64,000 bases of DNA from NCBI GenBank assembly GCA_020846775.1, contig JADLDG010000023.1:1-64000 (forward strand), in the 5' to 3' direction. Below the pieces are notes generated by a model that saw nothing but the letters and a program-made list of their open reading frames with translations, was not told where the DNA came from and did not search any database. The stretch comes from Nitrospirota bacterium (GTDB lineage: Bacteria > Nitrospirota > 9FT-COMBO-42-15 > HDB-SIOI813). The position numbers and the translations under genes are program-made. This document shows, piece by piece, positions 1 through 64,000 of the stretch (positions within the stretch are counted from its first letter, which is position 1; each line of letters begins with the position of its first letter).

Positions 1-124
1 GGATAATATAACAGTGGAAGGGGATTTGATAACCCCTATAGCCATGACTGAGGGTTTGAGGTTTGCCGTTCGCGAGGGCGGAAAGACTGTAGGGGCAGGG
101 GTCGTAACCAAGGTGATCGAGTAA
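1..124 (+). CDS. tuf: Elongation factor Tu, C-terminal end (partial)
   Basis: Only the last 40 codons and the stop are present; the gene runs off the left edge. The frame starting at base 2 gives a tail with [20 protein letters not shown], the classic end of EF-Tu domain III. EF-Tu is the GTPase that carries aminoacyl-tRNA to the ribosome. It lies 38 bases upstream of rpsJ, the usual str/S10 junction, so it is probably co-transcribed with the S10 operon. Confidence 0.97.
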
Positions 125-162
125 AGTAGGGACATTCAGCATTAATAAAGGAAAAAGATGAA

Positions 163-474
163 ATGGCAATAGGTCAGAAGATACGGATAAGGTTAAAGGG
201 ATATGATTATAAATTGCTTGATCAGTCTGCAGCGGAGATTGTTGAGACAGCAAAACGGACCGGCGCAAGGGTGTCGGGTCCTATCCCTCTGCCAACTAGT
301 ATTAACAAGTTTACTGTTCTCAGGTCGCCGCACGTGGATAAGAAGTCGCGTGAGCAGTTCGAGATGCGGACACATAAACGGCTTATAGATATTTATGAAC
401 CGACTCCGGAAACAGCAGATGCATTAATGAAGTTAGATATATCAGCTGGTGTTGATGTGGAGATAAAATTATAA
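163..474 (+). CDS. rpsJ: 30S ribosomal protein S10
   Basis: 103 residues, the normal S10 length, with the family start ([20 protein letters not shown]) and the loop region [17 protein letters not shown]10 sits in the head of the 30S subunit; in some bacteria it also pairs with NusB in antitermination. It is the first gene of the S10 operon, in the order S10-L3-L4-L23-L2-S19-L22-S3-L16-L29-S17 seen here. A purine stretch with AAAGGA lies about 12 bases before the ATG. Confidence 0.98.
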
Positions 475-522
475 AAACGGCTGACTCGATATCAGCATGA
501 ATTTAGAAAGATAGAAACCAAA

Positions 523-1152
523 ATGATTAATGGACTGATTGGAATAAAACACGGAATGGCTCAGATTTTTGCAGCAGATGGACGTGTAATACCTGTAACA
601 GTGGTTGAAGCCGGGCCATGCAGGGTTATCAGGAAGAAGACCATTGAAAAAGATGGATATGAGTCTGCTCAGGTAGCGTTCAAGGATGCAAAGGAAAAAC
701 ATCTTACAAAGCCTGTGTTGGGTCATTACAAAAAGCATGGCGCTGCTCCTTCAAGATATTTAGTTGAATTTAGCGGTGATATGGCGGCGCTAACGCCAGG
801 GCAGGAGTTGACTGTAGAGGTATTTCAGGAAGGCGATATGGTTGATGTAAGTGGTGTGACCAAAGGAAAAGGATTTCAGGGGGTTATGAAGAGACATAAG
901 TTTGCAGGTGGTCCGGCAACTCACGGATCCATGTTTCACAGGGCACCTGGGTCTATAGGATGCAGCGCCTATCCGTCAAGGGTCAGGAAAAACAAAAAGC
1001 TTCCGGGTCATATGGGGAGTAAGAGGCGCACTATTCAGAATCTCGAGGTAGTTGGGGTTCGTAAGGAGGATAACCTTCTTTTGATAAGGGGTGCGATACC
1101 TGGCAGCAAGGGATCTATAGTGTATGTAAAAAAAGCTGTAAAGAGCAGATAA
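523..1152 (+). CDS. rplC: 50S ribosomal protein L3
   Basis: 209 residues. Starts MINGLIGIKHGMAQIF and contains the L3 signature around GVTKGKGFQGVMKRH and the conserved GSKRRTIQNLEV tail region. L3 binds 23S rRNA near the peptidyl-transferase centre and is an early assembly protein. The gene sits 48 bases after rpsJ and before rplD in the standard order. Confidence 0.98.
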   Translation: MINGLIGIKHGMAQIFAADGRVIPVTVVEAGPCRVIRKKTIEKDGYESAQVAFKDAKEKHLTKPVLGHYKKHGAAPSRYLVEFSGDMAALTPGQELTVEVFQEGDMVDVSGVTKGKGFQGVMKRHKFAGGPATHGSMFHRAPGSIGCSAYPSRVRKNKKLPGHMGSKRRTIQNLEVVGVRKEDNLLLIRGAIPGSKGSIVYVKKAVKSR

Positions 1153-1180
1153 CTTACAAGAAAAGCGAGTGTGGGAGATT

Positions 1181-1804
1181 ATGTTACAGGAACCAGTTGT
1201 AGATTTAAATAATAATGTCGTAGGCAATGTTGATCTTGATGAGAAGATTTTTGGCCAGCCTGTAAATGAGGCGCTTTTGCACGAGGCGGTAACTCTGTCA
1301 TTAAATAATCAGAGGCAGGGAACTCATTCCACCAAGACGAGATCGTTTGTAAGCGGCGGTGGGAAAAAGCCATGGAAACAGAAAGGCTCCGGGAGGGCCA
1401 GGGCAGGATCATCCAGGTCTCCGGTATGGGTCGGTGGTGGTATTGTCTTTGGTCCGCATCCACGCGACTACTCGTATAGTATGCCAAGAAAGAAGGGCAG
1501 GCTTGCGCTATGCAGTGCCCTTGCATCAAAGCTGAAAGATAAGAACTTAACGATTATTGATGCATTTGGTATAAAGGATGGCAGGACAAAAGAGGTAGTA
1601 TCTCTCCTTCGCAGGCTGAATGTTACTGGTAGTACCTTGATTGTATGTGACAGTCAAAACGAGTTGGTATACAGGGGTGGGCGTAATCTTCCCGGGGTTG
1701 TTGTTATGGATGTTGTGCAGATAAATGTATATGATCTCTTGAAATATAAGAACCTTATTATAACAAAAAATGGTATCGAGAAAGTAGCTGAGGTGTGGTC
1801 ATGA
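1181..1804 (+). CDS. rplD: 50S ribosomal protein L4
   Basis: 207 residues from ATG 1181. It has the L4 core (TRSFVSGGGKKPWKQKGSGR) and the extended loop that lines the exit tunnel. L4 is a primary 23S rRNA-binding protein; in enterobacteria it represses its own operon, but no such leader can be judged here. The start is uncertain: GTG 1169 is in frame (adds MWEI), and the GGAG before 1181 is only three bases away. The stop overlaps rplW as ATGA. Confidence 0.95.
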   Translation: MLQEPVVDLNNNVVGNVDLDEKIFGQPVNEALLHEAVTLSLNNQRQGTHSTKTRSFVSGGGKKPWKQKGSGRARAGSSRSPVWVGGGIVFGPHPRDYSYSMPRKKGRLALCSALASKLKDKNLTIIDAFGIKDGRTKEVVSLLRRLNVTGSTLIVCDSQNELVYRGGRNLPGVVVMDVVQINVYDLLKYKNLIITKNGIEKVAEVWS

Positions 1805-2094
1805 ATATTGATATCCATGACATAATCTGCTATCCGATTATTACGGAACGGAGTACCATGCTGAGAGAGGAAATGAACAAGGTGCTGTTTATTGTAAATT
1901 CGTATGCTAACAAGATACAGGTTAAGCGGGCAGTTGAAGAATTACTTAAAGTAAAGGTTGAAAAAGTTAATCTGATAAATATGCCGGGTAAGAAAAAAAG
2001 ACTTGGTAAATTTGAAGGTATAATGCCGGGAAAGAAGAAGGCAGTGGTTACCCTGAGAAAAGGGGAGAAATTGGCAATATTTGAGGGTGCGTAA
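1801..2094 (+). CDS. rplW: 50S ribosomal protein L23
   Basis: 97 residues from ATG 1801, chosen because it forms a four-base ATGA overlap with the rplD stop and has GAGGTG five bases upstream; GTG 1795 is also in frame. The sequence has the L23 pattern (CYPIITERST near the start, NKIQVKRAVEELLKVKV in the middle). L23 lies at the tunnel exit and docks trigger factor and SRP. Confidence 0.97.
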   Translation: MNIDIHDIICYPIITERSTMLREEMNKVLFIVNSYANKIQVKRAVEELLKVKVEKVNLINMPGKKKRLGKFEGIMPGKKKAVVTLRKGEKLAIFEGA

Positions 2095-2097
2095 ATT

Positions 2098-2919
2098 ATG
2101 GGACTAAAAAAGTTTAAACCGACGTCTCCAGGTGTAAGGGGGAAGACAAGCCTTACGTTTGATGAGATTACGAAATCAACGCCTGAGAAGTCGTTGGTTT
2201 CATCAAAGAAGCGATATGGAGGCAGGAATAATAATGGGCGTATTACTGCTGATCATAAGGGTGGCGGACACAGGCAGCTCTACAGAAAGATTGACTTCAA
2301 GCGTGACAAGATATCTATACCTGCTAAAGTAGCGGCGATAGAGTATGATCCTAACAGGACTGCAAGGATTGCATTACTTCATTATGCTGATGGTGAAAAG
2401 AGGTATATTGTATGTCCCGAAGGATTGAAGGTTGGTGATCAGCTCAGTTCAGGACCGGAAAGTGAGATAAGGGTAGGTAATGCACTTCCATTATCAAATA
2501 TTCCATTGGGAACGATGATTCACAATATTGAACTATTACCGGGCCGGGGTGCGAAGCTTGCGAGAAGTGCCGGCGCTGCAGTTCAGCTTATGGCCAAGGA
2601 AGGTGATTATGTGACGGTCAGGCTGGGGTCCGGTGAGATAAGGATGGTGCATGCGAGGTGTATGGCTACCCTTGGTCAGGTCGGAAACATAGAGCATTTC
2701 AACGTCTCTATAGGCAAGGCTGGAAGATCCAGGTGGCTTGGCAAGAGACCTCATGTAAGGGGAGTTGCTATGAATCCGGTTGACCATCCGCATGGCGGCG
2801 GTGAGGGTAAGACCTCCGGAGGCAGACATCCATGCACGCCATGGGGTAAGCCGACAAAGGGCTATAAGACTCGCAGGAATAAGACAACTGGCAAGTTAAT
2901 TATCAAGCGGAGGAAGTAA
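2098..2919 (+). CDS. rplB: 50S ribosomal protein L2
   Basis: 273 residues, the usual size. Contains the signature [20 protein letters not shown] near residues 223-242, whose histidine is implicated in peptidyl transfer and subunit association. The start ATG lies three bases after the rplW stop with GAGGGTG upstream, so translation is probably coupled. Confidence 0.98.
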
Positions 2920-2924
2920 GGTAA

Positions 2925-3212
2925 ATGGCACGTTCTGTCAAAAAAGGTCCTTTTATAGATTCTCATCTTTCAAAGAAAATTGAAAATATGAATCGCGGAG
3001 GAGAGAAAAAGATATTAAAGACATGGTCAAGACGGTCAACTATAATCCCGGAAATGATAGGACATACCATAGCAGTTCACAACGGGAAAAAGTTTATCCC
3101 GGTCTACGTAACTGACAATATGATTGGTCACAAGCTTGGAGAGTTTTCCCCTACCAGATCGTTTAAGGGGCACTCAGGCGGTAAGACGGAGAAATCTACC
3201 TCATTAAAATAG
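2925..3212 (+). CDS. rpsS: 30S ribosomal protein S19
   Basis: 95 residues, starting [19 protein letters not shown], with the conserved [20 protein letters not shown] segment and [13 protein letters not shown]19 is in the 30S head and contacts S13 and the A-site region. It starts five bases after rplB. Downstream the operon is interrupted by an unusual 104-base spacer carrying short direct repeats. Confidence 0.98.
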
Positions 3213-3316
3213 TGATAAGTTTGAAGAAGCGATGAGCGTTAAGAAGCAATGAGCCATGAGTAGTTAGTAATGAGTTTGGGGAGATTATTTAGTTAATAAG
3301 GGGAGTTGTTAATTTT
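3213..3316 (+). repeat. Spacer with dispersed GCAATGAG-type repeats, copy A
   Basis: This spacer separates rpsS from rplV, genes that normally abut. It holds degenerate direct repeats: AAGAAGCGATGAG at about 3226, an exact AAGAAGCAATGAG at 3241-3253, then CATGAG and GTAATGAG. The same 13-mer occurs exactly at 6708-6720 and 38889-38901. All three sites follow a stop codon in an intergenic gap. GGGGAG near 3300 may serve as the rplV ribosome-binding site. No ORF or hairpin was recognised. Confidence 0.8.
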
Positions 3317-3667
3317 ATGGAATCTAAAGCAATATTAAGATATGCGAGAGTGGCGCCAAGGAAGGCCAGGCGGGTGATGAATCTTGTCCGAGGCAAGAAT
3401 GTGGGAGAGGCGCTTAATATACTTAAATTTCTTCCTCAGCATGCATCTTTTACGATTGATAAAGTACTGAAATCAGCTATAGCAAATGCCAGACAGAAAA
3501 ATATTGGCGATGTAGATGAGCTGGTTATCAGCAGTGCCTTTGTAGATCATGGACCGGCGCTTAAAAGGTTTAAGGCGGGCCCGATGGGCAAGGGAATGAG
3601 CAGAAAGAAGCATATGAGTCATATAACAGTTGTCCTGTCTACAATAGAGGCAGCTAAGCGTCGTTAA
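3317..3667 (+). CDS. rplV: 50S ribosomal protein L22
   Basis: 116 residues with the L22 core: [20 protein letters not shown] near the start and the tunnel beta-hairpin before [17 protein letters not shown]22 contacts all 23S rRNA domains; its hairpin is where macrolide-resistance changes arise in other bacteria, and no disruption is visible here. The repeat-bearing spacer precedes it. Confidence 0.98.
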
Positions 3668-3686
3668 GGTAAAGGGAGGGGTTAGA

Positions 3687-4343
3687 TTGGGACAGAAGGT
3701 TCATCCGATTGGTTTCAGGTTAGGGTATATAAAGTTATGGAATTCCAGGTGGTATGCAGAGCGCGGATATGCAGCATTGCTGCATGAGGACCTGAAGGTG
3801 AGAAACCTTGTCAAAAGCAAGCTTGCTCACGCTGGAGTATCAATGATTGGAATTGAACGTTCTACGCAGACTGCCAAGGTCAACATTCATACTGCCAGAC
3901 CAGGAATAATTATTGGCCGAAAGGGAGCAGAGGTAGATAAGCTGAAGAAGGACTTAGAAGCCCTTACAGGTAAGCAGATCTCAGTAAATATACTTGAGAT
4001 CAAGAAACCGGAGATAGATTCACAGCTTGTTGCAGAGAACATTGCATCTCAGCTGGTAAAAAGAATAGCCTTCAGAAGGGCAATGAAGAAGAGCGTTGCC
4101 TCAGCAATGAGGTTTGGTGCACAGGGAATAAAGATACAATGCTCCGGTCGTTTGGCAGGTTCTGAAATTGCAAGGACAGAGTGGTATCGTGAAGGTCAGG
4201 TTCCGCTTCATACTCTGAGGGCTGATATTGACTACGGATTTGCCGAGGCTAAGACTACGTACGGCCAGATAGGCATAAAGGTATGGATATATAAAGGTGA
4301 GGTACTTTCTGACAGGGAGGATATAGCTGGTGTTAGCGCCTAA
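3687..4343 (+). CDS. rpsC: 30S ribosomal protein S3
   Basis: 218 residues, beginning with a TTG codon (3687) preceded by GGGAGGGG. Family start [20 protein letters not shown] and a KH domain with the GxxG-type loop in [21 protein letters not shown]3 lines the mRNA entry tunnel and contributes to helicase activity. Its last 14 bases overlap the start of rplP. Confidence 0.98.
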
Positions 4344-4749
4344 GAAGATAAAGCACAGAAAGGTTCAGAAAGGTCGCATGAACGGAAAGGCAACGAGAGG
4401 GGCCGAACTTAGTTTCGGAACATTCGGCATCAAGACTCTGGAACCGGGGTTGATTACTGCAAGGCAGATAGAGGCTGCCCGTATCGCTATTACACGGCAT
4501 GTTAAACGTGGCGGTAAGGTGTGGATCAGGATATTCCCGGATAAGCCTGTAACAAAGAAGCCGGCTGAGACAAGAATGGGAAAAGGCAAGGGACCTGTTG
4601 AGGGGTGGGTAGCAGTTGTACTTCCGGGTCGTATATTATATGAGATGGATGGTGTTAGTAAGGAGGTCGCGAAAGAGGCATTGAGACTTGCTGCACATAA
4701 GCTTCCTGTTGCGACTAAATTCATAGAAAGAGGCGGGGATATAATATGA
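4330..4749 (+). CDS. rplP: 50S ribosomal protein L16
   Basis: 139 residues from GTG 4330, giving [16 protein letters not shown] as in other L16 proteins; GGGAGG lies nine bases upstream. Contains [20 protein letters not shown] and a conserved alanine/leucine-rich C-terminal helix. L16 organises the A-site region of the 50S subunit. The start overlaps rpsC by 14 bases and the stop overlaps rpmC as ATGA, so translation is coupled on both sides. Confidence 0.98.
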
Positions 4750-4943
4750 AGATGACAGAACTGCTCGCTGCCACAATAGAAGAGCTTAAGGGACGTGAGA
4801 CTGAATTAAAGAGAGAGATGTTTAATCTCAGGTTTCAGCAGGCTGTCGGCGGCAGTCTTGAAAACCCGATGCGCATTAGAAATGTAAAGAGAGAAATAGC
4901 AAGGATTAAGACTGTGGCGCAGCAGCGAAAGGCGGAGGGGTAA
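4746..4943 (+). CDS. rpmC: 50S ribosomal protein L29
   Basis: 65 residues, mostly helical, with the L29 signature [21 protein letters not shown]29 sits next to L23 near the tunnel exit. ATGA overlap with rplP upstream and TAATG overlap with rpsQ downstream. Confidence 0.97.
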
Positions 4944-5206
4944 TGGTTGTGAAGAGGCGCAAAGAATTCGTGGGTAAGGTCGTAAGCGACAAGATGAATA
5001 AGACTGTAACGGTATTGGTTGAAAATCTGTACAAGCATCCAAAATACGGTAAAGTAGTCAAGATGCGTATGAAGTTTAAGGCTCATGATGAAGAAAACAA
5101 GTGTCATGCAGGTGACAAGGTGAAGATAATAGAGACAAGACCTATAAGTAAAGATAAACATTGGACAGTTGTTGACATACTTGAAAGCAGTCAGGCAGGG
5201 GAATAG
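4943..5206 (+). CDS. rpsQ: 30S ribosomal protein S17
   Basis: 87 residues with the S17 core [20 protein letters not shown] and [18 protein letters not shown]17 is an early-assembly 16S rRNA-binding OB-fold protein. Its ATG shares a base with the rpmC stop (TAATG). It closes the S10-type part; rplN follows after eight bases without an obvious promoter, so S10 and spc parts are probably one transcript. Confidence 0.97.
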
Positions 5207-5214
5207 GAAATTAT

Positions 5215-5583
5215 ATGATTCAGCCAAGAACAGTGTTAGAAGTTGCAGATAACTCAGGTGCAAAGAAAGTGATGTGTATTAGAGTAATGGGTGGATCCAA
5301 CAGGAGATATGCCGGCATTGGGGATGTTATTGTTGTTAGTGTTAAGGAGGCAATCCCTGATGGAACTGCCAAGAAAGGGCAGGTTGCGAAGGCAGTAATT
5401 GTGAGGTCTGTTGACAGCATTCGCCGTGATGATGGATCCTACATCAGATTTGACAAGAATGCTGCGGTTCTTATTAATGCCCAGGGTGAACCGATCGGTA
5501 CAAGAATATTCGGCCCCGTTGCCAGAGAACTGAGATGGAAGAAATTTATGAAGATTATTTCTCTTGCTCCGGAGGTGGTGTAA
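5215..5583 (+). CDS. rplN: 50S ribosomal protein L14
   Basis: 122 residues, the canonical length. Begins [20 protein letters not shown] and contains RGNK-region equivalents and the terminal [14 protein letters not shown]-like segment ([16 protein letters not shown]). L14 forms a subunit bridge and binds the silencing factor RsfS. The stop overlaps rplX as TAATG. Confidence 0.98.
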
Positions 5584-5903
5584 TGCAGTTAAGAATAAAA
5601 AAAGGTGATACAGTAGAGGCCATTTACGGCAGAGAAAAAGGAAAGAGGGGGAAGGTACTAAGGGTATTGTCCTCAAAAGGCAGTCGGTATGTGCTGGTTG
5701 AGCAGATAAATATGATCAAGAAACACATGAAGCCTTCGCAGAAGATTAAAGAAGGCGGTATCATTGAAAGAGAAGGCCGCATGCATATATCCAACGTATC
5801 CATGGTTTGTCCAAAATGCAGTAAGGCAACCAGGGTAGGGGTGCAGGTCGGTGATGATAAGAAGCTGCGTTATTGTAAGAAGTGCAGGGAGATCATTGAT
5901 TAG
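5583..5903 (+). CDS. rplX: 50S ribosomal protein L24
   Basis: 106 residues from ATG 5583, chosen because it overlaps the rplN stop (TAATG) and gives the family start [20 protein letters not shown] with a KOW motif; a longer in-frame extension runs back inside rplN and is not supported. L24 initiates 50S assembly. The C-terminal half has two CxxC pairs (CPKC near residue 75 and CKKC near 99), as in zinc-type L24 forms. Confidence 0.97.
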   Translation: MQLRIKKGDTVEAIYGREKGKRGKVLRVLSSKGSRYVLVEQINMIKKHMKPSQKIKEGGIIEREGRMHISNVSMVCPKCSKATRVGVQVGDDKKLRYCKKCREIID

Positions 5904-5932
5904 TTAACGTCGTACTTGAATAAAGGTATATT

Positions 5933-6499
5933 ATGGGAAAAGGTCAAATAAAAAATAGTTTGCCAAGGTTAAAGGAAAAATATCAGAAAGAGGTTATTCC
6001 GGCACTTATTCAGGAGTTTTCTTATGAAAATCCTGTCAGGGCGCCTCATATCAAGAAGATTGTAGTCAACGCCGGAATTGGAGAGGCCGTTCAAAATGTT
6101 AAAATGCTGGATGGTGTGGTTGAAGAGCTGAAACAGATTTGCGGGCAGCAGCCACTGGTAACAAAGTCGAAGAAGGCTATTGCCAGCTATAAACTTCGAG
6201 AAGGAATGCCAATAGGCTGCAAAGTTACCCTCAGGGGAAACAGAATGTATGAGTTCCTGGACAGATTAATCAGTATAGCATTGCCGAGAATCAGGGATTT
6301 CAGGGGGATTAATGGAAATTCCTTTGATGGTATGGGAAATTATACACTGGGTTTGAAAGAACAGATAATTTTCCCGGAGATAAAGTATGAGACTGTGACA
6401 TTTGTTCATGGATTTGATATCACAATAGTTACAAGCGCTGAGAATGACAATGAGGGTAAGGCCCTGTTGAGATTGATGGGGATGCCGTTTAGGAAATGA
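5933..6499 (+). CDS. rplE: 50S ribosomal protein L5
   Basis: 188 residues with the L5 signature around [12 protein letters not shown], the segment [20 protein letters not shown], and the C-terminal [21 protein letters not shown]5 binds 5S rRNA and contacts P-site tRNA. Spacing of 29 bases after rplX; rpsN follows after 19 bases. Confidence 0.98.
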
Positions 6500-6518
6500 C
6501 GTTACTGATGGAGGGAAT

Positions 6519-6704
6519 GTGGCAAAGAAGTCTCTGATAGCAAAATCAAAACTGGATCCCAAGTTTAAGGTCCGCAAATATAACCGATGTCCGTTGTGCG
6601 GCAGATCAAGGGCGTTTTTGCGGAAATTTCAGATGTGCCGTATATGTTTCAGGTCTAATAGCCTGTTGGGTAATATCCCGGGCGTGATTAAGTCGAGCTG
6701 GTAA
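6519..6704 (+). CDS. rpsN: 30S ribosomal protein S14, zinc type (type Z)
   Basis: 61 residues from GTG 6519 with GGAGGG upstream. It carries four cysteines at residues 24, 27, 40 and 43 (RCPLCGRS and MCRICFRS), the zinc-binding C+ short form of S14. S14 is a late-assembly 30S head protein. The C+ form implies zinc-dependent ribosomes; no C- paralogue is in the window. Confidence 0.98.
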
Positions 6705-6812
6705 CATAAGAAGCAATGAGTGTAAAGCAATGGGTAATGAGGTAAACATAAATAAGTGTTGATGACCTGGATTCTAACGGTTTGGAATCCTATTAATTTG
6801 GAGTAATTTAAT
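6705..6812 (+). repeat. Spacer with dispersed GCAATGAG-type repeats, copy B
   Basis: The 108-base gap between rpsN and rpsH, genes usually packed tightly. It contains an exact AAGAAGCAATGAG at 6708-6720, AAAGCAATGG at 6724-6733 and GTAATGAG after it; the last two also recur near 38.9 kb or 3.26 kb. Further on is a small inverted repeat GGATTC/GAATCC (6769-6774 and 6785-6790, 10-base loop) and a GGAG ribosome-binding site for rpsH. No ORF was recognised. Confidence 0.8.
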
Positions 6813-7211
6813 ATGGTAATGACAGATCCAATAGCAGACATGTTGACCAGAATCAGGAATGCGAGTAATCAAAAGCATTCAGCTGTTGATATACCTATAT
6901 CTAAGTTGAAACTTGAGATGGCGAGGATTCTTAAAGAAAGTGGTTTTGTTCAAAATTACAACGTTGATGGAGAAGGTAAAGATAAAAAGATATCTGTACA
7001 GTTGAGGTACAACCGGAATGATGCCCCGGTCATTACAGGTTTAAAACGTATCAGTAAACCAGGATGCAGGGTTTATGTAGGTAAAGATGAGGTCCCCCGG
7101 GTAATAGGAGGGATTGGGATAGCCATACTTTCGACTTCGAGGGGACTTCTTTCAGATAAAGAAGCACGGAAAGATAAAGTAGGCGGTGAAGTTTTGTGTT
7201 ATGTTTGGTAA
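6813..7211 (+). CDS. rpsH: 30S ribosomal protein S8
   Basis: 132 residues with the S8 start [19 protein letters not shown] and the C-terminal [19 protein letters not shown] plus [10 protein letters not shown]8 is a primary 16S rRNA binder and in E. coli is the translational repressor of the spc operon. ATG 6813 is preferred by GGAG nine bases upstream; ATG 6819 would also give the family start. Confidence 0.98.
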
Positions 7212-7233
7212 AAAATACTAAGGGGTAAACAAA

Positions 7234-7773
7234 GTGTCGAGGATTGGTAAGAAACCTATAGCAATACCCAAAGGGGTAGAAGTTAAAGTAGAAAGTAATA
7301 TTGTATCTGTTAAGGGACCTAAGGGTAGTTTACAGAGAACATTCTCAAGAGATGTAAATATTACAAATCATGAAGGTACAGTCACAGTGGCATCTGTTGG
7401 GAATGAAAAACAATACAGATCTCTTCATGGCCTTACAAGAACGCTCATATCCAATATGGTGGAAGGTGTAACAAACGGATATGAAAAGGTGCTTGAGATC
7501 AGCGGTGTTGGTTACAAGTCAGCTATGCAGGGCAGAAACATAATGCTGAATTTGGGTTTCTCTCATCAGGTTATTTATCCACTTCCTGACGGGATTGACG
7601 CCGCTATTGATAAACAGACTGTTATAACCCTTAAGGGGTCTGACAAGGAGTTATTAGGTCAGGTAGCCGCCAATATACGCGGAATGCGTTTACCTGAACC
7701 ATATAAAGGCAAGGGAATAAAGTATAAGAATGAGCGAATAGTAAGAAAGGCCGGAAAGACCGGTAAGAAATAA
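7234..7773 (+). CDS. rplF: 50S ribosomal protein L6
   Basis: 179 residues from GTG 7234 ([20 protein letters not shown]). Two alpha/beta repeats typical of L6, ending with the signature [21 protein letters not shown]6 is close to the sarcin-ricin loop and elongation-factor site. AAGGGG lies upstream; rplR follows after 11 bases. Confidence 0.98.
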
Positions 7774-7784
7774 GGAGGAGGACG

Positions 7785-8132
7785 TTGTCTAAGGAAGATT
7801 TGCGGGAAAAACGACATAAGAGGGTCAGAAAAAAGATTGCGGGAACGCAGGAGAGGCCCAGGTTGTGTGTATACAAGAGTAACCGCTACATATATGCCCA
7901 GATTATTGATGATATGAAGGGTCACACACTCGCGAGTGCATCATCCATTGAGGAAGCGATTCGGACTGAAAATGTCAACTGTGAGATATCAAGAAAAGTT
8001 GGTGCGTTAATTGGAACAAGGGCAGTGGAACGTGGCATAAAAGTAGTAGTATTTGATCGCAGTGGTTACAGGTATCATGGCAATATTAAATCTCTTGCAG
8101 ATGGCGCAAGGGAAAGCGGACTGGAATTTTAA
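7785..8132 (+). CDS. rplR: 50S ribosomal protein L18
   Basis: 115 residues from TTG 7785, preceded by a very strong AAGGAGGAGG site that decides the start. Contains [20 protein letters not shown] and the tail [20 protein letters not shown], both diagnostic of L18. L18 binds 5S rRNA with L5. Confidence 0.98.
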
Positions 8133-8160
8133 TATTGCTTAATTGATTATGGGGGGTGTC

Positions 8161-8658
8161 TTGAAGAAGATTAATCCAGATGAGCTTACTTTAAAGGATA
8201 AAGTTGTTCACATAAATCGCGTTGCAAAAGTCGTTAAAGGCGGCAGGAGGTTTAGCTTCAGTGCCCTCGTTGTTATTGGTGATGAAAACGGATGTGTCGG
8301 ATTTGGTAAGGGCAAGGCAGCCGAAGTACCGGAGGCGATACGGAAGGCCATGGAACATGCCAAGAAAAATCTTGTAAGATTTCCTTTAACTAATACTACT
8401 GTGCCTCATGAGATCATTGGACATTTTGGTGCAGAGGCAGTGGTCATCAGGCCGGCTTCATCAGGAACCGGGATAATTGCCGGTGGGGCAGTCAGGGCGA
8501 TGATGGAAGTTGCCGGTGTACAAAACGTATTATGTAAGTCTCTTGGAAGTGGAAATCCTTTTAATGTCGTACGTGCCACTTTAGAAGGCTTAAAATTATT
8601 AAGGGTGCCGGAGGAAGTCATTAAATTACGCGAAGCAGCAATTGGAAGTGTGCAATAG
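8161..8658 (+). CDS. rpsE: 30S ribosomal protein S5
   Basis: 165 residues from TTG 8161. S5 domains are clear: [20 protein letters not shown] (dsRBD-like fold) and [20 protein letters not shown]5 helps decoding fidelity and mRNA unwinding. TTG 8161 is favoured by the adjacent GGGGGGTG, though the spacing is short; ATG 8149 is in frame but has no ribosome-binding site. Confidence 0.95.
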
Positions 8659-8695
8659 TCGCAGGCGATAACCCCTGAATTATCCGGAGAAAATA

Positions 8696-8890
8696 ATGAA
8701 AAAGATTGAAATAAAACAGGTAAGGAGTGGTATAGGGACTCCTGAAAAACATAGATTGACAATTAAGGCATTGGGATTGAGGCGCATTGGGCATACAGTT
8801 CTAAGGGAAGATACACCGGAAATAAGAGGAATGGTTTGGAAGATAAAACATCTTGTGGAGGTGTCGGAGGGGGTAGATGAAGCTAAATGA
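8696..8890 (+). CDS. rpmD: 50S ribosomal protein L30
   Basis: 64 residues with the L30 motif [21 protein letters not shown]30 is a small, sometimes absent, 50S protein that binds 23S rRNA helix regions; its presence here is ordinary for the spc operon. The last 14 bases overlap rplO. TCCGGAG precedes the ATG. Confidence 0.97.
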
Positions 8891-9320
8891 GTTAAGACCT
8901 GCAAAGGGCGCTAAAAAGAAACGTAAAATAGTAGGCAGGGGGCCGGGATCAGGCCACGGCAAGACATCTACAAAGGGACATAAGGGACAGCTTGCCCGAT
9001 CAGGCGGAGGAAAGGGGCCTGGATTTGAAGGCGGTCAGATGCCGCTACATAGAAGGTTGATCAAGAGAGGTTTTAATAATCCTTTTAAAATCAGGTACGA
9101 TGTGGTTAATCTTGATACCCTGGAAAAATATTTTCATGCAGGAGAAGCCGTAACACCAGAGACCCTTTCAGGTAAGGGTATTATTAAACGATCTGCAGAT
9201 GCAGTCAAGATCCTCAGCCGCGGAGAGATAAGCAAGCCACTGTCTGTACAGGCAAATAAATTCAGCAGGAAGGCTGTAGAGATGATTTTGAGTGCCGGTG
9301 GAACTGCAGAGGTAATTTAA
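8877..9320 (+). CDS. rplO: 50S ribosomal protein L15
   Basis: 147 residues; starts [20 protein letters not shown] and has the glycine-rich [19 protein letters not shown] segment followed by [18 protein letters not shown], hallmarks of L15. It is a late 50S assembly protein. It starts inside rpmD and ends exactly at the secY start, so translation is tightly coupled. Confidence 0.98.
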
Positions 9321-10637
9321 GTGTTCGATAGAATAGTCAACAGTATTAAGAATGTATTAAAGATTGAAGAGCTGAGAAGCAGGATCCTTTTCACATTTGG
9401 GTTACTTGCAATTTACCGTCTTGGAGCCCATACCCCGACTCCTGGAATCAATGGCGCCGCACTAAGTCAGTTTTTGCGTGACAAGGGTGGTGCACTCATG
9501 GGATTTTTTGATATATTCTCCGGCGGTGCCCTGTCAAAACTTTCAATATTTGCACTGGGCATCATGCCTTATATATCTGCGTCTATTATCCTGCAGTTGC
9601 TTACTGTAGTTATACCTACACTGGCAAATCTGGCCAAGGAGGGCGAGAGCGGGCGTCGCACCATTACACAATATACCAGATATCTGACGGTTTTAATAAG
9701 TTTTATTCAATCATTCGGTATTGCTGTAGGTCTGGAAGGTATGCAGAATGGGATGTTTATTCAAACCCCTGGATGGTCATTTCGCTTGATGACAGTACTT
9801 ACCCTTACGACAGGCACTATCTTTGTCATGTGGCTTGGTGAACAGATCAATGAACGTGGAATTGGAAATGGTATATCAATTATTATCTTCGCAGGTATTA
9901 TTGCCAATATACCTCAGGCTGCAATAAACACATTCAGGCTTTACATCGCAGGTCAGATTGGCGCCTTCTTGTTAATAATAGTAGCTATTATGATACTTGC
10001 TGTTACTGCTGTAGTCGTATATATTGAGAGTGCAAAAAGGAAGATACCTGTGCAGTATGCCAAACGTGTTGTGGGCAGAAAGGTATATGGAGGACAGAGT
10101 ACACACATCCCGCTTAAATTAAATACGGCAGGTGTAATACCTCCCATTTTTGCATCTTCACTAATAGCATTTCCAGCTATGGTTGCAGGGTTTATTGCAG
10201 TTCCCTGGGTTAACTCAATCGCCAATCAATTTGCTCCGGGATCATTTCTATACACGTTCCTTTATGCAGTGCTGATAATATTCTTCTGCTATTTTTATAC
10301 AGCTGTTGTCTTAAATCCTGTTGATATGGCAGATAATATGAAGAAATATGGAGGATTTATTCCTGGTATAAGGCCCGGACAGAGGACGTCAGACTACATA
10401 TACAAGGTAATGTCGAGGCTTACATTAATTGGCGCCCTCTATTTAACTGCCGTATCAATACTGCCGGAACTTCTCGTAGCTTATGCACATGTGCCGTTTT
10501 ACTTTGGAGGTACGTCAGTGCTGATTGTTATTGTAGTTGCCATGGACACTGCACAGCAGATTGAGACACATATGATAAGCAGGAACTACGAAGGTTTTCT
10601 GAAAAAAGGACGGGTCAAGAACAAGGGGTCGTGGTAG
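9321..10637 (+). CDS. secY: Preprotein translocase channel subunit SecY
   Basis: 438 residues from GTG 9321, directly after the rplO stop. About ten hydrophobic membrane segments, with the family motifs SGGALSKLSIFALGIMPYIS early and NPVDMADNMKKYGGFIPGIR late (cytoplasmic loop before TM9). SecY forms the protein-conducting channel with SecE and SecG in the inner membrane. It is in its usual place at the end of the spc operon, before adk. Confidence 0.98.
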   Translation: MFDRIVNSIKNVLKIEELRSRILFTFGLLAIYRLGAHTPTPGINGAALSQFLRDKGGALMGFFDIFSGGALSKLSIFALGIMPYISASIILQLLTVVIPTLANLAKEGESGRRTITQYTRYLTVLISFIQSFGIAVGLEGMQNGMFIQTPGWSFRLMTVLTLTTGTIFVMWLGEQINERGIGNGISIIIFAGIIANIPQAAINTFRLYIAGQIGAFLLIIVAIMILAVTAVVVYIESAKRKIPVQYAKRVVGRKVYGGQSTHIPLKLNTAGVIPPIFASSLIAFPAMVAGFIAVPWVNSIANQFAPGSFLYTFLYAVLIIFFCYFYTAVVLNPVDMADNMKKYGGFIPGIRPGQRTSDYIYKVMSRLTLIGALYLTAVSILPELLVAYAHVPFYFGGTSVLIVIVVAMDTAQQIETHMISRNYEGFLKKGRVKNKGSW

Positions 10638-10649
10638 ATCATAAAGTCT

Positions 10650-10678
10650 TTGCAGATCTCAGGTGATGCTGAAATAAT
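10650..10678 (+). promoter_or_regulatory. Candidate sigma-70 promoter before adk
   Basis: TTGCAG at 10650-10655, a 17-base spacer, then AATAAT at 10673-10678. It lies in the 110-base gap between secY and adk, one of the longer gaps of the ribosomal string, and could give adk-map-infA-rpmJ and the alpha operon their own transcription. Based on sequence match only. Confidence 0.4.
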
Positions 10679-10747
10679 GTTAAAATGAGTTCAGCTCACT
10701 GTTTATATGATAAGAAAGTGGAAAGACATGGATGGTAGAAGGTCAGC

Positions 10748-11386
10748 ATGAATTTTATACTGTTAGGACCGCCAGGTGTAGGCAAGGGTACTCAGGCATG
10801 GAAGCTTGCTGAAAAATATGGCATTCCGCAGATATCCACAGGGGATATGCTGCGTGAGGCGATACAAAATGGGACTGAACTTGGCATACAAGCCAGATCA
10901 TATATGGATAGTGGTAAACTCGTGCCTGACGAGGTTGTTATCGGGATAGTAGAAGAGCGGTTGAGGATGAGTGATTGTGTCTCTGGTTGGATACTTGACG
11001 GATTCCCGCGGACCATTCAACAGGCGTCGGCATTGGATATGATGTTAAGCAAAAATAATTCCAAAATTGACCATGTCCTGAGTCTTGAGGCTGCAGAAGA
11101 GGATGTTGTAAAGAGGCTAAGCGGAAGAAGGAGTTGTGAGGGATGCCAGAAAACATTTAACTTGCATTATAATTTGCCAAAGAAAGAAGGAGTCTGCGAC
11201 AGTTGTGGCGGCCGGCTGGTTCAGAGAAAAGATGATCAGGAAGAAACTGTCAGAAAGAGGATGATGGTATACAGGGAAAGTACAGAACCACTTATTTCGT
11301 ATTATAAAGAACGTGGGACGTTAAAAAGGGTAGACGCGAATGGAGACATTGCGGGTGTATTTGATTTAATTTGTTCCATGCTTTAG
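10748..11386 (+). CDS. adk: Adenylate kinase, zinc-containing long form
   Basis: 212 residues. Catalyses AMP + ATP to 2 ADP. P-loop GPPGVGKGTQ at residues 7-16, AMP-binding DGFPRT near 84-89, and a LID domain with four cysteines at 130, 133, 150 and 153 (CEGC and CDSCG) that form the structural zinc site seen in many Gram-positive and some Gram-negative enzymes. Placement between secY and map is conserved in many phyla. map follows three bases later. Confidence 0.98.
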   Translation: MNFILLGPPGVGKGTQAWKLAEKYGIPQISTGDMLREAIQNGTELGIQARSYMDSGKLVPDEVVIGIVEERLRMSDCVSGWILDGFPRTIQQASALDMMLSKNNSKIDHVLSLEAAEEDVVKRLSGRRSCEGCQKTFNLHYNLPKKEGVCDSCGGRLVQRKDDQEETVRKRMMVYRESTEPLISYYKERGTLKRVDANGDIAGVFDLICSML

Positions 11387-11389
11387 AAT

Positions 11390-12136
11390 ATGATAATTAT
11401 TAAGTCCCGGAAAGAGATTGAAAAGATAAGGGCATCCTGTATAATTGTTGCCGGGGCGCTTGATGAGTTAAAAAAAAAGGTGCGATCCGGGATAACGACA
11501 AGGGAATTGGATAGAATCGCAGAGGATTTTATAATTAAACATGGCGGGAAACCTGCTTTTAAAGGATACAAGGGTTACCCGAGTGCGACGTGCATATCAG
11601 TAAATGAAGAAATAGTGCATGGAATTCCATCAACAAGAGAATTAAAGGATGGTGACATCGTTAGCATTGATATAGGAGTCCTGCTTGATGGGTATTATGG
11701 TGATGCAGCAATTACTGTACCGGTTGATGAAGTAGATAGCGAAAGCAAGAGGCTTCTGGATGTGACTGAGAAATCGCTGTATAAGGCATTGGAGCTTGCA
11801 GAAACAGGCAACAGGGTGTCTGATATATCCTGCTCCATTCAGGATTATGTAGAAAAAGAAGGTTTCTCGGTTGTAAGAGATTTTGTGGGTCACGGAATAG
11901 GGAGTTCCCTTCATGAAGATCCGCCGGTTCCGAATTATGGCGAACGGGGAAAGGGCCCAAGATTGAAGGCCGGGATGGTGCTGGCAATAGAGCCTATGGT
12001 AAATGCCGGCAGCAGTGACCTGGTTGTTCTGGATAATGGGTGGACAGCTGTAACCATAGACAAATGTCGTTCTGCACATTTTGAACATACCGTGGCGATT
12101 ACAGGGGATGGTCATGAGATATTGAGTATGCTATAA
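11390..12136 (+). CDS. map: Type I methionine aminopeptidase
   Basis: 248 residues, the size of bacterial type Ia enzymes without N-terminal extension. Removes the initiator methionine from new proteins. Metal-ligand regions are visible: DGDIVSIDIGVLLDGYYGDA (two Asp), GHGIGSSLHEDP (His), the IEPMV region (Glu) and FEHTVAITGDG (Glu). ATG 11390 follows adk closely; neighbours secY, adk and infA form the standard co-translational module. Confidence 0.98.
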   Translation: MIIIKSRKEIEKIRASCIIVAGALDELKKKVRSGITTRELDRIAEDFIIKHGGKPAFKGYKGYPSATCISVNEEIVHGIPSTRELKDGDIVSIDIGVLLDGYYGDAAITVPVDEVDSESKRLLDVTEKSLYKALELAETGNRVSDISCSIQDYVEKEGFSVVRDFVGHGIGSSLHEDPPVPNYGERGKGPRLKAGMVLAIEPMVNAGSSDLVVLDNGWTAVTIDKCRSAHFEHTVAITGDGHEILSML

Positions 12137-12178
12137 TATTTAATTTACTTATTTAAAATATCAAGATAATTCATAAAA

Positions 12179-12397
12179 ATGGCAAAAGAAGATTCAATTG
12201 AGGTACAGGGTACAATCATAGAGACGCTGCCTAATGCAATGTTTAAAGTTACATTGGATAACGGGCACAAAGTATTAGCCCATGTTTCAGGGAAGATGAG
12301 GATGCATTTTATTAAAATTCTGCCAGGCGATAAGGTAACGATAGAACTATCTCCCTATGACCTGACAAGAGGGCGAATTGTATATCGCTTCAAGTAG
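12179..12397 (+). CDS. infA: Translation initiation factor IF-1
   Basis: 72 residues, the canonical length, single OB-fold with [20 protein letters not shown] and [22 protein letters not shown]-1 blocks the A site during initiation and modulates IF-2 and IF-3. Located between map and rpmJ as in many bacteria. Confidence 0.98.
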
Positions 12398-12419
12398 CTG
12401 ATTAGAGAGGAGCTTCATC

Positions 12420-12533
12420 ATGAAAGTCAGATCATCTGTAAAAAAAATGTGTATTAAATGTAAGATTATAAGACGCAAGGGAACATTACGCATTCTCTGT
12501 TCAAATTCAAGACATAAACAGAGGCAGGGGTAA
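12420..12533 (+). CDS. rpmJ: 50S ribosomal protein L36, zinc form
   Basis: 37 codons plus stop. The protein starts [20 protein letters not shown] and ends RHKQRQG; cysteines 11, 14 and 27 and histidine 32 form the C+ zinc ribbon. GAGAGGAG lies upstream. L36 is a tiny 50S protein that stabilises 23S rRNA. Its position between infA and rpsM matches many bacterial alpha operons. Confidence 0.97.
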
Positions 12534-12618
12534 GAACGGATTTTATAATCATAAGTCAGGAAGTAATATGCAATATGTTAAAGCAAAAAACTGACTTAAT
12601 TAAAGAGGGGATTACAAA

Positions 12619-12996
12619 TTGGCAAGAATAGAAGGAGTTGATTTACCGGGTGTTAAGAGAGTAGAAGTTGGCCTGACTTACATTTTTGGCATCGGTCGCA
12701 GTGCATCCAGGAAGATACTGGCTGCAGCTAATATTGATTTGAACAAGAAGGTCAAAGATCTTACAGAAGAGGAAGTAACTGCGATCAGGGATGAAATAGA
12801 TAAGAACTTTACAGTCGAAGGTGATCTCAGACGTAAGGTTGCGATGAATATTAAACGGCTTATTGACATCGGAAGTTATAGAGGAGGCAGGCATAGACGG
12901 TCTCTCCCTCTGCGTGGACAGAGAACAAAAACGAATGCGAGAACCAGAAAGGGACCGCGTCGTACAATAGGTAATAAGAAGAAAGAAACTAAGTGA
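12619..12996 (+). CDS. rpsM: 30S ribosomal protein S13
   Basis: 125 residues from TTG 12619 with GAGGGG upstream. Starts [20 protein letters not shown] with the helix-two-turn-helix region and the basic tail [21 protein letters not shown]13 forms bridges to the 50S and contacts P-site tRNA. First gene of the alpha operon part. Confidence 0.98.
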
Positions 12997-13006
12997 GGCA
13001 ATAGAA

Positions 13007-13390
13007 ATGGCTAAAAAGACACCAAAGAAAAAGGAAAAAAAGAATATTCAGACCGGAGTTGCCCATGTTCAGGCATCTTTCAATAATACGATTGTCACTA
13101 TAACGGACGTTGGCGGAAATGTAATAGCCTGGTGTAGTGCTGGATCTGAAGGTTTCAAAGGGTCAAGGAAAAGCACACCTTTCGCTGCTCAGAAGGCTGC
13201 AGAGACAGCTGCAAGAAAGGGCATGGAACATGGATTACGTCATGTCGAGGTGCTTGTTACGGGTCCTGGCGCCGGTAGGGAGTCTGCAATCAGGGCGCTT
13301 CAGGCAGCAGGATTAAAGATTAATGCAATCAAAGATGTTACACCTATTCCTCATAATGGCTGCAGACCGCCAAAGCGGAGAAGGGTGTAG
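13007..13390 (+). CDS. rpsK: 30S ribosomal protein S11
   Basis: 127 residues with the S11 segments [38 protein letters not shown] and the basic terminus [13 protein letters not shown]11 lies in the platform near the mRNA exit/Shine-Dalgarno cleft. Ten bases after rpsM and 13 bases before rpsD. Confidence 0.98.
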
Positions 13391-13403
13391 GAGGGAGACT
13401 TAG

Positions 13404-14039
13404 TTGGCTAGATACATCGGTCCTGTCTGCAGGATGTGCAGACGAGAAGGAATGAAGTTATATTTTAAAGGCAGTAGATGTATGACTGAAAAGTGTGCTT
13501 TTGAAAGGAGAGGTTATCCTCCAGGTGTACATGGTCAGCGTGCGCATAGGGGGTCGAAAGCGACCAACTACTGCATTCAGTTGAGGGAAAAGCAAAAGGT
13601 TAAGCGCGTATATGGTCTTTTGGAGGCACAGTTCAGAGGTTACTTTACAAAGGTATCTAAGAGAAAAGGGGTTACAGGTGAATTGTTGCTGCAAATGCTT
13701 GAGCGAAGACTGGATAATGCGGTCTTCAGGTCAGGGTTTGCTGAATCACGAAATGAGGCAAGACAATTAGTTAGACATGGTCATTTCCTGGTCAATGGGA
13801 AGAAAGTCAATCTTCCGTCATATCAGATTAAGGAAGGTGACATTATTGAGATAAAGGAAAAGAGCCGTGAGGATGTCAGATTAAAAGATGCCGTTGCAAA
13901 CCTTGGAAACAAAACTATTCCGTCCTGGTTAGGTGTGGAAGGCGATAATTTCAGGGCACGTGTAACTGGACTTCCGGCCAGAGATGAGATACTGTTGCCG
14001 ATAAGTGAGCAATTGATAGTAGAGCTCTACTCTAAGTAA
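13404..14039 (+). CDS. rpsD: 30S ribosomal protein S4, zinc (C+) form
   Basis: 211 residues from TTG 13404, preceded by GGAGGGAG. Cysteines 9, 12, 26 and 31 (VCRMC and CMTEKC) form the zinc site of the C+ S4 type; the S4 RNA-binding domain includes RRLDNAVFRSGFAESRNEAR. S4 nucleates 30S body assembly and, in E. coli, represses the alpha operon. It sits between rpsK and rpoA as usual. Confidence 0.98.
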   Translation: MARYIGPVCRMCRREGMKLYFKGSRCMTEKCAFERRGYPPGVHGQRAHRGSKATNYCIQLREKQKVKRVYGLLEAQFRGYFTKVSKRKGVTGELLLQMLERRLDNAVFRSGFAESRNEARQLVRHGHFLVNGKKVNLPSYQIKEGDIIEIKEKSREDVRLKDAVANLGNKTIPSWLGVEGDNFRARVTGLPARDEILLPISEQLIVELYSK

Positions 14040-14062
14040 ATGCGGCTGTAACTACATATAAG

Positions 14063-14080
14063 CCGGGTGTATTTACCCGG
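14063..14080 (+). promoter_or_regulatory. Hairpin in the rpsD-rpoA spacer
   Basis: CCGGGT (14063-14068) and ACCCGG (14075-14080) form a perfect six-pair stem with a six-base loop. There is no T-run, so it is not a standard intrinsic terminator. It lies 47 bases before rpoA and could be an RNA processing or regulatory structure; function unknown. Confidence 0.35.
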
Positions 14081-14127
14081 GAGTAGCGAAGGTACTGATA
14101 TAAGAAAATATTATTCAGGGGGAGCTA

Positions 14128-15162
14128 ATGATAATAAGGACTAAAGACTTTCAGATTCCAAAAAAATTAGAAGTAAACAGCGATACATTAACACCAACAT
14201 ATGGAGAATTTTACGCAGAGCCGTTTGAAAGAGGCTTTGGTGTTACTATTGGAAATTCGCTTAGAAGAGTTCTATTATCCTCAATTGTTGGCGCAGCCAT
14301 AACATCTGTCAAAATAAACAATGTGCTTCACGAGTTTTCTGCTATCCCTGGGGTAAAGGAAGATGTAACGGACATTATTCTAACATTAAAGAATCTTAGA
14401 TTGAAGATGTATACTGATAAACCAAAAACGATTTACCTTCAGAAAAAGGGCCCTGGCACTGCGCTTGGCAGGGATATTATTCATGATGCAGATGTTGAGA
14501 TATTAACACCTGATCTTGTAATAGCTACGATAGAAAAAGATGCAGCGCTGGATATGGAAATGACTGTTAAGCTTGGGCGGGGTTACATTACATCAGAACG
14601 TAATAAAGAAGAGGGTCTGCCTATAGGTGTGATACCGATAGACTCTATATTTTCACCAGTTACCCGCGTTAATGTACGCATTGAAAATGCACGTGTAGGA
14701 AAACAAACAGACTATGATCGTCTCATCCTGGAGGTCTGGACCGACGGCAGTATAAAACCAGGCGAAGCTATTAATCATGCTGCAAGAATAGTAAAGGATA
14801 ACTTGAATATTTTTGCTGAAGGTGATATAGATGAAGATGAAAAAGATGATGTGGTAAGTGTAGAAGAATCTCCGTCAGGGAGAGAGGAAGTCATTGAAGG
14901 GAATAAGTCTGATACAGCAAAAAATCTTTTCCGGAGTGTGGAGGAACTTGAGTTGTCTGTAAGGTCAGCCAATTGCCTTAAAAATGCCAACATATACACA
15001 CTCGCGGATCTTGTAAAAAGAACAGAGAATGAGATGCTGGAGACAAAGAACTTTGGCAGAAAATCACTTAATGAGATTAAGGAACTTTTAATATCTATGG
15101 GGCTGGCATTTGGCATGGATGTGGACAGCCTTATTAAAAATGACGAAGGGCAGAAGATATGA
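14128..15162 (+). CDS. rpoA: RNA polymerase alpha subunit
   Basis: 344 residues. N-terminal dimerisation domain includes EPFERGFGVTIGNSLRRVLL, linker near residues 230-265 is acidic (EDEKDD), and the C-terminal domain has LELSVRSANCLKNANIYTLA and NFGRKSLNEIKELL, which bind UP elements and activators. GGGGGAG precedes the ATG. Stop overlaps rplQ as ATGA. Confidence 0.98.
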   Translation: MIIRTKDFQIPKKLEVNSDTLTPTYGEFYAEPFERGFGVTIGNSLRRVLLSSIVGAAITSVKINNVLHEFSAIPGVKEDVTDIILTLKNLRLKMYTDKPKTIYLQKKGPGTALGRDIIHDADVEILTPDLVIATIEKDAALDMEMTVKLGRGYITSERNKEEGLPIGVIPIDSIFSPVTRVNVRIENARVGKQTDYDRLILEVWTDGSIKPGEAINHAARIVKDNLNIFAEGDIDEDEKDDVVSVEESPSGREEVIEGNKSDTAKNLFRSVEELELSVRSANCLKNANIYTLADLVKRTENEMLETKNFGRKSLNEIKELLISMGLAFGMDVDSLIKNDEGQKI

Positions 15163-15545
15163 GACACAAAAATGCGGGAAAACAATTAAGCAGGGATACA
15201 AAACATAGAAGGTCATTATTCAGAAACCTTGTAACTGCACTGATGGAACATGGCAGGATTGAGACAACGCTTGCCAAGGCAAAAACGGTCAGGCCGATTG
15301 CTGAGAAGATGATTACAATTGGCAAGAGAGGAACTCTTCATGACAGGAGACAGGCGCTTGCATACATTAAGAGTGAATCTGTCGTTACAAAGTTGTTTGA
15401 GTCGCTGTCACCTCGTTTTCTTGACAGGTCAGGTGGTTATACCCGGATTATCAGGACGAGACGTAGACTGGGCGATTCAGCAGAGATGGCTATATTGGAA
15501 TTGGTTAATATTGGGAAAGATGCCGGTAAGAAGGAGACCGCCTGA
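15159..15545 (+). CDS. rplQ: 50S ribosomal protein L17
   Basis: 128 residues, starting MRHKNAGKQLSRDTKHRRSL and ending with the conserved RTRRRLGDSAEMAILELVNI. L17 sits near the tunnel exit. It closes the alpha operon; 159 bases of non-coding DNA follow before groES. Confidence 0.98.
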   Translation: MRHKNAGKQLSRDTKHRRSLFRNLVTALMEHGRIETTLAKAKTVRPIAEKMITIGKRGTLHDRRQALAYIKSESVVTKLFESLSPRFLDRSGGYTRIIRTRRRLGDSAEMAILELVNIGKDAGKKETA

Positions 15546-15606
15546 ATCTGCGTTGTCACACCCGTCTCTAATATTCAAAATAATTAAAATTTTATAATAT
15601 CAGGAC

Positions 15607-15667
15607 TTGCCTTTTTCAAAATAGTGATTATATATCAACCTTGTCAATGCAGCACAAACATTGTGCT
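15607..15667 (+). promoter_or_regulatory. Candidate groE promoter and operator-like inverted repeat
   Basis: A possible -35 TTGCCT (15607-15612) and -10 TATATC (15631-15636, 18-base spacer) precede a perfect seven-base inverted repeat AGCACAA/TTGTGCT (15651-15657 and 15661-15667). The repeat would lie at about +9, where CIRCE/HrcA operators often lie in groE leaders, and shares the AGCAC/GTGCT half-sites of CIRCE, but the spacing is different. It may be a diverged heat-shock operator. Confidence 0.4.
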
Positions 15668-15704
15668 TTTAACATCAACTTAATCAAAGAAAGGAGGCGA
15701 AAAC

Positions 15705-15992
15705 ATGTCAGGAACTACAAAGATCAACCAAAAATTCAGGCCCTTAAAGGACCGCGTATTTGTCAGTTATGCTGAAGAAGGTGATAAGACAGCAGGCGGG
15801 ATTTATCTGCCGGAGACTGCTAAAGAAAAACCACAGAAAGGTAAAGTCGAGGCTATAGGTAGTGAAGTCAAAGAGATTAAGGCAGGAGATACAATTCTCT
15901 TTGATAAATATTCCGGATCCAAGACAAACATTGATGGTACTGAGTATCTGATTCTGAAAGAAGAGGATATCCTGGGCGTACTGGAAGGTTAG
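15705..15992 (+). CDS. groES: Co-chaperonin GroES
   Basis: 95 residues with the GroES fold: FRPLKDRVFVSYAEEGDKTA, the mobile loop GGIYLPETAKEKPQKGKV, and DTILFDKYSGSKTNIDGTEY. Forms a heptameric lid on GroEL for protein folding in the cytoplasm. Strong AAAGGAGG before the ATG. The pair with groEL begins a new transcription unit after the ribosomal block. Confidence 0.98.
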   Translation: MSGTTKINQKFRPLKDRVFVSYAEEGDKTAGGIYLPETAKEKPQKGKVEAIGSEVKEIKAGDTILFDKYSGSKTNIDGTEYLILKEEDILGVLEG

Positions 15993-16026
15993 ATGGGAAT
16001 TTTATTATAAAAAGGAGGGATGTTGA

Positions 16027-17655
<1,629 letters not shown>

Positions 17656-17677
17656 TTTGTATTTTTAGTATTGTTTT

Positions 17678-17716
17678 AAGAGCCTCCCGGCTAAGTGCTG
17701 AGGAGGCTTTTTTTTT
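17678..17716 (+). terminator. Intrinsic terminator after groEL
   Basis: AGCCTCC (17681-17687) pairs with GGAGGCT (17702-17708) around a 14-base loop and is followed by a run of about nine T. It ends the groES-groEL transcript. Confidence 0.9.
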
Positions 17717-17786
17717 AACTTGATCATTTAAACTAAAGAAAATGTGATTGTCTTACGATTTATATTCATGAAAGGAAGGCATTCAC

Positions 17787-20036
17787 TTGTCAATTGATAA
17801 GAGTAAAATTTTAGAAACTGCACAGCAATATACAGGCAGAGGCCAGATTCAGAAGGCTATAGATGAATGGAAAAAACTCTTAACTGATAATCCTAATGAT
17901 GCTAATATCTATAATTCAATTGGAGACATGTATCTTAAATATCAGACAAATGAGCAGGGAAAAGACGATGCGATAGCTAACTATGTCAAGGCCGCTGAGA
18001 TATTTGAGTCATCAGGTTTTGCCCTCAAAGCTATTGCTGTACTAAAAAAGATTCTTAAAATAGTCCCTTCCAGCAAAGATATCTATATCAGACTTGGTAA
18101 CCTTAACTGCGAAAGAGGTCTTATCGGCAATGCCCGCGAAGACTATTTGGCGGCTGCTAAGCTATACTCGCAGGATGGCCAGGTCAGAGAGGCACTGGAT
18201 GTCTACAGAAAGATCGCAGACCTTGATCCGGCAAACCTGAATGTCCGTCTTAAGATTGCGGATATCTATCTGAAAGAAGATTTGATTAGTGAAGCTATTG
18301 AAGAATATAACAAAGTAGCCTCTGTCCATGTTGAGTCAGGACGCTGGGATGAGGCAGAGAGTATATATAGACTAATACTGCGGGTAGCCCCGGATAATGT
18401 TGATACCTTAATTAAAATAGGAAGGATTCGTCTTCAGGATGGGTATTTTGAGGAGGCCATGGCGTTCGTTAAAAAGGCACTTGAGCGTTCACCTGACTCG
18501 GAAGAGGCATTTTCAATACTTATTGATATATATGACAAGACTAAAATGTATGATGAGGCTGAAGAAATCATAAAAAACCGCATTTATGATAATCCTGATC
18601 AGATAGTATACAGGGACCTGCTTGGATCTATCTTGTTAAATAAAGGTGATTTAAAGCGTGCGACTGATGAATATCTCAGTCTCAGCAGGGATTGCCTGGA
18701 GAGAAATCTCATTGAAAAGGCATTCGAATATGCTGAAAAGACAATAGATATTACCCCGGATTTAATATGTGCACATGAGAATCTCTTTGACGTGGCTGTT
18801 GCATTGGATAAAAAACATAAGGTGGAGGACAGGGGTTTATTTCTCGCTAAATATTATTACGAAAGTGGAGAAATTTTAAAATCAGCTGATTATTATAAGA
18901 AGATACTGGAAATAAATCCATCTTCACTTGAGGCTAAAGAAGGGTATGCTAAAACACAGCCGGAATCAGAGCCGGAAATTCAGAATTCTGAAGTGTTCTC
19001 AGTTACCACTGACACATCGGAGCAACTTGCGTCAGCTGATGCATTTATGAAATATGGCCTTATTGAAAAGGCTGTGGATGGATATCAGTCCGCACTGAGT
19101 GTTGACCCGAATAGCAAGATTGCGCATTCTAGATTAAAAGATGCATATAAGGCTGCAGGCGACGTGTCCAGGGCGATCGAAGAATGTTTAATCCTTCTAA
19201 AAATATATGAAGAGGAGGATGAAGGTGACAGCATTGTAGAGTTGATCCAGGAAGCTATAGCGATTAACCCTAATGACCATAGAATACAGGAGTATAGAGA
19301 TAAGCTGATTCCTCATGTACATGCTGAGATTAATGAGCTTCTGGAAGAGGCAGGATTTTATGCGCAGCAGGGAATGTTTGATGAAGCTGCTGCTGTATAT
19401 AAAAAGATATTATTAGTATGTCCTGATAATCAGGAGGCCTCGGCGAGACTGATTGATTTGCGAGGTGTTCAATCTGACACTGCTGTTCCGGCGGTAGAGA
19501 TCTTACCGGATGACAATGGGCCTTCATCGTCATTCTTTGATCTTGGGGAAGTCTTGAAGGATGCAGAAATAGAAGAGCCGGTCCGGCCTTTTGCTCAGGA
19601 GGAGGAACCCATTATAAAGAGCTTTGATGATCTCTTTCATGAATTCCAGGATGGCATCAGATCACAGCTTGGGTCCGAGGATTATGAAACTCACTATAAT
19701 CTTGGAATTGCCTATAAGGAGATGGGGCTTTGTCAGGAGGCTATTGAGGAATTCAAATTATGTTTGCCAGGCGAAGATAGATTTACTGATGCTTCCTTTA
19801 TGATTGCACTATGCCACAAAGATGTTTGTGAATATTCAGAGGCAGCAGATATTCTGATGGAGACATTGACAAACCCCAGCTATGATGTCCGGAGTCAGCT
19901 TGTATTAAAATATGAGCTTGGTGAAATATTGGAAATGCTGGGCAAAAAAGATGACGCCTTTACCGTGTTCCAGGAGATATACGAAATTGATCCAACCTAC
20001 AGGAATGTTTCTGAGAAGGTCCTGAGTCCTCAATAA
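17787..20036 (+). CDS. Large cytoplasmic TPR protein, function unknown
   Basis: 749 residues from TTG 17787 (AAGGAAGG eight bases upstream). No signal peptide or membrane segment. Many tetratricopeptide repeats run through residues 1-370 and 405-560, with recurring phrases such as GRWDEAESIYRLILRVAPDN and GMFDEAAAVYKKILLVCPDN. A low-complexity acidic linker (about 560-615) leads to a C-terminal block with further TPR-like units (SEDYETHYNLGIAYKEMG). Such long TPR scaffolds occur near motility and pilus genes in delta-proteobacteria, but nothing here proves a partner. The gene stands alone between the groEL terminator and a secreted peptidase. Confidence 0.85.
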   Translation: MSIDKSKILETAQQYTGRGQIQKAIDEWKKLLTDNPNDANIYNSIGDMYLKYQTNEQGKDDAIANYVKAAEIFESSGFALKAIAVLKKILKIVPSSKDIYIRLGNLNCERGLIGNAREDYLAAAKLYSQDGQVREALDVYRKIADLDPANLNVRLKIADIYLKEDLISEAIEEYNKVASVHVESGRWDEAESIYRLILRVAPDNVDTLIKIGRIRLQDGYFEEAMAFVKKALERSPDSEEAFSILIDIYDKTKMYDEAEEIIKNRIYDNPDQIVYRDLLGSILLNKGDLKRATDEYLSLSRDCLERNLIEKAFEYAEKTIDITPDLICAHENLFDVAVALDKKHKVEDRGLFLAKYYYESGEILKSADYYKKILEINPSSLEAKEGYAKTQPESEPEIQNSEVFSVTTDTSEQLASADAFMKYGLIEKAVDGYQSALSVDPNSKIAHSRLKDAYKAAGDVSRAIEECLILLKIYEEEDEGDSIVELIQEAIAINPNDHRIQEYRDKLIPHVHAEINELLEEAGFYAQQGMFDEAAAVYKKILLVCPDNQEASARLIDLRGVQSDTAVPAVEILPDDNGPSSSFFDLGEVLKDAEIEEPVRPFAQEEEPIIKSFDDLFHEFQDGIRSQLGSEDYETHYNLGIAYKEMGLCQEAIEEFKLCLPGEDRFTDASFMIALCHKDVCEYSEAADILMETLTNPSYDVRSQLVLKYELGEILEMLGKKDDAFTVFQEIYEIDPTYRNVSEKVLSPQ

Positions 20037-20111
20037 AGTCTTTAACCCGCTAAACTTACTTTAGATAAAACTTTTGTTATTTGTTATTTATGCTAAAATA
20101 GTGAACCTATT

Positions 20112-22163
20112 ATGCCGTCACTAATAGCCTTAATAGTTTTCATAATTTCAATAGTTACCCCTGTTGTTTCCTCAGGAGAGATTAATCTCAATTCAGGTCA
20201 TCTTAGTGCAGCGGAAAGTATTGAATTGAATCATCTGGCTTCAATCTTTGATAACCCTGCCGGTGATCAGACCTTACATCGGTTTCTTTCAGACAATGAT
20301 ATGAAGCAGGATGCAACGATGACGGTAATGGGGATAAGAAAAAGATGGGGTGAATTAAGTCCCGAATTTAAAGAAATTGCTTCAAAATATTTTCTGTCAA
20401 AACCGGCGCAGCTGAACAGTCAATTCCTTCCTAAAACACCGCCTGGAAGTATAAAATCTGTCCGTGGTACACATTTACTCCCAAACTGGGTTGAAACTGA
20501 ACACTTCAATATTGAATGGGGAAATAATCTTTTTAATGGTGACAGGGGGGCAGACTCTGACAAAATTATTTCATGTTCAGCAGGGTTTAACAGTGGATCT
20601 GTATGTTCTGGGGTCCCAGATTTAGTTGACAAATGGGCTAATTATCTTGAAGAGGTATGGTCATATGAGACAAAGTATCTCGGATACGTTGAGCCGACTG
20701 GCACTGAAATGTATCTGTTTGATGTCTATATTGCAAACACCAGAGACAAAATGACAGGTAATGATGATGATCTGACACCTTCATTAGGTTTCAACTATCT
20801 GGGCTTAACCGTAACATATTGTGATAAAAACTATTTTCAAATATGCAAAGATGATAATCAGCATGTCCCCTATTCCTATATTGTAGTTAATAATTCATAC
20901 TCAGATGACCAGACGATTAAGATCACTGCTGCTCATGAATTTTTCCATGCGATACAGTTCAGTTATCCTTCAATTGATAAATGGTGGTCTTCTCCTTCTG
21001 ATCACTGGTGGATTGAGGCAAGCGCAACCTGGATGGAAGAAGCAGTGTACGATGAAGTTAACAATTATTATGCGAGGATCAGATCGTGGCTCAGGAGTCC
21101 GGAGCTGTCATTAAAGAATGACGGAGGCTCAAATTCAGACCATAAATATGGTGACGTAATATTTATACTTTATCTGACAGATGTTTATCTGAAAAACAGA
21201 GATTTTGTCAGGAGTGTATGGGAGAGGGATGAGGGCGGAATTGACGCAATAAAAAATGTTCTTGCCACCGAAATGTATGGTCAGGTTGACTTTGAATCAG
21301 CATTCAGGGCATTTGTTGCATTAAACGCGGTAGCTGATATTGGTGAGACCTACGGAGGGTATGAAGAGGGAAAACAGTATGGGAGGGCAGCAGTGACCAA
21401 AGAGCACAAAGAATATCCAGTGGCATCATCTGTGTCTTCCTCCTCAGCTCCCCATGAGCTTGGAGCAAACTATATTCATTTTCTGCCGCCAGGCAATGAT
21501 AATAAAAGACTTACTATTCAGTTTGATGGTTCTGATGGCATAAACTGGGCAGCCATGCTTGTTAAGGTCAGGAGTGACGGAGAGGGATTTGAGAGGGATG
21601 ATCTGGCAATAGATCAGACGCACAAGTCAGGATGTCTCTCAATGGATGGTTTTGGTTCTGATTACAGTGAGGTTTTCCTGGTTTCTTCAGTCCTGATTGA
21701 CCCCGGTCTTACAGAGACTGCTCCTTACAGTTACAAGGCTGCACTGGGCAATAGTTGTCCTGACGCAGAGATTCAGGCATTTTACCTTCCACAGGACCCT
21801 AAAATAAATCCAGCGATTAATGACAGTTCTGACAAACGGTGTTTTATTGCAACCGCTGCATTCGGTTCTTCAGGCTCTCCTTATGTACGAATCCTGCGGG
21901 ACTTCAGGGACCACTACCTTATGACTTTTAATCACGGACGTGCCTTTGTTGCAGCATACTATTCAGTCAGTCCTCACATTGCTGAGTTATTAGAAAAACA
22001 TCCTCCTGCACCGTTGATTGTCAGGTATGCCCTGTTTCCTGTTATAGGTATTGCATACCTTTTTCTGAATCCTGCACTGTCAGCAGGTATCTTCTTTGTA
22101 GTTTTTTTGTTGTCCGTCCTAACGCTGATTATTTATTCACGCAAAGCTTTAAAAAAGGTTTAA
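20112..22163 (+). CDS. Secreted HExxH metallopeptidase with CFI-box C-terminal sorting domain
   Basis: 683 residues with an N-terminal signal peptide (hydrophobic residues 3-20). A zinc-protease motif HEFFHAIQ occupies 275-282, followed by WWIEASATWMEE (299-310), whose Glu302 could be the third ligand of a gluzincin site; this resembles the MXAN_6640-type putative metalloproteases. Residues 577-586 read CFIATAAFGS, then a conserved LRDFRDHYL and YYSVSP stretch and two membrane helices (about 636-676). This tail matches what is called the CFI-box-CTERM domain, a proposed surface-sorting signal. Substrate is unknown; the enzyme is probably processed and exposed outside the cell. Confidence 0.75.
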   Translation: MPSLIALIVFIISIVTPVVSSGEINLNSGHLSAAESIELNHLASIFDNPAGDQTLHRFLSDNDMKQDATMTVMGIRKRWGELSPEFKEIASKYFLSKPAQLNSQFLPKTPPGSIKSVRGTHLLPNWVETEHFNIEWGNNLFNGDRGADSDKIISCSAGFNSGSVCSGVPDLVDKWANYLEEVWSYETKYLGYVEPTGTEMYLFDVYIANTRDKMTGNDDDLTPSLGFNYLGLTVTYCDKNYFQICKDDNQHVPYSYIVVNNSYSDDQTIKITAAHEFFHAIQFSYPSIDKWWSSPSDHWWIEASATWMEEAVYDEVNNYYARIRSWLRSPELSLKNDGGSNSDHKYGDVIFILYLTDVYLKNRDFVRSVWERDEGGIDAIKNVLATEMYGQVDFESAFRAFVALNAVADIGETYGGYEEGKQYGRAAVTKEHKEYPVASSVSSSSAPHELGANYIHFLPPGNDNKRLTIQFDGSDGINWAAMLVKVRSDGEGFERDDLAIDQTHKSGCLSMDGFGSDYSEVFLVSSVLIDPGLTETAPYSYKAALGNSCPDAEIQAFYLPQDPKINPAINDSSDKRCFIATAAFGSSGSPYVRILRDFRDHYLMTFNHGRAFVAAYYSVSPHIAELLEKHPPAPLIVRYALFPVIGIAYLFLNPALSAGIFFVVFLLSVLTLIIYSRKALKKV

Positions 22164-22183
22164 TCAAACATACATTCATATAA

Positions 22184-22212
22184 TTGACAAGACTTCGTCA
22201 TTTCTGTATAAT
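22184..22212 (+). promoter_or_regulatory. Consensus sigma-70 promoter of the yceD-rpmF-plsX-fab operon
   Basis: TTGACA at 22184-22189, exactly 17 bases, then TATAAT at 22207-22212: both hexamers are perfect. Transcription would start near 22219, about 50 bases before the yceD ATG. It drives the tightly packed gene run that continues to at least rnc. Confidence 0.85.
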
Positions 22213-22268
22213 TTCAAATTCGGTCAGAAGGTTTTTAAACTCTTCCGGAGAAGGCAGTATATACCTCT

Positions 22269-22793
22269 ATGAAGATAATAGTGAGTAAAATCCCGGATGA
22301 AGGTGTTGAAATTCACAGCATTGAAACTGCCGGTAGTTTGGGTTTATCGCCGCCGGATTTGATGCTGAATGAAAATGTCCATATAGATGCTGTGGTTACC
22401 CGGCAGGGGAGGGTCTTCTTCGTAGATGGAACACTAAGGACTTCTCTGCAGCTTACATGCAGCAGGTGTGCCGGTGAATTCTCTTATCCGGTAAATACCA
22501 GTTTTTACTGTCAGGAGCAGCCATTCAGTAATTCTGACCTTGATAAGGAAGCAGCTCTCCTAAAAGGAGATATGGATATAGACCACTATTCCGGGGATGA
22601 AGTTGAGTTGAATAACATCTTCAGGGAGCAGGTTATACTATCAACTCCGATGCATCCATTATGCAAAGGAGATTGCCGTGGTCTTTGCCCAAAATGCGGG
22701 CAAAACCTGAATATAGCAAGTTGCGAGTGCAGGGACGATGAAGTGAAGAGTCCCTTTAGTGTCATAAAGAAACTATTTGAACAAGGAGATTGA
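22269..22793 (+). CDS. yceD: DUF177 / YceD family protein
   Basis: 174 residues. Contains LTCSRCAGEFSYPV (residues about 58-71) and the C-terminal CKGDCRGLCPKCGQNLN, the conserved cysteine block of DUF177. YceD-family proteins are almost always encoded just before rpmF, as here, and have been linked to 23S rRNA maturation and ribosome assembly in other organisms. The first gene behind a perfect promoter. The paired cysteines suggest metal binding, which is inference. Confidence 0.9.
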   Translation: MKIIVSKIPDEGVEIHSIETAGSLGLSPPDLMLNENVHIDAVVTRQGRVFFVDGTLRTSLQLTCSRCAGEFSYPVNTSFYCQEQPFSNSDLDKEAALLKGDMDIDHYSGDEVELNNIFREQVILSTPMHPLCKGDCRGLCPKCGQNLNIASCECRDDEVKSPFSVIKKLFEQGD

Positions 22794-22797
22794 TACA

Positions 22798-22980
22798 ATG
22801 CCTAATCCAAAACACAAAATATCCAAATCGAGGGGAGGCAAGAGGAGATCGCACAAAAAACTTGCAATGCCGGGATATGTTCAGTGTCCGGAGTGCCGGG
22901 AAACAAAATTAGCTCACCATGTATGCCCTTCCTGCGGAACATATAAAGGCCGGGAAGTAGTTGCCGTTGTCGAGAAATAA
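22798..22980 (+). CDS. rpmF: 50S ribosomal protein L32, zinc form
   Basis: 60 residues from ATG 22798, which gives the family start MPNPKHKISKSRGGKRRSHK; an upstream in-frame start overlapping yceD is unlikely. Cysteines 30, 33, 43 and 46 form a zinc ribbon. Linkage rpmF-plsX-fab is a widely conserved coupling of ribosome and membrane lipid synthesis. Confidence 0.98.
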   Translation: MPNPKHKISKSRGGKRRSHKKLAMPGYVQCPECRETKLAHHVCPSCGTYKGREVVAVVEK

Positions 22981-22996
22981 CCGGTAGAAAATCAGT

Positions 22997-24013
22997 ATGA
23001 GGATTGCATTAGACGCTATGGGTGGAGACAGCTCTCCGGCTGCAGAAGTTGAGGGTGCAGTCTTGGCAGCAAGAGAGTACAATACAGAGATAGTACTCGT
23101 TGGCGACGAAAAACTACTCAGGTGTGAACTTGAAAAGCATCGTACTACAGGTCTGCCGATAACTATCTCGCATGCTTCACAACGGGTTGAAATGCATGAG
23201 AGTCCGGTCTCTGTCCTTCGAAAGAAAAAAGATTCATCCATTATTATTGCTACAAAGCTGGTTCGTGACGAAAAGGCTTCAGCAGTCGTCAGCGCCGGCC
23301 ATAGCGGCGCCACTATGGCTGCATCCCTGCTGATATTGGGGCCTGTAAAGGGAGTTGAGAGACCTGCAATTGCCACTATCCTGCCTACACTCGAAGGTGT
23401 TGCTATAATGCTTGATGTTGGAGCTAACGTCGATTGTAAACCCAAACATCTTTTTCAGTTTGCTATTATGGGGCATGCATATGCAGTAAAGATGCTTAAA
23501 AAGGAAAACCCGAGGATAGGATTATTAAGCATTGGAGAAGAAGATACCAAGGGAAACATGCTTACCAAGGAGACATTCGTGTATCTTAAAAATAGTCCAC
23601 TTAATTTTATAGGTAATGTTGAAGGAAAGGATGTTTACAGAGGAAGAGCAGATGTTATAGTATGTGATGGATTTATTGGTAACGTAGCGCTCAAAATCAG
23701 TGAAGCAGTAGCTGACACAATGGGAAAAATGTTGTCGCGTGAAATAAAAAAATCACCTGCAGGAAAGATCGGGTATCTCATGCTAAAGAAGGCATTCGCG
23801 TCTTTTAAGAAGAAGGTTGATTATGCAGAGTATGGGGGCGCTCCATTGCTTGGTGTTAACGGGGTCTGCATAATATGTCATGGCAGGTCCTCTCCAAAGG
23901 CAATTAAGAATGCAATAGGAATGTCAGTTGGGTTATCAGATGTTCATACTATCGAGTATCTTCAGAAAGATGTATCAGAGTTAATGACATATTTTAAGGA
24001 GGATGTGAATTAG
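22997..24013 (+). CDS. plsX: Phosphate acyltransferase PlsX
   Basis: 338 residues with MRIALDAMGGDSSPAAEVEG, AVVSAGHSGATMAASLLILG and NVEGKDVYRGRADVIVCDGF, all PlsX motifs. Converts acyl-ACP to acyl-phosphate for glycerol-3-phosphate acylation by PlsY, whose gene is at about 49.9 kb in this window. Peripheral membrane enzyme. fabH follows one base after the stop. Confidence 0.98.
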   Translation: MRIALDAMGGDSSPAAEVEGAVLAAREYNTEIVLVGDEKLLRCELEKHRTTGLPITISHASQRVEMHESPVSVLRKKKDSSIIIATKLVRDEKASAVVSAGHSGATMAASLLILGPVKGVERPAIATILPTLEGVAIMLDVGANVDCKPKHLFQFAIMGHAYAVKMLKKENPRIGLLSIGEEDTKGNMLTKETFVYLKNSPLNFIGNVEGKDVYRGRADVIVCDGFIGNVALKISEAVADTMGKMLSREIKKSPAGKIGYLMLKKAFASFKKKVDYAEYGGAPLLGVNGVCIICHGRSSPKAIKNAIGMSVGLSDVHTIEYLQKDVSELMTYFKEDVN

Positions 24014-24014
24014 C

Positions 24015-24998
24015 ATGGTCATCCGTTCCAGGATCGCAGGAACAGGTTCCTACCTGCCAGACAAGGTTCTTTCGAATAAAGATCTTGAAGAGATGGTAGA
24101 TACATCCGATGACTGGATTGTTGAAAGGACAGGTATAAGCGAAAGGAGGATCGCTTCAAAGGATGAAGCGGCTTCTGACCTGGCTTTTTTTGCGGCTGAA
24201 AAAGCGATAACAGACGGAGGAATTAAACCTTCAGATATTGAATTTATTATAGTGGCTACTGTCACGCCTGATATGTTGTTCCCATCCACAGCATGTCTTG
24301 TTCAGAACAGGCTTGGAGCTAAAGGTGCTTTTGCATTTGATCTGTCCGCAGCATGCTCCGGTTTTATTTATGCATTATCTGTAGCAGACCAGTACATAAG
24401 GTCTGGAATGTATCATACCGGGCTTGTTGTAGGTTCTGATGTCTTTTCCAAGGTGATAGACTGGACTGACAGAAATACCTGTATTCTATTCGGAGATGGT
24501 GCAGGTGCAGTTGTATTGAAATCCGATTCAGGCGGAAGTGGAATTATATCATCTAATCTCTACTCTGACGGGGAATTGTGGGATATGCTTTATGTGCCAG
24601 GAGGCGGTTCGCGCATCCCTCCAGGAGAGGATATGATAAATAACAGGCTTCAATACGTTAAAATGCGTGGTAATGAGACGTTCAAAGTTGCGGTAAACAC
24701 TATGAGCAGCTCAATAAATGAGGTATTAAAGAATAATGGTCTTACGGCAGACGACATAAAACTATTCATCCCGCATCAGGCTAATCTGAGGATAATCCAG
24801 GCAATTGGGAAAAAGCTTAATGTTCCTATGGAACGTTTTATGATAAATCTTGACCGTTATGGCAATACTTCGGCAGCATCAATCCCTATTGCGCTTGATG
24901 AAGCTGTAAAAGAAGGCAGGGTCAAGCATGGTGATAATATCTTACTTGAAGCATTTGGCGGCGGTCTGACGTGGGGGGCGGTGCTGATAAAATGGTAA
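24015..24998 (+). CDS. fabH: 3-oxoacyl-ACP synthase III (KAS III)
   Basis: 327 residues. Starts fatty acid synthesis by condensing acetyl-CoA with malonyl-ACP. Catalytic Cys lies in FDLSAACSGFIYA, His in LFIPHQANLRI and Asn in RYGNTSAASIP. Start motif GTGSYLPDKVLSNKDLEE. Its end overlaps fabD by seven bases. Confidence 0.98.
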   Translation: MVIRSRIAGTGSYLPDKVLSNKDLEEMVDTSDDWIVERTGISERRIASKDEAASDLAFFAAEKAITDGGIKPSDIEFIIVATVTPDMLFPSTACLVQNRLGAKGAFAFDLSAACSGFIYALSVADQYIRSGMYHTGLVVGSDVFSKVIDWTDRNTCILFGDGAGAVVLKSDSGGSGIISSNLYSDGELWDMLYVPGGGSRIPPGEDMINNRLQYVKMRGNETFKVAVNTMSSSINEVLKNNGLTADDIKLFIPHQANLRIIQAIGKKLNVPMERFMINLDRYGNTSAASIPIALDEAVKEGRVKHGDNILLEAFGGGLTWGAVLIKW

Positions 24999-25930
24999 GG
25001 AAAATTGCATTCCTGTTTCCAGGGCAGGGCTCACAATACTCTGGCATGGGGAAGTCTCTGTATGACAACTATTCTTCTGCAAGGGATGTTTTCAACGCTG
25101 CAGAGGGGATACTCGATTGGGACATAAAGGGGTTATGTTTTAATAACTTCGGTGATAAAATCAATTTGACAGAATATACTCAACCTGCTATTTTAGTCAC
25201 GAGTATTGCAGCGTGGAGTGTCTTGACGAATGCACAAATAACTCCATCTGCTGTTGCAGGCCATAGCCTTGGAGAGTACTCGGCAATTGTTTCTGCAGGT
25301 GGGTTTCCTCTATCTGATGCGCTTCCTGTAGTACAAAAAAGAGGCAGGTTTATGCAGGATGCCGTACAAAAAGAAGGCGGCATGATGGCAGCATTGCTTG
25401 GGATAACAAGGTCTGATGTCATTGAAATATGTAAGTTGTCAACTACCAGCGGTGAAGATATTGTAACACCTGCTAATTTTAATACCCCGGAGCAGATAGT
25501 AATTGCAGGTACTTCAGGGGCAGTTCAAAAGGCAATGGAATTAGCAAAAGGTAAAGGGGCAAAGAAGGTAATTCCTCTGAATGTGAGTGTTCCATCGCAC
25601 TCACCACTTATGAAACCGGCCTCTCAGAAATTATCAGAGGTACTTAACAATATTGCATTTTCAAGCCTTAATATGCCGTTAATTACTAATGTTGATTCTT
25701 GCCTGGTTAAAGATTCAGATGAAATTAAAGATGCACTTCTCCGTCAATTGACAAACCCTGTAAAATGGGATGATTCTATGCAGTATCTCATTAATGCTGG
25801 ATTTAATACATTTATAGAGGTTGGTCCCGGTCGTGTCCTGACCGGGTTGCAGAAGAGGATTGCAAGGGAGTTGCAAACGACGGCAGAGTTGTTTAATGTA
25901 GAGGATATGGAGAGTATGGAGAAAACTTGA
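24992..25930 (+). CDS. fabD: Malonyl-CoA:ACP transacylase
   Basis: 312 residues from ATG 24992 (MVRKIAFLFPGQGSQYSGMG), which overlaps the fabH stop; an upstream in-frame start inside fabH is not needed. Active-site serine in AVAGHSLGEYSAI, and conserved VPSHSPLM with the His of the dyad. Supplies malonyl-ACP for elongation. Confidence 0.97.
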   Translation: MVRKIAFLFPGQGSQYSGMGKSLYDNYSSARDVFNAAEGILDWDIKGLCFNNFGDKINLTEYTQPAILVTSIAAWSVLTNAQITPSAVAGHSLGEYSAIVSAGGFPLSDALPVVQKRGRFMQDAVQKEGGMMAALLGITRSDVIEICKLSTTSGEDIVTPANFNTPEQIVIAGTSGAVQKAMELAKGKGAKKVIPLNVSVPSHSPLMKPASQKLSEVLNNIAFSSLNMPLITNVDSCLVKDSDEIKDALLRQLTNPVKWDDSMQYLINAGFNTFIEVGPGRVLTGLQKRIARELQTTAELFNVEDMESMEKT

Positions 25931-25947
25931 GCGGGATTGGGGAATCC

Positions 25948-26688
25948 ATGACAGAGAGCAGAGTTGCATTGATCACCGGGGCAAGCCGGGGTATTGGATA
26001 TGCCATAGCCGAATCACTGGCAAGGAGTGGAGTTGATATTGCAGGTATAGACATTAACATTACTGAACTGCAATCTGCCATGAAGATGATCGGAGAAAGC
26101 ACAGGAAGAAGGGTTTTAGCCCTGCAGGCAGATGTGGGAGATTTTGCGAGTATGGAGGATGCGGCAGCAGAGGCTAATAAGGTGTTTGGTAAAATAAGTA
26201 TTCTTGTCAACAACGCAGGAATAACCCGGGACAACCTTCTCCTTCGAATGAAGGACAATGAATGGGATGATGTAATAAGAATAAATCTGACTGGGACATT
26301 TAACAGCACCAGGTCGGTGATAAAGGGGATGGTAAAAAACAAGTATGGCAGGATTATTAGTATTGCATCAATTGTCGGTCTAATGGGTAATGTCGGACAG
26401 GCAAATTATGCTGCATCAAAAGCCGGTATTATAGGATTTACAAAATCCATTGCACGGGAATATGCAAATAGGGGTGTTACTGCAAACGCCATTGCGCCAG
26501 GCTTTATTGAAACAGATATGACAAAAAAACTTCCTGAAGATGTTGCAACTGCATTGCTGGGTCAGATACCTATGGGTAAACTTGGGATGCCTGAAGATGT
26601 CGCTAATGCTGTCAGATTTCTTGCTTCAGATGAAGCCAAGTATATTACAGGTCAGGTTTTACATGTTAACGGCGGTATGTATATGTAG
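25948..26688 (+). CDS. fabG: 3-oxoacyl-ACP reductase
   Basis: 246 residues from ATG 25948 (TTGGGGA six bases upstream); a TTG 21 bases earlier is in frame but leaves an atypical N-terminus. SDR enzyme with NADPH motif [17 protein letters not shown] segment, catalytic Ser in [12 protein letters not shown] and YxxxK in NYAASKAG. Reduces 3-ketoacyl-ACP. Followed by acpP after 49 bases. Confidence 0.97.
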
Positions 26689-26737
26689 GAATATCCAATA
26701 TCACAAAATATATATTTTAAAAGGAGGTGATTTTATC

Positions 26738-26974
26738 GTGGCATTGTCAGTAGAAGAGAAAGTAAAGAAGATAGTTGGTGAACAGCTTGGGGTTGATGAG
26801 GAGGAAATAACTCCGGATGCATCATTCGTGGAAGATCTCGGGGCAGATTCACTTGATACTGTGGAACTGGTTATGGCCTTTGAAGAGGAATTCAGTATTG
26901 AAATACCTGATGAAGATGCAGAAAAGATAATAACTGTACAGAATTCAGTGGACTATATAAGAGAAAGGATGTAG
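26738..26974 (+). CDS. acpP: Acyl carrier protein
   Basis: 78 residues from GTG 26738, decided by AAGGAGGTGA seven bases upstream and the family start [17 protein letters not shown]. The phosphopantetheine serine is in [20 protein letters not shown]. Acidic helical carrier for growing acyl chains. fabF follows after two bases. Confidence 0.98.
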
Positions 26975-26976
26975 CC

Positions 26977-28218
26977 TTGAAAAGGCGCGTAGTAGTAACA
27001 GGCGTAGGACTTGTTACACCCCTTGGAACAGGGGTGGAAAAAACATGGCAATCCCTTTGTGAAGGAAAATCAGGCATTGGCAGAATAACACGTTTCGATC
27101 CATCAGAACTGCCTTCTCAGATTGCCGCTGAGGTAAAAGATTTCGATCCTGTAGACTTTATCGAGAAAAAAGAGATAAAGAAAATGGACCGGTTTATTCA
27201 GTTCGGTATTGCCGCTGCAAAGATGGCTGTTGAAGATGCGAGACTTGAGATTACAGATGCAACGGCTGACAGGGTAGGTGTATATGTAGGGGCTGGAATT
27301 GGGGGCCTTCCTGCAATTGAATCCAATCATATAAAATTTCTTGAAGGGGGCATAAAAAAGTTGACCCCTTTTTTTATCCCGATGGTAATAATAAATCTTG
27401 TATCCGGCCATATAGCCATTATGGTTGGCGCCAAGGGGCCCAACTCAGCAGTAGTGACGGCATGTGCCACCGGAACGCATGCTATTGGAGATGCATTTAA
27501 AATAATACAACGCGGGGATGCCGATGTAATGATTGCCGGAGGCACTGAATCAACGATAAGCCCCCTTGCAGTCGGAGGATTTTGTGCCATGCGCGCACTA
27601 TCGGTTAGAAATAATGAGCCTGAGAAGGCAAGTCGTCCGTTTGATGCTATGAGAGATGGTTTTGTAATAGGTGAGGGTGCAGGAGTTGTAATACTGGAAG
27701 AGTTGACCTTTGCAGAGAAACGGGGGGCCAGGATATATGCTGAAGTGTGTGGGTATGGAATGACAGGTGATGCGTACCACATAACCTCACCTGCCCCTGA
27801 AGGGGTTGGAGCAGAGCGCTGTATGAAGGTAACACTTAAAGATGCAGACTTGAGCCCTGACGACATCTCTTATATCAATGCCCACGGCACATCTACAAAG
27901 TTTAATGACGAAAATGAATCATCTGCAATTAAGGCCGTCTTTGGGAAAAAGTCTTACGATATCCCGGTCAGTTCTACAAAGTCTATGACTGGACACTTAT
28001 TGGGGGCAGCAGGCGGTATAGAGGCTGTATTCTCATTATTATCCATTGAACGCGGAGTAATTCCTCCCACCATCAATTATGAGAATCCTGATCCAGAATG
28101 TGATCTGGACTATGTTCCGAACAAATCCCGCACAATCAATGTAAATGTTGTACTTTCAAACTCCTTCGGTTTTGGCGGTACCAATGCTTGTATCCTCTTC
28201 AGGAAATTCAAAGGTTAA
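26977..28218 (+). CDS. fabF: 3-oxoacyl-ACP synthase II (KAS II)
   Basis: 413 residues from TTG 26977 ([20 protein letters not shown]). Catalytic Cys in [15 protein letters not shown], His in [14 protein letters not shown] and His in [13 protein letters not shown]. Elongates acyl-ACP. GAAAGGA upstream lies within the acpP end, so translation is coupled. rnc follows five bases later. Confidence 0.98.
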
Positions 28219-28223
28219 AGTAT

Positions 28224-28925
28224 ATGAAAGATGAACAGATGAGAGATCTTGAAAAGAGACTTTCATATAACTTCATGAATATTGACCTTCTCAAGGAGGC
28301 CGTTACACATAAGTCGTATGTTAATGAAAACCCGGACCTGAACGCTAAAGACAACGAGCGCCTGGAATTCCTTGGTGATGCAGTCCTGGACCTTTCAATA
28401 AGTTCATACCTTGTTGAGAATTTTCCACAATATCAGGAAGGGGAGCTGTCTAAATTTAAATCTATGATGGTTAGCGAACCATCATTATCAAAGATAGCAT
28501 CTGAGCTTGATATCGGTGAATACCTGCTGCTTGGGAGGGGTGAAGAGCATACAGGCGGTAGAAAAAAAGAGTCTTTGCTCGCAAATGCACTGGAGGCTAT
28601 TATTGCAGCCATATATTTTGACGGTGGATTACCTGCTGCTGATCGTTTTGTAAGGATGGTCTTTGTTGCTCAGATTCAAACAGCTACTCGCGAGGGCATC
28701 AGCCTTGATTATAAAACGGATCTTCAGGAATACTGTCAGGGGCATGATCTGGAGTTGCCCTCTTACAGGGTCTCAAAGGAGATGGGGCCTGATCACAAAA
28801 AGACCTTTGAGGTTGAACTTTTAATTAATGGTGAGGTATTGGGTTTGGGGATTGGGAAGAATAAGAAAGAGGCTGAACAGAGGGCGGCAAAAGAGACATT
28901 AAAATACTTGACAAGCAAATCCTAA
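28224..28925 (+). CDS. rnc: Ribonuclease III
   Basis: 233 residues from ATG 28224. RNase III signature NERLEFLGDAVLDL near residues 45-58, second acidic cluster in ANALEAIIAAIYFDGG, and a C-terminal double-stranded RNA-binding domain ending KKEAEQRAAKETLKYL. Processes rRNA and structured mRNA. Placement after the fab cluster is common (fabF-rnc). Confidence 0.98.
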   Translation: MKDEQMRDLEKRLSYNFMNIDLLKEAVTHKSYVNENPDLNAKDNERLEFLGDAVLDLSISSYLVENFPQYQEGELSKFKSMMVSEPSLSKIASELDIGEYLLLGRGEEHTGGRKKESLLANALEAIIAAIYFDGGLPAADRFVRMVFVAQIQTATREGISLDYKTDLQEYCQGHDLELPSYRVSKEMGPDHKKTFEVELLINGEVLGLGIGKNKKEAEQRAAKETLKYLTSKS

Positions 28926-28927
28926 CC

Positions 28928-30088
28928 ATGATAGATTACCGACCCATGAATAAAAAATATTTATTAGCGCCAGGCCCGACACAAGTGCCGCCTGAAGTCC
29001 TCCTAAGAATGGCACATCCTATGATTCATCACCGTTCTCCTGATTTTACACCTGTAATGGAGGAGGTCAGCTCTGGTCTTAGGTGGTTATTTCAGACCAG
29101 TAGTGATGTCCTGATACTTGCATCAAGCGGTACAGGTGCAATGGAAGGATCTGTCTCAAACTTTCTAACACCGGGAGATAAGGTCATCACAGTTAATGGA
29201 GGTAAGTTTGGTGAGAGATGGGGAAAGATATGCAAGGCATTTGGAATTATAGCTGATGAGATCAAAGTTGAATGGGGTGATGCGGTTGATCCAACGGTTA
29301 TCTCTGATCTTCTTAAGAAAGATACATCAATAAAAGCAGTGTATGTTCAGGCAAGTGAGACATCAACCGGTGTGGCTCATGACGTAAAGGCAATTGGTGA
29401 GATAGTTAAGAATTATCCTGAGACGATCTTCGTAGTAGATGCAATCACTGCCCTTGGTGTCTTTGACTTAAGACCGGATGAATGGGGAATAGATATCCTT
29501 ATAACCGGATCTCAAAAGGCATTGATGCTGCCGCCGGGTCTTGCCTTTGCAAGTGTTAGTGAAAAGGCCTGGAAGAAGAATGAGACTGCTAAGTGTCCCA
29601 GGTTCTACTTTGACTTTAAAAAGGAACGGGATAATATAAAGAAGAATACTACTGCTTATACCCCTGCTGTTTCACTGATTATCGGGCTTCAGCAGGTGCT
29701 TAAATCATTGAGAGAAGAGGGTTTGGAAAACATATTTGCAAGGCACAAGCTTCTTGCTACAGCAACAAGAGAGGGAATGAAGGGTTTTGGTCTTGAATTA
29801 TTGCCAAAGTCATCACCGAGTGATGCTGTTACTGCAGTTAAGTCACCTGAAGGTTTCGACGGCCAGCAGATATACAAGAGGTTGAGGGAGAGGCACGGCA
29901 TTACTGCAGCTGGAGGTCAGGATCATCTGAAAGGGAAGATATTCAGGATATCTCATATGGGTTACTGTGACAAGTTTGATGTTATAACGGCAATAGCTGC
30001 TACCGAGATGGTATTGAAAGAAATGGGTTATCCAGGTGAACTTGGAAGCGGTTTGAGAAGGGCAGAGGAGGTCTTTCTTAAGATCTGA
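28928..30088 (+). CDS. Class V aminotransferase, serine-pyruvate / alanine-glyoxylate type
   Basis: 386 residues. PLP enzyme with the family start KKYLLAPGPTQVPPEVLLRM, HHRSPDFTPVMEEV, and the PLP lysine in ITGSQKALMLPPGLAF. Related enzymes transaminate phosphoserine, serine, alanine or glyoxylate; the neighbour serA suggests it acts as the serine-pathway aminotransferase, as proposed for similar pairs in other deep lineages. ATG 28928 is two bases after rnc; ATG 28946 (MNKKYLLAPG) is an alternative. Confidence 0.85.
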   Translation: MIDYRPMNKKYLLAPGPTQVPPEVLLRMAHPMIHHRSPDFTPVMEEVSSGLRWLFQTSSDVLILASSGTGAMEGSVSNFLTPGDKVITVNGGKFGERWGKICKAFGIIADEIKVEWGDAVDPTVISDLLKKDTSIKAVYVQASETSTGVAHDVKAIGEIVKNYPETIFVVDAITALGVFDLRPDEWGIDILITGSQKALMLPPGLAFASVSEKAWKKNETAKCPRFYFDFKKERDNIKKNTTAYTPAVSLIIGLQQVLKSLREEGLENIFARHKLLATATREGMKGFGLELLPKSSPSDAVTAVKSPEGFDGQQIYKRLRERHGITAAGGQDHLKGKIFRISHMGYCDKFDVITAIAATEMVLKEMGYPGELGSGLRRAEEVFLKI

Positions 30089-30130
30089 GGCCTCAAAGAA
30101 GGGGATTAGGATCGTGTAAGATATTACGCA

Positions 30131-31711
30131 ATGCGGGTACTGGTCAGCGACAGCATATCTGATAAGGGTGTAGAAATACTGAGAAACGCCGGTCTAACGG
30201 TGGATGTAAAAACCAAGTTAAGCCCGTCTGAATTAATCAATATTATAGGTGAATATGAAGGTCTTGTTGTACGCAGTGCAACTAAAGTTACTTCAGACGT
30301 AGTTAACGCAGCAAAAAAACTCAAGGTTGTCGGCAGGGCCGGTGCCGGTCTGGACAACATTGACGTTCCAGCGTCCACAAAAAAAGGTGTTGTCGTCATG
30401 AATACCCCTGGCGGCAATACAGTTACCACAGCGGAACATGCAATTGCCATGCTGCTCTCTCTTGTACGCCTGATACCACAGGCGACAGCCTCTACAAAGG
30501 GCGGCAAGTGGGAGAAGAACAAATTTACAGGACAGGAGTTCTTCAATAAGACTTTAGGTATAGTGGGCATGGGCCGGGTTGGCGGTCATGTTGCCAAACT
30601 GGGGCAGGGTCTCTTAATGAATGTCCTTGCATTCGACCCCTATTTAACTCAGGAAAATGCGCAAAAAATGGGTGTCGAACTGGCATCCCTCGATGAGATC
30701 TATAGCCGTTCGGACTTTATTACCATACACACTCCGCTGACAGCCGAGACAAAGAATCTTATAAGTACAGAGGCAATAAATAAGATGAAGGACGGTGTTC
30801 TTATTGTAAATTGTGCGCGCGGGGGCATCGTTGATGAAACGGCTCTTTATGATGGATTAAAATCAAATAAAATAGGTGGCGCGGCATTTGATGTGTTTGT
30901 GCAGGAGCCGGTAGATGCACAGAACCCGCTTCTTTCCCTTGATAATTTTGTCTGTACGCCTCACCTTGGCGCCTCGACGACAGAGGCACAGGAAAATGTG
31001 GCGTTAGCCATAGCTGAGCAGATAGTTGATTACCTCACGAAGGGTGTAATAAGGAATGCTGCAAACTTCCCATCTGTTTCACCTGATGTGTTGCCGAAGC
31101 TTCAGCCATATATTGCTCTTGCTGAGAAGCTGGGTGCTTTTCAGGCAAGCATAAGTGAAGGCGCTATAGAAAAGGTAAGTATAGAGTACCGTGGAAAAGT
31201 TGCCGAATTATCAACAGCCCCTCTTACTATAGCTGCACTTAAAGGATTATTAACTCCGATTTTGGAAGATTCCGTAAACTATGTGAACGCACCAATAATT
31301 GCGCAGGAGAGGGGGATTGGAGTTGAGGAGTCGAAGAACCGGGATGCAGGGGATTATATCAGTCTCATTACCATCAAAGTGAAGACAAATACAGGCCTCA
31401 ATGAGGCCAGGGGTGCGCTCTTCAGCAGGAGAGATCCTCGAATTATTGAAATAAATGGATATCCGCTGGAAGTTGTACCTGAAGGATATATGATTGTTTT
31501 ATCTAACGTAGATAAGCCTGGAGTAGTCGGAAATATAGGCTCAATCCTTGGACAACAAAATATTAATATTGCACGCATGCAATTTGGAAGAGATGTCCCT
31601 GGTGGAAAGGTCTTATCCGTAATAAGTATAGACTCTCCTGTTTCACCGGAGCTCCTGGCACAGATGCAAAAGCTGCCAAATGTATTGTCAGTAAAGCAGA
31701 TTAAACTGTGA
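30131..31711 (+). CDS. serA: D-3-phosphoglycerate dehydrogenase, long form
   Basis: 526 residues, the type with NAD-binding, substrate, intervening (ASB) and C-terminal ACT domains. Nucleotide motif GIVGMGRVGGHVAKLG, catalytic Arg in NCARGGIVDETAL and His in CTPHLGASTTEAQENV. The ACT domain (residues about 455-526, SNVDKPGVVGNIGSILGQQN) usually mediates serine feedback. First step of serine synthesis, next to a fitting aminotransferase. Confidence 0.97.
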   Translation: MRVLVSDSISDKGVEILRNAGLTVDVKTKLSPSELINIIGEYEGLVVRSATKVTSDVVNAAKKLKVVGRAGAGLDNIDVPASTKKGVVVMNTPGGNTVTTAEHAIAMLLSLVRLIPQATASTKGGKWEKNKFTGQEFFNKTLGIVGMGRVGGHVAKLGQGLLMNVLAFDPYLTQENAQKMGVELASLDEIYSRSDFITIHTPLTAETKNLISTEAINKMKDGVLIVNCARGGIVDETALYDGLKSNKIGGAAFDVFVQEPVDAQNPLLSLDNFVCTPHLGASTTEAQENVALAIAEQIVDYLTKGVIRNAANFPSVSPDVLPKLQPYIALAEKLGAFQASISEGAIEKVSIEYRGKVAELSTAPLTIAALKGLLTPILEDSVNYVNAPIIAQERGIGVEESKNRDAGDYISLITIKVKTNTGLNEARGALFSRRDPRIIEINGYPLEVVPEGYMIVLSNVDKPGVVGNIGSILGQQNINIARMQFGRDVPGGKVLSVISIDSPVSPELLAQMQKLPNVLSVKQIKL

Positions 31712-31784
31712 CGACGCTTCAAAAGTCGCATTCCCGGTGTTACGCTGAGTATTTGTTTTTTCCATTACCACTCGGTGAACGAAA

Positions 31785-31808
31785 AAACCTGTTTTGTTGA
31801 ACAGGTTT
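31785..31808 (-). terminator. Hairpin in the serA-hisZ gap with T-run on the minus strand
   Basis: AAACCTGTT (31785-31793) and AACAGGTTT (31800-31808) form a perfect nine-pair stem with a six-base loop. On the + strand no T-run follows, but on the - strand the stem runs into TTTTTT. It may stop antisense transcription or work weakly for serA. The remaining 268-base gap shows no ORF. Confidence 0.45.
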
Positions 31809-31979
31809 CAGCATCTCATGTAGACCATTTAACCAGTTCAGAGTGACTTACTCAACCTATGACAGAATCATCACCTTTATCCTGCCTTTCAAGATTGCAA
31901 TTAGAGTTTTAAAATGTTATGTTTAATATAATTTAATTATACAGAATTAGTTGAATATTCCTTTATAATATAGATTGTT

Positions 31980-33278
31980 ATGAAAATAAGCATCCAGCCG
32001 TCCAGTACCTCGACCCCTTGCGGGATGTCAACCCATTTACCAGCCAGTGCACTGCTCAGGCGGCATGTACAGGACACTGTGCTTGCTACCTTTATTAAAT
32101 GGGGTTACAGGGAAGTAATCCCTCCAGTCTTTGAATACCTTGATGTCCTTTCGAGGGGGCTAAACAGTACTTTATTGGAAAAGAGTTATAAATTTGTAGA
32201 CCGTGACAGTGGCAGATTGATTTTGTTAAGACCTGATATTACTCCTCAGGTGGCCAGGATGGTTGCAGGCATTCTGTCAGATGAACCGAAACCATTAAGG
32301 CTTTGTTACTACGGAAATGTATTCCGGTATGAGGAATCTCATGCCGGATTGGAACGGGAGATGTTTCAGGCAGGTTGTGAACTTGCGGGAGTTGCATCTG
32401 CGGCTGCAGATGCAGAGATTATTTCTGTTGCCTCGGAGTCTATAAAGGAATTCGGGATTAAAGATTTCAAAGTTGTAATCAGTCACGCCGGCTACCTCTC
32501 AGGGATAGTGAATTATCTTAAGAAATTACTACACGGGTCAATGCCGCCGGACTTTGAGAACTCCTTGAGGGATGCAATTTCAAAAAAGGACGGTTGCCGT
32601 ATTGCCTCAGTGCTTGATCATGCCGGAGCAGAAAAGTCGGTGAAGAATGAAGCCCTGGATGTGTTGAAACTTTTTGGCAGTGAAGGAGTGTTTGACAGGG
32701 CTGAGGGCGTTATTCAGAACGCTGAATCAAAAGAAGCCTTAATAAACTTGAAGGAAATTTATGAGACATTATGTTCATATGGTCTTAAAGAACATGTTTT
32801 AATAGATTTATGCGAGATCAGGGGAATTGACTATTATACAGGATTGTTTTTTGAGATATTTCATGATGGTGTTGCCTATCCTCTCGGGCGGGGAGGCAGA
32901 TATGACAATTTAATCGGTAAGTTTGGCCTTGATTGTCCGTCTACAGGATTTGCTATTGATGTAGAATCAATTATTATGGCTAAAGAAAAAAGGTATGGAG
33001 TAACCTTGCCGGATGACAGCATCAATTACCTGGTCTTCTTACGTAATGGATCCAGAGACAATTCTATTGAGATATCCAGGGCATTAAGGAATGCAGGAAA
33101 TAAAGTGATTTCTGACACTGGGTTGGAAACTGTCGAGATGGCAACTGAATACGCCGTGTATAATAATATTGAAAATATCATTACTGAAGGAAAAGACGAT
33201 ATGCATTTTACTGTCATAAATGTTAAAACAGGGAAAAAACTGCATGTCGAAAGCAGTAAATTAATCACCGGCAAGTAG
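31980..33278 (+). CDS. hisZ: ATP phosphoribosyltransferase regulatory subunit HisZ
   Basis: 432 residues. Histidyl-tRNA-synthetase-like fold without the aminoacylation signature; instead it has LLRPDITPQVARMVA and CYYGNVFRYEESHAGLEREM, and IRGIDYYTGLFFEIF, as in HisZ. It activates the short form HisG, which is not in this window. No ribosome-binding site precedes ATG 31980; TATAAT at 31964-31969 is only ten bases away, so a leaderless mRNA is possible. A second start is ATG 32025. A degenerate HisRS is the less likely alternative. Confidence 0.85.
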   Translation: MKISIQPSSTSTPCGMSTHLPASALLRRHVQDTVLATFIKWGYREVIPPVFEYLDVLSRGLNSTLLEKSYKFVDRDSGRLILLRPDITPQVARMVAGILSDEPKPLRLCYYGNVFRYEESHAGLEREMFQAGCELAGVASAAADAEIISVASESIKEFGIKDFKVVISHAGYLSGIVNYLKKLLHGSMPPDFENSLRDAISKKDGCRIASVLDHAGAEKSVKNEALDVLKLFGSEGVFDRAEGVIQNAESKEALINLKEIYETLCSYGLKEHVLIDLCEIRGIDYYTGLFFEIFHDGVAYPLGRGGRYDNLIGKFGLDCPSTGFAIDVESIIMAKEKRYGVTLPDDSINYLVFLRNGSRDNSIEISRALRNAGNKVISDTGLETVEMATEYAVYNNIENIITEGKDDMHFTVINVKTGKKLHVESSKLITGK

Positions 33279-33296
33279 AATATTTCAGGGATGCAG

Positions 33297-34670
33297 ATGG
33301 AAGCATATACAACAGATATAGAAGACTCGACGTTTAAAGTACCTCCTCAGAATATTGAGGCCGAACAATCTGTTCTGGGAGCTATACTGATAGAGAACAG
33401 TTCTATATATAAGGCAATTGAGATTTTAAATGCCAATGATTTCTATAAAGAGGCACACAAAAGAATTTTTATGTCAATGCTCGAATTGAATGAAAAGAAT
33501 GAGGCCATTGACCTTGTGACGCTTACAGATTATTTGCGAAAGAAGAATGACGTGGAGATAGTAGGCGGAGTAGCGTATCTTTCAATGCTCTCAAACACAG
33601 TTCCGACAGCTGCCAACATCAGATATCATGCAAAGATCGTTTCAGAGAAATCACTGCTCAGAAATTTAATCAACACAGCTACTGAGATTGTTACGAGGGG
33701 CTATGAGAACCTTCAGGATGTTGATGATCTCCTCGACTTTGCTGAAAACTCTATATTTAGCATATCAGAAAATAAAATCAAACGGTCTTTCATCCATATA
33801 AAAGACATAATTAAAGACAGCTTTGAGACAATCGAGAAGCTTTCAGAGAAGAAGGGTCGTGTAGTAGGTGTTCCTTCAGGTTTCATTGACCTCGATAATA
33901 TGACAACGGGGTTTCAACCAGCTGATCTGATTATAATTGCGGGTCGTCCATCCATGGGGAAAACTGCTTTTTGTTTATGCATAGCCCAGCATGCCGGTAT
34001 TGAAAAAAAAGAACCTGTTGCAATATTCAGCCTTGAGATGACCAAGGAGCAGATCGTTACAAGATTACTATGTTCAGAAGCCCGGGTAGATGCCCATAAG
34101 CTGAGGTCCGGTTTTATCAGTAAATCTGACTGGCCGAGATTGACTAACGCTGCCGGTCGTATATCAGAATCAGCTATTTTTGTAGATGATACACCTGCAA
34201 TTACTGCCCTGGAAATAAAGGCCAAATCCCGGCGGTTGAAAGCAGAGCATGGTTTGAGCCTTATAATTGTAGATTACCTCCAGATCATGGGAGGGAGGAG
34301 TGCCGGCAGAAGGGGCGGCTCTGATACACGCGAACAGGAGATATCGGATATATCGAGGTCCCTGAAGGCGCTTGCTAAGGAATTAAATGTGCCTGTAATA
34401 GCCCTTTCTCAATTGAATCGTGCAGTTGAATCGAGACATGACAGGAGACCTATGCTCGCTGATCTGCGTGAATCCGGAGCAATTGAACAGGATGCTGATG
34501 TTATTTTATTCATTAACAGGGAAGAGGTATATAAACAGACTGAAGAAAACAGGGGTATAGCAGAGATTATCATAGGTAAACAGAGAAATGGTCCAATTGG
34601 ATCGGTGAAACTTGCCTTCCTGGATAAATATACTAAATTTGATAATCTTGAGAAGGTTCATAGTCAGTGA
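33297..34670 (+). CDS. dnaB: Replicative DNA helicase DnaB
   Basis: 457 residues from ATG 33297 (CAGGG six bases upstream); ATG 33291 is in frame two codons earlier. N-terminal domain begins VPPQNIEAEQSVLGAILIEN; the RecA-like domain has Walker A AGRPSMGKTAFCL, Walker B LIIVDYLQIMGG and SGAIEQDADVILFINR. No intein interrupts it. Hexameric helicase at the replication fork. Confidence 0.98.
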   Translation: MEAYTTDIEDSTFKVPPQNIEAEQSVLGAILIENSSIYKAIEILNANDFYKEAHKRIFMSMLELNEKNEAIDLVTLTDYLRKKNDVEIVGGVAYLSMLSNTVPTAANIRYHAKIVSEKSLLRNLINTATEIVTRGYENLQDVDDLLDFAENSIFSISENKIKRSFIHIKDIIKDSFETIEKLSEKKGRVVGVPSGFIDLDNMTTGFQPADLIIIAGRPSMGKTAFCLCIAQHAGIEKKEPVAIFSLEMTKEQIVTRLLCSEARVDAHKLRSGFISKSDWPRLTNAAGRISESAIFVDDTPAITALEIKAKSRRLKAEHGLSLIIVDYLQIMGGRSAGRRGGSDTREQEISDISRSLKALAKELNVPVIALSQLNRAVESRHDRRPMLADLRESGAIEQDADVILFINREEVYKQTEENRGIAEIIIGKQRNGPIGSVKLAFLDKYTKFDNLEKVHSQ

Positions 34671-34718
34671 AAATTACAGATATTTGTTTGATTATTATTT
34701 TGACAGGAAAGGAATGAG

Positions 34719-36539
34719 ATGGTCATACGATTAATAATTTCAATGATATCTTTACTAATGTTGCTTAATGCATGTATGCCGGTTAAGAAGATATCATCGG
34801 TCAGGAGTGATGAACCGCAGGAGATAACACGGGAAGTTCAGAGCGTGTCGTCTCCGGAGGCATATTATAATTATCTTCAGGGTTTTATGGATGAGCAGAA
34901 CGGGGATCTTAAAATGGCCCTTCAGAAATATGAGACGGCACTTTCTTATGATGAGAATTCTCTATTTATTTTAAGTCGTGTTGCTGCACTTCAGGCCAAA
35001 TTAGGTCAAATTGACAATGCTATTGAGAGTATGAAGAAGTTGATTACCCTGGCCCCGCGTCCTGACGCTGCTATCTTCTTATTGGCAGAGATGTATTTTA
35101 ATTCCGGTGATTATGAGAATTCTGTCAAGACATTTAATCAACTTATTGAAAAAGAGCACGGTTCAGTTAAAGTCTATTTAAACAGGGGTATGGCCCTGGC
35201 AAATCTGAAGAGGTTTGATGAGGCTGAGGAATCAATACGGCAGGGGATTAGCCTGGACCGAAATAATCCGACCGGCTATGTCTATCTTGGGGACCTTTAT
35301 GCTGAACAGGGAAAGACGGGAGAGGCCAGGAGATATTATAAAAAGGCAATCTCAAAAAAGAATAACTATGAGTTGGCATACCTAAAACTGGCCGCAGTCT
35401 ACCTGCAGGAAAAAGATTCAGGTAATGCTGAGAGGATTTATAAGAAGATACTGACAGATGTTAATCCATACAGCCGCGAGGCTGCTCTTCAACTAATGCA
35501 GTTGTATGCGCAGAAGAAGGAATTTGAGAGTGCGATTAAAGTGTTAGAGACTGCTCTTGAGCATAATCCAAGAGATTATGACATGCTCTTTAAGTTATCA
35601 TACCTTTATAAAGAAATTAAGGACTATCCGAGGGCAATTCAAAAGGCTTTGACAGTGGTTTCAGCGAGACCAAGGGATACGAGGATGCATGAATATCTCG
35701 GATATTTATATGAGGAGACGGGTGATTATGAAAATGCCGAGAAGGTATATTCAAATCTAATTGAATTAGAGCCTTCTGATGTTGATGCTCATATTCACCT
35801 TGGCTTTGTGCTTTCAAGGAAAAATGACAAGGTTAATGCCATAAAGATACTAAAAAAGGCCATAGAGCTTGACCCAAAACGTTCCAATGCATATCTGATA
35901 CTTGGTATGCTTTATACCCAGGAAAAGAGGTTCAGGGAAGCACAGGATCTATACTTGAGTGGGATAGAGATTATTCCTGAAAATGCTGCGATACACTTTA
36001 ATCTTGGCGTGGTCTACGATAAGCTTGATATGTTTAATGACATGGTCAGGGAGATGGAAAAGACCATTGAACTGGATCCTGATAATGACAATGCACAGAA
36101 TTACCTTGGATACAGTTATGCCGACAGGGGGATTAATCTCGATCTCGCGCTTGAATTGATCTTGAAGGCTCTTGATAAGAATCCGGATAACGGTGCATAT
36201 GTTGACAGTCTTGGATGGGCTTACTATAAAAAGGGATTGATTGAGCCTGCCCTGGAAAAGCTGAAAATGGCTGCACAATTAATGCCGGGAGATCCAACTA
36301 TCCTTGAGCACCTTGGTGATGTCTATCTTGAAAAAAATATGAGGAGTGAGGCGAGGGCAGAATGGATCAAGGCGCTTGAACTTGATATTGAGAACGAAAA
36401 ATTGATAAAGAAATTCAGAGAGACAGGGTTTGGTGAGCCATTTGAAGAAGAGAGATTAAAAATGAAGTATGAAGAATTCATGAAAAAAAAATCCACACAC
36501 CAGCCTGAAATAGAAATGCCCACACCTGATATTCGTTAG
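34719..36539 (+). CDS. TPR-repeat lipoprotein
   Basis: 606 residues. Signal peptide ends in lipobox LLNAC with Cys19, so the protein is lipid-anchored in the periplasm or outer membrane. About 13-14 TPR units cover residues 50-560 (for instance NPTGYVYLGDLYAEQGKTGE and AIHFNLGVVYDKLDMFNDMV), ending in a charged tail. Similar lipoproteins occur in exopolysaccharide or pilus loci and as PilF/PilW-like pilotins, though those are much shorter. It lies just before the pilin genes, which suggests but does not prove a surface-assembly role. Confidence 0.8.
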   Translation: MVIRLIISMISLLMLLNACMPVKKISSVRSDEPQEITREVQSVSSPEAYYNYLQGFMDEQNGDLKMALQKYETALSYDENSLFILSRVAALQAKLGQIDNAIESMKKLITLAPRPDAAIFLLAEMYFNSGDYENSVKTFNQLIEKEHGSVKVYLNRGMALANLKRFDEAEESIRQGISLDRNNPTGYVYLGDLYAEQGKTGEARRYYKKAISKKNNYELAYLKLAAVYLQEKDSGNAERIYKKILTDVNPYSREAALQLMQLYAQKKEFESAIKVLETALEHNPRDYDMLFKLSYLYKEIKDYPRAIQKALTVVSARPRDTRMHEYLGYLYEETGDYENAEKVYSNLIELEPSDVDAHIHLGFVLSRKNDKVNAIKILKKAIELDPKRSNAYLILGMLYTQEKRFREAQDLYLSGIEIIPENAAIHFNLGVVYDKLDMFNDMVREMEKTIELDPDNDNAQNYLGYSYADRGINLDLALELILKALDKNPDNGAYVDSLGWAYYKKGLIEPALEKLKMAAQLMPGDPTILEHLGDVYLEKNMRSEARAEWIKALELDIENEKLIKKFRETGFGEPFEEERLKMKYEEFMKKKSTHQPEIEMPTPDIR

Positions 36540-36590
36540 GCATAGTACCCTTCATACGACTTATGACGCTCGTCAAATAATTAACTCATG

Positions 36591-36607
36591 ATGACAAAAT
36601 TTGTCAT
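36591..36607. promoter_or_regulatory. Perfect palindrome upstream of pilin gene
   Basis: ATGACAAA-A-TTTGTCAT, two eight-base arms around one central base. It is the size and form of a dimeric regulator operator and lies about 100-130 bases above the weak promoter candidate for the pilin, fitting an activator site. Sequence observation only. Confidence 0.5.
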
Positions 36608-36791
36608 ATGTTAGAGCGTTACTGTGCATGTATTAATAAGATCAACTTCATAACAATTAGCCTAACTCATTAATAATAAAGGAATAACTTGTATGTTTTA
36701 ATGGTCTTCCCTAATAGGCATGTAAAATGCATTCATCTGGCGTTAGGCAAATAAGATATGACATTTTAAAAAGGAGGTGAGACAGATATAA

Positions 36792-36830
36792 GTGCTTAAC
36801 AACAAAGAAACCGGTCCTTTGGATTGGTAA
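36792..36830 (+). other. Possible 12-codon leader ORF and hairpin before pilin
   Basis: GTG 36792 opens a short ORF (MLNNKETGPLDW, stop 36828-36830) in the same frame as the pilin. AAGGAGGTGA lies about 12 bases ahead, slightly far. Bases 36810-36828 can fold as ACCGGTCC/GGATTGGT with a three-base loop (two G-U pairs), just before the true pilin ribosome-binding site AGGAGG at 36832-36837. It may be a translational control leader or two-start arrangement; unproven. Confidence 0.3.
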
Positions 36831-36845
36831 TAGGAGGAAGGAAAG

Positions 36846-37331
36846 ATGTTAAAGATAGGAAAGATTAGCAGGTTAGTGAAGCTGGACAGGGAAAAGGGTT
36901 TTACCCTTATAGAATTAATGATCGTGGTTGCGATACTTGGAATTTTGGCTGCCATAGCGATTCCAAACTTTATGAGATTTCAAGCCAAGTCGAAGCAGAG
37001 TGAGGCTAAGACCAACCTTGGGGGCATAGGAACGACGGCTGAGGCATGGCGCACCGAAAACGATACGTACATTGCCACTGCAGCTCAATTGGGTTGGGCA
37101 CCTCAGGGAGCAACCCGTTACGGCTATTCTTACAATGCTCTACTGTTAGCTGCAAATACTACTGCCGGAAACTGTGCTACATCCGGGGCCGCAAATGCTG
37201 CTGCGGTTGCTGCCGCTGCTACATTTATTGCAGTCGCCGATGGGGATGTGGATAACGATGCTACTTGTGATGTATGGCAGTATAACCAACTTCGTGCATT
37301 GACTAACACTACAAATGATGTCAGTGGTTAA
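36846..37331 (+). CDS. Type IV pilin (major pilin candidate)
   Basis: 161 residues. Leader of 18 residues ends EKG, cleaved before Phe19; mature start FTLIELMIVVAILGILAAIA has the N-methylated Phe and Glu5 (residue 23). The body has alanine-rich stretches and two cysteines (NCATS and ATCDV) that could form the C-terminal disulfide loop, with GDVDNDATCDVWQYN near the end, as in delta-proteobacterial pilins. AGGAGG lies eight bases before the ATG. A terminator follows immediately, suggesting strong separate expression. A pseudopilin is the alternative. Confidence 0.9.
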   Translation: MLKIGKISRLVKLDREKGFTLIELMIVVAILGILAAIAIPNFMRFQAKSKQSEAKTNLGGIGTTAEAWRTENDTYIATAAQLGWAPQGATRYGYSYNALLLAANTTAGNCATSGAANAAAVAAAATFIAVADGDVDNDATCDVWQYNQLRALTNTTNDVSG

Positions 37332-37361
37332 GAGAAAAGATATGACGGCATGTTGTCTCAT

Positions 37362-37394
37362 AAAAGGGGCGTTCGTAATTGTCGCCCCTTTTTT
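37362..37394 (+). terminator. Intrinsic terminator between the two pilin genes
   Basis: AAAAGGGGCG (37362-37371) pairs with CGCCCCTTTT (37383-37392) around an 11-base loop, ending in six T. It should limit read-through from the first pilin into the second and the ABC module. Confidence 0.88.
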
Positions 37395-37426
37395 ATACGC
37401 TGACGCTGAAAGAGATAAAGAAAGTT

Positions 37427-37885
37427 ATGGTTAAGAATTTTCGTCAAGATGGTTTTACCCTCATCGAGTTGATGGTCGTTGTAGCCATCCTTGGTATTCT
37501 GGCTACCTTGGCCACTGGTGCTGTTCTCAGTTACCAGGCTAAGGCTAAACAGGCTGAATTGAAGACCAACTTGGGTGCAATAGGTGATTTAGCTATTTCC
37601 TATAAGGCTGAATATAGTACTTATATCACTGACTGGAACGGAGTTGGCTGGCAACCAAGACAGACAACACGTTACAGGTATTGGTATAATGGAATAGCTG
37701 CCCCGGGAACCCCATCAGCACCAGAAGCTGGCATTGACTATTCAGACCCAGGTTCAGTAGCGACAATAAATACTTTTTCTGCTGCTGTTGTTGGAAACAT
37801 AGACAAAGACAACGCCACTGATCAGTGGCTCTATGACCAGAACAGAAGTTTTACCATCCTGCAGAACGACGTTACCACACCGTAG
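37427..37885 (+). CDS. Second type IV pilin-like protein
   Basis: 152 residues from ATG 37427, chosen because it gives a normal nine-residue leader (MVKNFRQDG) before FTLIELMVVVAILGILATLA; an in-frame start in the terminator is unlikely. Glu5 is conserved. The C-terminal VVGNIDKDNATDQWLYDQNR echoes the same region of the first pilin, so the two are paralogues, but this one lacks cysteines. It is likely a minor pilin or a lower-level variant. Confidence 0.88.
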   Translation: MVKNFRQDGFTLIELMVVVAILGILATLATGAVLSYQAKAKQAELKTNLGAIGDLAISYKAEYSTYITDWNGVGWQPRQTTRYRYWYNGIAAPGTPSAPEAGIDYSDPGSVATINTFSAAVVGNIDKDNATDQWLYDQNRSFTILQNDVTTP

Positions 37886-37998
37886 ACAATCATTACAATC
37901 AACAGGCAGGTTTCAGGTAATTACAGAATTGGTATTGATATGGACAGTACTAAAGCTTATATATAAGTATAACCTGTTTGGGGAAGAATTGAGAATAT

Positions 37999-38877
37999 AT
38001 GCATGCTCTCCTGTTAAAGGCTAAATATCCCTTTGTGATTCCGCTGATAGCTGCTTTGGCATTTTCCATATATCTTGTTCAGCATCAGATAATAGTGCAT
38101 AAGGGTATAGAGAAAAAGATCGAAGAGTTTGTAACACTCCCCAGGGGGGAATATCTCAAGCCCGCGGTTTTAGGATATGAGCAGGTGATTGCGGATTTAA
38201 TCTGGCTTAAGACTATACAGCTGATAGGAGAGGATACGGTTACACCGGATGGATATGACTGGATATATCATGCCCTGGATGTTGTGACCACACTCGACCC
38301 TAAATTTGCCTATGCCTATCAACTGGGCGGGGTTACCCTTTCAGTGCTCGGGAAGGCGCCTGAGAAGAGTAATTTATTACTAATTAAAGGGATGAGGGAA
38401 AATCCAGAGGTATGGCAGATACCCTTTTACATAGGCTTTAACAATTTTTTCTACCTTAACGATTACAAAACGGCTGCTGAGTATATGGCTAAGGCATCTG
38501 AACTGCCAGGAAATCCTGCGTATTTGCCAAAGCTTGCAGCAAGGCTTTATGTGAAGGCAGGAGACCCGGAAATAGCCCTTGAATTTCTATCTAACTTCTA
38601 TAAGGAAACCAAGGACGAGAATGTCAGGGAGGCTTTAGATCAGAGAATAAAAGAGGTAATGGTGGAGAGAGATGCAGGATTTCTGGAAGTTGCGGTAAAA
38701 AGATATAAGGATATTTATAAAGCTAATCCTGAAAGTCTGATGCAGTTAGTTGAAAAGGAGATTATTGCCTCCTTACCTCATGAGCCATTTGGAGGCTTTT
38801 ACTATTTTAATCCTGAGGATGGGAGGGTATACAGCAGTGTGGTTAAAGAGAGAATGAAGTTGTATGGGAAACCATGA
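37999..38877 (+). CDS. Membrane-anchored TPR-like protein, PilG-like by context
   Basis: 292 residues. One N-terminal membrane helix (about 11-27), then a helical region with TPR character (AYAYQLGGVTLSVLGKAPEK, DYKTAAEYMAKASELPGNPA). It sits directly after two pilins and before an ABC ATPase and permease. This order matches Myxococcus pilA-pilG-pilH-pilI, where PilG is a poorly characterised protein needed for pili. Homology was judged from layout and general features only. Its TGA stop lies inside the repeat-bearing spacer. Confidence 0.6.
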   Translation: MHALLLKAKYPFVIPLIAALAFSIYLVQHQIIVHKGIEKKIEEFVTLPRGEYLKPAVLGYEQVIADLIWLKTIQLIGEDTVTPDGYDWIYHALDVVTTLDPKFAYAYQLGGVTLSVLGKAPEKSNLLLIKGMRENPEVWQIPFYIGFNNFFYLNDYKTAAEYMAKASELPGNPAYLPKLAARLYVKAGDPEIALEFLSNFYKETKDENVREALDQRIKEVMVERDAGFLEVAVKRYKDIYKANPESLMQLVEKEIIASLPHEPFGGFYYFNPEDGRVYSSVVKERMKLYGKP

Positions 38878-38970
38878 GCAATGAATAGAAGAAGCAATGA
38901 GACGAAGAAGTGTGAGTTCAAAGCAATGGCAATGAGTTTTTGTTGTCTGTATTCTCAGCCAGAGGGATAA
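38878..38970 (+). repeat. Spacer with dispersed GCAATGAG-type repeats, copy C
   Basis: Contains AGCAATGAA right after the stop codon, an exact AAGAAGCAATGAG at 38889-38901, AAAGCAATGG at 38920-38929 and GCAATGAGTTT next to it. The same units occur in the rpsS-rplV and rpsN-rpsH gaps. No ORF or terminator was seen; AGAGGG precedes the ABC ATPase start. Confidence 0.8.
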
Positions 38971-39906
38971 ATGGATAAGGTCGTTATAAAAACGGAGAAT
39001 TTGACAAAGGTCTTTAAGGTTGGTTTCAGGGGAAAGGGAGTTGCTGCATTAAAAGGACTTAGCCTTGAGGTAAATGAAGGTGAAATATTTGGTTTTCTTG
39101 GTCCTAATGGGGCAGGTAAGACAACCACTATTAAGATTCTTATGGGATTTATATATCCCACTTCCGGAAAGGCATGGATATTAGATAAAGAAGCAAATGA
39201 TATTGAAGTAAAGAATCATATTGGATTCCTTCCTGAGCAGCCATATTTTTATGACTATCTTACCTCGCTGGAATTCCTGCGATTCTATGGACAATTATTT
39301 GGATTGGAAAGAGATGACTTAAGGGCGAGGATGGACAATCTTCTCTATTTGGTCGGACTTGAAGATGCATCAGATACCCAGCTTCGGAAATTTTCCAAAG
39401 GAATGCTCCAGAGGATAGGAATCGCCCAGGCATTGATTAACAGGCCTGACCTTATAGTTCTTGATGAACCTATGTCCGGGCTTGATCCGATAGGTAGGAA
39501 GGAAATACGGGATATCATCCTGCGGCTTAAAGATGATGGTAAGACCGTCTTTTTCAGCACCCATATAATCCCTGATGTTGAGATGATCTGTGACAGGGTT
39601 GGTATACTTATGAAGGGTGAACTGGTAAACGTAGGCAGGTTGGATGAGATAATGGATGCGAAGGTCAAATATGTGGAAATTAATGCAAGGAATGTCAGCA
39701 AGGAGATGTTGGCACATATGGAGGCTATGGGTTTCTCAATCTATGAAACCTGGGAGAATGCAGCAATAAGGGTATCTGATGAAAACAGAGTTGATGTAAT
39801 ATTGCAACTGATAATGGATGGAAAGGGGAGGGTCGTCTCCGTTATACCTCATCGTGAAACCCTGGAAGAACACTTTTTGAAAAAGATAGGAGGAGGGAAT
39901 TCTTGA
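38971..39906 (+). CDS. ABC transporter ATP-binding protein, PilH-like by context
   Basis: 311 residues. Walker A GPNGAGKTT at 44-52, Q-loop in LPEQPYF, signature KFSKGMLQRIG at 140-150, Walker B LIVLDEPMSGLD at 161-172 and H-loop STH at 196-198. A C-terminal extension of about 90 residues follows. Belongs to the ABC-2/CcmA-like group and pairs with the permease that overlaps its stop. In Myxococcus the equivalent PilH is needed for type IV pili; here the role is inferred from the pilins upstream. Confidence 0.9.
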   Translation: MDKVVIKTENLTKVFKVGFRGKGVAALKGLSLEVNEGEIFGFLGPNGAGKTTTIKILMGFIYPTSGKAWILDKEANDIEVKNHIGFLPEQPYFYDYLTSLEFLRFYGQLFGLERDDLRARMDNLLYLVGLEDASDTQLRKFSKGMLQRIGIAQALINRPDLIVLDEPMSGLDPIGRKEIRDIILRLKDDGKTVFFSTHIIPDVEMICDRVGILMKGELVNVGRLDEIMDAKVKYVEINARNVSKEMLAHMEAMGFSIYETWENAAIRVSDENRVDVILQLIMDGKGRVVSVIPHRETLEEHFLKKIGGGNS

Positions 39907-40691
39907 AGGCACTGACTATAGCAAGAAATACATTTAGAGAGGCCATCAGAGATCGGATTCTCTATAACCTGCTCTTCTTTGCCCTCCTCATGATAATGGT
40001 ATCTCTCCTCCTTGCGACCTTAACAGTGGGTGAACCGTCAAAGATCATTATTGATATAGGTCTCGGAAGTATCAATATATTCGGTGCGCTTATCGCTATA
40101 TTCCTGGGGATAGGACTAATAATTAAAGAGATCGAGAAAAAGACAATTTACAACATACTTTCTAAACCAGTGCACCGCTTTCAGTTTATTGCCGGGAAGT
40201 ACCTTGGGCTTCTTGTCACTATAATGGTAAATATAGTAATTATGGGAGCAGGTCTGTATCTTATCCTTATTATAAATGAGCTTCGATGGGGGCATGATTT
40301 ATCTAACATTAATCTTGATATCTGGAAGGCTATTTATTTGATATTTATAGAGTTGATGGTTGTGACAGCACTTGCACTTATGTTCTCTACTTTTTCGAGT
40401 TCATCAACTTTAAGTGCCATATTCACAATAGCGGTATATTTTATTGGCCATCTTACTGAAGAACTCAAACTATTAGGTGACAAATTCCCTGGCACTTATC
40501 TGGAACGTCTTATTGATTTATTTTATTACCTGCTGCCGAATTTTGATAACTTTAATGTTAAAGGCAAGGTGGTTCACGGAATTTTTGTTTCTCCAAATTA
40601 TATGATAATGGTCACCCTTTATGGTTTCCTGTATATTGCAGCTGTATTGGTTATTTCAGGAGTAATCTTTCAGCGAAGGGATTTTAAGTAG
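39903..40691 (+). CDS. ABC-2 type permease, PilI-like by context
   Basis: 262 residues from TTG 39903 with AGGAGG upstream, overlapping the ATPase stop by four bases. About six membrane helices, starting with the typical MKALTIARNTFREAIRDRIL and ending in a helix followed by QRRDF. It would form the membrane half of the exporter. The last eight bases overlap the convergent fmdB gene on the other strand. Confidence 0.88.
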   Translation: MKALTIARNTFREAIRDRILYNLLFFALLMIMVSLLLATLTVGEPSKIIIDIGLGSINIFGALIAIFLGIGLIIKEIEKKTIYNILSKPVHRFQFIAGKYLGLLVTIMVNIVIMGAGLYLILIINELRWGHDLSNINLDIWKAIYLIFIELMVVTALALMFSTFSSSSTLSAIFTIAVYFIGHLTEELKLLGDKFPGTYLERLIDLFYYLLPNFDNFNVKGKVVHGIFVSPNYMIMVTLYGFLYIAAVLVISGVIFQRRDFK

Positions 40692-40998
40692 CCGGTTCTT
40701 TTTTATCAGGTGCTGATGAAGCAGTTTCAGCAGGTTTATCCTCCTTCTTATCTTCCTTCTTTTCTGAAACCTTATTCTGACCATTTATAGACTTAGATGG
40801 CTCTGCAGGCGGTTTACCTTTTGAAGAATAGTCTGTTACGTACCATCCACTTCCTTTAAACATCAGGCCAGCAGGAGAGATTACCTTCGACATCGAACCA
40901 TTACATTTCTCGCAAACGGTTATAGGCTGGTCACTCATTTTCTGAATAATCTCTATTTTATGACCGCACTTAGCGCACTTGTATTCATAAATTGGCAT
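40684..40998 (-). CDS. FmdB-family zinc ribbon protein
   Basis: 104 residues. N-terminal FmdB ribbon MPIYEYKCAKCGHKIE with second pair CEKCNG and GSGWYVTDY, then a lysine/glutamate/proline-rich tail (SEKKEDKKEDKPAE) that looks disordered. Such proteins are putative regulators; the exact function is unknown. It converges on and overlaps the ABC permease. The start is clear from the family N-terminus. Confidence 0.9.
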   Translation of the reverse strand: MPIYEYKCAKCGHKIEIIQKMSDQPITVCEKCNGSMSKVISPAGLMFKGSGWYVTDYSSKGKPPAEPSKSINGQNKVSEKKEDKKEDKPAETASSAPDKKEPAT

Positions 40999-41025
40999 TT
41001 GAAGATTACCTCCGTAAGTAAAAAA

Positions 41026-42222
41026 TTATACAAGCTGTTTTATTGCTGATTCAAGCCTGTCGAGTCCCTTTTCTATATTGTCCATGGATGTAGCAAATGA
41101 CAGCCTCAAAAAGCCCGGGGCGCCAAACGCATCACCGGGTACGGCGGCCACTTTTGCCTCATTTAAGAAATACTCTGCCAGCTTGACAGATGAATCCACT
41201 GTAGTATTGTTAAATTTTCTGCCTAATATTCCGGAAATATTAGGAAATACATAAAATGACCCGATCGGCATGAAACAGGAAATGCCGGCTATCCCCCGCA
41301 GCCTGTTGACGATATAATGTCTCCTCTTGTCGAACCTCTCAACCATTGCTCTAATGAAATCCTCATATTTACCACTCAGTGCCTCAAGTGCAGCCTTTTG
41401 AGATATTGAAGTCGGGTTTGAAGTACTCTGACTTTGAATATTGCCCATTGCTTCAATAATTTCACGGGGACCGGCAGCATATCCTATTCTCCAGCCAGTC
41501 ATCGCATAAGACTTTGAAACGCCATTTATGACAACAGTAAGCTTGAATATATCGCTGTTTAATGATGCGATACTTGTATGTTTGAACCCATCATAAACTA
41601 TGCCCTCATAGATCTCATCTGAAATAACATAAATATTGTGCCTTACTGCTATCCCGGCGATTTTTTCAAGGTGATCTTTGTCATATGCAGACCCTACAGG
41701 ATTAGAAGGGCTGTTTAGGATTAATCCTTTGGTCTTATCAGTAATTAGACTCTCCAGGATCTCAGGTTTGAGAAGAAAACCTTCATCTTCAAGAGTACCG
41801 GCAATCACTGGTTTTGCACCGCATAGCAGGATCTGCTCCGGATAGGTAACCCAATAGGGAGACGGGATTATAATCTCATCTCCTTCCTCAAATAAAGCCA
41901 TAGAAAGATTGTAGAGGCTATGCTTGGCGCCACATGATATAAGCACCTCTTCAGGTTTATACAAAAGGCCGTGTTGCCTGGCCAGCCTTTCAGCAACAGA
42001 CCTTCTGAGTTCTATTATTCCGGAGGATGGGGTATATTTAGTGAACCCATCGTTAATTGCCGATATAGCAGCAATCTTAATCCCATCCGGGGTATCGAAA
42101 TCCGGTTCACCGGCACTAAAACTGATTACATCTATGCCGTCTTTCTTCATCGACTTCGCTACTGCTTCTAATGCAAGGGTTGGTGATGGTTTTATTAATG
42201 ATACGCGTTTTGTAAGCTTCAT
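41026..42222 (-). CDS. aspC: Class I pyridoxal-phosphate aminotransferase (aspartate type)
   Basis: 398 residues. PLP lysine in NGVSKSYAMTGWRIGYAAG, substrate Arg in PGFLRLSFATSMDNIE, and start KRVSLIKPSPTLALEAVAKS, the AspB-like subgroup of aspartate aminotransferases found in thermophiles and many deep lineages. Interconverts aspartate and oxaloacetate with glutamate. Four bases downstream of coaD, so in an operon rsmD-coaD-aspC. Confidence 0.92.
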   Translation of the reverse strand: MKLTKRVSLIKPSPTLALEAVAKSMKKDGIDVISFSAGEPDFDTPDGIKIAAISAINDGFTKYTPSSGIIELRRSVAERLARQHGLLYKPEEVLISCGAKHSLYNLSMALFEEGDEIIIPSPYWVTYPEQILLCGAKPVIAGTLEDEGFLLKPEILESLITDKTKGLILNSPSNPVGSAYDKDHLEKIAGIAVRHNIYVISDEIYEGIVYDGFKHTSIASLNSDIFKLTVVINGVSKSYAMTGWRIGYAAGPREIIEAMGNIQSQSTSNPTSISQKAALEALSGKYEDFIRAMVERFDKRRHYIVNRLRGIAGISCFMPIGSFYVFPNISGILGRKFNNTTVDSSVKLAEYFLNEAKVAAVPGDAFGAPGFLRLSFATSMDNIEKGLDRLESAIKQLV

Positions 42223-42226
42223 CTAA

Positions 42227-42721
42227 TTAAAAGTCCTTTCTATCCTTAAACCTACTTTTTAATAATGTGTTTACATGACTCGGAACTAATGAAGAAATAT
42301 CACCATTTAAGCTGCTGACAACCTTAATGATAGTTGATGTAAGATATGAATATTCTTCGCTCGGCATGAGGAAAACAGTCTCAATTTTATCATCAAGTTT
42401 TCTATTCATAAGTGCCATTTGGAATTCATACTCGAAATCTGAAACCGCCCTTAGTCCCCTAATGATGGAAGATGCCCCCCTTTTTTTTGCAAAATCAACA
42501 AGAAGACCATCAAATACCTCAACAGTTACGTTTGGAAGATCCTTAATGGCCTCTCCAACCATGCCAATCCTTTCATCAATTGAAAAAAGCGCTGTCTTCT
42601 TTGGGTTAGGACCTATTCCGAGGATTATGTGATTGAATAGCCTCAAGCTCCGTTGAAGAATATCAAGGTGTCCATTAGTAATAGGGTCAAATGTCCCTGG
42701 ATATATCGCTGTTATTGCCAT
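42227..42721 (-). CDS. coaD: Pantetheine-phosphate adenylyltransferase
   Basis: 164 residues. Start YPGTFDPITNGHLDILQRSL carries the TxGH nucleotidyltransferase motif; RGLRAVSDFEYEFQMALMNR is the second signature, and SSTIIKVVSSLNGD the third. Makes dephospho-CoA from 4'-phosphopantetheine. Overlaps the rsmD end by 35 bases, the classical rsmD-coaD pair. Confidence 0.98.
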   Translation of the reverse strand: MAITAIYPGTFDPITNGHLDILQRSLRLFNHIILGIGPNPKKTALFSIDERIGMVGEAIKDLPNVTVEVFDGLLVDFAKKRGASSIIRGLRAVSDFEYEFQMALMNRKLDDKIETVFLMPSEEYSYLTSTIIKVVSSLNGDISSLVPSHVNTLLKSRFKDRKDF

Positions 42722-43274
42722 GTTTTCTGTAAACCGTTAAAGTCGAATCTCCATAGACATACTTGCCATAATCTTCAAAGTCTATCAGTAGATTCGGCAT
42801 AGAAACCTTTGAAGAATGTTCACAAATAAGAAATCCGTAACCCGCAATTCTAACATTTTTAATTATCTTTAACAAGAGGTCAGACCAATTATTATAATTA
42901 TATGGCGGGTCGGCAAATAATATGTCATAGGACCTTTCGCCCAGGGTTAATCTGTCAATAATGGTAATTGAATCTCCAAAGATAACTTCACATGATTGTT
43001 GAAATCCGCAAATCCTGATATTTTCTTTTAACACTCTTATATGTTTGACATGATTGTCTATTAATGTGGCGCACGCTGCACCTCGACTAATGGCTTCAAT
43101 TCCAACAGCACCCGACCCGGCGAAAAGGTCAAGAAACGTTGAGCCCACTATGTTGTCGCGACCTATTATGTTAAACAAAGACTCCCTTACCTTATCTGAA
43201 GTAGGTCTTATCTTAGTACCGGAAGGAACCTGGAGTTTACGACCCTTTGCACTCCCAGAGATAATCCTGAGCAT
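42687..43274 (-). CDS. rsmD: 16S rRNA (guanine966-N2)-methyltransferase
   Basis: 195 residues. Start ISGSAKGRKLQVPSGTKIRP, SAM motif FLDLFAGSGAVGIEAISRGA and catalytic DPPY in LFADPPYNYNNW. Methylates G966 of 16S rRNA. First gene of the operon; a candidate promoter lies between it and the divergent gene. Confidence 0.96.
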   Translation of the reverse strand: MLRIISGSAKGRKLQVPSGTKIRPTSDKVRESLFNIIGRDNIVGSTFLDLFAGSGAVGIEAISRGAACATLIDNHVKHIRVLKENIRICGFQQSCEVIFGDSITIIDRLTLGERSYDILFADPPYNYNNWSDLLLKIIKNVRIAGYGFLICEHSSKVSMPNLLIDFEDYGKYVYGDSTLTVYRKHGNNSDISRDI

Positions 43275-43319
43275 TGGTGTTATTACCTCATGAATATATA
43301 AACGTTGACAATAATCATA

Positions 43320-43348
43320 ACATTATGCTAACAAAAGGGTAACGTCAA
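43320..43348 (-). promoter_or_regulatory. Candidate promoter of rsmD-coaD-aspC
   Basis: Read on the - strand: TTGACG (43348-43343), 17 bases, TAATGT (43325-43320). Transcription would start near 43313, about 40 bases before the rsmD ATG. Also within the divergent gap to the Lrp-like gene, where TTGACA at 43305-43310 is a possible but poorer + strand -35. Confidence 0.5.
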
Positions 43349-43360
43349 TAGGGGGATAAC

Positions 43361-43603
43361 ATGATAAAAAAAAGCGGCAAGGTTTATTTATTAATAAATA
43401 CAGACATTGGCAAGGAGAGGATTGTAAGGGATGAATTAAGGAGGTTAGAGCATGTAAGTTGTGCAGATATGATTACGGGACGATATGACATTATCGCAAT
43501 TCTTGAAGGTGATGCTGTCGGCGACATATTTGCAACTGTCATCAGCAACATCAGGGCTATTAAAGGTATAGTCAGAACAGAATCAAATTTGGTTTTTGAG
43601 TAA
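43361..43603 (+). CDS. Stand-alone Lrp/AsnC ligand-binding (RAM) domain protein
   Basis: 80 residues with no DNA-binding domain. Residues 8-78 match the AsnC-type effector fold (LLINTDIGKERIVRDELRRL, ITGRYDIIAILEGDAVGDIF). Such small RAM proteins form dimers or octamers and are thought to bind amino acids and modulate other regulators. AGGGGG lies upstream. The gene stands alone, divergent from rsmD and convergent with a zinc ribbon gene. Confidence 0.85.
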   Translation: MIKKSGKVYLLINTDIGKERIVRDELRRLEHVSCADMITGRYDIIAILEGDAVGDIFATVISNIRAIKGIVRTESNLVFE

Positions 43604-43619
43604 TAACCAATAGTGCCAT

Positions 43620-43787
43620 TTATCTGTAAGGTAAAAAACCTCCCATCAGTATAAATGGTTTTTTGTTCTGCAAAATAGTGCTATCCAATAGAGTGCCACA
43701 GTTTACGCACCTCCAAGCATAGAAAACAAGTGAATAATCAGTGCATCTCTCTGATACCATGAACCCGCCGCATTTGGGACAATGCAT
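43620..43787 (-). CDS. Small zinc ribbon protein, function unknown
   Basis: 55 residues from ATG 43787, decided by AAGGAGGT nine bases upstream; a longer start nine codons earlier lacks a site. Two cysteine pairs (HCPKCGGF and RCVNCGTLLD) form a four-cysteine ribbon of the kind seen in small rubredoxin-like or regulatory proteins. No family assigned. Converges on the RAM-domain gene. Confidence 0.7.
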   Translation of the reverse strand: MHCPKCGGFMVSERCTDYSLVFYAWRCVNCGTLLDSTILQNKKPFILMGGFLPYR

Positions 43788-44163
43788 CTGTAACCTCCTT
43801 ATGGAATGAGACAATTGTTTGGTTCATCTTTATATTTATATATTGTATTGAGCAAAATTAATGCCATCTATTTGACAAACATTTATTATTACTCATGAAT
43901 GACAATGTCGGATTAAAATAACAAAATAAATTAATGGGTTACAAAATGACGACTATATTGATAGGGGGTGTTCAGGCATTTAAGTGATCATTTCCCGGCC
44001 ACTAATCTGTGTTGGACGGGAGTCAAATTGTGCATAAAGTGACAAAATTATGTTCAGGCAGGCGTTGATCCTGATATTAAAATTGCAGATATATGATCCT
44101 ATATACAACATCCTTATAACGTCTGATAATAGATATTATGTAAACTCAGAATGGTTTGAACCC
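43788..44163. other. 376-base gap without a recognisable gene
   Basis: AT-rich sequence between the small zinc ribbon gene and tetR, both on the - strand. I see no ORF with a ribosome-binding site, no tRNA, no clear terminator for the tolC-tetR operon and no repeat shared with other gaps. TTGACA at about 43873 lacks a good -10. It may hold the zinc ribbon promoter or a small RNA; nothing supports either firmly. Confidence 0.6.
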
Positions 44164-44787
44164 TTAATCTCCTCTTAAAGTCCCATCAGTAAATATATAT
44201 ACAAACTCTTCTATATTCCGTTTAATCTCATTCTTCCCCAGGTTTCTGCCCTTAACGATCTCTTCCATATGAAAAAATGAAAATATCATACCAAGAAATG
44301 CCTTGGCTGCAATTTCAGACTGGAAATTTCTCAGCAGTCCATTCTTCTTCCGGATACTGAAATAATCAGCCAACAGGTTTATCATCTCATCAATAAATCT
44401 GCTGTGTACTTCTTTAATCTTTTCGGGATATAACTGAATTTCACATGTCATTATCCGGACTAATAATTTCCTCTCTTTCAGTGTTTCAACGAAACGTGTG
44501 CCAATCCTGATAAGCCCTTCACTATAATCGAATGAGTTGTTCTCCAGTTCAGGCAGAAGTACTTTGAGCTCTGGCAGGAATGAATAATTCTTCAGCGTTT
44601 CCTCAAAGAGTCTTTCTTTGGAACCGAAGTGTCTGAACAGGGTAACTTCCGTTACACCTGCTTCAGAAGAGATCTCTCTTGTGGAAGTGCCGGTATATCC
44701 CTTCAGGGAGATTAATTTCAAGGTTGCGGCAAGGAGCCTTTGATATGTATCTCCCCGTTTCCCGATCACATTGTTTACACTCTTCAT
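44164..44787 (-). CDS. TetR/AcrR-family transcriptional repressor
   Basis: 207 residues. N-terminal helix-turn-helix at about 16-60 (RLLAATLKLISLKGYTGTST, VTEVTLFRHFGSKERLFEET), then a helical ligand-binding domain. It starts inside the tolC-like gene (four-base ATGA overlap), so both are one mRNA. The palindrome in the tolC promoter is the obvious target, which implies autoregulation and derepression by a small molecule. Confidence 0.93.
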   Translation of the reverse strand: MKSVNNVIGKRGDTYQRLLAATLKLISLKGYTGTSTREISSEAGVTEVTLFRHFGSKERLFEETLKNYSFLPELKVLLPELENNSFDYSEGLIRIGTRFVETLKERKLLVRIMTCEIQLYPEKIKEVHSRFIDEMINLLADYFSIRKKNGLLRNFQSEIAAKAFLGMIFSFFHMEEIVKGRNLGKNEIKRNIEEFVYIFTDGTLRGD

Positions 44788-46109
44788 TTCTGACCCGGGT
44801 ATTCAGGCTTCTGTCCCTCCGCAACCACCTCGTTAAGAATCAGCCCCATTCTCTTTTTTAATTCAATAATCGCCAGCTGAAGATCTATAGTGTTGTTGGA
44901 GAGATCGCTTTGTGCTGTTACAAGTGTTGATTTGGCATCTATGACATCAGCATTAACAGCAAGTCCGTATGTGAATTGTTTAAATACTGTGTTGTAATTT
45001 TCCTCTGCAAATGATACCTGTGTCCTGTAAAACTCTATTGAAGAATTAATGGCATCTATATTGTATGAAGCGTCCCGAACCTCAATTTCAATCTCCTTTT
45101 TAAGGCTTATTTTATTTAATACGGCCTCTCTGTATTTACTTTCCGCCTCCCTGACCTCTGCCACCCTCAACCCACCCTCGTATAAAGGATATGTGAGGGT
45201 AATAGACGCAAACATACTCTCTTTGTTAAAGAAGGCAGATGCGACAGGGTCCTGGTCCCTTCCAGAGTAGACACCGTCGAGCCGCAGAGTAGGCTTGTAT
45301 CCAGCTTTAGCGTATTGCACGCCCTCTCTTGCGATTTCAACATCAGCACTTGATTTTAGATAATCCTTCCTGTTATTAAGTGCGGTTTGAATGAAATCAT
45401 TAATTGTACCATCAGGTACGTGCTTCTGCGGCGGCTCTGATATATCAAATCCAGGCTTTAGACCAATAAGCCTGGACAAGCGGACTTCTGAGGTTAGCAG
45501 CTCCTTCCTTACCCTTGAGAGATCAGCTTGTATGCCTGCTGTTTCTGCGTCAGCCCTCAGCACTGCGGTTTTTGTAACCTCGCCCACCTTGAATCGTGCA
45601 CTCGCCACTCTGCTCCATTCTTCAGCCCGTTTTAAGTCTGCCTCTTTTATTTCTATCTCTTTCTGAATCTTTAGCCTGCCTAAGTAAGCATATGATACCG
45701 CCAGAACTACGTCTTCCTTAGTAATTCCTACAACTTTTTCACCGGCATCAATCATGTGCTTTGCCTGTCTCAAGGCACTCCACTCTTTACCTCCCCTGTA
45801 CAGCGGCAGAGATATTGTCAGGCTGTAATTCAGACTGTAATCCGGCTGCAGGACAGTGATGGCGGAACTCTTTTCCTTTGAATACCTGGTGTAACTTCCC
45901 TCTGCAGTCAAAGATGGAAGAATGTTTGATACAGCCTTCTTCCTTGTCTGTTCCAGTTGATAAAGGCCCTCGCCGGCGACTTTTACAGCCTCATGATTTT
46001 TTAAAGCCAGGTTATATGCCTCATCAAGTGAAACCGTGAGATCGCCTGCACCGGCAGGATGGCATAAAAGAAGCAATACTGATAATACTGATAGAACGAT
46101 AAAATGCAT
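44784..46109 (-). CDS. TolC-family outer membrane efflux channel
   Basis: 441 residues from ATG 46109, decided by AAGGAGGTT six bases upstream; an earlier in-frame start is weaker. Signal peptide to about residue 21 (CHPAGAGD). Two repeats of the TolC fold with long coiled-coil helices; segments such as LTVSLDEAYNLALKNHEAVK, LTITYPLYEGGLRVAEVREA and FKQFTYGLAVNADVIDAKST are typical. Forms a trimeric duct across outer membrane and periplasm. No pump or membrane-fusion gene is next to it, so the partner must lie elsewhere. Confidence 0.93.
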   Translation of the reverse strand: MHFIVLSVLSVLLLLCHPAGAGDLTVSLDEAYNLALKNHEAVKVAGEGLYQLEQTRKKAVSNILPSLTAEGSYTRYSKEKSSAITVLQPDYSLNYSLTISLPLYRGGKEWSALRQAKHMIDAGEKVVGITKEDVVLAVSYAYLGRLKIQKEIEIKEADLKRAEEWSRVASARFKVGEVTKTAVLRADAETAGIQADLSRVRKELLTSEVRLSRLIGLKPGFDISEPPQKHVPDGTINDFIQTALNNRKDYLKSSADVEIAREGVQYAKAGYKPTLRLDGVYSGRDQDPVASAFFNKESMFASITLTYPLYEGGLRVAEVREAESKYREAVLNKISLKKEIEIEVRDASYNIDAINSSIEFYRTQVSFAEENYNTVFKQFTYGLAVNADVIDAKSTLVTAQSDLSNNTIDLQLAIIELKKRMGLILNEVVAEGQKPEYPGQK

Positions 46110-46163
46110 GTTTAACCTCCTTAAAATCATCTTAAATTACCCTGTTTTTTACTGCCTTACAGT

Positions 46164-46183
46164 ATGTTAGTAAGCACTAACAT
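46164..46183. promoter_or_regulatory. Palindromic TetR-type operator of tolC-tetR
   Basis: ATGTTAGT-AAGC-ACTAACAT: perfect eight-base arms around four bases, within the usual size range of TetR-family operators. It lies just downstream of the -10 of the candidate tolC promoter, where a bound dimer would block RNA polymerase. Confidence 0.75.
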
Positions 46184-46184
46184 T

Positions 46185-46213
46185 AAGCTACTATAAAGAA
46201 TCACACATGTCAA
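46185..46213 (-). promoter_or_regulatory. Candidate promoter of tolC-tetR
   Basis: Read on the - strand: TTGACA (46213-46208), 17 bases, TAGCTT (46190-46185). The -35 is perfect and the -10 poor, as is common for repressor-controlled genes. The palindromic operator follows directly. Confidence 0.6.
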
Positions 46214-46267
46214 TAACACCAATTAATTTTGCAGATTTATGTATTAGTATTTAATCCGGCAGTATAA

Positions 46268-47455
46268 TTAATAAATGTCATCGGGTGTCAATGCTGCATT
46301 GTCTTTACCCCTGCTGTATAATCTATAGTCAGATGACGAGTTGTCATCAGGATATTTTTCATATACAAACTGATTATGCCATTCATCCGAAATGATGGAG
46401 TCTCCAACGTATTTATCAGAATATAGGGTTGAAAGAGAGTCAGGAATATTTCCGTTGACCAGATAGTAATAACTGATTGCCCTTTTTAGTCGGTTCAGAT
46501 TAGCGGCTGTACGATACTGCCTGAGGGTATCTGATATCTCCTGCACTTTACCCAGACCCACCATTTCACCGGCTGGTAATAATAAAAGAATAAAGCTGAT
46601 TACGAAGATAAGAATTGCCATCTGAAATGCGTACTTCAGCCTGATCCTGTACTCTGCTTTTTCTTTATGTACCTCTGCAGATGTCTCTACTGGTTCAGTA
46701 TTACCTTGCCCTGATCCTGAATTTATCTGTTTATTTGACAGGGATGATGGTGTTATAAAACCTGACATCATCAGAGTCAGCATGATCCTGAAAACAGGGA
46801 ATTTCCCAAGTTGAGAGACTGTTAAAATATCAGAGATGTCACGATTACCGTCTACCAGATTATAAATTGATAATTCATCAGGACTTAATTTTGAAAATAG
46901 CTGCTCCACTTCACTTCCTTTGTCAGTTTGTGAAAATATGACATTAGCAGCAGGTATCTTGCTCTCAATGTAACCCCATTCATCAACCATTCTCGAGCCT
47001 TCCATAAGAATAAAATCAGTTTGTACCGGTATCTGAAATTCCCTGTCATAATCTATTTCACATGCGTTAAACTTATAGTGCCCGTCTCTCCATCTCAACA
47101 CATGAAAAATTACATCCATCAGCTGCTGCTGCAAGGCATCTTTTACATCATCTGTGGATATTAGACCGGAAGAAACGAATAATTTACCTATTTTATCCTT
47201 TGACACCTCCTGCATGCGCAGGGTATTCTCGACATTCCGTTCTGTCAGTTTGCCGGAATTAACAAGTATCTCTCCGAGACGCTTGGTTTCCCCCCCGAAT
47301 ATGGATGTGGCGAACACAAGCTGACCATTGTCAAAATACAAAGATGTTGATTCATTTTCATGTGAGATGGAGACAACTCCGCTCTTTTTTTGCATGGAGA
47401 TGAGTTGCAGTATCTCTGCCAGGCCGAACTCTTTTATAGAACCTTCTAAGGACAT
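46268..47455 (-). CDS. DUF4388 (PATAN-type) domain fused to membrane-anchored GspG-like domain
   Basis: 395 residues. Residues 1-150 match DUF4388: SLEGSIKEFGLAEILQLISM, KSGVVSISHENESTSLYFDN and GHYKFN. A helical segment follows, then a single membrane helix (about 277-294) and a C-terminal domain whose pattern (RLKRAISYYYLVNGNIPDSL, DEWHNQFVYEKYP, DYRLYSRGKDN) resembles the C-terminal part of type II secretion major pseudopilin GspG. DUF4388/PATAN domains occur in signalling and gliding/pilus regulators. It follows the plsY-TPR fusion by 40 bases and is probably co-transcribed with it. Role unknown. Confidence 0.7.
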   Translation of the reverse strand: MSLEGSIKEFGLAEILQLISMQKKSGVVSISHENESTSLYFDNGQLVFATSIFGGETKRLGEILVNSGKLTERNVENTLRMQEVSKDKIGKLFVSSGLISTDDVKDALQQQLMDVIFHVLRWRDGHYKFNACEIDYDREFQIPVQTDFILMEGSRMVDEWGYIESKIPAANVIFSQTDKGSEVEQLFSKLSPDELSIYNLVDGNRDISDILTVSQLGKFPVFRIMLTLMMSGFITPSSLSNKQINSGSGQGNTEPVETSAEVHKEKAEYRIRLKYAFQMAILIFVISFILLLLPAGEMVGLGKVQEISDTLRQYRTAANLNRLKRAISYYYLVNGNIPDSLSTLYSDKYVGDSIISDEWHNQFVYEKYPDDNSSSDYRLYSRGKDNAALTPDDIY

Positions 47456-47495
47456 TCCTTTATTTTAATCCAAACCATTAATCAATTATTATCTC

Positions 47496-49904
47496 TCATT
47501 GCCTGAGACTGGACCTGAATGGACGTATTCCGGAAAAATACAGTAACAAATATGATAATGTTATCAATGATATCCATAGGATAAAAGACCGCACCGGCTG
47601 ATAGTATGCTGTCTCCCAGGTATTATAAGCCCTCCATACAATTAGCCCGGAGATTCCTGCGCCGAAAATCATACTCAAAAAGATGCCTTTGATAATATGT
47701 CCACTGAGCATATGCCATAGGCCGGGTATAAGAAAATATATTTGCATTCTTCTTAACGCCGGAGTACCACTTTGCTGCTCTCCTCGCTTGCATGTCTTAC
47801 AAATTCCCCCAAAGATTCGCGAGCCGGTGCATCTGCCGCACACACTCCTGTTACAATCAGGGCAATAATATGCCATAGGTGTTTTTGGTTTGATATAAGA
47901 AAGTACCGACAGTATTATCCCCAGGCTGATCCCAAGAAATGGAAACCTTTCGGCGGGTATTCTTATTAAAGCCTGAAGTATGTCGTTGACTAATATTGCA
48001 GTCTCGTCTGAAGTTGTTAACGCAACATGCCATAAGTCACGCATAGAAATCGGATATTCAATAACACGGTATCCATCCCCCTTAGCTGACAGGGATGTAA
48101 ATCGTTCAACGTCATGAATGCTGATTTTCTTGGCTGTTTCATAACTTTTCCCGGCCTCGGAAAAAAGAAGTTTTTCTCTGTATGCCTGACTAAGATTATA
48201 AAAAGGGAGAGCAGACTCAGGCGATATCTTAATAGTATCCATATAATATGCAATTGCCTTATCAAAATTCCCTCTGTAGAAATTGATGTTGCCTATAGAG
48301 TTTAGAGCATTTATTCTGATATTCCTGAGGCTGGAGCCAGTAAGTTTTTCAAAATAAGTCAAAGAGTCCTCAGTCCTATCATCTTTATTGGACAGGTATG
48401 CTATGGAAAAAGTTATGTAATTGTTGTCTGGTTCCTTTCGCTCTTGATCCTTTAAAATCTCTATAAGGCCAGGCTCGCCATAACCCCGTTCTGCGGCAAT
48501 AAGACCCTGAAGTGTCACATTATTATGGGCTGTCAAATACAATGTACTGTATTGAAGCACTCCTGGCAATAACAGCAGTAAGATGATGCAGCATGTCGCA
48601 AATATCTTGTCATTTCTACTCATATATATCCATGAAATTACTATCCACATTAATACAAACCAGGCAATTCCGAATAGAAGGGAAACAAAGGCTATTATTA
48701 TAAAGAATATTACATTGAAAGGACTATTTAAAAATCCGGATGTTATCTCTTTAAATGTATGAAGGAAGAGAGGAATAAAACGGCAGCAGAGAGAAACAGT
48801 GAATACCATGATCGAAATACTTAAAGCAAGGAGAATTACTGTGTAAAGCCTTCCAACGTAGTTAAACAATGTCCAGAAGTCGCTTATTGACGACCTGACT
48901 CCTGCCAGATATTCATTTACTATTTCTCCTTTGCCTGCGCCTGACATGCTGCGAAGTGATTTTGCAGCCAGATAATGAGATGGTGCGTAATCCGGCGAGA
49001 TCTCCATGGCTATTTTGCTGAGACGATCAGCCTTTTCAGGCATACCGTCTTCAAGAGCCAGGTATCCCTCACGGACAAGCAGGGCGGATATAACGTCTAT
49101 TCTGTTAATCCCAAGCTTGTATTTGGTTTTCACAATTTCATTAATAATATTGTCAGCAGCCTTGAGATCTCCCGACGCTACAGCGCTCTGTCTCTCATTC
49201 CATAACCTTTCCAATTCTACCGGCATCAGCCTGTCATAAGCAACCGCAGTTTCTGCGAAAGCGGCGTTTGATGAGACAAGAATTATGAGTAGCAGGATCA
49301 TTGGCTTGCTCCGCCCTGCTCCTATCTTTCCTTCCTGGCCGGCAAGCAGTCTCCTGATGTTCTCAATATGTCTGAAATAAAGAAGTGCAGAGATGATTAT
49401 AGAAAAGATAGAAAACGAAATGCTTCTTTCCCCTATTGAAGTGACAACGGGGAGGATGCCAAATGATATTAGGGCTGCGAGCGATGAATACTTCCAAATA
49501 AACATGCCCGCTATCCATATACTCATTGTAATAACACCGATATACGGCCATAATGCGAAAAGGACACCGAGGCTGGTTGCAACACCCTTGCCCCCCCTGA
49601 ATTTAAGGAATATAGTATAATTATGACCAAGTATTGCTGCTAATGCGATTGCAAGTGTCCAGTTATCAAGCCCCCATAATGATTTTGCGATTAATACGGG
49701 TACTGCTCCCTTAAGGGCATCCAGCAATAATGTCAAGGCGCCTCCGAACTTCCCTGTCGTTCTTAATACATTTGTTGCTCCGATGTTGCCACTTCCCTGC
49801 TTCCTGATATCTCCGGCCCCCATAATCGTTGAAATGATCATCCCGAATGGAATAGACCCGGCAAAGTAGCTTATGAAGACCATGAGCATCTTGATAACAG
49901 TCAT
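47496..49904 (-). CDS. plsY: PlsY acyltransferase fused to membrane TPR / zinc-ribbon protein
   Basis: 802 residues from ATG 49904, which overlaps the pgsA stop as ATGA and gives a normal PlsY N-terminus. Residues 1-201 are PlsY, glycerol-3-phosphate acyltransferase of the inner membrane (IRKQGSGNIGATNVLRTTGK, HNYTIFLKFRGGKGVATSLG). Residues 202 onward start MILLLIILVSSNAAFAETAV, a signal-peptide-like segment now internal, followed by a helical region, membrane helices, a TPR section (NIRINALNSIGNINFYRGNF), a six-cysteine ribbon (C681, C684, C689, C692, C702, C705) and two or more membrane helices. GGAG lies seven bases before the internal ATG at 49301, so a separate protein could also be made. 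Confidence 0.8.
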   Translation of the reverse strand: MTVIKMLMVFISYFAGSIPFGMIISTIMGAGDIRKQGSGNIGATNVLRTTGKFGGALTLLLDALKGAVPVLIAKSLWGLDNWTLAIALAAILGHNYTIFLKFRGGKGVATSLGVLFALWPYIGVITMSIWIAGMFIWKYSSLAALISFGILPVVTSIGERSISFSIFSIIISALLYFRHIENIRRLLAGQEGKIGAGRSKPMILLLIILVSSNAAFAETAVAYDRLMPVELERLWNERQSAVASGDLKAADNIINEIVKTKYKLGINRIDVISALLVREGYLALEDGMPEKADRLSKIAMEISPDYAPSHYLAAKSLRSMSGAGKGEIVNEYLAGVRSSISDFWTLFNYVGRLYTVILLALSISIMVFTVSLCCRFIPLFLHTFKEITSGFLNSPFNVIFFIIIAFVSLLFGIAWFVLMWIVISWIYMSRNDKIFATCCIILLLLLPGVLQYSTLYLTAHNNVTLQGLIAAERGYGEPGLIEILKDQERKEPDNNYITFSIAYLSNKDDRTEDSLTYFEKLTGSSLRNIRINALNSIGNINFYRGNFDKAIAYYMDTIKISPESALPFYNLSQAYREKLLFSEAGKSYETAKKISIHDVERFTSLSAKGDGYRVIEYPISMRDLWHVALTTSDETAILVNDILQALIRIPAERFPFLGISLGIILSVLSYIKPKTPMAYYCPDCNRSVCGRCTGSRIFGGICKTCKRGEQQSGTPALRRMQIYFLIPGLWHMLSGHIIKGIFLSMIFGAGISGLIVWRAYNTWETAYYQPVRSFILWISLITLSYLLLYFSGIRPFRSSLRQ

Positions 49905-50452
49905 GTCTTTTTCACACCTTTCCAGAACCTGAATATATAATCGCCTGCTGATATTAATGAGAGGATGGCTGAATACCATAGTATTACAGATCCAAAAGTA
50001 TGTAAATCAATAACCCTTGAACTGAAGAAAACAGGATAGTTAAGAATAAGAAACACTATTGCAATAATTTGCACTAAAGTTTTTATCTTTCCCATTTCTT
50101 TAGCGGCTATTACGATTCCGATTGATGACGCTATAGCCCTCAGACCTGTTATGGCGACATCTCTGCCTACTATCACTATAGCGAGCCATGAAGGGACTCT
50201 GTGAAATTCCACGAGCATGATTAAAGCAGATAATACAAGGAGCTTGTCAGCAACAGGGTCAAGTAGTTTTCCTGACAATGTTACCTGTCCATATTTCCGG
50301 GCAATGTAGCCGTCAATCCAGTCTGTCAGGGATGCAAGGATAAAGATAATTGCAGCCCAGTTAGATCTTGTTATTGATGGAACTGCAAATACTATTATAA
50401 AAAATGGTATTAATAATATTCTTAGAATGGTAAGGAAATTTGGCAGATTCAA
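49901..50452 (-). CDS. pgsA: CDP-diacylglycerol-glycerol-3-phosphate 3-phosphatidyltransferase
   Basis: 183 residues, integral membrane. The CDP-alcohol phosphatidyltransferase motif is complete (DGYIARKYGQVTLSGKLLDP followed by VADK). Makes phosphatidylglycerol-phosphate. Linked to kdsC upstream and plsY downstream by ATGA overlaps, so PG and acyl-phosphate pathways are made from one message. Confidence 0.95.
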   Translation of the reverse strand: MNLPNFLTILRILLIPFFIIVFAVPSITRSNWAAIIFILASLTDWIDGYIARKYGQVTLSGKLLDPVADKLLVLSALIMLVEFHRVPSWLAIVIVGRDVAITGLRAIASSIGIVIAAKEMGKIKTLVQIIAIVFLILNYPVFFSSRVIDLHTFGSVILWYSAILSLISAGDYIFRFWKGVKKT

Positions 50453-50955
50453 ATTCTACCCTTCGATTTAAGAATGAAATCTGTAACCTCTCGTACTGCC
50501 CCGCCTCCCCCCATTTTATCTGATATCATATCTACCGCCTCTCTGACCTCCCTCACTGCATCAGCAGCCGTTGCAGAAAATCCGACAATGCTAAGCAGGG
50601 GGAGATCAATGAGGTCGTCGCCCATAAATGCAACCTGCTCATCTGCAAGGTTGTATTTCCCGGCTATTTGTTTATAAACTGAAACCTTATCAGTTATGCC
50701 CTGATATACTTCAGTAATGTTGAGTTCCTTAGCCCTGTATTCTACAGATCTGGAACTTCTTCCGGAAATTATTCCAACGCCTATACCCGATTTTTTCAGG
50801 AGATAGATTCCATATCCGTCATGAATATGAAATGTCTTGAGCTCATTACCGTAACTATCTATAAAAATCCTGCCATCAGTAAGGATTCCGTCAACATCAA
50901 GCAGGAGGAATTCAATCATGCCGGCCTTATCTGTCAGTGATTTAAACTCCGGCAC
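50449..50955 (-). CDS. kdsC: 3-deoxy-D-manno-octulosonate-8-phosphate phosphatase
   Basis: 168 residues. HAD-family, nucleophile Asp in FLLLDVDGILTDGRIFID, then IISGRSSRSVEYRAKEL and GDDLIDLPLL. Hydrolyses Kdo-8-phosphate to Kdo. GTG 50955 is used here; ATG 50919 with AAGG upstream gives a shorter form. Lies between kdsD and pgsA with almost no gaps. Confidence 0.93.
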   Translation of the reverse strand: MPEFKSLTDKAGMIEFLLLDVDGILTDGRIFIDSYGNELKTFHIHDGYGIYLLKKSGIGVGIISGRSSRSVEYRAKELNITEVYQGITDKVSVYKQIAGKYNLADEQVAFMGDDLIDLPLLSIVGFSATAADAVREVREAVDMISDKMGGGGAVREVTDFILKSKGRI

Positions 50956-50957
50956 TT

Positions 50958-51932
50958 TTATGCGATTCCCTTCTTTAAGAGGTCATGAAGATGGACTATA
51001 CCTGCTACTGTTGCATCCTCATTTAAAATGACAAGTGAAGTTATTGAATATGTCTCCATTATCTGAAATGCTGATACTGCAAGAGCGTCCCGTTTAATTA
51101 CTTTTGGGTTTTCCGTGGCTGCCTCACCGGCCGTAAGTTTAAATATGTCATGTTCCTGACCTGCTTCACGTTCAAGCAATCTTCGCAGATCGCCGTCTGT
51201 TATAATCCCGAAAAGCCTGTCTTTATCATCGAGAACCGTCGTGACCCCTAACTTCTTTGAGGTCATTTCAAAGAATACATCTTTCATCTGACTGTTTTTG
51301 TAAACGACAGGTATATCCTTACCCGTATGCATCAGGTCTTCTACATGCAGAAGAAGCCGCCTCCCGAGCGCCCCGCCCGGGTGAAATAACGCGAAATCCT
51401 CCTTCCTGAAGTTACGTTTTTCGAGGAGGGCAACAGCAATCGCGTCTCCCATGGCGAGCGCAGCCGTAGTGCTTGCTGTCGGTACTATATTCATGGGACA
51501 TGCCTCTTCCTTTATGCTGACATCCAGTACCACATCACTTATCCTGGAAAGGGTCGAATCCATCTTACCTGTCAGACAGATTATCCGGAGATTTATTTTT
51601 TTAAAGACTGGCAATAAAGCAAGGAGTTCATCTGTCTCTCCACTGTTGGATATCGCCATTATTGTGTCATCAGGCATGATCATGCCGATATCTCCATGTA
51701 TCCCTTCGGCAGGATGCAGGAAAAATGCAGGTGTCCCTGTACTTGCAAGGGTTGCAGCAATCTTCCTGCCGATTAACCCTGACTTTCCCATTCCTGTAAC
51801 AACCACCCTCCCCTTGCAGTGAAAAAGCAGGGAGATTGCATCAACAAAGCTTTGGTCAAGCCTCAACCTTAGAGTGTCAATGGCCCTTGCTTCAACATCA
51901 AGAACCCTGCGGCCCGTTTCAATCTCATTCAT
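50958..51932 (-). CDS. kdsD: D-arabinose-5-phosphate isomerase
   Basis: 324 residues: SIS sugar-isomerase domain (VVTGMGKSGLIGRKIAATLA, SNSGETDELLALLP) and a C-terminal pair of CBS domains (LGVTTVLDDKDRLFGIITDG). Converts ribulose-5-phosphate to arabinose-5-phosphate, the first step of Kdo synthesis. The full length with CBS domains is the KdsD/KpsF type. Confidence 0.96.
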   Translation of the reverse strand: MNEIETGRRVLDVEARAIDTLRLRLDQSFVDAISLLFHCKGRVVVTGMGKSGLIGRKIAATLASTGTPAFFLHPAEGIHGDIGMIMPDDTIMAISNSGETDELLALLPVFKKINLRIICLTGKMDSTLSRISDVVLDVSIKEEACPMNIVPTASTTAALAMGDAIAVALLEKRNFRKEDFALFHPGGALGRRLLLHVEDLMHTGKDIPVVYKNSQMKDVFFEMTSKKLGVTTVLDDKDRLFGIITDGDLRRLLEREAGQEHDIFKLTAGEAATENPKVIKRDALAVSAFQIMETYSITSLVILNEDATVAGIVHLHDLLKKGIA

Positions 51933-51992
51933 ACTAAAATCCCTTCAAAATAGTCTTTTCGGCTACATGTCATATCTAAACAGAAATACCGG

Positions 51993-55169
<3,177 letters not shown>

Positions 55170-55188
55170 ACGAGAATGCACTCCTCAA

Positions 55189-55294
55189 GTCCCCCCTTAC
55201 CCCCCCTTTTCAAAAGGGGGGTACATTATTCCCTCATTAAAAAGGAAGGGTAATTAATTTCCCCCTTTGAAAAAGGGGGATTAAGGGGGATTTT
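55189..55294. repeat. MITE-like inverted repeat between hldA and kdsB
   Basis: Two imperfect copies of about 33 bases in opposite orientation, the left arm about 55191-55221 and the right arm about 55261-55294, each with an internal hairpin of C-runs and G-runs around TTTTCAAAA or TTTGAAAAA. About 40 AT-rich bases lie between. The right arm reaches into hldA and gives its last codons and TAA stop. Elements rich in CCCCCTTT/AAAGGGGG are common dispersed repeats in several bacterial phyla; the family here is unnamed. It does not interrupt any enzyme domain. Confidence 0.8.
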
Positions 55295-56261
55295 CAGTCA
55301 AAGCCGCTATCAGCTGTTCCTGGTGCACCGTTGCCGTACCAACAATACCTACCACTATACCACCGGCATAGTTTGCAAGTAGTGCCGCATCCGTTAGCGA
55401 GGCCCCTGCAGCGACAGACAAGGCAAGTGTGCTCACAACTGTATCTCCGGCCCCTGTAACGTCATATACCTCTCTTGCAAAAGCAGGTATATGAGTTGCA
55501 TCATGGCCTCTTTGAAAGAGACTCATGCCATGCTCACTTCGTGTTATCAGGATAGCCTCTGCATTTGATTGATTAAGAAGTATATTTCCGGCCTTTAAAA
55601 GGGTTTCATCGTCGGAGATAGACAGCCCTGATGCAATAGATGCCTCAGAGGTGTTGGGCGTTATAACCGTTGCCCCCGTGTAAAAGTCAAAATGCTTGAG
55701 TTTGGGGTCTACTATCACACATAGATTGTTCTCAGCAGCCAGCTGAAGGATGTTCTTTACCAGCCTGCTTGTAATTACTCCCTTGGCATAATCAGAAATA
55801 ATGACAACTTTAATATCGTTTATATGTGTTCTAATATAATCAAATATCAAATCCTGAGAGTGCAGGGATATTTCTCCCCTGCTTTCATGGTCAAACCTGA
55901 CTACATGCTGACTGTGAGCTATGACCCTGGTCTTCTTAGAAGATGGACGACCTTCCTCAACGATGATTCCATCTGTGCAAACACCATCTGATTTAAGTCT
56001 GTTACTAATCCACCGCCCCATATCGTCACTGCCGATAACTCCGCATATCCTGACCTTTCCTCCAAGAGATAATATATTACTTGCAACATTCCCAGCTCCG
56101 CCGAGCAGATAACTTTCACTCTGGACATCAACGATAGGTACCGGCGCCTCCGGCGAAATACGCTCTACTTTTCCCCATACATAATGATCAGCGATAATAT
56201 CACCTACAACAAGTACAGTTGCGTTATTAAATTTGTTGATGTATCCCGATAACCTGTTCAT
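55281..56261 (-). CDS. hldA: D-glycero-beta-D-manno-heptose-7-phosphate kinase (HldE N-terminal type)
   Basis: 326 residues of the PfkB/ribokinase fold; the nucleotidyltransferase half of fused HldE is absent, so this is the split HldA/RfaE1 form. Motifs LVVGDIIADHYVWGKVERIS, LLGGAGNVASNILSLGG and the catalytic DVTGAGDTVVSTLALSV. Phosphorylates heptose-7-phosphate for ADP-heptose in LPS core. The stop codon is in the repeat element; lepB is immediately upstream. Confidence 0.92.
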   Translation of the reverse strand: MNRLSGYINKFNNATVLVVGDIIADHYVWGKVERISPEAPVPIVDVQSESYLLGGAGNVASNILSLGGKVRICGVIGSDDMGRWISNRLKSDGVCTDGIIVEEGRPSSKKTRVIAHSQHVVRFDHESRGEISLHSQDLIFDYIRTHINDIKVVIISDYAKGVITSRLVKNILQLAAENNLCVIVDPKLKHFDFYTGATVITPNTSEASIASGLSISDDETLLKAGNILLNQSNAEAILITRSEHGMSLFQRGHDATHIPAFAREVYDVTGAGDTVVSTLALSVAAGASLTDAALLANYAGGIVVGIVGTATVHQEQLIAALTENPP

Positions 56262-56888
56262 TTATTTTATTCTCATCCCTATCCTCCCCCACCTTACCCA
56301 GCTGTCTTCACCATCCCATGACCAGTAAATAATGAACGCCTTTCCCCTGATCTTGTTTAATTTCACAAATCCCCAGTAACGGCTGTCAAGGCTGAAATCC
56401 CTGTTGTCTCCCATGACGAAATAAGAATCTTCCGGAACGACCACAGGCCCGAAATTGTCTCTGGGCTGGATGGTCCCGGGGTATAGCATTGGATCGCTAT
56501 GTTCTGCAAATTGCTCGGCAGCGAATTTACCATTTACGTATACCTTTTTGTCTTTTACCTCTATGCTATCGCCAGGTTTTCCGACGACGCGCTTGATAAA
56601 ATCCTTTTTTTCATCTTCAGGGAACTTAAAAACGATAATGTCTCCATAGTCAGGTTTGTGAAAAGGTATCAGTACCCTGTCTGTAAATGGTATCTTTATC
56701 CCGTAGATGAATTTATTCACCAGGATGTGGTCGCCAATTTGAAGCGTAGGGATCATGGAACCTGATGGTATCTTAAATGCCTGAACAATAAATGCCTTAA
56801 TAATAAGGGCCATAATTACGGCAATCAGGATAGACTCTATATATTCTCTTACTATGTGTTTTTTCTTTTTTGTAATTGTATTTTCCAT
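56262..56888 (-). CDS. lepB: Signal peptidase I
   Basis: 208 residues, one N-terminal membrane helix (about 17-36). Catalytic Ser44 in KIPSGSMIPTLQIGDHI and Lys99 in FIKRVVGKPGDSIEV form the Ser/Lys dyad; GDNRDFSLDSRYWGFV is box E. Cleaves Sec signal peptides at the periplasmic face. Five bases downstream of lepA; hldA begins directly after its stop. Confidence 0.97.
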   Translation of the reverse strand: MENTITKKKKHIVREYIESILIAVIMALIIKAFIVQAFKIPSGSMIPTLQIGDHILVNKFIYGIKIPFTDRVLIPFHKPDYGDIIVFKFPEDEKKDFIKRVVGKPGDSIEVKDKKVYVNGKFAAEQFAEHSDPMLYPGTIQPRDNFGPVVVPEDSYFVMGDNRDFSLDSRYWGFVKLNKIRGKAFIIYWSWDGEDSWVRWGRIGMRIK

Positions 56889-56893
56889 ATTGA

Positions 56894-58696
56894 TTATTCT
56901 TTCACCTTCAATATCGCGAGAAATGCCTCCTGTGGAATTTCAACCTTTCCAAACTGTTTCATTCGTTTTTTCCCCTTCTTCTGTTTTTCCAATAACTTTC
57001 TTTTTCTGGATATATCCCCTCCATAACACTTTGCGATAACATTCTTTTTTAATGCCTTGACCGTCTCTCTGGCAATAATCTTTCCTCCGATAGCAGCCTG
57101 TATGATAACCTCAAACATCTGTCTCGGTATTAACTCCTTTATCTTTTCCGCAAGCATTCTCCCCCTTGACTCCGCCTTGTCCCTGTGTGTTATGAAAGAA
57201 AGTGCATCCACGATCTCACCATTAAGGAGTACATCGAGACGAATGACATTCGAATCCCTGTAGCCGAGTAATTCATAATCAAAGGACGCGTATCCCTTGG
57301 AGATTGACTTGAGTTTATCATAAAAGTCGAGTACGATTTCATTGAGGGGAAGTTCATACGTCAACATCATTCTTTCTTTGCTAACGTATTTCATGTCTCT
57401 CTGAACGCCCCTTCGATCCTGACAAAGGGCTATTATACTTCCCACATATTCAGCAGGCGCTATTAATGTCGCGAGGATAAAGGGTTCTTCGAAGACGGCA
57501 ATATTTTGCATAGGGGGTAAATCTGCCGGACTGTCTATGGTTAGATTTTCTCCGGAAGTTGTTGTTATCCTGTAGACAACAGTTGGCGCTGTGCTGATAA
57601 GACTCAGGCCAAACTCACGCTCCAGCCGTTCGTGGATTATTTCCATATGCAGTAGTCCGAGAAAACCGCACCTGAAACCAAATCCCAGGGCAAGAGAGCT
57701 CTCCGGCTCAAATGTAAATGACGAATCATTGAGTCTTAATTTCTCTACAGCGTCTCTAAGCTCCTTGTACTCATCGGTGTCCGACGGGTAGAGACCGGCA
57801 AACACCATAGGTTTAACCTCCCTGTAACCGGGAAATGGTGATGCAGTTGGTTTCGCTGCATCGGTCATAGTATCACCTATCTTCGTCTCACCCATCTTCT
57901 TTATACCTGCTACAACGAAGCCGACTTCACCGGCGGTAAGTTCATTTACCTGAACAGGTTTAGGTGTAAAAATACCGAGCGAAATGACTTCATATACATT
58001 CTTTGTGGACATCATCATTATCTGCTGACGCGGGCGTATTGTTCCATCAATTATACGTATTAAAACTACAACACCCTGGTAGTTATCATACCAGGAGTCA
58101 AATATCAGGGCCTTGAGCGTTTTATTTATGTCTCCTGCCGGTGCAGGAATCTTTGAGATAATAGCCTCCAGGATTTCTACCGTACCAATACCCTCTTTGG
58201 CGCTTGCCGGGATTGCCTCACTGTCATCAAGCCCAAGAATATCCCTGATCTGTCTTTTTGTATCATCCATATCAGCCCCGGGCAGGTCAATCTTGTTGAT
58301 AACCGGGAGGATCTCGAGACGGTTGTCAACGGCAAGATAGGCATTTGCTATTGTCTGAGCCTCTACCCCCTGTGATGCATCAACAACAAGGATAGCCCCC
58401 TCACATGCTGCAAGACTCCTTGAGACCTCATATGTAAAGTCAACATGACCGGGTGTGTCAATAAGGTTCAGTATATATTGATTGCCATCCTTTGCCTTAT
58501 AATTGAGCCGGACAGCATGTGCCTTTATAGTTATACCCCGTTCACGTTCGAGGTCCATAGCATCAAGGATCTGTTCCTTGAAATCCCTCTGAGCTATAGC
58601 GCCGGTATGTTCGAGTATCCTGTCAGCCAGCGTAGATTTGCCATGATCTATGTGCGCTATAATTGAAAAATTCCTGATTTTGTCTTGTAATGCCAT
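56894..58696 (-). CDS. lepA: Elongation factor 4 (LepA) GTPase
   Basis: 600 residues. G1 [16 protein letters not shown]3 [17 protein letters not shown]4 NKIDLPGAD, and the LepA-specific C-terminal [20 protein letters not shown]. Ribosomal GTPase linked to 30S maturation and stress. First gene of the long - strand operon; a near-consensus promoter lies just upstream. Confidence 0.98.
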
Positions 58697-58722
58697 ATAT
58701 GTAATGTCTTGTTAAACTCTCC

Positions 58723-58752
58723 ATTATAATGAAAATATAAAAATTATGTCAA
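58723..58752 (-). promoter_or_regulatory. Strong sigma-70 promoter of the lepA operon
   Basis: Read on the - strand: TTGACA (58752-58747), 18 bases, TATAAT (58728-58723). Both hexamers are perfect. Start expected near 58716, about 20 bases before the lepA ATG, so the leader is very short. This promoter probably serves lepA through plsY. Confidence 0.8.
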
Positions 58753-58779
58753 ATTATCCCTTTTTAATTCCATGTAATG

Positions 58780-59016
58780 TTAAATTTCTTTCATCTTATG
58801 ACAATAAAGGCACTTATCCTGAGCCGGGTGATCAGACGGTAAGAGGTGCTTAATGGCGATAATATGACAACCTATGCATTCAGAGACGTTTATGACACTG
58901 ATGTGAACGCTGTTTCCAGGAATTTCGGGTATTTCCCTCTGAATCAGCGGGATCCAGAATATGGTTGCTACAGCCAGAAGTGTCACGATTGCAAAGGCAA
59001 TCCATGAGATCTTCAC
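58780..59016 (-). CDS. Small membrane-anchored diheme cytochrome c
   Basis: 78 residues. N-terminal membrane helix (about 5-25), then two CxxCH heme-binding motifs: CIGCH at 47-51 and CLYCH at 69-73, with two extra His (H52-region HLL and SDHPAQ) able to serve as distal ligands. It is close to the C-terminal half of NapC/NrfH-type or multiheme fragments, but too short to name. The start overlaps scpB by four bases. Probably anchored on the periplasmic side. Confidence in the gene is good; in function low. Confidence 0.8.
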   Translation of the reverse strand: MKISWIAFAIVTLLAVATIFWIPLIQREIPEIPGNSVHISVINVSECIGCHIIAIKHLLPSDHPAQDKCLYCHKMKEI

Positions 59017-59666
59017 TTCTCCTGAGTCTCCTCGAAAAGGCTATTGTCTGCTTCATCGAAGGAAGTCTCTGAAGACACACCTGAAAGTGGTTCTGATTCC
59101 GGCATAACGACATCGTCACTAATTTGGGTATCTTCCTCGGGCACCAGTTCCGTAAACTCTTTAAGTGTCGGAAGGTCAGCGAGGTCCCTTAATCCGAAAT
59201 ATTGAAGGAATTCTCTGGTCGTAGCATATAATATAGGTCTTCCGGCAACATCCTTGCGTCCGACAATCTTAATCATGTGTTTATCAAGTAGTCCCTTGAT
59301 TACGCCTGAAGAATCAACACCTCGGATATCTTCTATCTCTGCCTTAACAAGAGGTTGTTTGTAAGCAATAATGGCAAGCGTCTCCAGTGATGGTTTTGAC
59401 AGCCTGCTGGATTGTTTGACCTTCCGGAGACGTTTAATCCATGGAGCAAGTTCGGGTCTTGATGCAATCTGAAAACCGCCGGCAACCTCTACTATCCTGA
59501 GGCCTGAGAGACGCATGTCATACTCATGCTGAATCTCCCAGAGCATGGACTTAATAGCCTGTTTATCAGCATCTTCAAGAATGGTTTTAATCCTTTCAAT
59601 GGTCAAAGATTCTCCTGAGACAAAAAGTAATGCCTCAATTATTCCTTTTAATTCACAGTTCTCCAC
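59013..59666 (-). CDS. scpB: Segregation and condensation protein B
   Basis: 217 residues with two winged-helix domains (IEALLFVSGESLTIERIKTI; SKPSLETLAIIAYKQPLVKA; IRGVDSSGVIKGLLDKHMIK). Binds SMC-ScpA for chromosome compaction. The acidic tail after residue 175 is disordered. Shares a base with scpA upstream and overlaps the cytochrome downstream. Confidence 0.96.
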   Translation of the reverse strand: MENCELKGIIEALLFVSGESLTIERIKTILEDADKQAIKSMLWEIQHEYDMRLSGLRIVEVAGGFQIASRPELAPWIKRLRKVKQSSRLSKPSLETLAIIAYKQPLVKAEIEDIRGVDSSGVIKGLLDKHMIKIVGRKDVAGRPILYATTREFLQYFGLRDLADLPTLKEFTELVPEEDTQISDDVVMPESEPLSGVSSETSFDEADNSLFEETQEK

Positions 59667-60415
59667 TATAATATCTCCTTAAATTCACCCGGCTCTGCCC
59701 TGCTATCTTCATTTCTATATACCCTGATAGTCTCTGAACTGCCGGTCTGCATCAATTTAATCAACCTGATCCTTGCCAGTTCCAGAAGCGCAAGGAATGT
59801 AACTACAATGGTCCGCCTCGTACACTCATCTTCAAGGAGTGAAATAAGAGTTACACCATCAGCTGATGCTATATCGAGCTTCTCTATAATAGCAGTCATC
59901 CTTCCACGGACGGTTAATTCATCAGGTTCAATATCGAGTGACCGCTTATCAGGGATTTTAGCAATAACGTCCCTGAATGCCTCCAGGAGTTCAAATAAAC
60001 CTACCTCGACGAATACCTCTTCATCTTCGATTGTCTTATCCGGGGGATTATAGAATATGTCTCTCCACGTATCCTCCCTTTGTCCCAGCTCCTCTGCAAC
60101 TTCTTTAAAGCTCTTATACTCAAGAAGCTTTCTGATAAGTTCGGCCCTTGGATCTTCTGACTCCTCATCCTCCCCTGCCTTTTCTTCCCGGGGCAACAGC
60201 ATCCTTGATTTTATATGGGTAAGAGTGGCAGCCATTAGCAGAAATTCCCCTGCTATCTCTAAATTAAGATCCTGCATAAGATCAATATATTCAAGATATT
60301 GCTGAGTAACAAGAGAGATAGGAATATCATAAATATTGACCTCATTTTTCTTAATCAGATGCAAAAGAAGGTCAAGCGGTCCTTCAAATACCTCAAGTTT
60401 TACCTCATAAGACAT
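59666..60415 (-). CDS. scpA: Segregation and condensation protein A
   Basis: 249 residues. Kleisin N-terminus VKLEVFEGPLDLLLHLIKKN and C-terminal winged-helix VVTFLALLELARIRLIKLMQ. Bridges SMC heads. First gene of the scpA-scpB-cytochrome operon, with AAAGGAG ahead of the ATG. Confidence 0.96.
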   Translation of the reverse strand: MSYEVKLEVFEGPLDLLLHLIKKNEVNIYDIPISLVTQQYLEYIDLMQDLNLEIAGEFLLMAATLTHIKSRMLLPREEKAGEDEESEDPRAELIRKLLEYKSFKEVAEELGQREDTWRDIFYNPPDKTIEDEEVFVEVGLFELLEAFRDVIAKIPDKRSLDIEPDELTVRGRMTAIIEKLDIASADGVTLISLLEDECTRRTIVVTFLALLELARIRLIKLMQTGSSETIRVYRNEDSRAEPGEFKEIL

Positions 60416-60544
60416 TTATGACTCCTTTCAATCCTGAATCAAGAATTCACAAGCTTAAAATACATTTGATCACATACTTTTCTATTGACCTTCCATGACC
60501 CTGCAAGATCTCTGTTCTGACCCCTGTAAACCTTTATGCGCAAT

Positions 60545-60572
60545 AGTATATCATTTTCCATCTCCATGCCAA
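60545..60572 (-). promoter_or_regulatory. Candidate promoter of scpA-scpB
   Basis: Read on the - strand: TTGGCA (60572-60567), 16 bases, extended -10 TG-A-TATACT (TATACT at 60550-60545). The leader to the scpA ATG would be about 120 bases. The remaining 221-base gap shows no other gene. Confidence 0.55.
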
Positions 60573-60636
60573 TAATATAATCATAATGTCATCATATCCC
60601 ATTATGCAGTACTGATTATTAAATATAGGGACAACA

Positions 60637-61830
60637 TTACAGTTTCTTTTTAAAAAGAACAAAGACCCTTTCCATGATTCGCTCTTTTAGCGGCCTTCTA
60701 CCCCACTCATCTTCCAATATCTCAACTGAACTTTCCATGTCTTCTTCAAATACACATATCATTCTGCTGCCAAATTCTTCATCCAGAATCCCCACGTTTC
60801 CTTCATCATTTCTCCGCAGCGACAGAAAATCGAGGTTTGCAGAACCTACAATGCTCCAGCATCCATCAAATACATAACTCTTTGCATGCAGCATTTCACC
60901 CTTATAATTATATATCCGGATACCCCTCTTCAAGAGCCAGCTGAAAAAGTACCGCCCCGCATAGTGGGCAGGCGGAATATCACTCTTGCCTGACAGGAGT
61001 AACTTCACTGATACTCCCCGGCTGACAGCCTTCTCCAAAGTGTAGAGCAATCTCAATGTTGGGATGAAATATGCAGTGGTTATAAGTATATTATCCTTTG
61101 CGTGGTTAATACTGTAATAGAGAAGTTTGCGGAACCTTCTTCTACCCTTAGCTGATGAGGCAAATATCGGGATGGCGGAAAGTCCACTGCTCTTATTAGT
61201 ATCGTTATACTGATATTGTGAATTCGTGTCTGTCTGTGATGCAGGTAATGGGGGAGGAAGTAATATGGGGCTTCCTCCCAATTTCTCCCATGTCCGCTTG
61301 AATGTCTTGAATAATTCGGATACAACAGGACCGTCAAGAATAATACCTGTATCTCTCCATCCCTTTCGCTTAAGCCTGAGATGAAATCCCCTGTACTCAT
61401 TCCCTATATTAAATCCACCTGTAACCGCTTTTATCCCATCAATAATTATTAACTTTCTGTGATCTCTGCGGGTGTAATGAAATGGTGATGTCCATAAAAA
61501 CGGCCTGGAAGCCCTGATCTGCACACCTGCACGAGCCAGGTCTCTCCAGAAGCTTTTAGGTGTCCACCATGATCCAAAATGATCAAAGAGGATAAAGACA
61601 TCTACACCTTCCCCTGCCTTTTTTTTAAGAATATCGGCTAATTCAATCCCTGTCTCGTCATTTCGGAAGATGTAGAATTGGAGTGCTATGAGAGTCTGTG
61701 CCTGGTCAATACTGCTGAAGATAGCATTGAAGGATTCCTTACCTTTGTACAAGAGGTTAACAGTATTGCCATCCGCAAATGTTCCCCCATAAATCCCTTC
61801 TATGGATGACTTGTCAAAGGTTAACCCCAT
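60637..61830 (-). CDS. cls: Cardiolipin synthase / phospholipase D-type enzyme
   Basis: 397 residues with two HKD motifs: DHRKLIIIDGIKAVTGGFNI (about 140-160) and LHAKSYVFDGCWSIVGSANL (about 315-335). Unlike ClsA it has no N-terminal membrane helices, so it is closer to ClsB/YbhO types or a soluble PLD-family transferase. Likely condenses phosphatidylglycerol to cardiolipin. AAACGATGGGG-type start near 61830. Downstream of the tyrosine-rich lipoprotein, 30 bases apart. Confidence 0.88.
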   Translation of the reverse strand: MGLTFDKSSIEGIYGGTFADGNTVNLLYKGKESFNAIFSSIDQAQTLIALQFYIFRNDETGIELADILKKKAGEGVDVFILFDHFGSWWTPKSFWRDLARAGVQIRASRPFLWTSPFHYTRRDHRKLIIIDGIKAVTGGFNIGNEYRGFHLRLKRKGWRDTGIILDGPVVSELFKTFKRTWEKLGGSPILLPPPLPASQTDTNSQYQYNDTNKSSGLSAIPIFASSAKGRRRFRKLLYYSINHAKDNILITTAYFIPTLRLLYTLEKAVSRGVSVKLLLSGKSDIPPAHYAGRYFFSWLLKRGIRIYNYKGEMLHAKSYVFDGCWSIVGSANLDFLSLRRNDEGNVGILDEEFGSRMICVFEEDMESSVEILEDEWGRRPLKERIMERVFVLFKKKL

Positions 61831-61860
61831 CGTTTAAATAATGGAGAAATGCTGAGTTCT

Positions 61861-62616
61861 TCAGAATTCCCGCTTTTTCTTTTCTCTTGGTTGCCTTGAT
61901 GGTTCTGAGGGTGGAACATTAAACCGCCTCTTACCGGGTTCGGCAGGGCTATAATAATAGTAGTGACGGTGAGGTGTATAGGAATAGGAGTAGTAAAAAT
62001 AGGAATCATAGGGATAGTAGTTGTAAGGATAATAATATGGGTACCAATAACGTCTCGGGTAGACCGGTGCATAATAATAGACCGGCATATCCAATCTCAG
62101 ATCTTCATATTTTTCCATATCTTCCACTTGCAGATACCGTATTGTCCTTAAACCTGCCTTATCATCATAAATCAAACGGCTGGGCCTGTCTGTTTCTATA
62201 GTAGTAGACTTTATGTCGAAGACAGCGTATCCGGCAACAGTGTCATAAGGGTCTGCCTCCTGTGCCTTCAGGGGTTCCGGTGTTTCATCAGTCAGACTGC
62301 TTACAGGGATCGTTTCTCCATTTTCTGTGACTAAGGAGAGATACACCGGATCAATCCGGAGACTGACGGATGAGTTATTGCGAAGCCAGATATAATAAAC
62401 TTCAGGGATATTATCCCCCTTTTCTTCAATCTGCAGCACATCCCAGTATGCGATAGAATATGCCATACTGATCCTGCCATCTCCGGGGAAAGATGCCCTG
62501 TGTTCATAAATCATGTCATTTCGTTCACTGTAGACGCCAATGCGTTCATAACCACCGGTAGTTGCACATCCGCTGAGAATGGCCAGGAAAACGAATGAAA
62601 TGATTGTTAATACCAT
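61861..62616 (-). CDS. Lipoprotein with tyrosine-rich C-terminal region, function unknown
   Basis: 251 residues. Signal peptide with lipobox LSGC, Cys17. The middle (30-180) looks like a beta-rich domain (VYYIWLRNNSSVSLRIDPVY). Residues about 185-232 are extremely tyrosine-rich (YYYAPVYPRRYWYPYYYPYN and onward), then a basic tail. Not recognised as a family. Its start overlaps the end of the outer-membrane protein by ten bases, so they are likely made together and may interact at the outer membrane. Confidence 0.8.
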   Translation of the reverse strand: MVLTIISFVFLAILSGCATTGGYERIGVYSERNDMIYEHRASFPGDGRISMAYSIAYWDVLQIEEKGDNIPEVYYIWLRNNSSVSLRIDPVYLSLVTENGETIPVSSLTDETPEPLKAQEADPYDTVAGYAVFDIKSTTIETDRPSRLIYDDKAGLRTIRYLQVEDMEKYEDLRLDMPVYYYAPVYPRRYWYPYYYPYNYYPYDSYFYYSYSYTPHRHYYYYSPAEPGKRRFNVPPSEPSRQPREKKKREF

Positions 62617-63377
62617 ATCTTGATGCCTATCTTGAGTGAGGCCTGGTCAATCAATATAGCCTCTGCATTGAAGGCAAAATTCTCTCTCTCGTCAAAATAG
62701 ATATTGGTGCCTATTACGAGTCCCAGATTGCTGTCCTCCTTAAGAGACAGCCTGCCTACACTTGGATGATCAATCGTGTCTCGTGAGTCAATCCATGAAA
62801 ATCTTGCTCCTATGAACGGTTCCCAGAAGCTGGTCCTCCAAATACCTATGCCGTCAAGGGCGTACTCCCGCCACAGAATAGTCTCCTTAACATAAACCTG
62901 TTGAGATTGAATAACCGGCAAAACATGATCTGATGTCTCAAAGAACAGGGAGTCTGCCCGTGCAACAACCTTAAATCTATCCGGTCCCGGGTAATCATAA
63001 AGCGTCAATGAGGTGCCAATACCATAGGCCAGGCCGAAATCACCCCTGTAGTCATTGAATTGGTCAATCGTAAGATTTGCCATCCCGCCCTGTATATAGA
63101 ACTCAACGGGACGCCAGGGCCTTGTTGCAAGCTTAACCATGACCCTGGTGGACTCAGTATCGCCCTCAAATTTATCTCCCTGATTTATCTCTTCAACCAC
63201 AGTTCGTGAGGAAGTCTGAGTGTAAAGATTAAGCTCCCAAAAGCCCTTTATATTCCTGGCTGGAGAGCGGCCAGGGTATAAATCCTCAGCGTAAACAGGG
63301 GTTAAATGAAACACGAACGACAGAGACGAATAGCATATTAGCAACAAAATCAATTTTCTAAGTATTAACTTATTCAT
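62607..63377 (-). CDS. Predicted outer-membrane beta-barrel protein
   Basis: 256 residues. Signal peptide to about residue 30 (LTPVYAED). The rest alternates hydrophobic and polar residues in short strands and ends with a terminal aromatic (SLKIGIKIWY), the usual C-terminal OMP signature. Strands such as VEFYIQGGMANLTI and FEPFIGARFSWI-like segments support an 8-12-stranded barrel. No family named. Paired with the lipoprotein. Confidence 0.75.
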   Translation of the reverse strand: MNKLILRKLILLLICYSSLSFVFHLTPVYAEDLYPGRSPARNIKGFWELNLYTQTSSRTVVEEINQGDKFEGDTESTRVMVKLATRPWRPVEFYIQGGMANLTIDQFNDYRGDFGLAYGIGTSLTLYDYPGPDRFKVVARADSLFFETSDHVLPVIQSQQVYVKETILWREYALDGIGIWRTSFWEPFIGARFSWIDSRDTIDHPSVGRLSLKEDSNLGLVIGTNIYFDERENFAFNAEAILIDQASLKIGIKIWY

Positions 63378-63414
63378 ATTATTACTTTATCTCACTTTAG
63401 CATGATATTGCAAG

Positions 63415-63576
63415 TTAATCCACCTCTTCAAACTCATCTTTGCCAGCGCCGCATTCAGGACAGGTCCAGTCATCAGGGATGTCATCGAACTCAGTTCCCG
63501 GTGCAACGTCATTATCCGGATCACCAATAGACGGGTCGTAAACATATCCGCACACAATACAGACGTATTTTTTCAT
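63415..63576 (-). CDS. Rubredoxin
   Basis: 53 residues. [20 protein letters not shown] and [17 protein letters not shown] give the two CxxC pairs of an Fe(SCys)4 rubredoxin (Cys6, Cys9, Cys39, Cys42). AAGGGGG precedes the ATG, 15 bases after the flavodiiron gene. It is the electron donor for that protein. Confidence 0.97.
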
Positions 63577-63591
63577 TATAACAAAACCCCC

Positions 63592-64000
63592 TTAAAGTAA
63601 GTCGTTATCCTTATGCCTGTTATGAATAGACGCAGCCAGATTATCAAGGGCCCTAAAGTCATCATCCCTCGGTTTACCCTTGACAATAACAGGCTCCAGC
63701 ATCTCGACCTTCAGATTGGTCATGACCCCCGACAACTGCTCTACCATCTTTCCGCCCCAGCCGTAGGATCCTATAATAGAGGCGAACTTTAACTTGGGCC
63801 TCAGTGCATTGGTCATGAATGCCGCAGATAAGGCAAGCGGGTGTGCACCGGACAGGATGGTCGATGAACCTATGACGATTGTAGCCGCATCAACCAGTGA
63901 CATGGCCATCTTCCCTGTGTCAGCGACTGTGAGGTTGTAAAGCTCCACATTCACCCCCAGTTCGATGAGCGTCTCTGTCAGATAATGCACCATCAGCTGT
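63592..64000 (-). CDS. Flavodiiron protein (rubredoxin:oxygen/NO reductase), C-terminal flavodoxin domain, partial
   Basis: Only the C-terminal part is in the window; the reading frame is open to the right edge (about 135 residues visible). FMN-domain motifs GSSTILSGAHPLALSAAFM, IGSYGWGGKMVEQLSG and VMTNLKVEMLEPVIVKG match FprA/ROO. The enzyme reduces oxygen or nitric oxide to protect anaerobes. The iron-binding beta-lactamase-like half should lie beyond the edge. Confidence 0.88.
   Translation of the reverse strand, partial: QLMVHYLTETLIELGVNVELYNLTVADTGKMAMSLVDAATIVIGSSTILSGAHPLALSAAFMTNALRPKLKFASIIGSYGWGGKMVEQLSGVMTNLKVEMLEPVIVKGKPRDDDFRALDNLAASIHNRHKDNDLL

Follow-up and report, generated by a model that had tools for sequence, protein, structure and literature searches.

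Short arrays of degenerate 7-nucleotide units, each unit with AG in a constant phase (AGCAATG and AGTNNAA in this Nitrospirota bacterium, AGAAGYA, AGTGAAT and AGTAAGC in sister genera), lie directly behind genes, nearly always with the AG strand as the mRNA sense strand and with the 5' end of the array abutting or overlapping the upstream stop codon while the remainder extends into the intergenic gap. The informative landmark for these arrays is the stop codon, rather than the gap or transcription, as they begin at the stop or across it, in the sense orientation.

Three such arrays are present in the window, by which we mean the whole 64,000-nucleotide stretch of DNA that was analysed (Table 1). 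The initial annotation had drawn attention to three copies of the 13-mer AAGAAGCAATGAG, and all three were found to be exact matches on the forward strand and beyond chance expectation (a mean of 0.01 copies in 100 shuffled sequences, none of which reached three copies). It had also placed the copies within runs of degenerate units just after stop codons, two of them between ribosomal genes and all separating genes that normally lie closer together. The surroundings of the 13-mers are indeed degenerate GCAATGAG runs, each array starts a few nucleotides or less past a stop or, in the case of the first, 11 nt past it, and Pfam identifies the genes flanking the first two gaps as ribosomal. The rpsS-rplV gap is 104 nt long here compared to 32 nt in the nearest relative (genome G001). 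The TGA stop codon preceding the third array itself reads as belonging to a unit-like CATGAGCAATGAA. No known RNA family was matched anywhere in the window when Rfam gathering scores were applied. Heptad arrays are often followed by another dispersed element, a CCCCCTT...AAGGGGG-type hairpin (at 55170-55280 in the window and in many gaps of the source genome, G000, of G001 and of the sister-genus genome G007), and in one ortholog pair heptads were present in one species and this hairpin in the other, at the same gene end.

Table 1. Heptad arrays of the window, the genes on either side of them and the gaps in which they lie
Feature	Position	Strand	Remarks
Heptad array 1	3224..3274	+	4 units plus spacers; contains 13-mer 3241-3253; begins 11 nt past rpsS stop
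Heptad array 2	6708..6741	+	3 units; 13-mer at 6708-6720; begins 3 nt past rpsN stop (6704)
Heptad array 3	38878..38936	+	13-mer at 38889-38901; begins 0 nt past (immediately after) TGA stop 38875-38877
rpsS (S19), upstream of array 1	2925..3212	+	Pfam PF00203
rplV (L22), downstream of array 1	3317..3667	+	Pfam PF00237
rpsN (S14), upstream of array 2	6519..6704	+	Pfam PF00253
rpsH (S8), downstream of array 2	6813..7211	+	Pfam PF00410
292-aa gene, upstream of array 3	37999..38877	+	weak match only: TPR_14, E 0.00026, 21.8 bits, below the Pfam cut-off of 23.5
ABC transporter ATPase gene, downstream of array 3	38971..39906	+	Pfam PF00005
Gap rpsS-rplV	3213-3316		holds array 1
Gap rpsN-rpsH	6705-6812		holds array 2
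Gap, weak-TPR gene to ABC ATPase gene	38878-38970		holds array 3

The motif is not limited to the window, as the source genome (2.73 Mb in 136 contigs) contains 42 copies of AAGAAGCAATGAG and none of the reversed word. Two congeneric species carry 6 and 8 copies, and among the other 96 genomes searched 17 have one or two copies and the remainder have none. The 13-mer is the commonest string within the short degenerate arrays of AGCAATG and AGTNNAA units, and GCAATGAG was the most enriched 8-mer in the co-directional gaps of a sample of 809,612 bases from nine contigs of the source genome. There were 46 copies of GCAATGAG in 44.5 kb of co-directional gap (approximately 1.03 per kb), compared to 45 in 739 kb of coding sequence (0.06 per kb, several of these being located at the ends of coding sequences) and one in 14.9 kb of divergent gap (0.07 per kb), these densities being upper estimates because eight of the nine contigs were picked from those listed with the 13-mer, a choice by which strand and position are unaffected. 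Neither outcome that the initial annotation named as refuting, absence elsewhere in the genome or lack of intergenic enrichment, is therefore borne out. In the co-directional gaps 45 of the 46 copies were sense and one was antisense, with 21 of 22 sense in G001, and the orientation of arrays tracks the gene and not the strand of the contig (on contig C23 of the source genome, + copies lie among + genes and - copies among - genes).

Arrays as a whole behaved in the same way, 39 of the 42 from G000 and G001 being found in the sense orientation in co-directional gaps, and 36 of those 39 started between -29 and +17 nt from the upstream stop. The other three were called at 208, 27 and 304 nt, but our simple in-house gene caller had missed rpsN (and possibly other short genes too) and the first of these distances is really 3 nt, taken directly from the sequence; the 304-nt distance, that of the array at C91:9026 in G000, stands as an exception. 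The array overlaps the stop in 20 of the 39 cases, and there the array itself supplies the letters of the stop codon (TAA followed by GAAGCAATGAG, or CAA TGA). C-termini of orthologs with and without an array were of the same length in most of the pairs shown, which means that arrays begin at the natural stop and that the genes are not truncated. This position relative to the stop codon is too precise for chance.

At two loci in the source genome (L027, C91:19228-19265, and L029, C91:48079) the gene that follows takes its start codon from the final units of the array (MSNE...), and one of these two arrays has a 4-nt ATGA stop/start overlap. Translational coupling through such ATGA overlaps was considered as a general role and rejected; it was seen in a few arrays extending as far as the next start (array-to-start distance of -12 nt) but is not general.

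The sister genus, represented by G007, uses different words (AGAAGYA, AGTGAAT) with the same placement rule. In a sample of 304,333 bases (contigs C1-C19 as numbered, together with the S3 contig) 193 gene 3' ends had a gap of 30 nt or more and 45 of them bore a period-7 array. Of these 45 arrays, 37 started within 20 nt of the stop, compared to 13.4 expected if starts were spread evenly, a number as high as this being reached in none of 100,000 simulations. The anchoring to the stop persists in gaps of 150-300 nt. When periods from 4 to 12 were compared, period 7 was found in 38 gaps and any other period in at most 6; the words were AGAAGTA, AGAAGCA, AGAAGTT, AGTAAGC and AGTGAAT. The 5' side of the AG strand was the nearer to an ORF for 42 of the 46 arrays outside coding sequences, with five more arrays lying inside them. 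Tails bearing arrays had a higher unpaired probability than other tails (0.61 versus 0.45 in G007 and 0.55 versus 0.46 in G000), although base composition alone accounts for this low structure, which needs no selection beyond it.

The initial annotation had read the repeats as tandem-repeat insertions resembling the heptamer repeats of other bacteria, and its interpretation as a whole was partly supported, the resemblance (described below) being upheld while ordinary tandem expansion was not. For 37 distinct AGAAG-type arrays from G007, comprising 231 units, neighbouring units were identical at a rate of 0.072 compared to 0.114 after shuffling, which sets them apart from slippage repeats (SSR/VNTR), and the last two bases of adjacent units agreed at 0.196 compared to 0.231. 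Neighbouring units are thus no more alike than units taken across arrays, which disfavours simple tandem duplication. Single arrays in other genomes of the family (G008) do show a local order of units and so slippage may still apply in some of them.

Comparison of G000 with G001 showed both turnover and persistence. Four-fold sites have only 43% identity between them (14,143 sites in 140 ortholog pairs) and are near saturation. At 149 ortholog ends, arrays were present in both genomes at 4, in G000 only at 5, in G001 only at 1 and in neither at 139 (Fisher p 3e-5); a looser earlier count (4, 5, 5 and 210 of 224) also counted poor ortholog matches, of which several involved a single G001 gene. 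The same words were found at the corresponding gene ends in four of the ten array-bearing ortholog pairs, the other six having an array in a single species, and in the shared arrays the words are kept but unit-by-unit alignment is impossible. A clean gain or loss was seen behind a gene which, from its C-terminal sequence, we take to be ATP-synthase-like, with AAATAAGCAAGGAGG in G000 and AAATAAGCAATGAG...TTAGCAAGGAGG in G001. A MITE would be expected to have terminal inverted repeats and a target-site duplication; this one empty/filled pair shows (T)AGCAA on both sides, and inverted second arms occur at some loci only. The array behind rpsS was found in neither G001 nor G002, nor in most members of the family, and no preference of arrays for a class of gene stood out.

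The placement differs in G002, where 13 of 16 co-directional copies, on contigs chosen for the motif, were antisense and upstream of the start codons of Pfam-confirmed genes, and where four of five arrays were antisense, three of these lying within 10 nt of a called ORF start. Antisense arrays are rare in G000, G001 and G007, and array orientation in G003 is mixed. An artefact of gene calling was ruled out for the antisense G002 arrays, as Pfam confirms the strands of four adjoining genes, the arrays being located, or at least readable, within the reading frame at the N-terminal end of these genes. At L228 (G002:C5, approximately 1183-1290, 5980-6150, 8390-8530 and 10690-10750) antisense arrays translate to the hydrophobic core of apparent signal peptides (LLIAHCSLLIAHC), AGAAG heptads ahead of this core encode a basic stretch, RRQKTE, and the composite KIRRQKTE..CLR.LKPTATH.SLLIAHC is common to two genes. 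A repeat may here have come to serve as an export signal. Inverted second arms of arrays were seen at some loci only: in what appears by eye to be the fusA-tuf gap of the source genome (L018, C48, approximately 150-310) an inverted pair of arrays has its AG strands facing inward and could potentially form a long hairpin, and pairs resembling this one are present in L227 (G002:C4) and L230 (G003:C27).

Across the phylum, 65 of the 295 genomes contain AGAAGNNAGAAGNNAGAAG, which is nearly absent from one family (f9), while G007 has 523 occurrences, compared to 2 for the reversed control. Among 20 genomes from outside the family (small samples, one without a usable window) none gave a clear period-7 signal behind stops, with single arrays in two. 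On viral contigs, 9 of the 11 AGTGAAT arrays that were sense and co-directional started between -9 and +16 nt from the stop, and 15 of 20 TAACTGA arrays, taken in the AGTTATC sense, lay no more than 20 nt from a stop. Viral AGAAGYA arrays were not anchored to stops (among five that had a sense gene behind them, only one was), and four distinct GCAATGA arrays were divided, two starting -1 and 2 nt from the stop of a sense gene and two not doing so. At L302, L303, L305 and L306, all classed as viral, exact GCAATGA heptamer arrays start 0-4 nt past stop codons.

The study of the heptamers of Xanthomonas (GGGAATC) and Nostoc (GGGGA(C/T)T) describes 7-nt intergenic tandem units which favour aligned ORFs and are rare between divergent ones, which lie either sense within 50 bp of a stop (overlaps included) or antisense and no more than 50 bp upstream of an ORF, nearer to the 5' ORF, and which sometimes form inverted pairs; they were interpreted as G-quadruplexes (PMC4692102). 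Measured against that description, the arrays studied here share the 7-nt tandem unit (with a period-7, and 14, signal in gaps), the co-directional preference (39 of 42 arrays; 46 GCAATGAG copies in co-directional gaps of G000 and one in divergent gaps) and the sense placement near the stop and closer to the 5' ORF. Unlike those repeats, AGCAATG, AGAAGYA and AGTGAAT lack a GGG tract and are not G-quadruplex formers, and because the arrays obey the placement rule without GGG, the rule does not depend on quadruplexes; a further difference is that G000, G001 and G007 use nearly only the sense/stop half of it. The Nitrospirota-type arrays are therefore best classed as a variant of the intergenic heptamer repeats, outside the G4 family. 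TAACTGA direct repeats occur in Beggiatoaceae, Cyanobacteria and some Bacteroidetes and end 1 nt before start codons in ‘Maribeggiatoa’ (PMC4679880). The arrays described here resemble them in being heptameric, intergenic, strand-biased, present in ribosomal-protein operons, without gene-class logic and patchy, but have another word and begin at stop codons, not before starts.

A full-text search of open-licence PubMed Central papers, by array sequences and by subject (heptamer, Nitrospirota, stop codon), found no published description of these arrays. The STRR repeats of heterocystous cyanobacteria are likewise short tandem heptanucleotides between genes. REP/BIME elements, which are associated with RAYT transposases, often lie directly behind stop codons, but there is no palindromic REP unit here, and Y1_Tnp (PF01797), found in 7 of 10 genomes of the family, is absent from the array-richest genome, G007, which rules out RAYT/REP as a requirement for arrays.

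Taken together, the sense strand, the anchoring to stops and the persistence of the arrays direct attention to the mRNA immediately behind the ribosome as it terminates. Our preferred but tentative suggestion is that the arrays most likely serve as mRNA elements that lie past the stop codon on the sense strand, are rich in purines and lack structure. If active, they would work at the mRNA level, as a weakly structured run of purine-rich sequence directly behind the terminating ribosome, and might hold the post-stop region open for release of the ribosome, for re-initiation at the next cistron or for protection of the untranslated RNA. Phase, strand and place of the array would outweigh the exact word, and units would be exchanged rapidly among many arrays, giving words that are alike within a genus and different between genera. 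Nearly as likely as such an mRNA element, given that arrays are gained and lost and favour no particular class of gene, is a functionless dispersed repeat, spread by slippage, recombination or a mobile process and surviving at gene ends as the least harmful place, its strand and stop anchoring resulting from the process itself or from purifying selection against other placements. The patchy distribution in the phylum, with family f9 nearly devoid of AGAAGNNAGAAGNNAGAAG, the differing presence at orthologous ends, the clean AAATAAGCAAGGAGG versus AAATAAGCAATGAG...TTAGCAAGGAGG pair and the existence of inverted second arms all agree with this. A functionless repeat does not, however, predict sense-only placement right after the stop, where the array is untranslated, nor anchoring to the stop in gaps of 150-300 nt, and the lack of local duplication among G007 units and the persistence of words despite near-saturated four-fold sites also argue against it.

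The strand, the start at the stop and the purine bias (A+G of 0.76 in G007 array tails versus 0.52) would all be accounted for by a transcription-coupled process in which ribosome-free, purine-rich RNA past the stop forms R-loops and restarts of repair or replication breed repeats on that strand, but we consider this distinctly unlikely as it leaves unexplained both the period of 7 and the fact that neighbouring units are not copies of one another. Docking of a specific RNA-binding protein seems less probable again. Many units read (ARN)(ARN)N, ARN being the triplet bound by the distal face of Hfq, a protein with a gene in 8 of the 10 genomes of the family and in all 4 of the near-complete ones, and the sense strand and 3' position would suit such a site; the AGTGAAT and AGTGGAA units, however, fit ARN poorly, and Hfq is not known to require a period of 7. 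TRAP, which reads spaced AG triplets, was absent from all three genomes searched. That the heptads are backup translation terminators, putting stop codons in all three frames, is very improbable: AGCAATG and AGTGAAT arrays do have stops in every sense frame, but AGAAGCA/AGAAGTC arrays at the same place (G008) are stop-free, as is AGTTATC, which is how the TAACTGA arrays read in sense at 15 of 20 gene ends, and these stop-free units (AGAAGCA, AGTTATC) rule out such a backup as a general role.

The proximity to stops of the viral AGTGAAT (9 of 11) and AGTTATC-sense TAACTGA (15 of 20) arrays hints at a wider and rather unlikely generalisation of the mRNA-element role, in which heptad arrays would be a 3'-end element widespread among bacteria and phages and set by phase (7 nt), strand (AG in the sense) and place (the stop), and not by word or G-quadruplex, with the Xanthomonas, Nostoc, TAACTGA and Nitrospirota-type repeats as dialects that would all be read by something at termination. 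For a large class of bacterial ‘junk’ heptamers the explanations so far have been separate ones: quadruplexes, regulators at start codons or simply satellites. If the rule holds, they would share one address, the first post-stop bases on the mRNA sense strand, and in G007 such a post-stop element, as yet unstudied, would be present at approximately a quarter of the gene 3' ends whose gap is 30 nt or longer. Whether in these bacteria the sequence past a stop codon controls the release of ribosomes, re-initiation or the protection of mRNA also becomes a testable question.

Follow-up and report, generated by a model that had tools for sequence, protein, structure and literature searches.

In the present study, we found that a single minus-strand frame of the window (the whole stretch of 64,000 nucleotides of Nitrospirota DNA that was analysed) joins a complete PlsY to a TPR/zinc membrane protein, and that relatives of the window genome in two families carry the same in-frame fusion. 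The frame likely encodes a membrane polyprotein, which signal peptidase would cut after residue 217 to give PlsY and a mature TPR protein; this reading was drawn from sequence comparison. We also lean towards a wider form of it, in which the only PlsY of these organisms, probably an essential one, would be one of two products of a precursor cut by signal peptidase I, the other being the TPR/zinc protein; the two would be made in a fixed 1:1 ratio and would depend on the peptidase, and the fusion would have had at least two origins in the Nitrospirota. No description of a PlsY fusion was found in the open papers searched.

The fused frame and its two halves

Translation of the window gave 802 codons without a stop from position 49904 down to 47496 on the minus strand (Table 1). 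The first-pass annotation had described a stop-free run from PlsY into a second protein, and this was correct; it had placed the end of the PlsY part at residue 201, which is too far, as the homology stops near residues 195-198. PlsY is the acyl-phosphate:glycerol-3-phosphate acyltransferase (structures 5XJ5-5XJ9), with seven membrane helices, and its long functional loops lie on the cytoplasmic side (PMC5700162). The PlsY equivalog model TIGR00023 matched residues 1-195 over its full length with 169.4 bits (cut-off, 137.2), and Pfam PF02660 matched the same moiety at 1e-49. In addition, alignment to the solved Aquifex enzyme showed the conserved motifs GSGNIGATN, FxGGKGVATS and RHxxNI, and the predicted fold of the moiety agreed with solved PlsY 5xj7 at a TM of 0.91 on the target length and an rmsd of 1.5 A. 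The homology to the seven-TM domain is complete and is followed by a cationic tail. In domain, motifs and fold, the window's fusion is like known PlsY, but known PlsY ends at about residue 195-200, whereas this chain goes on for 600 residues more.

No family genome with the fusion, including the window genome (G000), which is 99.6% complete, has a PF02660 gene besides the fused copy; PlsB was not found in G000 by a search in which the E. coli control was positive. Therefore, a functional PlsY must come from the fused frame, where it is the sole and probably essential copy, with an activity predicted from its sequence. The gene for PlsX, the maker of the acyl-phosphate that PlsY uses as substrate, is present; it lies in the same window at 22997-24013 (+), far from plsY.

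The second half of the chain (residues 218-802) consists, in order, of a helical N-terminal domain, a TM cluster, the TPR region, a TM segment, a Cys cluster and two TM segments. It had been called a TPR and zinc-ribbon protein, of which the TPR and six conserved Cys could be confirmed; no zinc-ribbon model matched, and only sub-threshold B-box hits were obtained. For the TPR region, PF07719 scored 27.7 bits against a cut-off of 27, with one clear repeat, the others being visible only in the predicted model. The PDB and Foldseek matches of this part were generic TPR superhelices and indicated no function, and none of the curated models searched describes the TPR/zinc protein as a family. It represents an undescribed family of the Nitrospirota; a GTDB-wide search gave, beyond generic TPR hits, only Nitrospirota, and the family is likely restricted to this phylum. 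Its separate homologues bear ordinary N-terminal signal peptides. Judged by hydropathy and charge (positive-inside pattern), the TPR would face the periplasm, with the Cys cluster on the cytoplasmic side.

Table 1. Coordinates of the plsY-TPR/zinc fusion, its parts and selected neighbours in the window
Feature	Position	Strand	Basis or remark
Fused ORF plsY-TPR/zinc, 802 aa	47496..49904	(-)	ATG 49904 start overlaps pgsA stop as ATGA
PlsY moiety, residues 1-195, complete	49320..49904	(-)	Profile match and predicted fold
Joint, residues 196-217: cationic PlsY tail and internal signal-peptide-like segment, ...MILLLIILVSSNAAFA	49254..49319	(-)	
Predicted signal peptidase I cut after residue 217 (AFA/ET)	49253..49256	(-)	Pattern in 9/9 fusions; putative cleavage
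Peptide spanning the joint of the window's fusion, ..AAFAETAVAYDR			
Residual internal start: GGAG, 7-base spacer, ATG 49301	49299..49312	(-)	
Mature TPR/zinc membrane protein (predicted), residues 218-802	47499..49253	(-)	
TPR region, residues about 478-608	48081..48473	(-)	Pfam match and predicted model
Putative zinc site: six invariant Cys, CxxC x3, residues 681-705	47790..47864	(-)	
pgsA, upstream neighbour	49901..50452	(-)	
kdsC, conserved operon member	50449..50955	(-)	
DUF4388 protein with T2SSG-like C-terminus, downstream neighbour	46268..47455	(-)	
lepB, signal peptidase I, candidate processing enzyme	56262..56888	(-)	Same strand and gene run

Fused and separate genes in the Nitrospirota

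The window's family (f1) was represented by 10 genomes, and the locus was present in 8 of them, seven of which have the fusion (G000, G001, G002, G004, G006, G007 and G009). The fused orthologues have open frames of 766-838 codons in G001, G002, G006, G007 and G009, and the frame of G004 is open to the contig end. Protein identity among the fusions is 66-68% within a genus and about 46-52% across genera. A second fused family, f15, is represented by G045 and G193, and no further one besides f1 was seen among the surveyed stretches. A genuine in-frame fusion, one of the explanations offered in the first-pass annotation, is thus borne out by the PlsY orthologues of six other f1 genomes and of f15. 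Frame length had also pointed to fusions in G232, G314, G118, G370, G010, G158, G174 and G298, where PlsY turned out to lie in another frame. G021, G029 and G044 looked fused at first, but a stop was found between the two genes.

The only f1 locus with two genes is that of G008 (L060/L141), where the overlap is exactly ATGA; this is probably a re-split of the fusion, but as it was seen in a single genome it may be an assembly indel. In a tree of PlsY and the TPR protein, made by a quick method, the fusions of f1 and f15 lie far apart, and G008 falls inside the fused clade beside G004 (99*). The simplest history consistent with this tree would have three changes, namely one fusion in f1, one in f15 and a re-split in G008; several fusions inside f1 would be a costlier alternative.

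A search of 396 Nitrospirota genomes found the TPR/zinc protein in 127, and gene order was surveyed in 80 stretches from 79 genomes. In 76 of these 79 genomes, plsY directly precedes the TPR/zinc gene on the same strand, and pgsA lies upstream in each of the 77 stretches long enough to show it; the order kdsC-pgsA-plsY-TPR/zinc-DUF4388 is nearly fixed in the surveyed Nitrospirota. The TPR/zinc protein belongs to a conserved envelope-synthesis operon, and since it stands, together with its DUF4388 partner, beside pgsA-plsY throughout the phylum, it is probably involved in envelope synthesis. Where a relative's sequence extends far enough, the DUF4388/T2SSG-like gene nearly always follows the TPR/zinc gene.

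The C-terminal part also exists alone, as a gene of its own in 68 separate pairs and in a family without plsY. The separate Nitrospirota pair has the same two proteins, order and operon as the fusion, but it consists of two genes, mostly with a 4-base ATGA overlap (exactly so in 37/68), whereas the fusion is one frame. Such a 4-base overlap is the standard arrangement for translational coupling. In the family that lacks plsY (f7; G024, G032 and G015, loci L084, L086 and L090), pgsA is followed directly by the TPR/zinc gene, and no PF02660 match was obtained anywhere in the three genomes, in which PlsX is present.

The joint between the two halves

The signal-peptide-like segment MILLLIILVSSNAAFA, which had been reported to begin at ATG 49301, is present in the window sequence and starts at residue 202. 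A strict signal peptidase site, [AVS]x[AG], follows the joint segment in 9/9 fusions, compared with 23/107 other hydrophobic segments (Fisher p = 3.7e-6, which is overstated, as the rows are two related clades). The two f15 joints lay outside the positional range of the rule and were reassigned to the joints; before that, the counts were 7/7 and 25/109. Among the nine fusions, position -1 is A (8) or G (1), position -2 is F, L or Y (9) and position -3 is A (5), V (3) or S (1). The hydrophobic core before the site is short and ends mostly in residues of the S/N/G/P type. Among separate TPR genes, 43 of 68 pass the same rule, which thus errs on the strict side in recognising genuine signal peptides. 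Furthermore, the site persists in G045/G193 and G007/G009, which lack an internal start and whose joints have otherwise diverged. This is the strongest point, because a plain membrane anchor has no reason to keep such a site. The motif is short, and the nine fusions, from two clades, do not count as nine independent draws; the pattern suggests that the segment at the joint acts as a signal peptide and not as a new membrane helix. In the AlphaFold (AF2) model of the fusion, made with 26 sequences, the mean pLDDT was 84 and both flanks were confident, while residues 195-224 fell below 50; such a dip is expected for a signal peptide and equally for any linker.

The protein might instead stay uncut and bifunctional, its old signal peptide serving as a permanent eighth TM helix between PlsY and a TPR/zinc scaffold in the periplasm. 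We regard this as unlikely. It would agree with the maintenance of the fusion over several genera, with the six fusions that need a single chain (see below) and with the strict phylum-wide adjacency of the two genes, which suggests a functional link. However, the short hydrophobic core, the turn residue and the perfect -3/-1 pattern in 9/9, kept even without an internal start, argue against a permanent helix, as do the renewed split of G008 inside the fused clade and the retention of the TPR protein in f7 without a detectable PlsY. Since the f7 genomes lack plsY and G008 is split, a permanent physical tie to PlsY is dispensable, and the scaffold reading is not favoured. The link between phosphatidic-acid synthesis and a periplasmic scaffold that had been raised from the sequence of the window is weakened by the same observations.

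At the joints of G004, G007, G009 and G045 there is no ATG, GTG or TTG, and in two more fusions no usable start was found, the TTGs of G002 being only in the hydrophobic core or the cleavage motif and the GTG of G193 only in the cleavage motif. The joint of G004, with a motif different from the script's anchor, was read directly from the sequence. These six fusions therefore need one continuous chain. An in-frame ATG is left at the joint in G000, G001 and G006, where extra internal initiation is possible and could preserve the signal peptide. Dual coding would mean that every ribosome that finishes plsY makes the fusion, and that the TPR protein is also made from ATG 49301 and exported normally; we consider this quite improbable. 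The GGAG seven bases ahead of ATG 49301 is indeed present in the window, and G001 and G006 also have ATGs at the joint; but the GGAG-ATG start is not conserved, being absent in the sister genome G002 and in five other fusions (G004, G007, G009, G045 and G193), and because PlsY ends in no stop, the fusion would be made regardless of an internal start. Thus, the stop-less overlap with two products that was proposed earlier may survive in the three genomes with an ATG, and it is not the conserved state. Substitutions at the joint were lowest at second codon positions in 5/5 pairs and highest at third positions in 4/5, a pattern that fits a constrained reading frame. Finally, the loss of a stop through a sequencing or assembly error, conceivable in a genome assembled in 136 contigs and named as one option in the first-pass annotation, has virtually no probability left and is refuted: six further f1 genomes carry the same fusion at protein identities of 46-67%, and so does a second family.

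Proposed processing of the precursor

For the polyprotein that we favour, the following course is proposed. In the ancestor, plsY and the TPR/zinc gene would have been adjacent and overlapping, and in the ancestor of f1 the two frames would have become continuous. The C-terminus of PlsY is expected to face the cytoplasm. The ribosome would make PlsY with its seven TM helices and cytoplasmic end, and would then read on through what was once the signal peptide of the TPR protein. The n-region of this internal signal peptide may be supplied by the PlsY tail with its positive charges; the hydrophobic segment would therefore insert inside-to-outside, and the next domain would be carried to the periplasm. 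Signal peptidase I would cut after residue 217, so that PlsY would keep a short additional helix at its C-terminus and a separate mature TPR/zinc membrane protein would be released, 1:1 with PlsY.

The closest known precursor of this kind is FbcH of Bradyrhizobium japonicum, in which cytochrome b and c1 are separated by signal peptidase. As in FbcH, the frame of a polytopic membrane protein runs on into an internal signal peptide and then a membrane protein that faces the periplasm; the difference is that FbcH consists of other proteins and belongs to respiration, whereas the window's fusion belongs to lipid synthesis and its cleavage is only predicted. To our knowledge, few chromosomal polyproteins of bacteria are separated by signal peptidase, and the well-known one is respiratory. 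If our reading is true, the fusion would be a second kind of such polyprotein, with two separate origins and an essential lipid enzyme at its core, and an overlapping gene pair could become one frame yet still give two proteins. In the genus of G009 and G007 (L062, L063), about 40 residues of the N-terminal domain of the TPR protein are deleted just after the predicted cleavage site.

The gene for the candidate processing enzyme, lepB, lies 6 kb upstream of the fusion on the same strand, and this proximity is probably just the common lepA-lepB neighbourhood. A co-directional run at 49901-56888 (-) contains lepB, a pfkB-type kinase, a kdsB-like cytidylyltransferase, pyrG, kdsA-like, kdsD, kdsC and pgsA, after which plsY-TPR follows; it unites Kdo and phospholipid synthesis with signal peptidase I.
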